The translations under genes were made by a program, and so were the position numbers. The notes beneath the pieces are model-generated. The model did no database searches and was not told the origin of the DNA. It saw nothing but the letters and a program-made list of their open reading frames with translations. DNA of 44,592 bases from Colwellia sp. MB02u-6. GTDB taxonomy: Bacteria; Pseudomonadota; Gammaproteobacteria; Enterobacterales; Alteromonadaceae. Shown here one piece after another: positions 1-44,592 of the stretch (its first letter is position 1; each line of letters starts with the position of its first letter). Location of the stretch: positions 1 to 44,592 of the forward strand of contig NZ_JACGVG010000017.1 of assembly GCF_014077095.1 (NCBI RefSeq), in the 5' to 3' direction.

Positions 1-28
1 ATTGAGGGTTTATATCAGCTCTTTATAA

Positions 29-47
29 GGCTTCGCGTAGCGAAGCC
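29..47. repeat. Short perfect hairpin at left edge
   Basis: Two 8-bp arms (GGCTTCGC / GCGAAGCC) are separated by GTA. It lies downstream of the broken transposase on the minus strand and could be a weak terminator, but no long T-run follows on either side. Confidence 0.4.
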
Positions 48-103
48 GATATTTATGAATATCCATGCTTTATATTTTTTATTCGTTCAAAATTGCTGAT
101 GTT

Positions 104-1585
104 GGCTCCTATTTGAAACATATTTTGGTCTTTTAAGGAAAGATTTACCTCTTACGGCAACATCACTTCCTTCATCAATTTTTCTATTTCAAATATATTG
201 AGCATTCTTTTTAAATTATACCCCAATACATGCAGGTTCAATTCTGTACTGACATTTTTAAACCCTCTTGTTAAAAGGTGCGTGGCTCCTGCCCACAACT
301 TAATCGTACCAAATGGATGTTCAACCGATTGTTTTCGTTGAAGAATCTCATGAGACGCTGTTTCGAGCAAGGCTTCCATTTTTTCCATATCAGCTTCATG
401 GATCCAACGTCTCATTCTTCTTGGATCTTTTTTAGAACGGGTACATTGGCTTCGGATAGTACAATTTTTACAAGCCATCCCATTGAAGTAAATTTTGATA
501 TCTAACCCTCCTTCTATCGCATTGAATCGATGTTGAAGCTCATTGCCCGCGGGGCAAATATAAACATCATTATCTTGATTGTATTGAAACAGTGACTTGT
601 TAAAAATCCCCTTCTTTTCTGGGCCTGATGTATCGGGTTTAGGTACAAGAGTCGATACACCTAAATCTTGAGTATCTTTAATATCTTGTCGGTTGTAATA
701 ACCTTTATCTGCCAATATCGTCGTAACACTTTTCCCTAACGCTTTAAGTGTCTGTTTGGTCATGTTGCACAACTGGCCTCTATCGGTTGTATTGGTGACT
801 TCGTGAGCAACAATTAAATGATGTTTCGTATCGACAGCGCTTTGTATGTTATAGCAAACCGCTCGTGTCATACCCTGTGTTTTCATCAAGCGACTATCTG
901 GGTCGACCGTTGATATTTGTTTATCAGGATGATTATTTACGGCTAACTCCATCTCTTTTAGTTCGACGAGATGTAGTTTTTATCTTTGTTGTTTGACGCC
1001 TTAAATTTACTACCATCAATGGCAACGGTCGCTTCACTAAACATATTGAATTTATGGCACATTTGAACGAACGTTTTACAGGCGTTTTTAATTCCAAGAT
1101 GGTTATCTTTTCTAAAGTCAGCGATTGTTTTAAAGTCTGGTGATAAACGCTCCGTGAGCCACATAAGTTCAAAATTACGTTGTGTTTCTCGCTCTAGACA
1201 CCGTGATGACTGAATTCGGTTTAAATAACCATAGATATAAATTTTGAGTAATATGGCTGGATGATAACCAGGTCGGCCAGTTGCTTTAGATTGAACACCT
1301 TTGAAACCAAGGTTTTCTAAATCTAACCCCTCGACAAATACATCAATTACTCTAACAGGATTTTCTTTAGCGACAAAATCTTCAAGCATTTCTGGAAAGA
1401 GGGTTGCTTGGGAGCGAGATGAACCTTTAATATGACGTGACATATAGCCAACATATAATCAATTAACCTAATGAATATTATAGCAAATATAGAGTGATTT
1501 ATTATCTTGTTTTGAGATTGATTGATCATAAGTATTCGGTGCTTATTCGAAAAAGTGATCAAAACGTTTTCACACAGGCTGAGCC
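104..1585 (-). mobile_element. Degenerate IS1182-family insertion sequence
   Basis: The span covers the broken transposase plus imperfect inverted ends. Reading inward, the left end from 104 (GGCTCC..TTGAAAC..TTTTGGTC) and the complement of the right end from 1585 (GGCTCA..GTGAAAAC..TTTTGATC) are similar, which suggests terminal inverted repeats. The family assignment rests on the transposase. The ends are approximate because I matched them by eye and did not find a clear target-site duplication. Confidence 0.5.
152..1443 (-). pseudogene. IS1182-family transposase, internally deleted and frameshifted
   Basis: The N-terminal half (1443 down to 958, 161 codons) has the DUF772-like start of IS1182/IS1380-type transposases, including the motif AIDGSKFKA before the break. 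The C-terminal half (952 down to 152, 266 codons) resumes near QISTVDPDSRLMKTQG, continues through GYNIQSAVDTKHHLIVAHEV and the cysteine-rich stretch ACKNCTIRSQC, and ends in SVEHPFGTIKLW, as in intact family members. About 60 residues that normally join the halves are missing and the frame changes at the junction, where the first half ends in KNYISSN and a stop. The protein cannot be made whole, so the element should not move on its own. Confidence 0.85.
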
Positions 1586-1722
1586 ATAACCGCTCATTGA
1601 TTTTTTGATGAATCAACATCACTGACCCCGTCGATTTGTGGATCAAAAATAAAATGAATTCTGTTTTTCAACGAACCTGACTCCGCAGGTTCAGGCAGCT
1701 TTATGAGCAGCTAAGCATGAAA
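1586..1722. other. Spacer between IS remnant and terminator
   Basis: No gene seen. It contains a 7-bp perfect hairpin at 1673-1692 (GAACCTG / CAGGTTC) beside the terminator of the next gene. Confidence 0.4.
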
Positions 1723-1748
1723 AAAGCCACCTCAAATGAGATGGCTTT
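1723..1748 (-). terminator. Rho-independent terminator after the DUF3494-like gene
   Basis: On the minus strand AAAGCCA-T-CTCA / TGAG-G-TGGCTTT forms a 12-bp stem with one mismatch and a 2-nt loop, followed by a run of six T. It lies about 110 nt after the stop codon of the gene at 1856-3112. Confidence 0.7.
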
Positions 1749-1855
1749 GGCCTTAGGTTTGTATGTAAAACGTTGGCAGCGATGTCTCAGGGCTGGCCTG
1801 GGAACTAAGGGTTACAAATGCCGAATCGATGAAATATCCCTAAGAATATTTTGTT

Positions 1856-3112
1856 TTAATAAGGATTATTGAGTATTTCTAAATCGGCTTTGCAAGCGGC
1901 TGCAAACGTATCGAAATTTTCTGGATATAACGTATTATCTGTAACCGCCCACGTGCCCCACCACTTGTCAGTGTCTGTGCCGGGCTTAATGTATTGTGTT
2001 TTCTGGATCCAATACTCAGAAGAACTATCTACGCGATAGTCGACGATTATCGTTTCCGAGGTGATTCCGACCCATGTGTTTGTGTCATAATCGGTTATCC
2101 AATATTCCTCATTCCAAATTTCAAATGTATGTGGGTCCATCTGGTCTTGTCTCGCTAACCATTTGGCTTCTGTGTTCCAAAGCGGGCACACTTTGGTAAT
2201 CTCAACCGGTCCGCATGTATCACCGATTGTCCGAATACCTATCGCGCCTGTGGCATATAAATTCCCACACTCGACGTCGCTCGTCGCGCCGCTAACGGCA
2301 CCGTTAATATACGCTTTACCGTTAAACGTTGACCCGGCACCCAATGTGAGGGCTCCGCCCAATATCCACGTGACATTCGCACCTTCCTCCAGCAAAATTT
2401 GTGACCCAGCGCCCATGGTCATCGCCCCGCTAGTGATGACGGTTACGTCCCCACTTATCGTCAGCGTGGTACTCGCCGCCAGGTTTATCGCCCTGAAGTA
2501 ATGAGGACTGTTATCGTCTTTAGGATTAATGGTAAGTTCAGATAGGTCCGTATACGTTTCGACTTCGTCAATAATCACTGGATTATCGACGAACTTCTGG
2601 TGTATCGCCTGTATCGCGGCTGTCATCATATTGGCATTATCGGTCGCTTCTTCGGCTTCGTAAGTTTCCCCCTCTATCTCCGCTCCGGCGCCCACTGTGA
2701 TGGCGGCGCCAGCAGCGACATTGTGGACTGTAGCACTAGCGCCGACTACCACGGCGGCGCCCGCGACGATGTCTAGAGCGGTGGCATTCGCCCCTATTCC
2801 CACGCCACCACCCGCGTATATTTGTTCAACCCGTGACCAGGCACCTGTGGTAACAGCAGCGCCAGCATAGATGTCCTTTACGGTAGTATAGGCACCGATA
2901 GCAACAGCCGCTTGTGAAGCGAGATGTCCGCCAATATTGCTGGTCCCCGGCTGCGAATGTTTGGGCTGCGCTCCTATACTCACCGCACCACCCGATATTG
3001 CAGAATACGAGCCCATGGCGTCCTCAATTGCAGTGGCTTGTTGTGCATTAGCTAAACCAGCAACAGAAACTGCCAAAGCGGTTAAGCAGGTTTTTATTAT
3101 TTTATTTTGCAT
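1856..3112 (-). CDS. Secreted DUF3494-like (ice-binding-like) beta-solenoid protein
   Basis: 418 aa. Residues 1-23 are a signal peptide (KTCLTALAVSVAGLANA, cleavage likely before QQ), so the product is exported. Residues about 40-150 are Gly/Ala-rich and repeat a pattern like AGAAVxxGAxAxVxxI roughly every 17-18 residues, as expected of a left-handed beta-helix. Residues about 160-305 resemble ice-binding DUF3494 proteins: LTISGDVTVITSGAMTMGAG, NVTWILGGALTLGAGSTFNG and NGAVSGATSDVECGNLYATG. The last 110 residues are rich in Trp and Tyr and match no family I can name. A role in ice binding or surface attachment is inference. The start is supported by an AAAGG Shine-Dalgarno (SD) sequence. The repeat region is visibly more GC-rich than its surroundings, partly because of its Gly/Ala content. 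Confidence 0.7.
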   Translation of the reverse strand: MQNKIIKTCLTALAVSVAGLANAQQATAIEDAMGSYSAISGGAVSIGAQPKHSQPGTSNIGGHLASQAAVAIGAYTTVKDIYAGAAVTTGAWSRVEQIYAGGGVGIGANATALDIVAGAAVVVGASATVHNVAAGAAITVGAGAEIEGETYEAEEATDNANMMTAAIQAIHQKFVDNPVIIDEVETYTDLSELTINPKDDNSPHYFRAINLAASTTLTISGDVTVITSGAMTMGAGSQILLEEGANVTWILGGALTLGAGSTFNGKAYINGAVSGATSDVECGNLYATGAIGIRTIGDTCGPVEITKVCPLWNTEAKWLARQDQMDPHTFEIWNEEYWITDYDTNTWVGITSETIIVDYRVDSSSEYWIQKTQYIKPGTDTDKWWGTWAVTDNTLYPENFDTFAAACKADLEILNNPY

Positions 3113-3175
3113 TTTTTATACCTTTTAATTCCTTCACAAGCGTCTTGGAAGGTAATTACTAAAAGTGACATGTCA
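3113..3175 (-). promoter_or_regulatory. 5' leader with hairpin, shared with the PEP-CTERM gene
   Basis: Read toward the gene, CCTTC-CAAG-ACG-CTTG-T-GAAGG (3131-3152) can fold into a 9-bp stem with one bulged T, directly before the conserved AATTAAAAGG ribosome binding site. A 10-bp palindrome TGACATGTCA sits at 3166-3175. The same layout precedes the gene at 7507-8298. That it regulates anything is inference. Confidence 0.45.
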
Positions 3176-3203
3176 TCACCACAATGATAAATAGTATACC
3201 CAT

Positions 3204-3233
3204 ATGTAAGTAAATGTAAGTAAATGTAAGTAA
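3204..3233. repeat. Three perfect 10-bp direct repeats upstream of the DUF3494-like gene
   Basis: ATGTAAGTAA occurs three times head to tail, about 90-120 bp before the start codon at 3112. A 10-bp period would put each copy on the same face of the helix, so it could be an operator. It could also be simple slippage in AT-rich DNA. Confidence 0.8.
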
Positions 3234-3627
3234 ATGAACGAAAAATAAACTTTAATCTAATAAAGTGCAATAAGCCTTACAATACATCATGAATATATAC
3301 AAAATGTTAATATTGCAATGGGTAAAAAATTTAGATGATACTTCTCAGTAATGTGAATAAACTGATAGTGCATGTTGGCATTAAACAACGCTCTTGTTTA
3401 AATAATCTGATAGAAATTTTTAACTATGCCGCCCATGATAATCCTACGTAATAATAATGCTCGAAACACTGATATCCATTGGTCAACAACAATGCATCTG
3501 CTTCATCTGGTAAGCCTTCGTATATCGATTTTTATATATTTTCATTAAATGAGTGAATTTCAGGCAAGCGCTACTTGCTACCCAAAGGGAGCCGTATTTT
3601 TCTTGCTGTCTTAGCATGTAGTTAAGT
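3234..3627. other. AT-rich spacer with a gene fragment
   Basis: No complete gene seen. On the minus strand, about 34 codons ending at 3424 read like the tail of a real protein (YEGLPDEADALLL, then YQCFEHYYYVGLSWAA and stop), with an in-frame stop upstream. I could not assign it. A small hairpin GCAAG/CTTGC lies at 3564-3578. Confidence 0.25.
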
Positions 3628-4608
3628 TTAAGCGCTATTCAAACAAGCTTGAGCATTGGCTTTACCGTGTGCTCGCTTTAAACCCACGTGTTTAGTAAAT
3701 TCACACAAATGCTCTGCGGTGCCCACCGCGCCAGTGAATATACATTCAAAGTTTGTGGTGAGTTTTAGCCAACTTTCATCGCTGATGTGAAGTCTTGACA
3801 GTATATTGACAGTTTTAGCATCGATAGCGCCTCGTTTGTCTTCTCTTATGACGCGACCTGTTTCATCTACCAGGGTTAAATAGTCCTTCAAGCTAAAGCT
3901 TATACCTGAGGTTTTCTCCTGATGTGCATGGCCAGTAAAAGGTAATAACGTTGTCGGTTGCTCTCCCATGATGGCTGCTTTGATACGAAGTTGAATACTG
4001 GTAAAACTCGATTGCTCAGGTGTTTGCGCAATACCCGCACGGACTGGGTTTAAATCTACATAAACCATACAAGCGAGTAATGCACCTTCATCGAGCAGGG
4101 CTTGTGATGTAAAGCGTCCTTCCCAAAAGTGCCCTGTGCATTTATCTTCTTTATTGGCTTGTCGAGCAATGGGCTCGTTTAATGCCCGCATAAACCAACT
4201 GATATCGATTAAACGCTGTTTATAGACCTGTGCTGTTTCTTCAACGATTTCCATTTCGAATGTAGTTAATGATTGCTCTCGCTGATATTGACGGGTCAAA
4301 ATGGTGCCTTTAAACAACTTATGCCAACGGGAAAGTACATCTAGCGTAGTCCAGTTTTTAACTTGTTCACTATCAACATGAAGTACTAAATGTAAGTGAT
4401 TATGCATAACAGCGTGAGCACAAATATCAATGGCAAACACCTGAGATAATTGAAAAATACGCTGTTCAATCCAACTACGCCTATGCTCATAGTTGAGACC
4501 CGTTGCTTTATCAACACCACATAAAAAGGCTTTGCGGACGGTTCGACTGCAAATATGATAATACGGCGTATCAGATAAACTGATTTGTTGTGAACGAGGC
4601 TTGGGCAT
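3628..4608 (-). CDS. RAYT/IS200-like Y1 transposase (HUH endonuclease family)
   Basis: 326 aa from the ATG at 4608 (MPKPRSQQISL); an ATG four codons further upstream is possible, but family members usually begin close to MPRPR. The Y1_Tnp domain (PF01797) covers roughly residues 10-200, with the HUH motif in MHNHLHLVLHVD near residues 68-79, the stretch GHFWEGRFTSQAL and the conserved YVDLNPVRAGI. Such proteins nick single-stranded DNA at palindromic sequences through a catalytic tyrosine. The long C-terminal extension (about 120 residues) is typical of marine Alteromonadales members. The reading frame is intact. I saw no clear REP array around it, only one small hairpin at 3564-3578, so its target sites lie elsewhere or are lost. 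Confidence 0.8.
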   Translation of the reverse strand: MPKPRSQQISLSDTPYYHICSRTVRKAFLCGVDKATGLNYEHRRSWIEQRIFQLSQVFAIDICAHAVMHNHLHLVLHVDSEQVKNWTTLDVLSRWHKLFKGTILTRQYQREQSLTTFEMEIVEETAQVYKQRLIDISWFMRALNEPIARQANKEDKCTGHFWEGRFTSQALLDEGALLACMVYVDLNPVRAGIAQTPEQSSFTSIQLRIKAAIMGEQPTTLLPFTGHAHQEKTSGISFSLKDYLTLVDETGRVIREDKRGAIDAKTVNILSRLHISDESWLKLTTNFECIFTGAVGTAEHLCEFTKHVGLKRAHGKANAQACLNSA

Positions 4609-4647
4609 AACAACAAACAAGTTATTATGGGTGGCTTAATTAGTGTT

Positions 4648-4755
4648 AATTAAATAGCCAATTTTTACGGCCAATAACAAACGGTTTATCGAGCGTTCAC
4701 TGCGATTGTTATCGATATTCCGTCGGCCATCTCCAATGTAACGGGTCAGTTTCAT
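4648..4755 (-). pseudogene. IS66-family transposase (TnpC) fragment
   Basis: Reading down the minus strand from 4755 gives LTRYIGDGRRNIDNNRSERS, the conserved C-terminal core of IS66 TnpC. After ERSI a missing T shifts the frame, and the alternative frame continues as KPFVIGRKNWLF, exactly as in the family. Nothing before or after this short core remains, so it is a dead remnant of an older insertion. Confidence 0.75.
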
Positions 4756-5157
4756 ACCTTAGAACTACCTCACTTAGGGGTGGAAGCGCCTTAGAAATAA
4801 CACTCTATATCATCTAGATTTTAAATAAAGCTAATGACTATATTGGTGGCTTTATTGTCTATCAAGATAAAGGTAAGTCAACGTTCATCGTACTAAAAAC
4901 AGCTCCAAGAAGTTATTGATGTTAATGTCCATAATGTCGGATCACTTGTAGTTAGATAAACCAAGGCTAACGTCCGGAAAGTGGCAAAAGTTAACGTTCA
5001 GAAACGAAATGCGTCTGGCAGCTATGAGCTTGCAGGAGACGCTGATTTTATTTCTTAACCAGTGCCCTATCGACTGGCAATAAAGCCACCATAGTTGCCA
5101 TTCACTTTTTGAATTGTTAACGGTCACTTTGTGCTTTGCAGACATTAAAAACTTAAC
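4756..5157. other. Decayed spacer, possible remnant of a mobile element
   Basis: An open frame of 67 codons exists on the minus strand (4942-5145), but its composition and lack of recognisable motifs do not support a gene. The stretch contains a stem-like sequence around 5011-5042 (GCGTCT..AGACGC) and shares a 16-nt sequence with the upstream region of the recombinase remnant at 6101. Confidence 0.3.
5017..5032 (+). repeat. 16-nt repeat copy 1 (GGCAGCTATGAGCTTG)
   Basis: Matches 6035-6050 in 15 of 16 bases, same orientation. The two copies bracket the LacI fragment and small open frame, which suggests they belong to the ends of one decayed element or to a dispersed repeat. Confidence 0.5.
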
Positions 5158-5367
5158 TTAACTTAACGAGATGTAGTTATTAGAAAAACGACGAAATGCC
5201 ATTTCACGTGCTTTTTCATTCGGCGTAAAATCAAGTGCAGTCATTGCTGCGGCTATTCGCTTCCTTGTTTTTTCTCCTACATTAGGTTTTGCGTTTAGTA
5301 CTCTTGATACTGTTGTAATAGAAACACCTGCCAATTCAGCTACATCTTTTATAGTCGTATTTTTCAT
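5158..5367 (-). pseudogene. Truncated LacI-family regulator (DNA-binding domain only)
   Basis: 69 codons. Residues 3-50 are a textbook LacI helix-turn-helix with hinge helix: TTIKDVAELAGVSITTVSRV followed by LNAKPNVGEKTRKRI. The frame ends after FSNNYISLS, about where the effector domain should begin; full-length relatives have about 330 residues. An SD-like AAAGGG precedes the start. Without the dimerisation core it is unlikely to bind an operator tightly, so I call it a remnant. No sugar-use genes remain nearby. Confidence 0.8.
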
Positions 5368-5564
5368 TGTTGCACCCTTTATTTATTAAGGTTGAGTATA
5401 CCTAGACTGTGTAAAATTAATTTACTTGGGTTAATGCGATTCAACAAACGATTATAATTTGATTGATAAATGAAATAAAATCATCTGTTTTCTGCTCACA
5501 TATCATCCTGATTCAAAAGTCCCTAAATAAAGAGATCGGCCACTGACGCTTAATCTATAACTCA

Positions 5565-5750
5565 TTAATATTGAAATATATAAACAGATCCTAAAGATAG
5601 TATTTGAGAATGTTCATCTAATGCCCTTAGTGATTCACTTATCAATTCTGGGCCTCTAAAGTCATTCATCATTAGCTTATCGCGATAGTGTGTATTAACC
5701 CATTTAACTAATCGGGAATATAAAGGGTTTATTGGTGTGTTGTTTGCCAT
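5565..5750 (-). CDS. Possible small hypothetical protein or gene fragment
   Basis: 61 codons, starting MANNTPINPLYSRLVKWVNT. No family recognised. It lies upstream of, and on the same strand as, the truncated LacI gene, and has no strong ribosome binding site. The N-terminal sequence looks protein-like but the end (SVYIFQY) suggests truncation. It is probably another piece of the decayed region. Confidence 0.25.
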   Translation of the reverse strand: MANNTPINPLYSRLVKWVNTHYRDKLMMNDFRGPELISESLRALDEHSQILSLGSVYIFQY

Positions 5751-6100
5751 TATTCATTATATATTGGCTTTCTTTGTTAAATGTCTAAAATGCGGTAAGT
5801 TGTTAACAGTTCGTGGCTTTAAAAAATTAAGCTTGATACACATGTTAGTGGTTTAGAGGTTGCACTTTTATGGTTTACCATTAAAGTTCATTGTATGCCT
5901 TGCGGTGAGAAATTGGATGAAAATGGCATATAATAGTTTCAAGAGGAACAAAATATAATCCATTTCAACATATCGGTAGAACATATTAATTTCTGTTTTG
6001 TGCGTTATTTTTTCCTACTAGATAAAATGCCACCGGCAGCAATGAGCTTGAAGCTCACAATAAACCATACTTAGTTCTCTATTAATAACGGAGAACTATC
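5751..6100. other. AT-rich spacer before recombinase remnant
   Basis: No gene seen. Its right part holds the second copy of the 16-nt repeat (6035-6050) and the leader of the recombinase remnant, ending with CGGAGAAC close to the start codon. Confidence 0.4.
6035..6050 (+). repeat. 16-nt repeat copy 2 (GGCAGCAATGAGCTTG)
   Basis: One mismatch to 5017-5032. It is followed by AAGCTCA, giving a GAGCTT/AAGCTC inverted pair. Confidence 0.5.
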
Positions 6101-6721
6101 ATGTTTACTTTAACCGTTTATAAACCATCAGAGCCTTGGAATAAAAACAAAATTGTAGGACAGAAATTACCGCTTAAGCTTCAACAAATTTGGGCAATCC
6201 GAATCAGACTAGAATTAGTAAATAATATAAGAGACCTTGCTCTTTTTAATCTTGCTATCGCTAGTAAATTAAGAGGTTGCGATTTAGTAACTCTAAAAAT
6301 AAGAGATATTGCTCACGGAAAAACTATTCAGTCGAGAGCTATTATTGTTCAACAAAAGACAGGATTACCTGTTCAATTTGAACTTACCGAAAACACTCGT
6401 AATTCAGTTCAAAATTTAATTACAAATTTTCAACTAAGCTCAAATGATTATTGATTCAAATCTCGTATTCATTCATCAGACACTTATCAACACGTCAGTA
6501 TGGAAGGATTGTTGATGCTTGGGTTTCCATAATTGGTTTAGATCAAACCCAATATGGAACTCATTCGATGAGAAGAACGAAACCATCATTGATATATAAA
6601 AAAATAAAAACTTGAGAGCATGCCAACTATTGCTCGGACATCGAAAGCTTGAAAGTACTGTCAGGTATTTAGGGATATAGGTAGATGATGCTCTTGAGAT
6701 ATCAGAGAGTATCGATTCATA
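6101..6721 (+). pseudogene. Small tyrosine recombinase (XerD-like integrase), decayed
   Basis: Starts MFTLTVYKPSEPWNKNKIVG, the signature opening of a widespread family of about 200-aa tyrosine recombinases lacking the N-terminal core-binding domain. Residues 1-117 are intact (LRGCDLVTLKIRDI, VQQKTGLPVQFELT). A stop at 6452-6454 interrupts it, then the homology goes on through frame changes: SRIHSSDTYQH, RIVDAWVSIIGLDQTQYGTHSMRRT, then ACQLLLGHRKLESTVRYLGI with a further stop, ending VDDALEISES near 6718. The catalytic residues R-H-R and LLGH..Y are still readable, but at least three lesions separate them. It is not an integron integrase: the extra IntI domain is absent. Confidence 0.85.
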
Positions 6722-6826
6722 GGTGTAGGTAATGTGCTAGAACCATAACTGGTATTTGGCTCTCATGCCGCCAGTCACTTAATTATATTATCATGACTTC
6801 AAAGTTATCTTACCCTAATTTCGTGG

Positions 6827-7006
6827 TCACACTACTACTGTATCCACGGTTACGTACTCATAGCTGAAAGCACGAATTTTCATTCCGGAATCCAAAGTAA
6901 ACTCAACAGTTGTTGAGCGAGGTGACAATAACACTGCATCGTGCTCTTCACCTGATGAGCACGTTTCTTGGCCACAGGCTAAGTCTTTAGTCAATTTTAT
7001 CCGCAT
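6827..7006 (-). CDS. Small hypothetical protein, 59 aa
   Basis: An intact 59-codon frame beginning MRIKLTKDLACGQETC and ending VTVDTVVV. Its sequence is balanced and protein-like, with hydrophobic/polar alternation (TTVEFTLDSGMKIRAFSYEY) that suggests a small beta-rich fold and two cysteines spaced CGQETC. A modest GAAGAG ribosome binding site lies about 6 nt before the ATG. No family recognised. It sits alone between the recombinase remnant and the PEP-CTERM gene and may be cargo of a lost mobile element. Confidence 0.45.
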   Translation of the reverse strand: MRIKLTKDLACGQETCSSGEEHDAVLLSPRSTTVEFTLDSGMKIRAFSYEYVTVDTVVV

Positions 7007-7451
7007 TACTACTCTTCACTATGTTAAATAATTAAACGGATTGTACCAACAATGCCATCATTTAGATGTAAAAAAATGACCTGAGTGACCCGCATCAATA
7101 AAAGATTATAAAGAGTTTACATGATTCACAGCATCACCAGCCCCGATTGAACATCACTGTGACTGGCTTCTGCGCCACCATTGCGGCCGTTCATCATCAA
7201 ATTATTAATGCTAACTTTGTCCGCTTAGTTGACGTTAACTACTGGTTATTCTTTAGGTCAACTGATCGCTAAAAGCTGACGTTTTTTTTAAACTAATACT
7301 TGCTTAAAAGCTATAAAATTGAGGCTAGTAGTATTGCATCTTCAGTTGATATGTTTGAAAACTTATACTCATATGATATAGCAAATGATTAAGTATCCTA
7401 TGGTGGTGCTTTAATAATGAAACTAACTTAATACCAATTAGCATATACAAA
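7007..7451. other. Spacer with a possible gene tail
   Basis: No complete gene. A short minus-strand frame at 7126-7197 (MMNGRNGGAEASHSDVQSG) could be the tail of a lost gene but cannot be assigned. Confidence 0.25.
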
Positions 7452-7480
7452 AAAACACCAATCATTACAATTGATGTTTT
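7452..7480 (-). terminator. Terminator after the PEP-CTERM gene
   Basis: On the minus strand AAAACATCAAT / ATTGGTGTTTT forms an 11-bp stem with one mismatch, followed by seven T. It begins about 27 nt after the stop codon of the gene at 7507-8298. Confidence 0.7.
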
Positions 7481-7506
7481 CTAAAATCAAATATTAAAAA
7501 ACTATA

Positions 7507-8298
7507 TTAATATTGTTTCTTAAATCGACGTGATGCTAAACCCATCATGCCTAATGCGAAAATAGCAAGTGTTGATGGCTCAGGGACCGCGCGAGGGGTC
7601 GCGCCCGCTTCGGCAAAAAAGGCAGAACCTCCAGCAGCGAAGAGGCCTTGTCCTGAATAGTCAACCAAGAATGCACCTGCCCCTGTTGCTTCGTTAATTG
7701 ACAGCACACTGGTACCACCCACACCAAACAAATCGACATTGTTATTTGTTGCCAGACCAAAGACTGCATTAAAGCCGATATTGCCCACTAGAGTACCAAA
7801 TCCTGTGCCGGTATCAAGTTTGAACAGGTTATCAGGGGTACCATTTGAGCTTAAAAATAGCTCTCCCCCAATAAAAGCCAAATCTCCAGACGAGCTGTAT
7901 GCATCCCCACCATTGCCGATTATACTTGCCATGCCCGTCGCAACATTAATGGAATAAAGCGAAGTATTTGCCGCATATAAATTACCCGCAGCATCAAAAG
8001 TAAGTGAATTGAGAGAGGCACTACCAAAGTTACCAATCAGTGAAGCACTTGCGGTATTCTTATCAATGCTATATAAGTTATCAAAACTGACACCATATAG
8101 GTTGCCAAGTGGGTCAAAGGCAATATCAGTCATAAATGTACCCATATTACCGATAACATTTACATTACCGGTTGCAGCATCAACTGTTCCAAGATTACTG
8201 CCCACATCCCCAACCCAAAGTATTGGACTAGCGTTTGCCAAGCCTACATTCATTATTAAAGCTGTTACTCCAATTTTTAATATATTTATTATTTTCAT
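7507..8298 (-). CDS. PEP-CTERM sorting-domain surface protein
   Basis: 263 aa. Residues 1-23 are a signal peptide (ending GLANA-S). Residues 25-225 consist of repeated units of the type LYSIDKNTASASLIGNFG and GNLYAANTSLYSINVATG, which suggest a beta-propeller-like fold. The C-terminus (238-263) is a canonical PEP-CTERM signal: VPEPSTL, a hydrophobic segment, then the basic tail SRRFKKQY. Such signals are cut and processed by exosortase (EpsH), normally encoded with exopolysaccharide genes; none is in this window, so it would have to be encoded elsewhere. The start has an AAAAGGA ribosome binding site. The product is probably exported and linked to extracellular matrix or biofilm; its ligand is unknown. 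Confidence 0.85.
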   Translation of the reverse strand: MKIINILKIGVTALIMNVGLANASPILWVGDVGSNLGTVDAATGNVNVIGNMGTFMTDIAFDPLGNLYGVSFDNLYSIDKNTASASLIGNFGSASLNSLTFDAAGNLYAANTSLYSINVATGMASIIGNGGDAYSSSGDLAFIGGELFLSSNGTPDNLFKLDTGTGFGTLVGNIGFNAVFGLATNNNVDLFGVGGTSVLSINEATGAGAFLVDYSGQGLFAAGGSAFFAEAGATPRAVPEPSTLAIFALGMMGLASRRFKKQY

Positions 8299-8340
8299 TT
8301 AGTATTCCTTTTAATTATTTCACAACAAAGTTGAAAGGTT
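8299..8340 (-). promoter_or_regulatory. 5' leader with hairpin, shared with the DUF3494-like gene
   Basis: CTTT-CAAC-TTT-GTTG-T-GAAA (8318-8337, read on the minus strand) can fold into a small stem just before AATTAAAAGGA. The placement and flanks match 3113-3155. The closing pair of the inner stem is C-G here and G-C in the other copy, consistent with compensatory change. Confidence 0.4.
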
Positions 8341-8374
8341 ATTATTAAAATGATGCATAACCTTTGTACATGTA

Positions 8375-8391
8375 GGCACAATTCACGCCAA
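8375..8391 (-). promoter_or_regulatory. Candidate sigma-54 promoter of the PEP-CTERM gene
   Basis: Read on the minus strand, TTGGCGTGAATTGTGCC carries the invariant GG and GC exactly 12 nt apart and most of the TGGCACG-N4-TTGC consensus. The start site would be near 8365, giving a leader of about 67 nt. Many PEP-CTERM genes are known to be controlled by RpoN with the PrsK/PrsR pair, which fits. Confidence 0.5.
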
Positions 8392-8399
8392 AACCATAA

Positions 8400-8779
8400 G
8401 GCATTGTTTTTCGATAATATACTTGAAGGTTTACATTTTTATATAATTACATTGTAAAATAGCCTGACACAGAATGAACAAAAATTAATGCTACAGTCAC
8501 TGTTGATTTTATTAAAAACTTAAATCAAACAGAGTAGCTATAGTTTGAAAATACTATCAATCTTGCTGTTCAAAAGCGTCAGCTATCGTATCCAAACTGC
8601 CCCTTAGCTGGGACGATTTCACTCATAAATTTAGACCACTTTGTGGCATTAGCGACATTTTAGCGATATTGTTTATGCAATAGAAGTTCAAACTAAATTG
8701 CTACACATGTGCTACAAATAAAGTTACCACTTAATCAAGTGTGCATTAAGTCATCGATTTTAAACTACTAAATTAATTA
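8400..8779. other. Intergenic region between PEP-CTERM gene and cassette array
   Basis: No gene or clear repeat seen. It should contain any upstream activator sites for the sigma-54 promoter and the left boundary of the cassette array. Confidence 0.4.
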
Positions 8780-8807
8780 TTAACAAACCATTATTGGGGC
8801 GTTAGCA
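8780..8807 (+). repeat. Possible 3' half of an attC (or attI) site
   Basis: ATTATTGGGGCGTTAGCA ends in the GTTRRRY-type recombination core and resembles the right ends of the attC sites downstream (for example TTAATGGGGCGTTATCG). I could not find its left half, so it may be a truncated attC or the array's entry site. Confidence 0.4.
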
Positions 8808-8832
8808 GTACAGGAGGTTTCGAGATTAAATT

Positions 8833-9108
8833 ATGGATACGAATTCATCTAAAACTAAATTTTCATTTCTTTGGGCATTAGACATCTCGAAAGGTATTTT
8901 ATTCTTAATCTTCGCTGTTGCTGGTATTAAGGTTTTATTATCGCCCGGTGAAGATCCAATAAATGTAATTCTCTGGCACTTGGCTGAGGTTTCGCTAATT
9001 CTGATACCTGCGGTAATCTTTTGTGCCTTCATTTATGCGTTATTCAACTATGATTATTTACTTGCAAGTGAAGTTGAGTCTCAAAAGAATAAAAAAGCAA
9101 ATAGTTAA
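8833..9108 (+). CDS. Integron-cassette small membrane protein, 91 aa
   Basis: Two predicted transmembrane helices: about residues 20-37 (GILFLIFAVAGIKVLL) and 48-71 (LAEVSLILIPAVIFCAFIYA). The ends are short and polar, the C-terminus basic (SQKNKKANS). No family recognised. The gene sits alone between an attC-like end (8801) and a full attC (9121-9208), the normal layout of a single-gene integron cassette. An AGGAGG at 8811-8816 is 16 nt before the ATG, too far to be ideal; an in-frame stop just upstream excludes an earlier start. It has no visible promoter. Confidence 0.6.
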   Translation: MDTNSSKTKFSFLWALDISKGILFLIFAVAGIKVLLSPGEDPINVILWHLAEVSLILIPAVIFCAFIYALFNYDYLLASEVESQKNKKANS

Positions 9109-9120
9109 GTGGTAATGTAC

Positions 9121-9208
9121 TGCTAACAAGGCGTTCAAACGGACAAATAACAGCTGGCTGTGGTTCGTGCCTCACAAATTTTATTTGCCGCTTAACGTGG
9201 CGTTAGGA
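9121..9208 (+). repeat. attC site 1 of integron cassette array
   Basis: Left end TGCTAACAAGGCGTTC, right end CTTAACGTGGCGTTAGGA. The outer arms are imperfect complements (CTAAC / GTTAG), and the inner GGACAAATAA pairs with TTTATTTGCC, giving the long bulged hairpin characteristic of attC. The cut point would be at the G/TTAGGA of 9202. Confidence 0.75.
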
Positions 9209-9214
9209 CTATAA

Positions 9215-9580
9215 ATGATCACTCGTATTTCGAGCTATATTATCGCGTTAATTTTCTTCGCATCGGGCGGTGCTAAATTATTGTCGTTGACATTCGAAGT
9301 TGAAGCCTTTGCACGTTGGGGATACCCAATTGAATTTATGTATTTCACTGGTGTAGTTGAATTTGTTGGCGCCATAGGATTACTTATTCCTCGACTATCT
9401 TCGTTCGCTTCTCTATGCCTAGCAGTGCTTATGCTCGGCGCTATTGGAACGCACATCGTTCACAATGAGTGGTTAATGCTCGCTGTTGCTTCTGCTATAG
9501 CGCTAGCTGCATTGTGGCGTGCTTGGTTTGGTCGAGCAGAGGTTAAACAATTATTAATAACTCTTCGCCCCAATAAATAG
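9215..9580 (+). CDS. DoxX-like family membrane protein (integron cassette)
   Basis: 121 aa with four transmembrane helices (about 5-23, 42-60, 64-84, 86-105). The sequence ARWGYPIEFMYFTGVVEFVG followed by AIGLLIPR is typical of the DoxX-like family (PF13564), small membrane proteins of unclear function sometimes linked to quinone or sulfur chemistry. The start lies 7 nt after attC site 1 and the stop touches attC site 2, so this is a compact single-gene cassette. No promoter of its own is visible. Confidence 0.8.
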   Translation: MITRISSYIIALIFFASGGAKLLSLTFEVEAFARWGYPIEFMYFTGVVEFVGAIGLLIPRLSSFASLCLAVLMLGAIGTHIVHNEWLMLAVASAIALAALWRAWFGRAEVKQLLITLRPNK

Positions 9581-9679
9581 CCCTAACAAGTCACTTGAAA
9601 GGACAAATAACAGTTGGTTTTTGCTCCTTTGTCGCTTATTTTAACCAACAATTAAAAGCCTCTTAATGGGGCGTTATCG
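9581..9679 (+). repeat. attC site 2 of integron cassette array
   Basis: Left end CCCTAACAAGTCACTTGAAA followed by GGACAAATAACAGTTGG, right end CCAACAATTAAAAGCC then TCTTAATGGGGCGTTATCG. The arms are complementary over most of their length. GGACAAATAACAG is shared exactly with attC site 1. The core is GTTATCG rather than the strict GTTRRRY. Confidence 0.7.
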
Positions 9680-9719
9680 ATACAAAATCTAATCTGAATT
9701 CAATGGGTGTGTTAGCAAT

Positions 9720-9911
9720 GAATATGACGCGAAACTTTTGATTGACTCTAACCAATCAGATATAGTCACTTTGGGTGAAGTTGCACTAGCAGATCAAAAT
9801 TGACCTAATGTAGTTAAAGATAAACAAAAACTACAAGCATTTAGTTTCGACATGTTTAATCCCATTGCCGATCTAAAAATTGCGAACAAGTTTTTAGAAA
9901 AAAATGTCTAA
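9720..9911 (+). pseudogene. Remnant of a cassette gene
   Basis: A frame of 63 codons (EYDAKLLIDSNQSDIVTLGE, then after one TGA at 9801 PNVVKDKQKLQAFSFDMFNP, ending KIANKFLEKNV) has a protein-like composition but is broken once and has no convincing start. It occupies the position expected for the gene of the third cassette. No family recognised. Confidence 0.35.
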
Positions 9912-9968
9912 CACAAAACTTACATTTCTTCGTAGATTTGAATAAAGGAAATAGATATCCTACCAAAA

Positions 9969-10000
9969 TAGCTAGTTGCACATCGCTGTGCAACTAGCTA
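9969..10000. repeat. Perfect 14-bp inverted repeat
   Basis: TAGCTAGTTGCACA, a 4-nt loop (TCGC), then its exact complement. There is no following T-run, so a terminator is not the obvious reading. It lies inside the degenerate third cassette and could be a palindromic (REP-like) repeat or a small structured RNA. Confidence 0.85.
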
Positions 10001-10112
10001 CCGTGCAATCCTTTAGGCTTAGCTTTCGCTACAGGAAGCACTCGGCTAGGTACGTCCATCGTTAAAGAGGCTCAGTAGAGAAAATTTAAAAACAGTTAAA
10101 AGATACAACTAA

Positions 10113-10238
10113 AAATCACAAAAAGACTATAGTCGAATTGAATATATAACAATATTCGATAAAATCTTTAATACGGAAGAAGCTATGTGGGAAGCCTTGC
10201 ACGACATAGGTGATATGTCAAAACCGTTAGATCTGTGA
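10113..10238 (+). pseudogene. C-terminal fragment of a cassette gene
   Basis: About 41 codons open from an upstream stop, ending FNTEEAMWEALHDIGDMSKP-LDL at 10238, 17 nt before attC site 3. No start codon except an internal ATG at 10185 leaving 17 residues. It reads like the tail of a protein whose front has decayed. Confidence 0.3.
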
Positions 10239-10255
10239 CAATGGTTTTTAAAGCA

Positions 10256-10342
10256 CACTAACCTTTTGTGTTAAGCTGTTAAACGGAGCGTAAAGCTGAT
10301 AAAGCTCACGCAAGAACTCTGATGTCTAGCTTAGCGTTAGGC
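10256..10342 (+). repeat. attC site 3 of integron cassette array
   Basis: Left end CACTAACCTTTTGTGTTAAGC, right end TCTAGCTTAGCGTTAGGC with a canonical GTTAGGC core at 10336. CTAAC / GTTAG and GTTAAGC / GCTTAGC arms pair across a bulge. The inner part contains GCGTAAAGCT..AGCTCACGC. It is weaker than sites 1 and 2. Confidence 0.55.
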
Positions 10343-10374
10343 CTATCAACGCGTTCATACTAAAAAAGGAACTT

Positions 10375-10491
10375 ATGATGACAAAAACATACAACTTACG
10401 ACTACTAATTAGCTGCAAAGTAATGCCAGTAGAATGGCGAGCTCGGCGAGCTATCAGTAACTTGGTCGCAACTAAAGCCATTAAGCTATGA
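10375..10491 (+). CDS. Short leader-like ORF (38 aa) overlapping the next cassette gene
   Basis: MMTKTYNLRLLISCKVMPVE, then a very basic second half (RARRAISNLVATKAIKL). It has the best ribosome binding site in the cassette (AAAAAAGGA, 6 nt before the ATG), and its TGA overlaps the ATG of the next gene as ATGA, so the two are probably translationally coupled. It could also be the first part of one gene split by a frameshift. Confidence 0.4.
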   Translation: MMTKTYNLRLLISCKVMPVEWRARRAISNLVATKAIKL

Positions 10492-10799
10492 CGGGCAAAC
10501 AGTTCGTACCTATGCACAAATGCGAACGGTGCAACGACCACAACATATACGAATTCCATAGTGACTATTGTACATGTTCCTTATTCATCGTTAGCCTTGC
10601 AAACAACGAGCAACATGAGGTCTACGCGCATGATAGTAAGTTAGCGGCGCTAAAATATGCAGAGTCCTCAAATATCGATAATGACAATTATTTACTGAAG
10701 TCCACCATTGTCGTTACCGTTAATGGCGAGGATTTCGCTATAGGCGCTGAGCCTAAGATCAACTACTTTGCAAATAAGGTAACAGTTTCCGATGATTAG
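10488..10799 (+). CDS. Integron-cassette hypothetical protein, 103 aa
   Basis: Begins MTGKQFVPMHKCERCNDHNI and contains three or four cysteines near the N-terminus (KCERCN, YCTC), then a conserved-looking domain with HEVYAHDSKLAALKYAESS and VNGEDFAIGAEPKINYFANK. Soluble, acidic at the end. No family can be named. It follows attC site 3 and has no strong ribosome binding site of its own, but overlaps a preceding 38-codon frame by ATGA. A GCCGTTAGAC at 10816-10825 may be a degenerate attC end closing this cassette. Confidence 0.6.
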   Translation: MTGKQFVPMHKCERCNDHNIYEFHSDYCTCSLFIVSLANNEQHEVYAHDSKLAALKYAESSNIDNDNYLLKSTIVVTVNGEDFAIGAEPKINYFANKVTVSDD

Positions 10800-10878
10800 G
10801 TTAGGCAGCAGAAAAGCCGTTAGACGAGCCCTTGTAAAAAAGTAACACCAAGTAAAACTAAAATACAAAATAAGTTAG

Positions 10879-10922
10879 GCCAAAGAGAGCTCAAATCATC
10901 CAAAATTTGAACTCTCTTTGGC
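10879..10922. repeat. Long imperfect hairpin (about 18-bp arms)
   Basis: GCCAAAGAGAG-CTCAAAT / ATTTGAA-CTCTCTTTGGC with one mismatch and an 8-nt loop. It is followed on the plus strand by TATCAATTTT, so it may terminate transcription through the cassette array. Confidence 0.5.
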
Positions 10923-11028
10923 TATCAATTTTGGAGTAATGCTTAGCTTTGCACGTTGCGCTGAAATTGGAAGTTATTTTGGAACAAGAATGAAAAACTA
11001 CAAGCGTCGTCCATGGAAAATTCTAGTT

Positions 11029-11223
11029 CTAACAAAGTGACTTCAAGCATTTCAGAGTCAAATCAGGCTGATTCCCTGACATTAGTAATAAGGTCATTTT
11101 GGCATGGTCGAGGCTTGGATACTCAGCCATCATGTGGAACCAACTGTCGTCTGACGGCGCCGCTACCATAGCTTTAAACTGACAGCCGCCATCCTCAGAT
11201 ACAACCACCAATAAGTTAGACAT
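11029..11223 (-). CDS. Possible small hypothetical protein, 64 aa
   Basis: MSNLLVVVSEDGGCQFKAMV followed by AAPSDDSWFHMMAEYPSLDH. The sequence is protein-like, but the ribosome binding site is weak and I recognise no family. It is antisense to the cassette genes and may be a leftover of the array or a free-standing small gene. Confidence 0.35.
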   Translation of the reverse strand: MSNLLVVVSEDGGCQFKAMVAAPSDDSWFHMMAEYPSLDHAKMTLLLMSGNQPDLTLKCLKSLC

Positions 11224-11542
11224 TTATCTGTCACTATGAGCGGATATTAAGTATTACTAATGCTCGCTTTGTATCTAGGCGAGCATTAGATTAGATGATT
11301 TCACATAATAAATTAGATTGGCTTTGTAGCAGGAATTAATATGTAGTTTTTGATGTTTTAAGAAAAGAAATTAAAACACTAATGATGGCAGCTGGCCATC
11401 CGTGCCGCTTTTCAAAGAACATCCTAAATACCATTGGGGATCAATGAAGCTAATAGATAAATATTACTCATAAGATGATAAAACGTCTACTCAAGAGAAT
11501 TGTTGATATGAAATAGTAAACCAGAATAACTCTTATGCCACT
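11224..11542. other. Spacer with an 11-bp perfect inverted repeat
   Basis: CTAATGCTCGC and its complement flank an 11-nt loop at 11257-11289. No gene seen. This stretch separates the accessory region from the oxidoreductase cluster and could act as a terminator for either side, although no long T-run is present. Confidence 0.5.
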
Positions 11543-12328
11543 TCACAACTCAAATAAAACATCACTTCGGATTATATATTTAACTCCCTCAATAATCGGC
11601 ACTGAACTGTGTATGTAACTTAAAGGATGCATGCCATGCGGAAAGCACAATATACTGCCGGCAGGGGTTCGAATATCAACATGACTAACCTTACCCCCCG
11701 CTGCTGCTGGTTTAGTAGGATCATCCGCATTGACCATGAAACGTGTTTCACCACCTTCGAAGCTTTCACTTAATAGCATTAAAAAGCTCATTTGGCTATA
11801 ACGGTCAGGATAAGCATTAGCGACTAGCTCATTATTAATAATACGACTACCCGGCCAAGAACCATCAGAATGCGGTTTAAAATAATCCTCAGGATTATAA
11901 CGATAAAATCGAAAACGCGCATTGATACCCAAGGCTTTACTGCCAGAAAAAATAGCTTGTCGGTCATCCATTAAATGTAAGATGCGTTGCCAAATAATCC
12001 CATCGGTTTGTTCATCAACAATCCAAGTCAAGCTGTCGTTATGTCGAATACTGCGTGGTAAAGAAACCGCAGCATCGGGCAGATAACCTAACGCTTCACT
12101 AATCGCGATCAATCGTTCACATTCATCTTTTGCCAAAACATTTAACAACTGGAATGCACCCGGCACTTTATCCAACTCATGTCGTTTAATATGACTGATG
12201 TCATAATGTTCATCTAAGTGTGCCGCATTCATATGGCGGTTACCCCATGCTGGTAAAGCGGGATGCTCGGCACCAGGTTCTAAAGCAGTGACAAAAAAAT
12301 CGCCGACTGTATCTTTTGTTGTATTCAT
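11543..12328 (-). CDS. 2-oxoglutarate-Fe(II) dioxygenase family protein
   Basis: 261 aa, double-stranded beta-helix oxygenase of the prolyl-4-hydroxylase-like (P4Hc) type. Metal ligands are H153 and D155 (YFKPHSDGSW) and probably H240 (HPLSYIHSSVP); R254 in KYIIRSDVLF would bind 2-oxoglutarate. GGETRF near 192-197 and PAGSILCFPHG near 222-232 are family landmarks. The enzyme would couple 2-oxoglutarate oxidation to hydroxylation of an unknown substrate in the cytoplasm. It is the last gene of the minus-strand cluster, 23 nt after the aldehyde dehydrogenase gene, so probably co-transcribed with it. Confidence 0.85.
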   Translation of the reverse strand: MNTTKDTVGDFFVTALEPGAEHPALPAWGNRHMNAAHLDEHYDISHIKRHELDKVPGAFQLLNVLAKDECERLIAISEALGYLPDAAVSLPRSIRHNDSLTWIVDEQTDGIIWQRILHLMDDRQAIFSGSKALGINARFRFYRYNPEDYFKPHSDGSWPGSRIINNELVANAYPDRYSQMSFLMLLSESFEGGETRFMVNADDPTKPAAAGGKVSHVDIRTPAGSILCFPHGMHPLSYIHSSVPIIEGVKYIIRSDVLFEL

Positions 12329-12351
12329 TGTTTACTCCATTAAATACTGAC

Positions 12352-13683
12352 TTATTTACTGATAACGCGTACTTGCGCAAACTGACGATGTCCAGCAGCA
12401 GTACCATGAAAACCAAAACCACTTTGTTTTGCACCAACCCAAGGTCCAATGCCGCCAGCACCTTGGTTGATGCCTACCATGCCAGCTTCCATTTGTTGCG
12501 CAACTTTATCTGCTCCAGCGCCACCAAAAACCACAGCACCTAAGCCGTAAGCACTGGCATTGGCACGTTCAACCGCTTCAGATAATTGCTTAAAACGACT
12601 TATAGCAACAACGGGACCAAAAGTTTCATATTTTTCTAGCAGCATATCGGGTGTGATATTTGTCACGACTGTAGGCTGTATAAAAGGTAGTTCATAATGG
12701 TGCGTTCCTAATAAGAATGTTGCCCCTTTAACATGAGCATCTTTTAGTTGAGATAGTACATTTTTATGTTGCTGAGGGTTAACAATAGGTCCAATATTGA
12801 CATTCCTTTGATCCCAAGCACCCGCTCGATATCGACGAGCTAAAGCGACGACTTTTTGCTCAAACTCATCAGCTATACGTTCATCAACATAAATGCGCTC
12901 AGTAGAGGTACACATTTGCCCCGTATTTTCAAAAGAGCTTGCCACCGCAAACTGAACAGCTTCATCAATATCAGCACTTGCCATTACGATAAGAGGGTCA
13001 TTACCTCCTAACTCCAGGACTAAACGTTTTAGTCCTGATGCCGCACTAGCCATAATATGTTTGCCTGCGGCAAGTGAGCCTGTGAACGCTACCATATTGA
13101 TCTCGCTGTTAACTAATGCTTTACCCGTTTGAGCATCACCTTGTGCGATTTGTAATACACCTTGGGGTAACACTTGATTTAACGTTTTAACAAAAAGTTC
13201 GGCAACCAGAGGCGTTTCTTCAGACGGCTTTAATACCACACTATTACCAGCAACAAGTGCAGGCAATAACAAGTTATTCCCCATAGCTAATGGGTAATTC
13301 CAAGGTGAAATCACAGCAACAATACCTAATGGTCGATATTGCATTTCAGCATTACGTCCCATTGGCTCAGTCTTCAGAGATTGCGCTATTTCCTGAGTAA
13401 AATAAGCGGCATTCTGGACGGTGCCAGCCACTTCATAACTTGCTCTACGGTGATCTTTTCCCATTTCTTTACTGATCAATAATGCTAGCTGATCTTCTAT
13501 TGCAGCAAGACACTCGTAAGCCTGAACGACTATTTTTTGACGTTCATCAAGCGACAATGCTGCCCAAGATTTTTGCGCCTGCTTCGCACGTAGAACAATA
13601 GCCGGAATATCTGCCGGCTCGCAAATAGGTACATCACCCAATGGCGCTCGATTAATGGGGTTGTAGGAGGTAAGTGTTGGCAT
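12352..13683 (-). CDS. NAD(P)+-dependent aldehyde dehydrogenase
   Basis: 443 aa, ALDH superfamily (PF00171), close to the succinate-semialdehyde dehydrogenase/GabD-like branch, though slightly short (family about 450-490). Catalytic set visible: N129 (SPWNYPLA), K152 (VLKPSEETP), E224 (LVLELGGNDP) and the nucleophile C258 (FENTGQMCTS). It would oxidise an aldehyde to the acid. Within the cluster it is the oxidative partner of the YqhD-type reductase. The true substrate cannot be read from sequence. Start at MPTLTSYNPINRAP fits the family. Confidence 0.9.
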   Translation of the reverse strand: MPTLTSYNPINRAPLGDVPICEPADIPAIVLRAKQAQKSWAALSLDERQKIVVQAYECLAAIEDQLALLISKEMGKDHRRASYEVAGTVQNAAYFTQEIAQSLKTEPMGRNAEMQYRPLGIVAVISPWNYPLAMGNNLLLPALVAGNSVVLKPSEETPLVAELFVKTLNQVLPQGVLQIAQGDAQTGKALVNSEINMVAFTGSLAAGKHIMASAASGLKRLVLELGGNDPLIVMASADIDEAVQFAVASSFENTGQMCTSTERIYVDERIADEFEQKVVALARRYRAGAWDQRNVNIGPIVNPQQHKNVLSQLKDAHVKGATFLLGTHHYELPFIQPTVVTNITPDMLLEKYETFGPVVAISRFKQLSEAVERANASAYGLGAVVFGGAGADKVAQQMEAGMVGINQGAGGIGPWVGAKQSGFGFHGTAAGHRQFAQVRVISK

Positions 13684-13842
13684 GAAAGGTTTCCTAAAAT
13701 TACATTAGCTGTAATCTGTTAATTTTATGTTCTAAATCTGATGTATTAGATTTAAGCCATCAAATTTATCAATTGATAACAAAATAGAAGCACGATGATG
13801 TGCTGCGGTTATATCATCGTGTCTCATTATTTTTACGCGGTT

Positions 13843-14894
13843 TTATACGAGTTCATCTGGCCCAACACGTACAACTAACTTGCCGAAATTTTCACCTTGT
13901 AATAAACCAATAAAAGCATTTACTGCGTTCTCAAGGCCTTCAACTCTATGCTCTTTGTACTTTATTTCACCCGCATTTAACCATTTAGACATTTGCTGAC
14001 TAAATTCAGGATAACAATGACCATAATCATCAAACACAATAAAACCCTGCATTTTAATGCGCTTAGTCAATAGTGTGCCCACTAATAAAGACAATCTGTC
14101 CGGTCCACTGGGTAATTCGGTTGCGTTATACTGAGAAATTAGTCCACATACAGGCACGCGCGCACAGCTATTTAATAATGGCATTACAGCGTCAAACACT
14201 TTACCGCCAACATTTTCAAAATATACATCAATGCCTGATGGACAAACCGCCGCTAATTGCTCAGCTAAATTTTCACTTTTATGATCTAAACAATAATCAA
14301 AACCTAAGGTTTCAACCGCATAGTTACATTTGGTATCGCCACCAGCAATGCCTATCACTTTACAGCCTTTTAATTTGGCAATTTGGCAATTTGGCCAACT
14401 AGGCTACCTACAGCACCGGTTGCCGCCGCAACAACGACCGTTTCGCCCGCCTTTGGCTGACCAATATCAAGTAAACCCATGTAAGCCGTTAAGCCTGGCA
14501 TACCTAATACACCTAACGCATGCGAGTGGTTATCCATGTTGTTATCAAGCTTAAGTAATTCGCTACCATTGATAACGCTATAATCTTGCCAGCCACCAAA
14601 AGCGACAACCCAATCACCTTTGTTATAATCGCTATGGTTTGACTCTTCTACTCGACAAACACTACCACCGACCATGACTTCATTTAAAGCAACAGGGTCT
14701 GCATAAGATTTAGCATCATTCATTCGCCCGCGCATATAAGGGTCGAGTGAAAGAAAAATAGTACGAAGTAATACTTCACCGGCTTTAGGTGTTGGTTTTT
14801 CGCTATTTACCAGGTTAAAGTTTTCAGCTTTTGGCGCGCCAAAAGGTCTAGATGCCAAAAGAATTTGGCGATTTATATCAGTTTTTTGAGTCAT
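13843..14894 (-). pseudogene. curA: CurA-type NADP-dependent enone reductase, frameshifted by 8-bp repeat
   Basis: The N-terminal part (14894 to 14370) matches E. coli CurA closely: LASRPFGAPKAENF, LSLDPYMRGRMNDA, LGVLGMPGLTAYMGLLDIGQ. It breaks in the NADP-binding loop after GSLVGQIAKL. The C-terminal part (VIGIAGGDTKC..VETLGFDYCLDHKS, VYFENVGGKVFDAV, RIPVCGL-like RVPVCGLISQYNATELP) continues in another frame to 13843. The break is at three tandem copies of AATTTGGC (plus strand). Removing one copy gives GQIAKLKGCKVIGIAGG and one frame of 347 residues, against 345 in E. coli CurA. Such enzymes reduce the C=C of alkenals and enones. It is either phase-variable or recently broken. Confidence 0.9.
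14372..14395. repeat. Three perfect 8-bp tandem repeats inside curA
   Basis: AATTTGGC x 3. Since 8 is not a multiple of 3, each gain or loss of a unit changes the frame; two copies give the open frame, three copies close it. Confidence 0.95.
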
Positions 14895-14947
14895 GTTTAT
14901 TCCTATGAAGAAAGCGCTAATGTAAAGAGATTGTGTTAATAGATATT

Positions 14948-14989
14948 AAAAAAGCCTGCGTGTGAACCTTGTAAAGTAATACACACGGC
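14948..14989 (-). terminator. Weak terminator-like hairpin between yqhD and curA
   Basis: On the minus strand GCC-G-TGTG / CACA-CGCA-GGC flanks a long loop and is followed by six T. It could attenuate transcription within the cluster. Confidence 0.35.
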
Positions 14990-15019
14990 ACTTATACCTG
15001 TCTTAATTATGATGAATCA

Positions 15020-16189
15020 TTACAATGCTTGAGTTAAGATCTCACGGCTTATTGCTAAGGTAATATCGTCATTTTCGCCCAATGCCGTCATACCATGTTG
15101 CTCTAATCGTTCAATCAGTAAGTCGATATCTTTGCTACCAAGATCAACGTGGGATAAACGTGTTGGTACTTGCATTGTTTCGAAGAATGCCTCAGTTAAA
15201 CTAATCGCTTTATCGATACGCGCGTTGTCATCACCATCCGTTATCTGCCAAACGCGTACTGCATATTGTAGTAACTTTTCACGTTTTTGTTCTTTACGCA
15301 CTTTCATTACCGCAGGCAATACAATAGATAGGGTACGCGCATGGTCGATACCAAAAGCACCGGTAAGTTCATGACCTATCATATGCGTTGACCAATCTTG
15401 TGGTACACCTGCTCCTATAAGACCATTTAAGGCCATGGTTGCCGACCACATGATATTAGCTCGAACTTCTAAGTCTCCTTTAGTCGCTGGTGCTAACGCT
15501 TTTGGTCCTTCTTCAATCAATGTTTGTAATAAACCTTCACTAAAACGGTCTTGTACCTTGCCATTTACGCTGTAAGTTAAGTACTGCTCGATAGTATGAA
15601 TAAAAGCATCAACAACGCCATTGCTGATTTGACGGTCCGATAATGACATAGTCACACTTGGGTCTAAAACAGCAAATAATGGACGAACTAACGGACTAGA
15701 GAAAGGTAGTTTATTACCATCACGTGTTACCACAGAGTTACCGTTACTTTCAGAGCCGGTAGCTGGTAAGGTTAATACCGCGCCAATAGGTAATGCTTTC
15801 GTGAACACTTGCTGTTTCGCAAGAATATCCCAAGGGTCATTACCTTCACTATTACCTTCGTAAAGTGCCGCTGCGGCAATAAATTTAGCGCCATCAACAA
15901 CTGAACCGCCACCAACAGCGAGTAAATAATCAATGTTCTCTGCTTTAATTATTGCTTGCGCTTGCATCAAAGTGTCATAGGTTGGATTTGGTTCGATACC
16001 TGAAAATTCAAACCAAGTATGCTCTATAAGCGCATCACTCACTTGTTGATATACGCCATTACTTTTAATTGAACCACCACCATAAACCAGTAAAACTCTT
16101 GCATCTAGTGGGATCTCATGTGAAATGGCGGTAATTTGCCCTTCACCAAAATGAATACGGGTTGGGTTTTGAAAACTGAAATTTAACAT
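15020..16189 (-). CDS. yqhD: NADPH-dependent aldehyde reductase YqhD (iron-containing ADH family)
   Basis: 389 aa against 387 in E. coli YqhD, and collinear with it. GGGS motifs at 37-40 and 93-96 (AVGGGSVVDGAKFIA) bind NADPH. Metal ligands are D194 and H198 (NGVVDAFIHT), H269 and H283 (WSTHMIGHELTGAFGIDHAR), spaced as in YqhD. It reduces a wide range of short and reactive aldehydes such as acrolein, methylglyoxal-like compounds and lipid-derived aldehydes. It sits between the Old Yellow Enzyme gene and curA on the same strand, consistent with a shared electrophile-detoxification role. Confidence 0.93.
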   Translation of the reverse strand: MLNFSFQNPTRIHFGEGQITAISHEIPLDARVLLVYGGGSIKSNGVYQQVSDALIEHTWFEFSGIEPNPTYDTLMQAQAIIKAENIDYLLAVGGGSVVDGAKFIAAAALYEGNSEGNDPWDILAKQQVFTKALPIGAVLTLPATGSESNGNSVVTRDGNKLPFSSPLVRPLFAVLDPSVTMSLSDRQISNGVVDAFIHTIEQYLTYSVNGKVQDRFSEGLLQTLIEEGPKALAPATKGDLEVRANIMWSATMALNGLIGAGVPQDWSTHMIGHELTGAFGIDHARTLSIVLPAVMKVRKEQKREKLLQYAVRVWQITDGDDNARIDKAISLTEAFFETMQVPTRLSHVDLGSKDIDLLIERLEQHGMTALGENDDITLAISREILTQAL

Positions 16190-16290
16190 TGTTATATCCT
16201 AAAATTTTTCAAGAAAGTAATTTATAAATGCGTTAGTTTAAGCGCCAGTTAATGACTCATTAATCCATGCCCCGCTTTTATAAAAACAGC

Positions 16291-17415
16291 TTATAAAGCG
16301 TACACAGGGTAATCGGTATAACCTTTATCAGTGCCACCATACATGCTTTTTGGGTCAACGTCGTTTAACGACCATTCGTTCTTAATACGCTCTGGTAAGT
16401 CAGGGTTAGCGATAAATGGGCGACCAAAACCAAAAATATCACCATTGCCTTCAGTTAAAATTCTTAATGCTTTTTCTGGCGTATATTTACCGGCGTACAT
16501 CACTAAACCGTCAAAGGTTTTTCTTACCGCCTTGTAGAAGTTTTCAGGTAAATCAGGTGCATTATCCCAATCTGCTTCAGCAAGTGATAAATAAGCGATG
16601 CCAATATCATTTAGCGTTTTAATAGCGGCAATATAGGTTGCATGTGGATCGCTTTCTACTAAACCTAAATAAACCCGCACTTCATCAGTACTTTCAAATA
16701 ATGGCGCGAACCTTACGCCTACTTTGTCAGCGCCCATAACGCCAGCAACGGCTTGCGTTATTTCCTTTAAAAATCGTAAGCGATTCTCTAAGCTACCACC
16801 ATATTTATCAGTTCTATCGTTGCTATGTTCAGAAATAAATTGATTCACCAGATAACCATTACCACAATGTAATTCAACGCCATCAAAGCCGGCTTCTTTA
16901 GCATTTACCGCCGCTTGTTTGTACATTTGTACCAGCTCCTCAACTTCAAGAGTTGATAAGGCCCTAGGCTCACTTGGATCAGTTAATGCACCTTGCTCTG
17001 GAGCCGTTTCGATAAAAACTTTAACCGCATCAGCTTTCAATGCTGATGGGCCAACAGGTGCTGCTTGGTTTGGTTGTAATGAGGTATGAGAAACACGACC
17101 AACATGCCACAATTGACAAAAAATAATGCTACCCGCATCGTGTACTGCTTGTGTTACCTGTTGCCATCCTTGAATTTGCTCTGCACTATGAATACCGGGT
17201 GTCCACGCATAACCTTGCCCTCTTGGTTCAATTTGAGTGCCTTCAGTGACCATAAAGCCAGCGCCAGCACGTTGCGAATAATAATTAGCCATCAACTGGT
17301 TAGGTATATTGCCCGGTTGAGAGCTTCTAGAACGTGTTAATGGTGGCATAACAATACGATTCTTAAGGGTATAAGGGCCAAGCTCTGTTGTTTTAAATAA
17401 AGGTGAAAATGTCAT
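16291..17415 (-). CDS. nemA: Old Yellow Enzyme family alkene reductase (NemA-like)
   Basis: 374 aa, FMN-dependent TIM barrel (PF00724). Starts SPLFKTTELGPYTLKNRIVM with the family's PPLTRSRSSQPGNIP; WHVGRVSH near 103-110; the substrate-binding pair in ELHCGNGYLVNQFI (His and Asn) and the signature RTDKYGGSLENR; C-terminal FGRPFIANPDLP and YTDYPVY. It transfers hydride from NAD(P)H to activated C=C bonds, nitro groups and N-ethylmaleimide-like electrophiles. Neighbours yqhD and curA act on the same kinds of compounds. The symbol is by similarity; XenB-like naming would also fit. Confidence 0.88.
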   Translation of the reverse strand: MTFSPLFKTTELGPYTLKNRIVMPPLTRSRSSQPGNIPNQLMANYYSQRAGAGFMVTEGTQIEPRGQGYAWTPGIHSAEQIQGWQQVTQAVHDAGSIIFCQLWHVGRVSHTSLQPNQAAPVGPSALKADAVKVFIETAPEQGALTDPSEPRALSTLEVEELVQMYKQAAVNAKEAGFDGVELHCGNGYLVNQFISEHSNDRTDKYGGSLENRLRFLKEITQAVAGVMGADKVGVRFAPLFESTDEVRVYLGLVESDPHATYIAAIKTLNDIGIAYLSLAEADWDNAPDLPENFYKAVRKTFDGLVMYAGKYTPEKALRILTEGNGDIFGFGRPFIANPDLPERIKNEWSLNDVDPKSMYGGTDKGYTDYPVYAL

Positions 17416-17608
17416 GCGTTACTACTCCAAAATAAAGTTAATATAATCGTAGCGGTGATTAATAAATGAGTTCCAATGCTGTCACCGTTCTTCAACATCA
17501 CTAGCACCACCAAGTGCTTAATTTATAATTTTTTTGTGCTATTTATTAGGTACGTGGCTAGAGTTTGTTATTTCCACACAGCCTATTGTTAATATGATTT
17601 CAATTAAT

Positions 17609-18442
17609 TTATTTGTTAAATAACAAAATAGTTCTCAACTCAATACTGACGCGACTTTGCGCGTTTTTAGCCACCGAAGGCAGTGAGAAAGCACTATGCG
17701 GAATTCTATTAACTGCATTGCTTTCGTCGCTATCAAATACTTTAAAATTAAGTTGTTCTTTCGATGTCATTCGAGAGAAATAAAACCAACGATTGTTTGG
17801 GTTATAACTAAAACCTTCAATTTCCCCAACACGATCAGGATAGGCAACCTGAAGTAAATGTGATTGCTCTGAAGTAATACTGCGCGCATCGGCAAATGCG
17901 AGTGGGCTGTCTAACACCACATCAACTAACGGTATCCAAGTATTAATAAATTGATAGCGACGATAATCACTCGCTTTTAAGCCCTTTTTTTCAAGTTCAA
18001 TATCTAAACGATTTTGTGCCGAACTAGCGACATAATCGTTATGTACCGTATGAATAGGAGAGCGTTTTTCAGCACAATGAGGCCTGTTTTCAACCGAACG
18101 AATTGTATGGTCGAATACCACGCCTTTGCTGGCATTGGTTAAGCTCATAAGGTGTTTGATGATTTGCGGATAAAGTTCACGGCTAACCACAGCGTCATCA
18201 AAATAATCAGCCACATGATACTTATTGGTAACTAAACCAAAACCATCTTCTTTTAGTGTCGCAGTTTTCGTTAATAAACGAGCATCCGTAATTTTGACCA
18301 CACGTTTATCCACTTGATCGGTAAGTGTGTCGGTACTTTTTTTGCCTGTTGATAAATCAAACGTCGCTTGAATATTTGGCTTGATATAATTGATTTCAGC
18401 AGCAAGGGTCGGCTGATGTTGATTTGCGGCATTCAATAGCAT
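17609..18442 (-). CDS. CmcJ/NvfI-like 2OG-Fe(II) oxygenase family protein
   Basis: About 277 aa from the ATG at 18442; a TTG four codons upstream is possible but lacks a ribosome binding site. It matches the family that includes the cephamycin P8 protein CmcJ, fungal NvfI and related proteins: LLTKTATLKEDGFGLV, GVVFDHTIRSVE, then VHNDY (His and Asp near 134-136 as metal ligands), FINTWIPL, DSPLAFADARS and a distal HSAF followed by an Arg-rich RVSIELR. The fold is a double-stranded beta helix. Known relatives act in secondary metabolism; the substrate here is unknown. It is the first gene of the minus-strand cluster and diverges from the LysR gene. Confidence 0.75.
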   Translation of the reverse strand: MLLNAANQHQPTLAAEINYIKPNIQATFDLSTGKKSTDTLTDQVDKRVVKITDARLLTKTATLKEDGFGLVTNKYHVADYFDDAVVSRELYPQIIKHLMSLTNASKGVVFDHTIRSVENRPHCAEKRSPIHTVHNDYVASSAQNRLDIELEKKGLKASDYRRYQFINTWIPLVDVVLDSPLAFADARSITSEQSHLLQVAYPDRVGEIEGFSYNPNNRWFYFSRMTSKEQLNFKVFDSDESNAVNRIPHSAFSLPSVAKNAQSRVSIELRTILLFNK

Positions 18443-18454
18443 AATAAGGTCCAA

Positions 18455-18479
18455 TTAAGTTCAATAAATAACGAATTAA
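18455..18479. promoter_or_regulatory. Candidate LysR operator in the divergent promoter region
   Basis: TTAAGTTC and GAATTAA form an imperfect inverted repeat around a 10-nt AT-rich centre, between the divergent CmcJ-like and LysR genes. LysR regulators typically bind T-N11-A dyads here. Reading by eye only. Confidence 0.3.
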
Positions 18480-18549
18480 CTTGATGGGATATATGCTAAC
18501 CTTCCTTCAATACAAACAAAAACAATATGAACTTGTTAGAGATACAAAA

Positions 18550-19449
18550 ATGAGTGGTATCAATCGACTAGACATTAAACAACTGCGGGTATTACAGCTA
18601 TTACTTCAGGAAAGAAATTTGTCAAAAGTGGCTCATATTATGGGCTTAACTCAACAAGCGATTAGTGAGCAACTGAAAAAAATTAGACATAGCTTTGATG
18701 ATGAAATGTTTATACGCACCAGTAATGGCGTAATTCCAACGCAAGTTGCAGAAAAGATGGAACATCGGGTAAATCAGATATTGGCGGATATTGACAACTT
18801 AATTACCGGCGAAAAATTTAACCCGGCTGAGCTTTCAGGAATATTACAAATAAGTTCATCGGACTATGCGCTAGTCACCATTCTTCCGATGTTATTAACG
18901 CAAGTGAATGCGTTAGCGCCAAACCTAAAAGTGATCATCAGGGATTTTGAGTCGGATAATTTAAACCAACTGATGGTGACGGGTGAGCTTGATCTGGTGT
19001 TTACTTTTCCTGAGTTTATTCCTGACAACTACCCGAACAAGCGTCTATTTGAAGACCATCATGTATGCGTAACAGGGAATAATTCAATTTATCGCGGGAA
19101 AAAATATAGCTTGTTAGCACTAGCGCAGCTGCCACAAATTGTTATCTCACCTTCAAGACCTAATTTAAAAGGCTCACATGACTCTTGGTTTGCTAAACAA
19201 GGATTAAAAAGACATATACTTATGTCAGTGCCTAGCTTCTCTGCTGCATCAGCCATTATTGAAGCGACCAACACCATTGCATTTTTACCATCGAGACTAT
19301 TACCCGATCCTAAGTTAGTTGCGATAGAAATTGAACAAAACCCACCAAAATTTGACGTTATTGTTGCCTGGCATCAACGCTCAAATAACAATCCGTTACA
19401 CCTGTGGTTATTGGGCTTACTGGATAATATTTTCTGCTCTGCTGAATAA
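18550..19449 (+). CDS. LysR-family transcriptional regulator
   Basis: 299 aa from the ATG at 18550 (MSGINRLDIKQL); a 23-codon N-terminal extension is open but would precede the winged helix-turn-helix, which in this family starts near residue 5. HTH at about 8-65 (LQLLLQERNLSKVAHIMGLT, QQAISEQLKKIRHSF, FIRTSNGVIPT); effector-binding domain from about 90 to 290 (LQISSSDYALVTILPMLL). It is divergent from the oxidoreductase cluster, the usual arrangement for a LysR that activates its neighbour in response to a substrate or electrophile and represses itself. Confidence 0.88.
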   Translation: MSGINRLDIKQLRVLQLLLQERNLSKVAHIMGLTQQAISEQLKKIRHSFDDEMFIRTSNGVIPTQVAEKMEHRVNQILADIDNLITGEKFNPAELSGILQISSSDYALVTILPMLLTQVNALAPNLKVIIRDFESDNLNQLMVTGELDLVFTFPEFIPDNYPNKRLFEDHHVCVTGNNSIYRGKKYSLLALAQLPQIVISPSRPNLKGSHDSWFAKQGLKRHILMSVPSFSAASAIIEATNTIAFLPSRLLPDPKLVAIEIEQNPPKFDVIVAWHQRSNNNPLHLWLLGLLDNIFCSAE

Positions 19450-19517
19450 ATAAATCAACAGCAATTTAAGACGCTAGACTATTAGCTTGGCTCATTAATT
19501 ATGATTTTAGTGTTGGT

Positions 19518-19550
19518 AAATAAGGCGACAAGCATGCTGAAGCCTTATTT
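19518..19550. terminator. Bidirectional terminator between LysR and the SMC operon
   Basis: AAATAAGGC and GCCTTATTT form a 9-bp perfect stem around a 15-nt loop, followed by TTGTT on the plus strand and TTTACC on the minus strand. It starts 2 nt after the stop of the last SMC-operon gene, so it serves both convergent units. Confidence 0.65.
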
Positions 19551-19552
19551 TG

Positions 19553-20773
19553 TTAATGATTGAAGTGTATTGAAATATCTTTAATATCAAAGTTACCGTT
19601 AAAAGATTTTGAATAGTTACCCAGGGGTTTAAAGATAAAAAATTTACTTTTTTCCGCGGGTAATCTTAAAATTTCAGTATAGATAGCATCTAAAAATAAT
19701 TGCGGTTTACATTCAGGTTGTAGTTGTTGATAAATGTTATTCACTAGCACTTTATCGCCTGGTGTTTTGATTAACGCTAACAGTATATCTTCTAGCCACT
19801 TTGCGCCTATGGGTGTTTCAACTGCTTTTTCAACATTGTCTTGTGTCATATCAAGAGAAGAATTATTGTCCCTTTCTTTTTTAAAACGTTCACCTTCCTC
19901 TAAGTTAAGCGATTGTGCCAGATCGATTAAATCATTGCGGGTTAGTAAACTCGACTCATCAGGATAAACATCGATGTTCATTGCTTTAACTAAGTTGGTG
20001 ATGTTTGGCGGCATGCTAATGTCTTTAACACTGATAAGATCACTAAAGTCATGATCGGTTTTTGTGTCGAAGTATTGTTTAAATTGCCTAACAAGTTTAC
20101 CTCTACCTTCCAATTTTCTAAAACCAATCAACAAGGCTTGCATCAGTGTCAGTGCATTAATGAGTTCTTTAATCGCACTTTGTTTACCACCAAATAAGTC
20201 GTTATTAATAATGGAACGTAGTCGTAAATCGGTGATAGGCCTTTCCAATAGTTCTGCTTCATCAATAATATTTAACGCTTGTCTAAGGGTTCTTGCTTCT
20301 GCAATGGCTTGTTCATTTTCTTTACGCTTTGCCGATATTGAATGCACATAACCAAATTGATTTTCAATACGGTTTCTTAATTGTTGTATGTTGTTGTTTA
20401 TACCATCGAGTAATTGATAGATAGAGTCAATAACCAGTCTTTTATACATATCGCTGTCACTGTAAGCGCCAAGGGTATTTGAGTGGTTTAGTTGGTTTAT
20501 ATTAAATAAAATACTGCGCCAATAGCCACCCACATCCAGATTAATAGCCAATGTTCTTTCTGTTTTAAGCGCATTTTCTAAAAAATTTTGAAAGGCACTG
20601 CTGAGTCTTATACTGCCTGAGGCGGTTTCAAAAGCCAGATTATAATTGTGAAGTTCATCAAAACCTTTCAGGGCTTCTTCAGTCGGCGGAAGTACTCCCT
20701 CGGTTATAATGGTGTCAATGGTTGCCGCATGCTTTGCTAACATACGAAACATTTTTCTCATGGCACCCGACAT
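19553..20773 (-). CDS. Probable kleisin-like subunit of an SMC complex (MksF/JetA/MukF-like)
   Basis: 406 aa. An N-terminal winged-helix-like region (about 20-75: GVLPPTEEALKGFDELHNYN, IRLSSAFQNFLENAL) is followed by a helical bundle (about 95-250) and a C-terminal domain (about 310-400) that could be the second winged helix contacting the ATPase head. This order is that of kleisins in MukF, MksF and JetA, but the primary sequence is too divergent for me to claim a named family. It is the third gene of the operon; its ATG overlaps the stop of the KITE-like gene by one base. The SD is weak, so translational coupling is likely. The call rests on position, size and domain order. Confidence 0.6.
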   Translation of the reverse strand: MSGAMRKMFRMLAKHAATIDTIITEGVLPPTEEALKGFDELHNYNLAFETASGSIRLSSAFQNFLENALKTERTLAINLDVGGYWRSILFNINQLNHSNTLGAYSDSDMYKRLVIDSIYQLLDGINNNIQQLRNRIENQFGYVHSISAKRKENEQAIAEARTLRQALNIIDEAELLERPITDLRLRSIINNDLFGGKQSAIKELINALTLMQALLIGFRKLEGRGKLVRQFKQYFDTKTDHDFSDLISVKDISMPPNITNLVKAMNIDVYPDESSLLTRNDLIDLAQSLNLEEGERFKKERDNNSSLDMTQDNVEKAVETPIGAKWLEDILLALIKTPGDKVLVNNIYQQLQPECKPQLFLDAIYTEILRLPAEKSKFFIFKPLGNYSKSFNGNFDIKDISIHFNH

Positions 20774-21408
20774 TATATCAAATCATCCTGTGCTGGCTCA
20801 TCTAAGTCGATGTCATCAAATTTCTCAGCTTGATAAGTCATAATAAATTCCATCAAGTTAATGTAGTAGGCAAGCTTACCCGTACAAAGATAGATATCTA
20901 TCTTGGGTTCAATTTGCTTTAAAACATCAGTTTTAACTAGGCTATTAATCAATTGTTTGGTTTTATCAAAAACACTGCCTTTTAACTGACCTTTTATCTG
21001 GATAATGATCCGGTCTAATGATTTTAACAGTGATTTATCGTTTTCAATTTTACTGACAATTTGAGCCAGGTGAATTTCATCACCGGTATAGAGTGAATGT
21101 TCGTCATTACTCACGCGCATCATTAAACTTAGAAACTCAACTACTGGCCTTATTTCTTGCTGAGTTTGCTTAAATACTGCTCTTGACGCTCGCCTTCTAT
21201 CGGGGGTCATAGACTCATACGACGCATAATAAAATTCGCGGTCGATATCAGATAATGTTTTACCGGTTTGATACAAATAGGTCTGTACACGCTCTCTGTT
21301 GATATCTGAACTTAGAAAGTCGTAACTTGTAGCACAGGTTATAGGACAAATGAATTTACCGGCTAAAAGTGACTCTACTGTGTTTGTGAACACTTCATCA
21401 AAAATCAT
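20773..21408 (-). CDS. KITE-like subunit of an SMC complex (MksE/JetB/MukE-like)
   Basis: 211 aa, the usual size of KITE proteins. Residues 1-35 (FTNTVESLLAGKFICPITCA) resemble the opening of MukE/MksE, and DREFYYASYESMTPDRRRAS near 56-75 recalls their conserved aromatic/basic stretch. Two winged-helix domains are expected. The C-terminal tail is very acidic (KFDDIDLDEPAQDDLI). Overlap with the SMC-like gene is ATGA, and with the kleisin-like gene TAATG, so the three products are almost certainly made together. The family name is by analogy; a profile search would settle it. Confidence 0.6.
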   Translation of the reverse strand: MIFDEVFTNTVESLLAGKFICPITCATSYDFLSSDINRERVQTYLYQTGKTLSDIDREFYYASYESMTPDRRRASRAVFKQTQQEIRPVVEFLSLMMRVSNDEHSLYTGDEIHLAQIVSKIENDKSLLKSLDRIIIQIKGQLKGSVFDKTKQLINSLVKTDVLKQIEPKIDIYLCTGKLAYYINLMEFIMTYQAEKFDDIDLDEPAQDDLI

Positions 21409-24400
21409 GACGGGGTACCTACTGCACTGGTTTGTGCGGCACTGATTGCTTTAAGCAAAGGATCATCGTTAGCGGTGATTTGTTCAAACCTATTTTTCGG
21501 TTTATTAATAAAATAGCGTTTGTGATAAACCCCCATGAAGTTATTATCTGCATTAGGAATAGCGGTAAAAATGGTATCTCTTTCTTTATCAAACATCGCA
21601 AATAGTGAGTCGACGTTTTCAACTGAGATTTCACCTAATTCATCAACGCCATATAGAATATCAACATTTTGTGTCCCTTTGATCATAGAGCCTAATGAAG
21701 TGGTAAACGCCAGCAGAATTAAGTAACTCATGCCATTAGAAGATATGTCTTTTAAATCACTACCTGAACGCGCGATTTTTCTTTCATTATTAACCACAGC
21801 TTCAAAAGAAATATCATATAAATTAGAGTGCCTCTCTACCAGTTTGTTATGGGTAAATTTTGTCAAAACTTCTGACATAGCAACGCCATAACTTTCAGGA
21901 GGTAAGCTTTGTTGATTATCTTTGCTCCAAGCTTCATAGGTTTTTTTAAATGATTTTAAGGCCGAAAACACTTCGTGAGATTCGAGTAAAGGTGTTAGGT
22001 TAATTGATATTTTACCTAAGGCGCTAAAGACAGTTTTTTTCTCTAAGTAGCTATTAACTCTTAAACTAAAAGCATTAATATCAGATTCATAACGTTTGAG
22101 CTGATCATAAAAACCAGATAATTCCATACCCCGTAGCGCCGCATTCTCGATAATTAAATCACGTACTTCATTAATCACTAAGGGTAACTCTTTGACAATA
22201 TAATCTGAAATAAGCCTTAGATTAGGATCTATCTCCAAGGCATTACTTTTCATATCGATGGATTTTTTTATCGCACTATTCAAATGGATATTCATTTGGG
22301 AGATAACTTGTTCAGCATATCCTTTAATGCTTTTTAATGCCTTACGATGACTTTTTAATATGTTATCTAATTCACCGCAAATTGTTTCAAATGAATGGGT
22401 TTGTGCCGTGTCAAAAGCTTGCTCAAATTCGCCTAATCGATTGGTTAAGCGCAAGGCCATTTCGTGCTGTTGGCTAACCTTTGACAGCTTACCGGTAATC
22501 GCGTCACGGTTGATGATAAAAGCGGCTTTACGGGCTTTAATCCTGTCATTAAGTTCAGTAAGTGATTGAGTCAGGTTTGTTACCCCTTGCGAAGCCTTAA
22601 ACGATTTATCATTAAGGCTGTCAAGTTGGCTATAGCTGTTGCTCATAAAGGCGTTATAACTGCTAATGATACCTGGAGCATTTTTTAATCGGCTAAGTTG
22701 TTTTTCTAAAGTGACTATTTCATTATCAAGTTTGATTAGTGATTCGGTATCAATATTTTTATCATTTAATTGATTTTTTTCATCCGCGGCTAAGCGGCTG
22801 ATCGCTACGGTATATTCTGTAGTGTTTTGGCTTATTTTTTCTTCTGTCTGCTTGATATAACCTTCTAGCTCAACATTTTGCCCCATATGTTGTTCTTGTA
22901 AACTTCGAATACGGTCTAAGTGCTGTTGATTAATCTGACTTAGTTTTTCTTTATTTTCTCGACCCAGTTTACTCAGGGCATTGTTAAGCGCTTTAGCTTC
23001 AGTCTCTAAAGCTAACTTGGCTTGTTCAATTTCATTTTTTTGTTCAATATGAAGCTGATTGATATTGGCATTGATAGATTCAAGTAATTGCTGCTTTAAC
23101 GCTGTTTTAGCTTTAATCTTAATGAGGTCTTGTTGCAGTACATTTTGCTCGTTGGCAATGGCTTTAACTTTGTCTGACAGTTTTTCTTTTGTCTCATTTA
23201 ATTGTAAAATATGCTGGTCAATTTGTTCAATTTCGGCGCTAATAGTGTCACTTGTTTTCGCAAAATCATTATAAACACCAGCCCAATCTAGCGTTAAGCC
23301 TTTAAAGTGATTTTTTGAGTGTTCAGCGCTAAAATCAGGATTAAGATGGGTTGACGCTAATACCGCGGGTGCAAGAAACTTACCTATACTTTCAGACCAG
23401 TCATCAACATTGTTCACCAAGAACTCATGCAGCGAATGTTTTTTTGGATTGAGTAAGCGCTCTAAGTCATTTTTTGCTGATACCTTAGTTTTTATTTTGT
23501 CGGCTGTATCGGCCATTTCGCTCAGTATTTTATCCGTTTGCATCGCACTATTTTGCGCTTGACGCTCAAAATCGATTGCTTGTCTTGAGTCTGCGTTAAG
23601 CGCTTCGTTTGCCCGTTGCAATTCCTGTTGTGCTAAATTAAATTGTGTTCTTGCTTCCTTACTGACATCAACACTTTGTAATTTAAAATGACAATGGCTG
23701 AGTTTATTTTCATAATCGGCAGAAAGTTGCTGTAATTGATTTTCATTATCTGAAATGGCGATTTTTAGATCATATCCCACTTCGCTCATTACCGTGCTTT
23801 GTTTTACTGTAATATTGCTATATTCAGCATTGGCAACACTAAGCTGGCTACTAAGCTGATCTTTTAAGCTATAAAATTGTGCTTGTCGTTTAGATTTAAG
23901 TTTGTCAAATTTCGCGGTAATGTTTTGAGCTTCGTCCAGTAAATTTTCTTTTTCAACACTAGCATTGTCAAGTTGTGCTTGATAATGATCAATATTGGCA
24001 TAGTCACTTTTTAAGCTGCCAACATCTTTTTCTTCCCAAGAAAGTTTTTCAGCTTCAATGGTCTCGATTTGTCTTTTGGCGCCGTCAACGATACGACTAT
24101 TGTCACTTATTTGATCGGCTAAGCTATTTTTTTCATCTGATGTTTTTAGATTTTCAGTCGAGTTTTCAGTATTTAATGCCGCAAGTTCAAGCGTTAGCGC
24201 TTTAAGTGAATAATCGAATTGTTCAGTATAGGCCAACAAGTTATGTTTATATTCAGCCAACATGGCTTCAGAATTTTCTGCCGTATAAAGAGATTTAGAT
24301 AATTTGGGTAATATGCTACTGGCTAAATCATCGTAAGTCCTAAGCGCGTTATAATCAGTTTTCCAGATAGATAGACTCGCTACGTCCATATTAAACTCAA

Positions 24401-25076
24401 GTTCATTTTTACCGCCATTGAGCATAATGGACGATAGCAGTTCTTTAATACGTTTGAAGTCCGTATTGCGCTCTAATGCAGCACCAACCACGGTATTGAG
24501 CATTGATAAATTTTTGCCCGGTGCGGCAAGCGAAAACCTATGCTTTGCTTCTGTCAGATCCTTATCACTAAATACTGCCGTACCGAGAATAATTTTTTGA
24601 TAATGTGATGGCGAAGATACCGCTTTAACAGGCACCTGCTTTAAATGGAAATGGCGATAGATGTTTGTACAGGGAATTAAATTTAGTGTCCCATCTGGCG
24701 AAGGCTCAGCCGTGTAATCGGCAAGGTCAAATGGCTTATCTACAAATAGGTAGTTTATACTTTCGTTTTTACTAAAACACACGGCTTGCTTAATGCCTGA
24801 GTGCGTTTGATATTCAAAAATAATATAGCTGGTCAGTCTAGGTAGGTAATAGTTTACAAAAGACTCTCTGATTTTACCCCGTACTTTAACAACATCACCG
24901 GGAGCATCAGCAAAAAATATTCTGACCAGTTTTAAAAAGGTAGTTTTGCCCGCCGCATTGGTGCCACTGAGATTAGTATGGCCACTAACGTCAACCTCAA
25001 CCCTTCTTCCCTTAAAGTAGCTATCGATTAAAATTATGCGTAATAGTTTGCTACTTGGTGCAACTTTCAAGGTCAT
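21405..25076 (-). CDS. SMC-like ATPase (DUF3584 / MksB-JetC type)
   Basis: 1223 aa. Walker A is GTNAAGKT at 38-45 near the N-terminus. Two long coiled-coil arms (about 260-540 and 610-1010, rich in Glu, Lys, Gln, Leu) flank a hinge-like globular segment at 545-605 (HEFLVNNVDDWSESIGKFLA), which resembles the hinge of DUF3584 and condensin-like MksB/JetC proteins. The C-terminal head has an ABC signature DISSNGMSYLILLAF (1110-1124) in place of LSGGQ, and Walker B VDILYGVDELGEI (1138-1150, D1145-E1146). It would form a dimer that entraps or extrudes DNA using ATP. It is the first gene of the operon; the related Muk, Mks and Jet operons put the ATPase last or next to last. Upstream is a 460-bp spacer that should hold the promoter. 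Confidence 0.85.
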   Translation of the reverse strand: MTLKVAPSSKLLRIILIDSYFKGRRVEVDVSGHTNLSGTNAAGKTTFLKLVRIFFADAPGDVVKVRGKIRESFVNYYLPRLTSYIIFEYQTHSGIKQAVCFSKNESINYLFVDKPFDLADYTAEPSPDGTLNLIPCTNIYRHFHLKQVPVKAVSSPSHYQKIILGTAVFSDKDLTEAKHRFSLAAPGKNLSMLNTVVGAALERNTDFKRIKELLSSIMLNGGKNELEFNMDVASLSIWKTDYNALRTYDDLASSILPKLSKSLYTAENSEAMLAEYKHNLLAYTEQFDYSLKALTLELAALNTENSTENLKTSDEKNSLADQISDNSRIVDGAKRQIETIEAEKLSWEEKDVGSLKSDYANIDHYQAQLDNASVEKENLLDEAQNITAKFDKLKSKRQAQFYSLKDQLSSQLSVANAEYSNITVKQSTVMSEVGYDLKIAISDNENQLQQLSADYENKLSHCHFKLQSVDVSKEARTQFNLAQQELQRANEALNADSRQAIDFERQAQNSAMQTDKILSEMADTADKIKTKVSAKNDLERLLNPKKHSLHEFLVNNVDDWSESIGKFLAPAVLASTHLNPDFSAEHSKNHFKGLTLDWAGVYNDFAKTSDTISAEIEQIDQHILQLNETKEKLSDKVKAIANEQNVLQQDLIKIKAKTALKQQLLESINANINQLHIEQKNEIEQAKLALETEAKALNNALSKLGRENKEKLSQINQQHLDRIRSLQEQHMGQNVELEGYIKQTEEKISQNTTEYTVAISRLAADEKNQLNDKNIDTESLIKLDNEIVTLEKQLSRLKNAPGIISSYNAFMSNSYSQLDSLNDKSFKASQGVTNLTQSLTELNDRIKARKAAFIINRDAITGKLSKVSQQHEMALRLTNRLGEFEQAFDTAQTHSFETICGELDNILKSHRKALKSIKGYAEQVISQMNIHLNSAIKKSIDMKSNALEIDPNLRLISDYIVKELPLVINEVRDLIIENAALRGMELSGFYDQLKRYESDINAFSLRVNSYLEKKTVFSALGKISINLTPLLESHEVFSALKSFKKTYEAWSKDNQQSLPPESYGVAMSEVLTKFTHNKLVERHSNLYDISFEAVVNNERKIARSGSDLKDISSNGMSYLILLAFTTSLGSMIKGTQNVDILYGVDELGEISVENVDSLFAMFDKERDTIFTAIPNADNNFMGVYHKRYFINKPKNRFEQITANDDPLLKAISAAQTSAVGTPS

Positions 25077-25442
25077 TTATCTTCCTATTGACGGTATTAT
25101 TTATGCTTTAATCTGCTGGTGATTAGTGTAATACGACTGGCTCATTGATACCATGGCAAGAACAGAGAATATTGAGTTTGGGTTTGGTATTTCGCTACGG
25201 TTCAAAGCTGTGCTGTAGCGGTAAGTTTTAGCGGCTGTTTTTAGAGCATAAGATACCTGAAAACTATGATCTGAAGATGATAATAAACTGGCTATTTAAT
25301 GTAATTATCGCGGGAGAGAAAACTAGTGTTACTTATATTATTTGATAAGAGTAACCAAAGATGACGTTAATGGAGGTGTTGTAAGGAGTAAGGTATTCAA
25401 CCATTAACACCTTATTACTAGAAATAACAACCTTTGAAAACA
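25077..25442. other. Upstream region of the SMC operon
   Basis: No gene or strong repeat seen. It should hold the promoter of the SMC-like operon. The gene 3' of it (ydjA) is on the same strand but has its own terminator at 25443-25479, so the operon is transcriptionally separate. Confidence 0.4.
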
Positions 25443-25479
25443 AACCGCCTTATTGTATTCACATATCAATAAGGCGGTT
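25443..25479 (-). terminator. Terminator after ydjA
   Basis: A 13-bp perfect stem (AACCGCCTTATTG and complement) with an 11-nt loop, followed on the minus strand by TGTTTT. It insulates the SMC operon from ydjA transcription. Confidence 0.75.
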
Positions 25480-25543
25480 AATGAAATACTTGACTAAGAG
25501 TTTGCTCGACAACCATTAACTGCTGCGAAAACAACGAGCATAA

Positions 25544-26092
25544 TTAGAAATAGCTAACGTAATCGTCGAATTCTCTAGCTTTTTTCACTGGTAATTCTTT
25601 CGACTTTTCGCCGATATAGAGAAAACCAACAATTTCCTCATGTAGCTCAATGTTTAAACGCTCTTTGACTAAAGGATGGTAACTCATTTCACCCGTGCGC
25701 CACACAGCACCTAAATTTAAGGTGGTTGCTGCCATCTGCATTGCATGCACTGTACACCCTGCCGCTATTAACTGCTCTTGTTTTGGCACTTTAACGTGTT
25801 GATGAAACTTAGTACTAATTACAATAATTAAAGGCGCACGAAAAGGCATTTTAGCCGCTTTTTCTACTTTAAGCTCATCGCCACCGTCAGTGATCGCCGC
25901 TGATTTGAACGCTTTGCTAAGCTTTGTCAGACCCTCACCTTTTACAATAGTGAACCGCCATGGTGTTAAACCTGCATGGTCGGGGACGCGCATGCCGGCC
26001 TTAAGAATATTACTAATGGCGTGCTCATCAGGACTATTTCCGTGTAAATAAGGATTAGACTGACGAGTATGTAAAAATTCCAAAACGTTCAT
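25544..26092 (-). CDS. ydjA: Nitroreductase-family FMN oxidoreductase YdjA
   Basis: 182 aa, the length of E. coli YdjA. FMN-binding N-terminus HTRQSNPYLHGNSPDEH near 8-24, MRVPDHAGLTPWRFTIVKGE near 34-53, and LNLGAVWRTGE near 126-136. It reduces nitro compounds and quinone-like acceptors in the cytoplasm with NAD(P)H. It is divergent from sppA; ydjA-sppA-ansA neighbourhood is conserved with enterobacteria, which supports orthology. Confidence 0.9.
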   Translation of the reverse strand: MNVLEFLHTRQSNPYLHGNSPDEHAISNILKAGMRVPDHAGLTPWRFTIVKGEGLTKLSKAFKSAAITDGGDELKVEKAAKMPFRAPLIIVISTKFHQHVKVPKQEQLIAAGCTVHAMQMAATTLNLGAVWRTGEMSYHPLVKERLNIELHEEIVGFLYIGEKSKELPVKKAREFDDYVSYF

Positions 26093-26429
26093 AAAACTGT
26101 AGATTCCTGTTGTTTCGTTCTTTAGGGTTTAATGACTAATAGCTTGTTAAATACGGCAACTAAGTTCAGTACATTTAAACGCTATCTCCTTGTTATCTTA
26201 TACATTAACATTAATTTGTCATTAAAATCATACAAGTTGATAATTTATTCTAATTTATATACGAAATAGCTTATAAATCGGATCAGCGATATTTATAGGA
26301 GTACGTTATCAGCCAAAATTGTTTCAATTATCTAAAAACAAAAATATTTATATTTACGACTACTTAAACTGGACAATATTCAGTAGCATATGGCTATCTA
26401 ATATTAAAGCAAACTATAGACAGCGATTT
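26093..26429. other. Divergent promoter region of ydjA and sppA
   Basis: Very AT-rich. An open frame continues upstream of sppA to 26319, but the extra 37 residues lie ahead of the expected N-terminus and I do not count them. No clear operator seen. Confidence 0.4.
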
Positions 26430-28292
26430 ATGAAAGAAAAAAAAAGTACGATAGCAAGAATAACCTTAGGGCTATTTAGTTTGCTCAATACCTCACGAAA
26501 AATCATTATTAATTTAGTGTTTTTTACACTGCTATTGATTTTTATAGTTGCTATTACCCGTGATGAAACAAATATTACCGTTGAACCAGGATCAGCGCTG
26601 ATATTAAATATACGCGGTGATATTGTTGAGCAAAAGCATGATATTGACCCCATGGACGCTTTTATCAACGAAGCACTTGAACAACCTAATACCGCCTCTG
26701 AAGTGTTGTTAACTGATATATTATCTGTCATCAAACAGGCCTCAACTGATGACCGTATTAGTATGATGGTGCTAGATCTAGAAAATATGCAAGGCTCTGG
26801 CATTACTAAACTAAGTGATATAGCCAAAGCATTAACAGAATTTAAAAGTCAGGGTAAAAAAATAATCGCTATTGGCGAGCAATACAGCCAAAACCAGTAT
26901 TACTTGGCCAGTTATGCAGATGATATTTGGCTTAATCCCAAAGGTTGGATGTTATTAGACGGTTATGGACGTTATCAACTTTACTTTAAATCTGCTTTGG
27001 AAAAGCTTTCCATTAGCCAGCATATTTTTCGCGTAGGCACTTATAAATCTGCTGTTGAACCTTATATTCGCGACAGTATGTCAGCTGCAGCTAAAGAAGC
27101 TAACCAATTGTGGTTAACCGACCTGTGGCAACAATATAAAATGGATGTTGCCCAACAGCGCAATTTTGCAGTCAGTAATTTTGATGAAAATATTGATGTG
27201 TTAGTCACTAAGCTAAAAGCAGCTAATGGTAATATTGCCGAGTATGCTTTAGCCAACAATTGGGTTGATGCATTAAAAACACGAGAACAGATGAAGCAAA
27301 ATTTGATCAAGGTGGTTGGCAGTAACGGCGATAAAGGTTATAAAAACATAGCATTTGATGATTATTTAACGCTGATCAACTCATACACCTCAATGGAAAG
27401 TACCAGCACCAATAAGGTTGCCGTTGTCGTAGCCAAAGGCACCATTTTAGCAGGTAACCAAAAACCTGGCACCATTGGTGGCACAAGTACCGCCGCTTTA
27501 TTACGCCAAGCCCGTGATGATAAAAATGTTAAAGCCGTGGTACTGCGTGTTGACAGCCCAGGTGGTAGCGCATACGCTTCAGAAATTATCCGCCAAGAAG
27601 TCGAATTATTAAAAGCGTCTGGCAAACCTGTGGTAGCTTCAATGGGAACTTATGCCGCCTCAGGGGGATATTGGATATCTGCCCCGGCTGATAAAATTTA
27701 TGCATCACCTACTACTATTACTGGGTCAATTGGTATATTTGGTTTTTTTATGACCTTTGAAAATACCTTAAGTAAATTAGGTATTTATACCGATGGAGTT
27801 GGTACCACAGATATTGCTGGTTTTGGTATCACACGTGAGTTAACCCCAAGTATGGCTAATATTATACAATTAAATATCGAACGAGGTTATCGCGACTTTG
27901 TTGAATTGGTGGCAAATAATAGAAATATGACAACAGCGCAAGTTGATGCTATTGCTCAAGGCCGTGTATGGTCTGGATCAAAAGCCTTAGAACTAGGTTT
28001 AGTTGATGCCTTGGGCAATCTTGATAACGCTATTGAAGCAGCAGCCCAACTAGCAAATTTAGACGATTACGATAGGCTTTTAATTGAAAAAGAAAAAAGC
28101 CCTCGTACACTGTTCTTACAAAGCTTGCTTGGGCAAGCGTCAATATTTTTTGGCCAGCCATCAGATAACCATTACAGTGAAAATAAGCTCACTAGTCTTA
28201 TTCGCACACTGTCACTTGAACTTAAGCAACTAGCACAATTAAATGATCCTCAAGGTATTTATTCCTTTTGCCTTGCCTGTGAAGTTGAATAA
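26430..28292 (+). CDS. sppA: Signal peptide peptidase SppA, 67-kDa type
   Basis: 620 aa from the ATG at 26430 (MKEKKSTIARITLG), comparable to 618 in E. coli. A transmembrane anchor lies near 22-42 (IIINLVFFTLLLIFIVAI). The catalytic dyad is K206 (RVGTYKSAVEPY, K209 in E. coli) and S411 (MGTYAASGGYW, S409 in E. coli). Two tandem ClpP-like S49 domains. It sits in the inner membrane with the active site in the periplasm and degrades cleaved signal peptides. The ribosome binding site is poor. A terminator follows at 28317-28344. Confidence 0.93.
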   Translation: MKEKKSTIARITLGLFSLLNTSRKIIINLVFFTLLLIFIVAITRDETNITVEPGSALILNIRGDIVEQKHDIDPMDAFINEALEQPNTASEVLLTDILSVIKQASTDDRISMMVLDLENMQGSGITKLSDIAKALTEFKSQGKKIIAIGEQYSQNQYYLASYADDIWLNPKGWMLLDGYGRYQLYFKSALEKLSISQHIFRVGTYKSAVEPYIRDSMSAAAKEANQLWLTDLWQQYKMDVAQQRNFAVSNFDENIDVLVTKLKAANGNIAEYALANNWVDALKTREQMKQNLIKVVGSNGDKGYKNIAFDDYLTLINSYTSMESTSTNKVAVVVAKGTILAGNQKPGTIGGTSTAALLRQARDDKNVKAVVLRVDSPGGSAYASEIIRQEVELLKASGKPVVASMGTYAASGGYWISAPADKIYASPTTITGSIGIFGFFMTFENTLSKLGIYTDGVGTTDIAGFGITRELTPSMANIIQLNIERGYRDFVELVANNRNMTTAQVDAIAQGRVWSGSKALELGLVDALGNLDNAIEAAAQLANLDDYDRLLIEKEKSPRTLFLQSLLGQASIFFGQPSDNHYSENKLTSLIRTLSLELKQLAQLNDPQGIYSFCLACEVE

Positions 28293-28316
28293 TTATTTAA
28301 CTTAATCAAGCTATAT

Positions 28317-28344
28317 AAGCCTCGAATTGTCGGGGCTTTTTTTA
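28317..28344 (+). terminator. Terminator after sppA
   Basis: AAGCCTCGA / TCGGGGCTT stem (one G-U type pair) with a 4-nt loop and a run of seven T. Confidence 0.8.
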
Positions 28345-28453
28345 TCGCTAGCTAGCCGTTTTACATTGCGTGCTTTGTGTTACAATCTCGAGCAATTTCA
28401 TCACTTTGTTGGCACTATTTATTGATGCCAATTTCTATATTAAGACTTAAGCT

Positions 28454-29458
28454 ATGAGAAAACGCATATATATCGCTTATACTGGTGGTACCATAGGTAT
28501 GAAGCCTAGCGAAAATGGTTACATTCCACAGAAGCAGCATTTAACCGACGCGATAATGAAAGCGCCTGATTTTCATCGTGAAGAAATGCCAGAATTTACC
28601 ATTAATGAATATGACCCATTGATTGACTCATCAAATATGTCACCTTCAGATTGGCAACATATTGCTGATGATATCAAAAAAAATTATGATAAATACGACG
28701 GTTTTGTCGTGTTGCATGGCACAGACACCATGGCTTACACAAGTTCTGCGCTTTCATTTATGTTGGAGAATTTAGGTAAACCTGTCATTGTTACGGGCTC
28801 GCAAATACCCTTTAGCCAATTACGTTCAGACGGCCAAGAAAACCTACTAAATTCATTATATATTGCCGCTAACTTTCCTATTAGCGAAGTAGGCTTATAT
28901 TTTAATAATAAGCTTTTTCGAGGTAATCGCAGTATAAAAGCTTATGCCGATGGCTTTAATGCCTTTGATTCGCCAAACTTACCCGCTTTGCTAGAAGCGG
29001 GGATTAACATTAAGTTAATCGAAGGGAAAATTTCAACGCCAGTATCTCAACCTTTAACATTAGCGCAAATTACGCCTCAACCTATTGGTGTTGTACATTT
29101 ATATCCGGGTATATCAGTAGAATTGATTAAAAACATCATTAAACAGCCAGTCAAAGCGTTAATAATTCGTAGTTATGGTGTCGGTAATGCGCCACAAAAC
29201 CAGGCGATGTTAGATTGTTTAAAGCAAGCCAATGATAATGGAATTGTTATTGTTAATTGTAGTCAGTGTATTAAAGGCACAGTAAATATGAAAGGCTATG
29301 CAACCGGTAATGCGTTGAGTGAAATAGGCGTTATTAGTGGTCATGATATGACTTTAGAAGCGACATTAACTAAGTTGCATTACTTGTTGAGTAAAAATTA
29401 CAGCCAAGAAAAAGTTTGCCAATTACTGGAAGTGAATTTACGCGGAGAATTAAGTTAA
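28454..29458 (+). CDS. ansA: Type I (cytoplasmic) L-asparaginase
   Basis: 334 aa, no signal peptide. The nucleophile region IYIAYTGGTIGMKPS (Thr at about residue 13), VLHGTDTMAYTSSAL (second catalytic Thr with Asp near residue 90), and a Lys in the NRSIKAYADGFNAF region are the asparaginase triad. It hydrolyses asparagine to aspartate and ammonia. It follows sppA as in E. coli, but with its own upstream spacer and after a terminator. Confidence 0.93.
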   Translation: MRKRIYIAYTGGTIGMKPSENGYIPQKQHLTDAIMKAPDFHREEMPEFTINEYDPLIDSSNMSPSDWQHIADDIKKNYDKYDGFVVLHGTDTMAYTSSALSFMLENLGKPVIVTGSQIPFSQLRSDGQENLLNSLYIAANFPISEVGLYFNNKLFRGNRSIKAYADGFNAFDSPNLPALLEAGINIKLIEGKISTPVSQPLTLAQITPQPIGVVHLYPGISVELIKNIIKQPVKALIIRSYGVGNAPQNQAMLDCLKQANDNGIVIVNCSQCIKGTVNMKGYATGNALSEIGVISGHDMTLEATLTKLHYLLSKNYSQEKVCQLLEVNLRGELS

Positions 29459-29718
29459 TCACTGGTAGCGATTAGCTATAAAAATCGGCTCTGTTGTAGG
29501 TAATTATTGTCAGGGCAATAGCACGCGAAAAAGCAACATTACGCTGTAAATTCTTTTTCGCCCACTTTAATCCAACAACTTAAATACAATTAAACTGTTA
29601 TTAACAAAAATGCCAAACGCCATATTCTTACCCGTAAAAGTAATTTTGGCTAACATACTCAATTTATCTCTAACCCTTTAAGCAGAAAAATTTATAACTT
29701 AACAACAGTATTGTGTGG
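29459..29718. other. Spacer after ansA
   Basis: No gene seen in this AT-rich stretch between convergent ansA and the DUF349 gene. Confidence 0.4.
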
Positions 29719-29750
29719 AAAAAAATCAGCAATTGATTGCTGATTTTTTA
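29719..29750. terminator. Bidirectional terminator between ansA and the DUF349 gene
   Basis: AAAAATCAGCAAT / ATTGCTGATTTTT is a 13-bp perfect stem with a 2-nt loop and A/T runs on both sides, so it can stop both convergent transcripts. Confidence 0.85.
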
Positions 29751-29772
29751 TAGTCCAATTATAAAAACTATC

Positions 29773-32634
29773 TTATTGAAAAATAGGTTTTATTCTTTCT
29801 AGTAACCCAAGGTCTTGTTGAGAAAATTTTCCTAACATTAACCACTGAGAAAACTTAGCAGGTAAATCAATCGCCGTGCCTGACGACATTTGCGCTTGCA
29901 TTAAACTGACTTGCACTGTCATGCGCTGTTGTTGTAAATTACTTGGTGAAGGATTACCTGATAAAATTTCAAGCTCTAACGTCGCATCTTCTCTATTAAA
30001 ATGTGTAGTGTTATTCTCTAATTCTTTTAACTTTTTCTGCCAAGAAGCTGTTAACTGTAAATATTCTTTTTGCTCAGTAAAACTTTCTGCATTACTGATA
30101 CTTTCTTCAAGGGTCAAAAATAAATAACCCCATTGGCGCTTTTCATCAGCAAGTTTGCAATCAACAATTCTCTGGGCGATGGTTTTTTCTTTAGCGCTAA
30201 TTTGTTTTTCGAGGTTCAACATTTTAGGCTTTTGTTGCGCAACATCTTTATTTAACACATGCAACGCTTGCTCAAACATCTGCAGATCGTTTAATTGTGT
30301 TACTTGCGAATATTTTTCTTCAAGCGTTTTTAGAGCACTTTCTAATTCTGCGACCCTAGCTGACGTGGCTGATTTTTCTAATACATTTTTTTGTGCACGT
30401 TTAGCAAAAATATCATCATTAATTTTTCTGAAATTTTGCCAAAGTGTATTTTCTACTTTTGGTCCGGCATAACCCGTGATGCGCCATTGTGTTTGCAAGG
30501 CTTTAACTTGCGTAACTGCGGTAACAACATCTTCTGTCGCCAGTAATTTTTCAGCCTCAGTAATAAGTTGCTGCTTTAAGGCTTTATTTTCTTGGTGAAA
30601 AACTTTAATTGCAGATTTTATTGGCTGTAACGTGAGATTAAATTGGTTATTAATATCTTGATACACAGCTCGATCAACCTGGCCGGCACTTTGCCACTGT
30701 TTTATCAGTTGGTTTAATTCTACTTCTAAGGTTTTATAATCAACAGTCAGACTCTCATCGTTAGTTTTTTTACCACGGCTTAGTTGCTCGTGAAGTAATT
30801 TTGCCTGTTCAACAAATGATTCGCGAGTGATCAAGTGCTGCGCTCTTAAATTTTCTTGTTCGGCAAAAAATAAGCGACAAGGTGTGAACGCTGTTTCGCA
30901 TAGTTGATTAAATTCATTATTTAAAGTTTTTTCTGCGTCATCATCGGCATGACCTAAACTATTCCAAATCTTACGATATTGCTTAACCTTCTCTGCCTGT
31001 TCGCTGGGATTATCGAGTGGCGTTTCAACAATCGCTTTAATGTCCGCTAATAGTTTTTGCTTGCGTGGTGTGGCAATGTAGCGTTCCCAATCAGCTAACT
31101 CGGCAATTTTTTCACTGAGTGAATCATAATCTTTTTGAATACGGTATTGTTGCTGTTCAGCTAAAGCATTAAATAATTGTTTAGCTTTTTTGAAAACACC
31201 AAACGCTGCATTGTACTTTCCAGCAGAGATTAATCTTCTAACATCGTGGAGTTTTTTCTGTGTTATAGAAAATTCTTGTTTTTTTGCTTCTTGCAAAGGT
31301 TTTAATGCTTGGCGCCAGTTTTGCTGAATTTTATTGGCCGCAGTTTTAATTGAATCAGGTAAAGCACCAGAGGTGTTTTTCTCAGCACTTTTCCAATCGC
31401 TCAACCATGTTTGATAAACCGGCAGTCGTTCATCCATTTCTTCAGCCGTTGTTGGTAGGGCTAACTGTGATATTTTTGAAATTAAATGTGTAGCCTCACT
31501 GACCGATTTTGCAATTTCTGGTAATTGCTGTAACTTTTTTTGTTGTTGACAGATTTTAGCAATAAATTCGTTCTGTTCATTTTTAGCTAATACTGAAACA
31601 ATAATTTCGCTGGTTAATTTATCAAATAGCGTTTGATATTGCTGCTCTTCAATTTTATCATTTTCAAAAATACTGGTGGTTAACGTTTGGTTAATAACCG
31701 CTAGGGTTTTATCAAAGTGAATACGCGCTTGCTGTTTTTGTTCATTAAGCTGACGAATAATTTCAGCTTGCACATGTTGCTCAGCTTTGGCGATAAACAA
31801 TTTATCGAGTTGCGCTAAAATGGCTAATTTTTTATCTTTAAACGTTGTTATTTCAGCGGCGTCAAAACAACTAAACTCAGTAGCTAATACCTGCCATTCA
31901 TGACTTAACAGCTCACGTTTATTAAGATAGTCTTGGTACTCGTATTGATCTTTGAGTGCTTGGAGCTTAGCTAAGACTAAATTTACTTTTTTGCGTAATG
32001 CTATCGGTTGTTCAATGGCAAACTGCATTTGAGCAATTTTTTCAGTCAACTGCTGTGTGATCTCAGCCTGCTGTGATTTTTTCTTTAGCTTTTCTAAAGT
32101 ATCTAAGTCAGCTACTTTTTCAATGATATATTGTTGAACCTGTACATTTTGCTTTTGAGTGAAGAGGTTAAGTAATAACTGAGGTTTTAATGCTAACTTA
32201 TTGCTTTGCTCGTTCACTTGATTTTTATTGGCAATTTTTTCAAATAATACAATAATCAAATCAGCATCTTCGGTAGTTTTCAACCAGTTTTCATACAAAC
32301 TATAATGCTTGTGCTCAGCAATATAACTGAGTTTTTCTTGCTGAGAAACTCTAATAGCATCTTGATCCATTAAAATAGCCGCTACTTTGTCACTAGCATA
32401 TTGCTTTACTTTTGCCATGGTATTTTCTTGGCTCTGATTTAACCAAGATTGAAAGCTAGCAAGCTTTATCAAGCCGGCTCGTCGAACATTTTCGTTGTCG
32501 TCGTTTTTGATCAGCGCTATGATAATGTCTCGTTGCGCTGGATCATCAGCTGACAAACTACTGTTAATCGCTTCAACACGCACTACACTGTTTTTATGTT
32601 GCCATTTCTTTTTTAAAAATTTAGAGAAAATCAT
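29773..32634 (-). CDS. DUF349 domain-containing protein
   Basis: 953 aa, mostly long helices. Several DUF349 repeats (PF03993, about 75 residues each) are visible between about 420 and 780, with the usual W-(x)n-F/Y pattern: WRQALKPLQEAKKQEF, YRKIWNSLGHADDDAEKT, WQSAGQVDRAVYQDINNQFN, WRITGYAGPKVENTLWQNFR. The N-terminal 80 residues look like a HEAT-type repeat (RVEAINSSLSADDPAQRDII). Cytoplasmic, function unknown; often seen beside the DUF1315 gene in gammaproteobacteria. Its start overlaps the stop of the upstream yeaC-like gene (ATGA), so the pair is co-translated. Confidence 0.85.
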   Translation of the reverse strand: MIFSKFLKKKWQHKNSVVRVEAINSSLSADDPAQRDIIIALIKNDDNENVRRAGLIKLASFQSWLNQSQENTMAKVKQYASDKVAAILMDQDAIRVSQQEKLSYIAEHKHYSLYENWLKTTEDADLIIVLFEKIANKNQVNEQSNKLALKPQLLLNLFTQKQNVQVQQYIIEKVADLDTLEKLKKKSQQAEITQQLTEKIAQMQFAIEQPIALRKKVNLVLAKLQALKDQYEYQDYLNKRELLSHEWQVLATEFSCFDAAEITTFKDKKLAILAQLDKLFIAKAEQHVQAEIIRQLNEQKQQARIHFDKTLAVINQTLTTSIFENDKIEEQQYQTLFDKLTSEIIVSVLAKNEQNEFIAKICQQQKKLQQLPEIAKSVSEATHLISKISQLALPTTAEEMDERLPVYQTWLSDWKSAEKNTSGALPDSIKTAANKIQQNWRQALKPLQEAKKQEFSITQKKLHDVRRLISAGKYNAAFGVFKKAKQLFNALAEQQQYRIQKDYDSLSEKIAELADWERYIATPRKQKLLADIKAIVETPLDNPSEQAEKVKQYRKIWNSLGHADDDAEKTLNNEFNQLCETAFTPCRLFFAEQENLRAQHLITRESFVEQAKLLHEQLSRGKKTNDESLTVDYKTLEVELNQLIKQWQSAGQVDRAVYQDINNQFNLTLQPIKSAIKVFHQENKALKQQLITEAEKLLATEDVVTAVTQVKALQTQWRITGYAGPKVENTLWQNFRKINDDIFAKRAQKNVLEKSATSARVAELESALKTLEEKYSQVTQLNDLQMFEQALHVLNKDVAQQKPKMLNLEKQISAKEKTIAQRIVDCKLADEKRQWGYLFLTLEESISNAESFTEQKEYLQLTASWQKKLKELENNTTHFNREDATLELEILSGNPSPSNLQQQRMTVQVSLMQAQMSSGTAIDLPAKFSQWLMLGKFSQQDLGLLERIKPIFQ

Positions 32635-32915
32635 AGATTTGAAAACCTAGCAATATCATTGCTATCTAACGCTGGCGGGAAGTCTGCACGCAGTTCATGT
32701 TTTGTTTTAATGATCATCTCACCTTTAGGGCCAATAGACAGTGTTTGATCTGAGTTTAGATGCTTGGATTGATAAGCCATAGTAATTTGTACTGCGCTTG
32801 ATTGCTGCTCTTTATCAACCTGAGTCCCTTCTGGCCATTTACCGGTTTCAGCGGCACACTTTAAACGCAAATACATTTCTTCTGACATATTGTCGACTAA
32901 TTGAATTATATCCAT
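32631..32915 (-). CDS. yeaC: YeaC-like DUF1315 family protein
   Basis: 94 aa. Collinear with E. coli YeaC (90 aa): DIIQLVDNMSEEMYLRLKCA, AETGKWPEGTQVDKEQ, TMAYQSKHLNSDQ, MIIKTKHELRADF. Small soluble protein of unknown function. In E. coli it also lies near ansA. Translationally coupled to the DUF349 gene. Confidence 0.85.
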   Translation of the reverse strand: MDIIQLVDNMSEEMYLRLKCAAETGKWPEGTQVDKEQQSSAVQITMAYQSKHLNSDQTLSIGPKGEMIIKTKHELRADFPPALDSNDIARFSNL

Positions 32916-32940
32916 GAATTTCTCTTTTAGGTAATGTTGA

Positions 32941-33270
32941 TTATGATCGGTTGCGCTTTATTAATATAAGTCTGACTCGGGTGATAAGATATAGAATAAA
33001 GCCTAGAATTGCACTGGCGATAGACACAACATATTGCCAAGTACCCGGTTGAGCATTTTGCGAATAAAGAAATAAGAAACCACCACAAAATAACAACATG
33101 GCGATAAAAGAATGATTCATCAATTGTTGCGATTTTGCCACGACACTTACACGCTTTAAACTCGCTATTTTATCTGCGTCCAACACGGTTAAATCTAACT
33201 GACAATGCTCGCACGTCTTTGCTTTATCGGAAATTTTCTTCTTACAATTTGGGCAGTTTATAACAGCCAT
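32941..33270 (-). CDS. Zinc-ribbon membrane protein, 109 aa
   Basis: N-terminal zinc ribbon CPNC (6-9) and CEHC (20-23), followed by a basic linker and two transmembrane helices (about 54-69 and 80-98: VVSIASAILGFILYLI). The end is basic (RVRLILIKRNRS). A generic zinc-ribbon/TM architecture whose function is unknown; it lies 25 nt upstream of yeaC on the same strand, probably one transcript. Confidence 0.7.
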   Translation of the reverse strand: MAVINCPNCKKKISDKAKTCEHCQLDLTVLDADKIASLKRVSVVAKSQQLMNHSFIAMLLFCGGFLFLYSQNAQPGTWQYVVSIASAILGFILYLITRVRLILIKRNRS

Positions 33271-33304
33271 ATTTACACCTCTTTTTCGATACTTTATTTT
33301 ACCT

Positions 33305-33333
33305 AAAAAAAACGCCCTTGCGGGCGTTTTTTT
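33305..33333 (-). terminator. Terminator after the AGCS symporter gene
   Basis: ACGCCC / GGGCGT stem with a TTGC/GCAA loop and long A and T runs on either side, 15 nt after the stop codon. Confidence 0.85.
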
Positions 33334-33347
33334 ACACTAAATAGCAT

Positions 33348-34844
33348 TTATTTTTTATTTTCTTCTTCTAAACGCTTTTCCCAGAAGTCAGCATTTTTAA
33401 TTTCCAGACTTTTTGGATCAAAAGTGTAAGTTTTAACACCGGCTTTTTGCTGTCGCTCATAATCTTTTAAGGCTTTAATCGCCGGTTTAGCCATAAAGAA
33501 AATGGCAATAATACCGACAATATTTAACCAAGCCATTAAACCAACACCAATGTCGCCTAAACCCCAAGCAGCACTTGGTTGTGCTACTGTACCGTAAAAT
33601 ACAGCTGACATAAGTACCAATTTAAGTACAAACCTAAGTATTGGCATTTTGATGGTTTTATTAATGTAAGAAACGTTATTTTCTGCAATAAAGTAATAAG
33701 CTAGCACAGTCGTAAAGGCAAAGAAAAATAAAGCTATTGCAATAAACGGCTTACCAAATCCAGTTAATACACTGTCCACGGCAATCTGTGTAAAAGCAGG
33801 ACCATTAATAACCACATCATTGGCTAAATTGTTAACAATAAAGCTTGTTGACCCTTCAGGCATAACATTATACGAATTAGTGATTAAAATCATAAATGCC
33901 GTTGCAGAACAAACAAATAGTGTATCAATATAAACAGAGAACGCTTGAACTAAGCCTTGTTGCGCGGGATGATCAACTTCAGCAGCCGCCGCAGCATGAG
34001 GGCCAGTACCTTGACCCGCTTCATTGGAATAAACTCCACGTTTTACGCCCCAACCGATCGCCGCACCAAAGCCCGCCATAGGAGTGAATGCATCAGTGAT
34101 AATCAACATAAAAATACCTGGTAGTTGATCAATATGTAAACCAATAATTGAACAGGCAATTATAATGTACGCTAACGCCATAAAAGGGACGACAACTTGG
34201 GTAAAGTTGGCTATGCGTTTAACGCCACCAAAAATAATAAAACCGAGTAATAAAACAATAAATACCGCACTATAAACTTTCGTCAAAGGTAATTCACCCA
34301 TGAAAGAGTTAACTGTGCCGCCACTACCAAAAACATTGACCATAGCATCGCCAATACCATTGGATTGCACAACTGGTAAAAGTACACCACAAGCTAGAAT
34401 TGTTGCTAAAGCAAAGATCCACGCATACCATTTTTGACCTAACGCTTTTTCTATATAATATGCTGGACCACCACGGTATTGGCCATCTTCTTCTTCTTTG
34501 TATATTTGTGCATTGGTTGATTCAATATAAGCAGTCGCCGCACCTAAAAATGCTACCACCCACATCCAAAATACAGCACCAGGGCCACCAAAACCGATAG
34601 CCGCAGCAACACCGGCAATATTACCCGTACCGACACGACCAGATAATGAAACAGCGAGTGCTTGAAATGAGGAGATGCCTTTTTCTGAGCTTTTACCTGA
34701 AAGTAATAAACGGAACATTTCACGGAAATGACGTATTTGTACAAAACGCGTTAAAATAGAGAAGAAAACACCCGTGCCCAAACAAAGATAAATTAAATAT
34801 GGGCTCCAAATATAGCCATTAATGTTATTAACAATTTCTTGCAT
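33348..34844 (-). CDS. Sodium/alanine-glycine symporter, AGCS family
   Basis: 498 aa with about 11 transmembrane helices. Family hallmarks: FQALAVSLSGRVGTGNIAGV near 61-80, FWMWVVAFLGAATAYIESTN near 91-110, GGPAYYIE, and GWGVKRGVYSNEAGQGTGPH near 263-282. It imports alanine or glycine with Na+. The sequence is typical of marine gammaproteobacteria. It is monocistronic, with its own terminator at 33305-33333. Confidence 0.92.
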   Translation of the reverse strand: MQEIVNNINGYIWSPYLIYLCLGTGVFFSILTRFVQIRHFREMFRLLLSGKSSEKGISSFQALAVSLSGRVGTGNIAGVAAAIGFGGPGAVFWMWVVAFLGAATAYIESTNAQIYKEEEDGQYRGGPAYYIEKALGQKWYAWIFALATILACGVLLPVVQSNGIGDAMVNVFGSGGTVNSFMGELPLTKVYSAVFIVLLLGFIIFGGVKRIANFTQVVVPFMALAYIIIACSIIGLHIDQLPGIFMLIITDAFTPMAGFGAAIGWGVKRGVYSNEAGQGTGPHAAAAAEVDHPAQQGLVQAFSVYIDTLFVCSATAFMILITNSYNVMPEGSTSFIVNNLANDVVINGPAFTQIAVDSVLTGFGKPFIAIALFFFAFTTVLAYYFIAENNVSYINKTIKMPILRFVLKLVLMSAVFYGTVAQPSAAWGLGDIGVGLMAWLNIVGIIAIFFMAKPAIKALKDYERQQKAGVKTYTFDPKSLEIKNADFWEKRLEEENKK

Positions 34845-35107
34845 CCTAGACTCCTAATAATTATTATTTTTTTAAAGTTATTTTGCGTTGTAATATATAC
34901 CCGAACCACTTGCCTTTAGCCAGCTAAACTAGAGAACCAAGATTACCCCATGTATTTACTTAGTTTTTGTTTAGTACACAAAACCTAAGTAATACCGGAT
35001 AAAGGAATTACCCTTATCCTCACATGACGCTTTAATCGGTTGACCTAGTTTACCGCTGAAATACACTTTAACGTGGAACAGTTATCGACCTATGTTATGC
35101 CTAACAA

Positions 35108-36235
35108 CTAACGTAAGTCATCTACCACGTGGTAAATGGCAGTTAAAAAGTCTCGACCAAATAAACTACTGCGCTCATCTGACCAACCGACACTGTAGTC
35201 GGGTAATAAATTGTTGTCTTTAAATGGCATTTCAACTGTGTAGGCTAAGCATTTAAATTGTTCGCCCACCCAATTAGCCGCAACCGTTAAGTTAGCTTGG
35301 CCAGGCTCGTCTTTATCGTAACCTTTGTCATCTTGAAACTCTGGTGTTATAGCTAAAAGTACATTTTTGAATTTGTCTTCAAGGCCTTTAATGCGCTCGT
35401 TGTATGAAGGAACACCTTCACTACCGGCAACAAAATTAAAAGGTAAAGCTTCATCACCATGAATATCTAGATGCATGTCTACGCCTGTCGCAAGCATTTT
35501 TTCACGCACAAGATACACCTCAGGGCTATTTTCCATCGTAGGTGTTTGCCATTCACGGTTTAAGTTAACCCCTTTAGCATTAGTACGCAGATGGCCACGA
35601 GCTGAGCCATCAGGATTCATGTTAGGTACTAAATAAAAGACTGCACTGTTTAATAATGACCGCGCAACCCCATCATCTTCATCTAATAAGCGATCAATAA
35701 AGCCTTCCATAAACCATTCGGCCATAGATTCACCCGGATGCTGACGTGCAGTTATCCAAATAACTTTTTTACCTACACCCTCTTCACCTACTTTCAATAC
35801 CGACATATCACGGCCATCGAGTGTTTGCCCCAATACCTGTAACTGACAATCAATATCTAATTGTGCACTGTGAATTAAATCTTGATGACGTTCATAACTG
35901 TAAGGTGCAAAGTAGGCAAAATAAGTCGCATCATATTCTGGAGTGAAAGTAATAGTAAGATTTTCACCATCAAATTCTGTTGGTACACGAAACCAATGTT
36001 GGCGGTCATAAGATGCAACTGCTTGATAATCTTTCCAACCGTCGACATAAGCCGACTTGCCTGCATTAGTTAAATGCATGACATGTTCAGCGTGTTCAGT
36101 ATTATGAAGTTTGAAGTGAAACCATTGGTAGAATGCTGATTGATTATCTTTTTTAATAGCTAGTTGAATATTACTTGGGTCTTTTGCTGAGATAACATCG
36201 ATATTACCTGAGTCAAAGTTTGCGGAAATTTGCAT
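35108..36235 (-). CDS. M14-family zinc carboxypeptidase (cytosolic carboxypeptidase-like)
   Basis: 375 aa. The N-terminal beta domain (1-125, WFHFKLHNTEHAEHVMHLTN, YFAYFAPYSYERHQDLI) and catalytic domain match the bacterial CCP/AGBL-like subgroup (M14D). Zinc ligands are H166 and E169 (RQHPGES) and H259 (DMHLDIHGDE); the general base is E335 (AYTVEMPFKD). MNPDGSARGHLRTNAKGVNLN near 206-226 carries the substrate-binding Arg. It removes C-terminal residues from peptides or proteins in the cytoplasm, and no signal peptide is present. Real substrates are unknown. Confidence 0.88.
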   Translation of the reverse strand: MQISANFDSGNIDVISAKDPSNIQLAIKKDNQSAFYQWFHFKLHNTEHAEHVMHLTNAGKSAYVDGWKDYQAVASYDRQHWFRVPTEFDGENLTITFTPEYDATYFAYFAPYSYERHQDLIHSAQLDIDCQLQVLGQTLDGRDMSVLKVGEEGVGKKVIWITARQHPGESMAEWFMEGFIDRLLDEDDGVARSLLNSAVFYLVPNMNPDGSARGHLRTNAKGVNLNREWQTPTMENSPEVYLVREKMLATGVDMHLDIHGDEALPFNFVAGSEGVPSYNERIKGLEDKFKNVLLAITPEFQDDKGYDKDEPGQANLTVAANWVGEQFKCLAYTVEMPFKDNNLLPDYSVGWSDERSSLFGRDFLTAIYHVVDDLR

Positions 36236-36300
36236 AAGGCCTTTTGCTCATGATTGTTTTGATGGCCTTAGTGTACACAAACCCGTAAAAGATCAGAAGC

Positions 36301-36801
36301 CTAAAGACTCCTTAAATACAGACCAATTTCAGAAGAATAGCCTAGAGAACGACCAATAATGGCATTTTCTTCATTTAACACATAATAACTTGGATAACCC
36401 TGCACTTGAAAATCAGCTTTTACTGACTCATTACCCAAAGCAACCGGGAAGGTTAATTGATGATTATTAGTAAATTTTTTAACTTCATCAACATCAACAA
36501 AATCTAACGCGACAGCGATCACATTTATTTCAGGATTCTTTTGATAAACACTTTGCAAATTATCAATACTAAAATTACATACCTGGCACCAAGGTGCAAA
36601 AAAGTAAACAATAGTCTTTTTACCCTTAGCTTCAAGCATTATATCATTATGTATTAGCGTTTTTAGTTGATGTTTGACCGGTACAACATCGGCGCTAGTA
36701 GATAACATACTCGTTTCTCGCCACATCGAGATAGCATTAAAAATAAATAAAAAAACCAGTACCTGTATTAATAAACTACGCAACAAAAGAGTAACTTCCA
36801 A
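36301..36801 (-). CDS. Membrane-anchored thioredoxin-like (TlpA/ScsD-like) protein
   Basis: 166 aa. Transmembrane anchor at about 7-24 (LRSLLIQVLVFLFIFNAI), then a periplasmic thioredoxin fold with the active site WCQVC (C72, C75; FFAPWCQVCNFS). VDEVKKFTNNHQLTFPVALG and VQGYPSYYVLNEENAIIGR are typical of TlpA/ScsD-like redoxins with a cis-Pro near YPS. It is likely to reduce or oxidise periplasmic disulfides. Its partner (for instance a DsbD- or ScsB-like protein) is not nearby. Confidence 0.82.
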   Translation of the reverse strand: MEVTLLLRSLLIQVLVFLFIFNAISMWRETSMLSTSADVVPVKHQLKTLIHNDIMLEAKGKKTIVYFFAPWCQVCNFSIDNLQSVYQKNPEINVIAVALDFVDVDEVKKFTNNHQLTFPVALGNESVKADFQVQGYPSYYVLNEENAIIGRSLGYSSEIGLYLRSL

Positions 36802-37089
36802 AAACTCACATCATAATAGTTAAGACCGGTTTAGTTATTTTTTTATTCATCTTAATCATTAAAATATGACTGACTACACGTAATACTTAATATTTTCATA
36901 TCAAAAAACAGATTTACCGCCTGATTAGCAACTGTTTAATAACTTTTATCAAACAGAACGCTACGTTATGATTACCGCAGTGCATGGCGTTTATAGTTTT
37001 TATAGTTATTTATCTGCTGCTTTTAAACTACTGCCTATTAATACGCTGATAATCATTTACTAAGTCGTGGCGCCAAAAAAAAATAACCG

Positions 37090-37368
37090 TTAGTCTCTGC
37101 TCTTTTCATCATGTAATTCAATGTTGAGTTCTAAGACGTTTAAATTACCCTCTTTTTTATCAAGATTTATTGAAAAACTTTCATCTGATACTTTAATATA
37201 TTTACGCAAAACGTTAAGAATATCCTCAGTGAGTTGCGGTAAGTAATCAGGCTGTTTATTTCGACAAGTCCGTTCGTGCGCAACAATAATCTGCAAGCGT
37301 TCTTTGGCTTTAAAAGCTGTTGTTACCTGTTTTTCTTTTTTCTGTAAAAAGTAATCTAATAGGGCCAT
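37090..37368 (-). CDS. minE: Cell division topological specificity factor MinE
   Basis: 92 aa from the ATG at 37368 (MALLDYFLQKKEKQVTTAFK); a longer open frame reaches into minD but the strong GGAGG site and family alignment fix this start. N-terminal membrane/MinD-binding region, KERLQIIVAHER, and the C-terminal dimer domain. It stimulates MinD ATPase and drives Min oscillation. It begins one base after the minD stop, and its SD lies in the last minD codons. Confidence 0.95.
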   Translation of the reverse strand: MALLDYFLQKKEKQVTTAFKAKERLQIIVAHERTCRNKQPDYLPQLTEDILNVLRKYIKVSDESFSINLDKKEGNLNVLELNIELHDEKSRD

Positions 37369-37369
37369 G

Positions 37370-38179
37370 TTATCCTCCAAACATACGGGTAAAAATGCCT
37401 TTTTTCTCGGCAACTAAAAATCTAAATTCAACTGTCTCACCTAATAATCGTTCTATAACATCCTGATAAGCTTTACCTGCATCACTTTCAATATCTAAAA
37501 TTACTGGCTCACCGGAATTCGATGCTTTAAGTACAGCTTGTGATTCTGGAATAACGCCTAATAAGGGTATTGAAAGAATATCTACGACGTCTTCAACACT
37601 GAGCATTTCACCTTCTTCCACTCGTTTAGGAGAGTAGCGTGTCAATAATAAATGCTCTTTTATTGGTTCTAAACCAAGTTCTGCTCTGCGTGAGCGACTC
37701 GCTAACATACCCAAAATACGGTCAGAATCACGTACCGATGAAACTTCAGGGTTGGTCGTCACTATAGCTTCATCCGCATAATAAAGCGCCATCATCGCGC
37801 CCGCTTCAATGCCTGCAGGCGAATCACAGATAATATAATCAAAAGTTTTTGCCAGTTCTTCCAATATTTTACCAACGTTTTCTTTAGTTAATGCATCTTT
37901 GTCGCGCGTCTGTGAAGCCGGTAATATAGATAAGCTGCTAACGCGTTTATCTTTAATAAGTGCCTGATTTAGAGTCGCTTCACCGTTAATAACATTAACA
38001 AAATCATAAACAACGCGACGTTCGCAGCCCATAATTAAGTCAAGATTTCGTAAACCAATATCAAAGTCAATTAAAACAACTTTATGACCTTTTAATGCTA
38101 AACCAATACCAATGGCAGCACTTGATGTTGTTTTACCCACACCACCTTTGCCTGATGTAACTACTATTATGCGTGCCAT
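37370..38179 (-). CDS. minD: Septum site-determining ATPase MinD
   Basis: 269 aa. Deviant Walker A GKGGVGKTT at 10-18 with the signature Lys 11, VVLIDFDIGLRNLDLIMG near 33-50, and the C-terminal amphipathic helix KKGIFTRMFGG that binds the membrane. It recruits MinC and MinE to the inner membrane. Middle gene of minCDE, 28 nt after minC. Confidence 0.97.
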   Translation of the reverse strand: MARIIVVTSGKGGVGKTTSSAAIGIGLALKGHKVVLIDFDIGLRNLDLIMGCERRVVYDFVNVINGEATLNQALIKDKRVSSLSILPASQTRDKDALTKENVGKILEELAKTFDYIICDSPAGIEAGAMMALYYADEAIVTTNPEVSSVRDSDRILGMLASRSRRAELGLEPIKEHLLLTRYSPKRVEEGEMLSVEDVVDILSIPLLGVIPESQAVLKASNSGEPVILDIESDAGKAYQDVIERLLGETVEFRFLVAEKKGIFTRMFGG

Positions 38180-38207
38180 AGAACTAATATCCTTTATAAG
38201 TTAGAAA

Positions 38208-38915
38208 TTAAATAAGTTTTGATGACGTTAATTCGCTGTCAGTCAAGTGTATAAATGCGGGTGAGCCCCAATGTTGCTGCATTGACTCACTGAGCCAATA
38301 ATTACCATTAATGGAGACCAACTCAGCTTCAAGATTCTGGCAATATATTTGCGCTTTATGATGACCTTTTGCGCCAGCAATTGCTCGACCACGTAACGAA
38401 CCATAGACATGAATATTACCATCAGCAATCACTTCAGCACCGGCTGAAACTGAGCCAATAACCACTAAATTTTGATCTTTAGCATAAAGTTGCTGGCCAG
38501 AGCGAACTTGGCCTCGGTGGACTTTGTCAGTATATAGGCGACATTCAGCACTAGTGGCTATCTCTGTCACACTTTCTTGTGCAATCGCCGTTTTTGTTGC
38601 GGTACTAACTTTTGTCGTATTAACAAAAGAAAAACCAAGTTCACGAATGAGTTTGCGTTGCTCTGTCGCTACATCACCAGTAAAACCAACGAAAGTAAAA
38701 TTGAATTCTTCGACTAATGTTTTTAGCGCTTGATATTCAATACCACCCACAAGTTTTTCGATACTGACTACAACAGGCACTAGGTAAAAAAAATCGGGGG
38801 CTTGGGCAACTTTCTTTATTAAATCAGCACGAATATCCGCTAATGCTGACGTTCTTAAATGTAAAACAGAAAGGGTAAAGCTTGACCCTTTAAATTCGAT
38901 GCTTGCAGCAGCCAT
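38208..38915 (-). CDS. minC: Septum site-determining protein MinC
   Basis: 235 aa. N-terminal domain (1-110) that inhibits FtsZ, a linker ([15 protein letters not shown]), and the C-terminal beta-helix (about 130-230: [60 protein letters not shown]), which binds MinD. It starts the minCDE operon, with zapA and its partner just upstream on the same strand. Confidence 0.96.
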
Positions 38916-39012
38916 AATGAAGGTGTTCCTAAATAAAAACTCAATGTATCTAGATGCAATTTACCTGATAAGTGCAACTAAACATAATGCAATGTGACAT
39001 AAAATAGTTAGT

Positions 39013-39045
39013 ATTACTGTTATCTTACCAATAGATAGCAGTAAT
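39013..39045 (-). terminator. Possible weak terminator after zapA
   Basis: ATTACTGCTATC / GATAACAGTAAT is a 12-bp stem with one G-U pair and a 9-nt loop, followed by ACTAACTATTTT on the minus strand. It would separate zapA from minCDE, but weakly. Confidence 0.4.
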
Positions 39046-39062
39046 GCTAGAAAATTAGAGTA

Positions 39063-39344
39063 CTATAACGCACTTTTCAGTTTTAAAATCAAAGCCTCTT
39101 GATCGTGTTGAGACAGCTTAATTTTATTATTTGCCATGAGGAGTGAATAACTTAAATTAACTGATGCCACCAATAAAGCACGCTCACTGCTTGCTGTACT
39201 TTTTTGTTTCTTAATGTCATCACACATAGCAGCAAGATTACTCGCTGCTTGCTTTAAATCATCTACTTGTTCAGCTGGACAAAAAAATTGGTGTTGCTTG
39301 CCCATAATTTCAATGCTGATACCTTTGGAGTCTTCAACCAACAT
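39063..39344 (-). CDS. zapA: Cell division protein ZapA
   Basis: 93 aa. N-terminal ZapA fold (SIEIMGKQHQFFCPAEQVDD) and a coiled-coil C-terminus (KQAASNLAAMCDDIKKQKST to SLLMANNKIKLSQHDQEALI). It cross-links FtsZ filaments at the Z-ring. The start codon overlaps the stop of the preceding 76-aa gene (TAATG), so they are coupled. Confidence 0.9.
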   Translation of the reverse strand: MLVEDSKGISIEIMGKQHQFFCPAEQVDDLKQAASNLAAMCDDIKKQKSTASSERALLVASVNLSYSLLMANNKIKLSQHDQEALILKLKSAL

Positions 39345-39574
39345 TAACTAAGCTCTTCTACACTTTGTAATTTACTTAATAGGCTGGTTAATACACTATT
39401 TGTTTGCTTTTGTTTTTCTTCACCTTCAAGCGCTTCTAGTTGTAACATTTCATTTTCATCGACTAGCACTGATTTTTGTAGTTCTAATTCTGCCACTTGG
39501 CTTTTTAATAGGTTATTCTTTGCAATGATCTGTTCAATCAGTTGTTCGAGTTGAGGAAGAGTATTTTCTAACAT
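39344..39574 (-). CDS. ZapB-like coiled-coil protein (TIGR02449 family)
   Basis: 76 aa, almost entirely coiled coil (LPQLEQLIEQIIAKNNLLKS, QVAELELQKSVLVDENEMLQ). Small proteins of this kind always sit just before zapA in gammaproteobacteria. A role in the divisome is likely by position and shape, but direct function is not established from sequence. It starts the zapA pair. Confidence 0.75.
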   Translation of the reverse strand: MLENTLPQLEQLIEQIIAKNNLLKSQVAELELQKSVLVDENEMLQLEALEGEEKQKQTNSVLTSLLSKLQSVEELS

Positions 39575-40362
39575 AAGGCGCTCTGGTTAACTGTAGTAAA
39601 TAAAGGCGACAAACTTAATCTAAAGTGAGACAAAATGCTACTTTTTAGCGTAAGTATTAGCTTAATTTATGTAACAATTATCAACCGTAAAGTTAAACAG
39701 GTCATTATGACTAAAAAACATACAGTTAGGCGTAAAATCAAGCAGTAATACTTACCACTGTTCCAACTTATTATTCTGTATGATATTAACTACCACAATC
39801 AATGGTAAAATTAGTTTAGGATGCGGGCTTTTTCTTATGCCCTGGTGGGTGTTAAAGTTTTCTATTTAATTTAGCGGTAGAACAAATATTTAACTCTTTT
39901 GGAAAAACACTAAGCATTCTTTAAACTGAATTTTATATAAAAATCACTAACCTTATGATTAACAGCTTTGCTATAATTGACAGTAAGATGGTGACTTTAA
40001 AGCTGCTTATAAATTTAAAACGACATCAAACCTTATTCAAACAGTTAAGGCGCTTATCTTAATAAAATTTTTCATGAGAACCTTTAGTAAAAAAATTATT
40101 AAACAATCAACTAAATCTTATCTATAAAAGCTCAATATACTTGTCCATTAAGTTTTTTCTTGAGTTAAATATATTTGATTTATTAACTGTACTACTTTTT
40201 CATCCAAAGAAATGGCTAAATACCAGAAATAAAATCTAGTCCGTTGTTACGCTACGTTGAGTTTTTATCTCTGGCATTTACCTTTCACCATTAGAAAAAA
40301 TCTCATAATTAATCAAATTTTCAAGCAAACTGTATACAGTATCTTTTAAATAGGAGCACTTA
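39575..40362. other. Long AT-rich divergent intergenic region
   Basis: 788 bp between the divergent zapA pair and opdB. No gene, repeat or RNA structure recognised. A TATAAT-like hexamer occurs at 39972, without a good -35. In other gammaproteobacteria the genes upstream of zapA are ygfB and pepP; here they are absent. Confidence 0.4.
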
Positions 40363-42492
40363 GTGCCAACATCTTCACTTATATCAGCTATGTCAAACAA
40401 TAAAGTTGCCGCGCCAATAGCTAAAAAAATACCACATAAAATGGCCATTCACCATCATCAGCGGGTGGATAATTATTATTGGATGCGTGATGACGATCGG
40501 ATTGACGAAGAGGTATTGGCACACCTCAAGGATGAAAATGATTATGCTGATACTATGTTAGCCGAGCAAAAGCCTTTACAAGAATTACTTTTTCAAGAGC
40601 TTAAAGCCCGAGTGGTAAAAGACGATAATACTGTGCCAGCAAAAGACGGTAAGTATTGGTATCATAGCGAAATTAGTGGCGAACAAGAGTTTTCAAATTT
40701 TTATCGAGCGACCAGCTTTGCTGGTGAAAACAAAACCCTGTTATTAGATGTTAATGAACGCGCCAAAGACCATGAGTTTTATGATTTAGGCGATGTCTCA
40801 ATAAGTCCTAACGATCAATTAATGTCAATCTCTGAAGACACTGATAGCCGCCGTATTTACACCATCATCTTTAAAGATTTAAACCAAGCTATCGACTTAG
40901 CCGATATTTATTTAACAGATATTCTCGTCGAAACTGAAGGCGAAGTGGTTTGGGCTAACGACAATCAAACCGTATTCTATGTCAAAAAAGATCTCGAAAC
41001 CTTGTTAGGTACGCAAGTTTATCGTCACAAATTAGGCACTGCGCAATCTGATGATGTGCTGGTTTATGAAGAAAAAGATCACAGCTTTTACATGAGCTTG
41101 GATAAGAGCAGAGATGACAGTCAAATTTATATTTGTTTACACGCCACTGAATCAACACATTGTTTAGCGCTAAGTGCTGAGGAGCCTGATGGCAAGTTTG
41201 TTGCGCTGTTTCCATATCAAGAGCAACACGAATACCACGCTGATAAAATGGCTGAACACTTTTACATTGTCACTAACTATCAAGCGAAAAACTTTAGATT
41301 AATGAAAGTAGAAGTTGATCGGGTTAATGATATCAATAACTGGCAAGAAGTTATTCCGCATAGAAGCAATGTGCTGTTAGAAGGTATTGAATTATTTCAT
41401 CACTTCATTGTGGTTACCGAACGAGAAAATGGCCAAATTCGTTTTATAGTTCACACCACACAGGGTGAAAATGCAGGTCATCAATATCCCCTCTCGTTTG
41501 ATGACCCGTGCTATTTTTCTTGCTTAGGTGATAACCCTGAGCCAGAAAGTACTACGGCAAGACTCTATTATTCAAGTTTAACAACACCCGGATCTTTATA
41601 TGATTTTGACTTAGCCACTGGTGAGCGAAAGCTGATTAAACAGCAAAAAGTATTAGGTGACTTTAACAAAGAAGATTACCAATCAGAGCGCTTATTTATT
41701 AGCGCACGTGATGGCACACAAGTACCCGTATCGCTTGTATATCGTAGCAGTAGCTTTAAAAAAGATGGCACTAACCCGCTGCTGCAATATGGTTATGGTG
41801 CGTATGGTATTACTATAGATCCTAATTTTTCTAGTCAAACCTTAAGCTTACTTGACCGAGGTTTTGTTTACGTTATCGCCCATGTTCGTGGCTCAGAGAT
41901 GTTAGGAAGAGCATGGTACGAAAACGGTAAAATGGCACATAAACAAAATACCTTTAATGACTTTATTGATGTTACTCAAGCACTGGTAGCACAAGGTTAT
42001 GGCGCTAAAGATAAAATATTTGCCTCAGGCGGCAGCGCTGGTGGCTTATTAATGGGCGCTATAGCAAACCAAGCACCTGAGTTGTATTTAGGCATTGGCG
42101 CCCATGTACCCTTTTTAGACGTGTTAACGACTATGCTAGATGAAACCATACCGCTAACCACCAATGAATATGACGAATGGGGTAATCCAAACGAAGCAAA
42201 AGCTTACCAGGATATTTTAGCTTATTCGCCTATTGACAATATCAGCGCGCAGCACTACCCCAATATACTGGTGACCACCGGCTTGCACGACTCACAAGTA
42301 CAGTACTTTGAACCCATGAAGTGGGTAGCAAAACTGCGAGAGTTTAAAACAGATGATAACCTACTGCTCTTTAAAACAGATATGGACGCGGGCCATGGCG
42401 GTGCATCAGGACGCTTTAAACGCCTAAAAGAAAGCGCCTTGGAGATGAGCTTTTTTATCTCATTACTACCAGAAAGTAGTAATGATATTTAA
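40363..42492 (+). CDS. opdB: Oligopeptidase B (prolyl oligopeptidase family, S9A)
   Basis: 709 aa starting at GTG 40363, chosen because AGGAG (40352-40356) lies six bases upstream; the later ATG at 40390 has no such site. The N-terminal part is the seven-bladed beta-propeller (GKYWYHSEISGEQEFSNFYR, ISEDTDSRRIYTIIF). The catalytic alpha/beta-hydrolase domain contains LLQYGYGAYGI, the nucleophile S558 in GGSAGG, D643 (TTGLHDSQVQYFEPMKWVAK) and H678 (DMDAGHGGASGRF). It cleaves short peptides after Arg or Lys in the cytoplasm. Confidence 0.92.
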   Translation: MPTSSLISAMSNNKVAAPIAKKIPHKMAIHHHQRVDNYYWMRDDDRIDEEVLAHLKDENDYADTMLAEQKPLQELLFQELKARVVKDDNTVPAKDGKYWYHSEISGEQEFSNFYRATSFAGENKTLLLDVNERAKDHEFYDLGDVSISPNDQLMSISEDTDSRRIYTIIFKDLNQAIDLADIYLTDILVETEGEVVWANDNQTVFYVKKDLETLLGTQVYRHKLGTAQSDDVLVYEEKDHSFYMSLDKSRDDSQIYICLHATESTHCLALSAEEPDGKFVALFPYQEQHEYHADKMAEHFYIVTNYQAKNFRLMKVEVDRVNDINNWQEVIPHRSNVLLEGIELFHHFIVVTERENGQIRFIVHTTQGENAGHQYPLSFDDPCYFSCLGDNPEPESTTARLYYSSLTTPGSLYDFDLATGERKLIKQQKVLGDFNKEDYQSERLFISARDGTQVPVSLVYRSSSFKKDGTNPLLQYGYGAYGITIDPNFSSQTLSLLDRGFVYVIAHVRGSEMLGRAWYENGKMAHKQNTFNDFIDVTQALVAQGYGAKDKIFASGGSAGGLLMGAIANQAPELYLGIGAHVPFLDVLTTMLDETIPLTTNEYDEWGNPNEAKAYQDILAYSPIDNISAQHYPNILVTTGLHDSQVQYFEPMKWVAKLREFKTDDNLLLFKTDMDAGHGGASGRFKRLKESALEMSFFISLLPESSNDI

Positions 42493-42818
42493 GGAGAATA
42501 AAGTTAACTAAGTGAAGTTACCTGATTAGAAATATCAGAGTAGAGTTAACAAAGTAAGTCATTGATATTGTTATTCATAAGTTTTATTTTTGTCACTTTT
42601 GAATAACAATACCCCTGCACAATACATGATCACATCTAGCACAAAACAGACGTTTTTATCAAGGGAGTTCGTCCCAACTACTACTTGCTTACCACCTGAA
42701 ATACATCAGTAGAAAAAGGCAATATAAGAAGTAATTTGTCATTACTTTCCTTAACATTTTACCTTAGCAGTTGACCTTAATAAGGTTATTTAAATTTTTA
42801 GTGCTAAATGCCAGGTAT
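42493..42818. other. Convergent intergenic region opdB-trxC
   Basis: No gene seen. Contains small palindromes (GGGA-gttcg-TCCC near 42663, ACCTTAATAAGGT near 42774) that may help to end transcription; neither is a strong terminator. Confidence 0.35.
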
Positions 42819-43265
42819 TCAAACAACAGGTAAGTTTTGAGCAAGCCATTGGGTAAGTTGTGCTTTCGGTAAAGCCCCTGACATACGCGCGATTTCTTTA
42901 CCGTGATGAAATATCATTAAAGTAGGAATTGAACGAATACTATAACCGCCCGCGGTATTTTGATTATGTTCTGTGTCTAACTTCACAAAACAAGCCTGGG
43001 TAGACATCTCGCCTGCCACTTGTTCAAAAGTGGGTGCAAATTGTTTACACGGCCCGCACCATGATGCCCAAAAATCAACCACTACCGGCAAATCATTGTC
43101 GGTAACATAACGGCTAAAGTTTTTATCACTACCTGTAATAGGGCTCGTTGAAAGCACTGATTTTCCACACTTGCCACAAACAGGTTTATTATTGAGCTTG
43201 TCTTTAGCTAAGCGATTTTTTGTACTGCAATGTGCGCAAACTATTTGAATAGGTGAATTAGACAT
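42819..43265 (-). CDS. trxC: Thioredoxin 2 (TrxC)
   Basis: 148 aa. N-terminal zinc finger with C10, C13 (CAHC) and C30, C33 (CGKC), the mark of TrxC rather than TrxA, then the thioredoxin domain with WCGPC (C70, C73; FWASWCGPCKQF) and the cis-Pro loop IRSIPTLMIF. A GAGG ribosome binding site lies 6 nt before the ATG. It reduces cytoplasmic disulfides, often under oxidative stress. Confidence 0.95.
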   Translation of the reverse strand: MSNSPIQIVCAHCSTKNRLAKDKLNNKPVCGKCGKSVLSTSPITGSDKNFSRYVTDNDLPVVVDFWASWCGPCKQFAPTFEQVAGEMSTQACFVKLDTEHNQNTAGGYSIRSIPTLMIFHHGKEIARMSGALPKAQLTQWLAQNLPVV

Positions 43266-43515
43266 AGTAAACCTCAGTAAAAGTGTTTTAACATTCGTTT
43301 AAAAATAGCAAATAAAGTCCTGAAATGGGCTTTTGCCGGTTTTAATTTAAGTAGGTCGATTTTATTAATAACTTTATAGTATAAAAATCAGCGTGTTTTT
43401 AATAAATTATGTTCTGCTACACATTATTGACATTGCCGGTAAGTAAAAAGGCAGGTCTTTCATTTGTGCTCTCAAATTAACCCATGATTGAAAGAACAGA
43501 ATAAACCTCTCGCTT

Positions 43516-44592
43516 TTAACTCATATGCCTTTGTTGTCGCTGCAGTGATTTATTTTTCACTATGGTTGCTGCTTGTGGAACCGCATAAAGGCTCAAGCTG
43601 CTAAACAAGCTTTTCAAATTAGCTGCCTCGTAATCCTGCTCTATTTTTTCGATAACTGTTTCATGTTTTTCAGGATACAAAGCTTCAACCGCTTGTGAAA
43701 TTAGCTCAAATAGCTTTTTCAGGTTAATTTTATGAATTTGCCCAGTTTTATTAAAAATCCACTCGGTAATCGCCATAAAATCATCAAACGGTTCATTCGA
43801 CAACATATGGGGTAAGGCGTATTTAAAACGCCCTGAATTACCTATCATGTCCCAATAGCGAGCAAAGCGGTTAATACGTTGCATGGTAGTAAAACTTACC
43901 CGGTCGGTACTTAAGATATTAAAAGGTGGCAAGGGATTAAAACGCAAATCAAATGCTTCGGTATGTCGAATGATCGGGCTACCTTTCAAACGTTTCAATA
44001 TACCCATTTGAATTTCATGCGGACGACAATGATAAAGTTGGTTGAAACTGTCTTTAAAGGTCTCAAAAGTTTCACCGGGTAAACCAAAAATAAGATCAGC
44101 ATGAATATGCGCGTGGGTATTATCTTTTAACCAGATTAAATTGTCTTTCGACTTAGCATTGTTTTGCTTACGGCTAATATTTTTTTGCACTTGTGTATTA
44201 AAGGTTTGTATACCAATTTCAAATTGCAAACTGCCTTCTGGAAATTGCGCTAACACCTCTTTTAACTTTCTAGGCAGATGATCAGGCACTACTTCAAAAT
44301 GCAGATAAAGATCGTTAGTCATTCGGTCTAGGAAAAACTGCATAATTTGCATTGTGGTATTAATATTTAAATTAAAGGTTCTATCGATAAACTTAAAGTT
44401 ACGTGCACCACGATTATATAAAATTTCCATTTGCTCAAGAAATATTACTATCTCAAATGGCACAGAGGTTTTATCTAAAGACGATAAACAAAATTCACAC
44501 TTAAACGGACAACCACGCGAGGCTTCAACATATAGCAGACGATGGGTTAAATCTTCATCGGTATAATACTGATAAGGTGATGCTAGCTCATT
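43516..44592 (-). CDS. B12-binding-domain radical SAM protein, 5'-truncated by window edge
   Basis: 358 codons remain and the frame is open through the right edge of the window. The first residues inside it (LASPYQYYTDEDLTHR, LLYVEASRGCPFKCEFCLS) hold the CxxxCxxC motif for the [4Fe-4S] cluster (CPFKCEFC), so the missing front should contain the cobalamin-binding or other N-terminal domain. The middle has GARNFKFIDRTFN, LQFEIGIQTFNTQVQK and DLIFGLPGETFETFKDSF, standard for radical SAM proteins; the C-terminus (about 200-358) fits the DUF4080 extension. The substrate is unknown. A GTG at 44463 is not the start, because the homologous sequence continues upstream. Confidence 0.85.
   Translation of the reverse strand, partial: NELASPYQYYTDEDLTHRLLYVEASRGCPFKCEFCLSSLDKTSVPFEIVIFLEQMEILYNRGARNFKFIDRTFNLNINTTMQIMQFFLDRMTNDLYLHFEVVPDHLPRKLKEVLAQFPEGSLQFEIGIQTFNTQVQKNISRKQNNAKSKDNLIWLKDNTHAHIHADLIFGLPGETFETFKDSFNQLYHCRPHEIQMGILKRLKGSPIIRHTEAFDLRFNPLPPFNILSTDRVSFTTMQRINRFARYWDMIGNSGRFKYALPHMLSNEPFDDFMAITEWIFNKTGQIHKINLKKLFELISQAVEALYPEKHETVIEKIEQDYEAANLKSLFSSLSLYAVPQAATIVKNKSLQRQQRHMS

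Follow-up and report, generated by a model that had tools for sequence, protein, structure and literature searches.

Retention of a three-gene SMC core after deletion of a DUF7281 toprim gene from a Wadjet/MksBEF-like operon of Colwellia

MukBEF is a three-subunit SMC/KITE/kleisin condensin that lacks a nuclease, and Pseudomonas aeruginosa possesses a nuclease-free MksBEF-type complex beside SMC-ScpAB. Wadjet (JetABCD) and MksBEFG combine an SMC ATPase, a KITE subunit and a kleisin-like protein with a nuclease, JetD (403 aa), encoded in the order kleisin-KITE-ATPase-nuclease. This order was recovered by ORF size in 16 of the 20 JetD_C loci read and corresponds to mksFEBG, given as F-E-B-G for Pseudomonas species in PMC10123090. 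We have analysed a 44,592-nucleotide stretch of the Colwellia sp. MB02u-6 genome, hereafter the window, whose operon shares the SMC ATPase and KITE subunits of Wadjet and MksBEFG, together with a presumed kleisin, and resembles MukBEF in its nuclease-free, three-subunit make-up. It differs from Wadjet and MksBEFG in that the window family is organized as ATPase-KITE-kleisin-nuclease and in that the window copy lacks the JetD-related toprim protein which its relatives frequently add. The P. aeruginosa complex is alike by description, the differences being the F-E-B-G gene order given for Pseudomonas species and the fact that in the window the loss event itself is visible.

The three open reading frames (Table 1) overlap by 4 bp and 1 bp, as the initial annotation had described, and its observation that neither flank carries a nuclease gene was upheld, the neighbours being a LysR gene and ydjA. 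Placement of the ATPase gene first truly distinguishes the operon from the described systems and is constant in all 99 loci with three genes called among the 103 related loci surveyed. At 12 of 13 other ydjA loci of the genus the operon is absent and ydjA is adjoined directly by a convergent class II aminoacyl-tRNA synthetase gene. Within the genus the operon occupies this site in only 3 of 17 genomes, and a fourth genome has a single distant copy at another location; this distribution fits an accessory condensin better than a core one. ScpA is present in the window's genome, and MukB is absent both from that genome and from the Pfam matches of the window ATPase. Promoter and terminator scans gave no excess over shuffles.

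Table 1. Features of the operon and its surroundings (window positions)
Feature	Position	Strand	Basis
SMC-type ATPase, 1223 aa, MksB/JetC-like, DUF3584	21405..25076	-	ORF, Pfam, invariant motifs, JetC profile
KITE subunit, 211 aa, MksE/JetB-like	20773..21408	-	Pfam MksE, JetB profile
Presumed kleisin, 406 aa, MksF/JetA position	19553..20773	-	Conserved operon position and size
43-bp remnant of deleted DUF7281 toprim nuclease gene	19501..19543	-	Matches L031 16139-16181, inside the L031 nuclease gene
Hairpin at deletion junction, between convergent kleisin and LysR genes; possible terminator	19518..19550	-	RNA fold
ydjA-like nitroreductase, conserved upstream edge of insertion site	25544..26092	-	Comparison of genus ydjA loci

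The ATPase matches Pfam DUF3584 across its full length (E 4.3e-144), and its description as SMC-like is substantiated by a 33-member alignment in which G38, G43 and K44 of Walker A and D1145 and E1146 of Walker B are invariant. S1113 and G1115, which we take to be the ABC signature, are also invariant, and several residues within 544-593 are invariant or nearly so, a pattern consistent with the hinge-like segment noted previously. The family profile matched JetC with a probability of 90% over positions 794-1221 and gave coiled-coil or P-loop matches among solved structures, where the window ATPase as a lone query found none. The window's nuclease-bearing relatives make up a four-gene, so far unassigned subtype, ATPase-first and with DUF7281, that is largely missed by PADLOC 2.0.0: its JetC models recover 2 of 33 ATPases at E 1e-5, the JetC2 model reaching only E 0.012 against the window protein. 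MukB occurs in just 4 of 104 genomes with the operon's ATPase, 42 being expected by chance, and two scans of viral contigs found no relative. Lamassu LmuB gave weak matches in 5 of 33 ATPases, that of the window at residues 649-944, its best stretch lying between the hinge and the C-terminal head, and the window KITE matches MksE and no Lamassu protein. The LmuB and AriA matches of the ATPases were rejected as kinship and are taken as coiled-coil or P-loop similarity.

Assignment of the second product as a KITE protein is supported by Pfam MksE (E 1.9e-7), a model matched by 35 of 46 KITE family members, and the family profile matched JetB with a probability of 80% over positions 16-196, nothing meaningful being found among solved structures. 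The third subunit, which keeps its operon position and size across related loci, is presumed to be a kleisin. Sequence and profile searches matched it to no kleisin family, JetA included, and gave no profile match of MukE or MukF to the window KITE or third subunit, searches in which the MukF-JetA and MukE-JetB controls also fail, the JetA-D and MukE/F comparison sets having been assembled from genes of fitting size and position next to JetD_C and MukB matches rather than through family searches. The third-subunit family profile retrieved nothing meaningful among solved structures, and fold prediction from a three-row alignment (mean pLDDT 36) was too poor for use.

A 43-bp nuclease remnant is situated just behind the kleisin stop, with 83.7% identity to L031, an 88% sister locus in which the whole DUF7281 nuclease gene is present. 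The match has an E value of 6e-5 in a whole-genome search and a local score of 29, compared with maxima of 17 in 5000 shuffles, none of which scored as high, and 18 in other real window stretches. L032, a 96% sister, retains a 36-bp nuclease piece behind its kleisin. The three-gene operons of the window and of L032 almost certainly arose by nuclease deletion from a four-gene ancestor encoding the ATPase, KITE, kleisin-like and DUF7281 toprim proteins, and lack of the nuclease reflects neither chance nor an ancestral condition. The deletion removed ∼0.6 kb inside the nuclease gene together with its 3' end. The proposal that this is an SMC/KITE operon of the MksBEF/Wadjet kind, with a presumed kleisin, holds but was incomplete, as the window copy is a deletion derivative. 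Neither DUF7281 nor JetD_C was detected anywhere in the window's genome, which counts against a distant nuclease of either family, one of the options raised earlier. A hairpin at the junction (-11.2 kcal/mol, z -3.4) is also found in L032 (z -4.0), the matching stretch of nuclease-bearing L031 being without it (z -0.35); it has no long T run and is absent from the terminator-scan sites.

Among the 103 related loci, two of which could not be judged for the nuclease, a DUF7281 toprim gene is present in 57, directly behind the kleisin in 53 of these, and absent from 44. The relatives keep the gene order, and a JetD-like gene is not generally absent from them, the 88% sister being among the carriers. 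The DUF7281 protein, probably a nuclease like JetD, is shorter than JetD (median 295 aa); the family profile matched JetD with a probability of 94.7% and, weakly, TopoVI-A (E 0.014) and MksG (E 0.33) among solved structures. Single-sequence fold prediction of the L031 protein (pLDDT 35) was too poor for use.

A minimum of 18 changes in nuclease presence is needed to fit the operon tree, or 24 maximal nuclease-less clades if losses alone are allowed, counts which cannot separate gain from loss. Recurrent loss, with most of the 18 changes being losses, nevertheless appears the better reading because most deep lineages are four-gene, as are the operons in all 6 plasmid regions, of 7 read, where a kleisin was called. 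One clade of 11 loci is nuclease-less, and outside the order all 4 loci whose ATPase match spans the full length have DUF7281 ∼2.2 kb downstream. In 11 of 15 comparisons, which share nuclease-bearing relatives and hence do not represent 11 separate events, the nuclease-less sequence picks up again no more than 80 bp past the end of its relative's nuclease gene or, in L040, inside it; L061, L071 and L125 gave no alignment and L086 resumed ∼1.1 kb behind. Profile searches for DUF7281 up to 8 kb behind the kleisin in loci without the nuclease gave two weak matches (E 0.94 and 3.3), the latter, in L040, being a true nuclease remnant by DNA, and a probable remnant was seen by eye in L061. Nuclease and ATPase distances agree (Spearman 0.68, 55 loci, 0 of 500 permutations), as expected for co-inheritance, and for 11 of the 55 nuclease proteins the nearest relative falls outside the three loci closest by ATPase. 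As a separate observation, the operon's ATPase has no relative in 2 of the 60 genomes of the order that contain DUF7281.

No core gene has a frame break in the window/L032 comparison, and dN/dS values of 0.125 (ATPase), 0.134 (KITE) and 0.029 (kleisin) at dS 0.14-0.17 are similar to those of four flanking genes (0.061-0.141). The ATPase value is the highest of 18 pairs with a value and about equal to those obtained against nuclease-bearing L031 (0.110 and 0.119). Full-length frames for all three proteins are present in 42 of 44 nuclease-less loci, the other two each having one gene not called, and ATPase dN/dS is low in the nuclease-less pairs L092/L098 (0.040 at dS 0.56) and L097/L099 (0.065 at dS 0.21). 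Open frames and purifying selection since the deletion indicate that the complex is still useful without the DUF7281 nuclease, and, judged from these sequences, the three-gene core is very probably functional. Such selection attests function, not which function. The nuclease has a higher dN/dS (0.07-0.26) than every core gene (0.00-0.08) in all 11 nuclease-bearing pairs compared, which overlap in part in their members. KITE has evolved somewhat faster since nuclease loss, 11 residue differences separating the window from L032 at dS 0.165 while 12 and 11 separate them from L031 at dS 0.53 (dN/dS 0.134 versus 0.055 and 0.051), which may reflect partial relaxation. Loss of a JetD-contacting KITE motif alongside the nuclease was considered and rejected, an N-terminal IFD occurring only in the window's three-member clade, with and without the nuclease.

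We favour, with a probability of roughly 0.6, a loop extruder of the Wadjet/MksBEF type that was disarmed yet retained, probably serving as an accessory condensin. In this reading an MksBEF/Wadjet-like system of plasmid defence lost its nuclease, and the SMC motor left behind would no longer cut circular DNA; the complex would still extrude DNA loops using ATP and act on the chromosome beside SMC-ScpAB, as P. aeruginosa MksBEF does. The balance leans slightly toward a mainly chromosomal function, and of the three options in the initial annotation an orphan chromosome condensin is, we infer, the most likely. Continued defence is a less probable competitor. Without its nuclease the complex might hold plasmids or phages in check by compacting, silencing or sequestering them, or it might enlist an unrelated nuclease whose gene lies elsewhere. 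The relatives of the operon are defence-like four-gene operons, also plasmid-borne and in one case beside Tn7-like genes, its occurrence at the ydjA site is patchy in the genus, and antiviral Smc5/6 provides a precedent, named in the abstract of PMC10586767. Against this, JetD_C and DUF7281 are missing from the remainder of the genome, gene size and spacing revealed no common replacement gene behind nuclease-less kleisins, and the same review states that suppression of plasmid transformation in B. subtilis required all four subunits.

That nuclease loss inactivated the system, leaving a relic not yet eroded, is quite improbable. The site is unstable, DNA behind the scar differing between the window and L032, which has an integrase and a phage replication gene there, and the accelerated KITE would fit decay; purifying selection in the window/L032 and other nuclease-less pairs, the 11-locus clade and the near-universal full-length frames argue otherwise. 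An ancestral three-gene condensin which repeatedly gained the nuclease is most improbable: tree counts alone permit it and nuclease relationships follow the core imperfectly, but it is contradicted for the window lineage by the remnants in the window and L032, and elsewhere by those in L040 and probably L061 and by the same nuclease position in most deep lineages, the four full-span loci outside the order and the six plasmid-borne operons. Extending the disarmed-extruder reading, the SMC core of the order may be primarily a chromosomal loop extruder, with DUF7281 a fast-evolving, dispensable weapon module lost in ∼18 to 24 separate disarmings and a passage from defence to condensin that is ongoing and repeated, a proposal for which we consider the chances even.

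Nuclease loss is here caught with its scar and is apparently recurrent across an order. Relatives differing by the nuclease render two questions testable, the chromosomal role of the core and whether the nuclease alone distinguishes a condensin from a plasmid killer; close relatives differing in this way include L040/L074, L088/L090 and L050/L101.

The three overlapping reading frames reported in the initial annotation are present in the window as described. Pfam DUF3584 covers the ATPase from end to end (E 4.3e-144), and Pfam MksE is matched by the 211-aa protein at E 1.9e-7 (32 bits against a cut-off of 27); a family search of the window proteins returned no credible match for the 406-aa protein, the presumed kleisin. 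A relative of the ATPase was found in 104 of 295 genomes of the Enterobacterales sample, the window's own genome counted. The comparison set of 103 loci comprises the window, the Colwellia sister loci L031 and L032 (ATPase identity 88% and 96%, respectively), L057, a four-gene copy from the same genus that is very distant and sits at a different site, and another 99 loci drawn from 98 more genomes of the order; loci of five ATPase-bearing genomes were left out. All 99 loci in which the three core genes were called have them on a single strand as ATPase, KITE and kleisin, in that order, the gene caller having missed one core gene in the remaining four. An alignment of 33 ATPases shows no variation in the Walker A, signature and Walker B residues, and many residues of the central hinge-like stretch are conserved too. 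Among 46 KITE members, 35 match MksE and six match DUF4194.

A fourth gene was detected by profile in 57 of the 103 loci, lying within 200 bp of the kleisin gene in 53, of which 49 overlap it or are within 25 bp. It lies further downstream in three loci, with other genes in between (gap about 0.5 kb in L136, about 5 kb in L059 and L131), possible stages toward its loss, and in one the kleisin was not called. Absence was judged in 44 of the 46 loci lacking a profile match, as L069 and L134 end at a contig edge. The product is 270–350 aa long in 54 of 57 loci. Of ten members tested, nine match Pfam DUF7281, three show weak JetD_C matches and seven weak PADLOC JetD matches. Toprim-like residues E144, D196, D198 and G201 (L031 numbering) are invariant among 35 proteins, and the family profile aligns with JetD in this region at 94.7% probability. 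By inference from sequence, the product is a JetD-like nuclease.

The window retains a scar of this gene. Its DNA alignment with L031, which carries the nuclease gene, is continuous through the operon as far as window position 19548, after which a 43-bp segment pairs with sequence 0.6 kb further on, within the nuclease gene. An equivalent 36-bp remnant is present in L032, and the remaining 3' end of the gene is also lost. The 103-bp 3' flank of the window operon scores 29 locally against the L031 nuclease gene, compared with maxima of 17 in 5000 dinucleotide shuffles and 18 in 1746 other 103-bp stretches of the window. When the L031 nuclease gene and flank were used as a DNA query, the scar was the sole part of the gene matched in the window's genome (E 6e-5); DUF7281 and JetD_C likewise gave zero matches in this genome. 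A hairpin at the deletion junction, shared with L032 and missing from the L031 nuclease gene, may be a newly formed terminator where the kleisin and LysR genes converge.

Positions of the features compared
Feature	Locus	Position	Remark
Nuclease gene	L031	15509-16369	starts inside last codons of kleisin gene
Nuclease-gene scar	window	19501-19543 (-)	pairs with L031 16139-16181
Junction hairpin	window	19518-19550	
KITE gene	window	20773-21408 (-)	residue differences counted against L032
KITE gene	L032	13669-14304	residue differences counted against window
Distant four-gene copy	L057 (G308 C1)	590000-609500	roughly 20 kb from own ydjA
Broken DUF7281 match	G558 C1	1604478-1604884	two pieces, one with in-frame TAG
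IncC plasmid operon	L173	615-14727	four genes
Genes behind L032 scar	L168	1176-11100	
Genes behind L032 scar	L169	953-8358	
CmcJ/NvfI-family oxidoreductase	window	17609-18454	divergent from LysR gene
DUF349-containing protein, 953 aa	window	29773-32634	same place in L031 and L032

Absence of the nuclease recurs across the order. A tree of 103 operons was built by a quick method under LG+G4 from the concatenated ATPase heads, KITE and kleisin, and the program flagged long branches. On it, nuclease presence at 100 labelled loci requires 18 changes, compared with 33 for shuffled labels, and a losses-only count on the midpoint-rooted tree gives 24 maximal nuclease-less clades; a long branch leads to the window's clade, whose deeper position is uncertain. 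Nuclease-less loci were aligned with a nuclease-bearing relative in fifteen comparisons, several of which have a relative in common. In ten the alignment picks up no more than 80 bp past the point where the relative's nuclease gene stops, in L086 about 1.1 kb past that point, and in L040, compared with L074, inside the gene, the last ~140 bp being retained out of frame; no alignment was obtained in the other three. L061 appears, judged by eye, to keep the beginning of the gene, with a stop reached after 27 codons. Nuclease and ATPase distances are correlated (Spearman 0.68, 55 loci, 0 of 500 permutations as high), and 11 of the 55 nucleases have their nearest relative outside the three nearest by ATPase. 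A four-gene ancestor that lost the nuclease is the better reading, with some gains possible.

A search beyond the order covered 350 gammaproteobacterial genomes, a few of them belonging to the order. Outside it, each of the four loci whose ATPase match is full-span has DUF7281 on the same strand, about 2.2 kb downstream; G480 (partial ATPase match) and G527 (fragment) are without it. G558, a genome outside the order, has an intact operon and, at a remote position, a second match to DUF7281 that is broken. The ATPase matches 33 plasmid records, and among seven regions examined DUF7281 is present in all six with a called kleisin, the seventh being an ATPase fragment only. One four-gene copy, on an IncC plasmid, has Tn7-like transposition genes and a WYL-domain gene as neighbours, and an IS256-family element interrupts its ATPase gene.

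The core genes remain constrained where the nuclease is absent. The scar-sharing pair of window and L032 gives dN/dS values of 0.125 for the ATPase, 0.134 for KITE and 0.029 for the kleisin, with zero broken core frames and values of 0.061–0.141 for four flanking genes. The ATPase value is about equal to those in comparisons with L031 (0.110, 0.119) and is the highest among 18 pairs with a value. Further nuclease-less pairs are also constrained, dS being saturated for some genes in two of them, and all three frames are full length in 42 of the 44 judged nuclease-less loci, one gene not being called in the other two. Low dN/dS and intact frames thus show that the core is useful without the nuclease. 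In nuclease-bearing pairs, nuclease dN/dS exceeds that of each core gene in 11 of 11, several pairs having a member in common and some a dS above 1.5. The KITE differs at 11 residues between window and L032, about as many as separate them from L031 (12 and 11), which is three times more distant, indicating that KITE has sped up. This may reflect partial relaxation or adaptation and argues against an unchanged complex.

Profile comparison relates the ATPase to JetC (90%), KITE to JetB (80%) and the nuclease to JetD (95%), using Wadjet sets chosen, for their position and size, among the genes next to JetD_C matches. The third subunit had no profile match, which is no evidence either way because the MukF–JetA control fails in the same test. 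The MksB family was reportedly founded by Petrushenko in 2011. Wadjet/MksBEFG operons are described as kleisin-KITE-ATPase-nuclease (PMC10123090), an order seen by ORF size in 16 of 20 JetD_C loci, whereas the present order is ATPase-KITE-kleisin-nuclease. PADLOC 2.0.0 JetC models matched two of 33 ATPases at E 1e-5. Given the profile matches, different order and poor PADLOC detection, we treat the four-gene family as a putative MksBEF/Wadjet-like subtype that is unassigned, of which the window carries a disarmed copy. In the open-access literature searched, no mention of DUF7281 was found, nor, judged by titles, a paper on this system under DUF3584. Recurrent nuclease loss was not found described there, including the parts available of PMC10586767, PMC10123090, PMC10512200 and PMC13040014, most subscription papers lying outside the search.

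MukB is absent from the window's genome and ScpA is present. Counting strong matches only (119 of 295 genomes of the order sample), MukB occurs in four of the 104 ATPase-bearing genomes compared with 42 expected, the Fisher p-value being descriptive only as lineages are not independent. In these families the hinge dimerises the ATPase, kleisin bridges the heads, KITE binds kleisin and ATP hydrolysis powers loop extrusion, an arrangement that would by analogy apply to this complex. Without the nuclease, the complex would still extrude chromosomal DNA, and its effect on plasmids would be compaction at most; in Wadjet, extrusion that completes the circuit of a small circular molecule is the proposed JetD trigger (PMC10586767). 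Pseudomonas aeruginosa has both SMC and MksBEF condensins (PMC7485682, PMC10586767), similar to the pairing of ScpA with the ATPase operon here.

The nitroreductase gene ydjA is present in 16 of 17 Colwellia genomes, with the operon behind it in three. At 12 of the other 13 loci it directly adjoins a class II aminoacyl-tRNA synthetase gene that converges on it and is probably asnS (Pfam tRNA-synt_2, with homology between the loci). The four-gene operon lies between these two genes in L031, which marks a defined point of entry. What followed there is messy: the synthetase gene is on a different contig in the window's genome, and about 19 kb, including an integrase and a phage replication gene, separate it from the scar in that of L032. 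The stretch behind the L032 scar encodes a tyrosine integrase, a phage replication gene A protein, a DUF2326 protein and an AAA_13 ATPase that we take to be RloC-like, and resembles an integrated element that may carry defence genes as cargo. Within the window, the oxidoreductase was assigned by NCBIfam (E 9.9e-73), and the DUF349-containing protein has a dN/dS of 0.14, similar to the ATPase.
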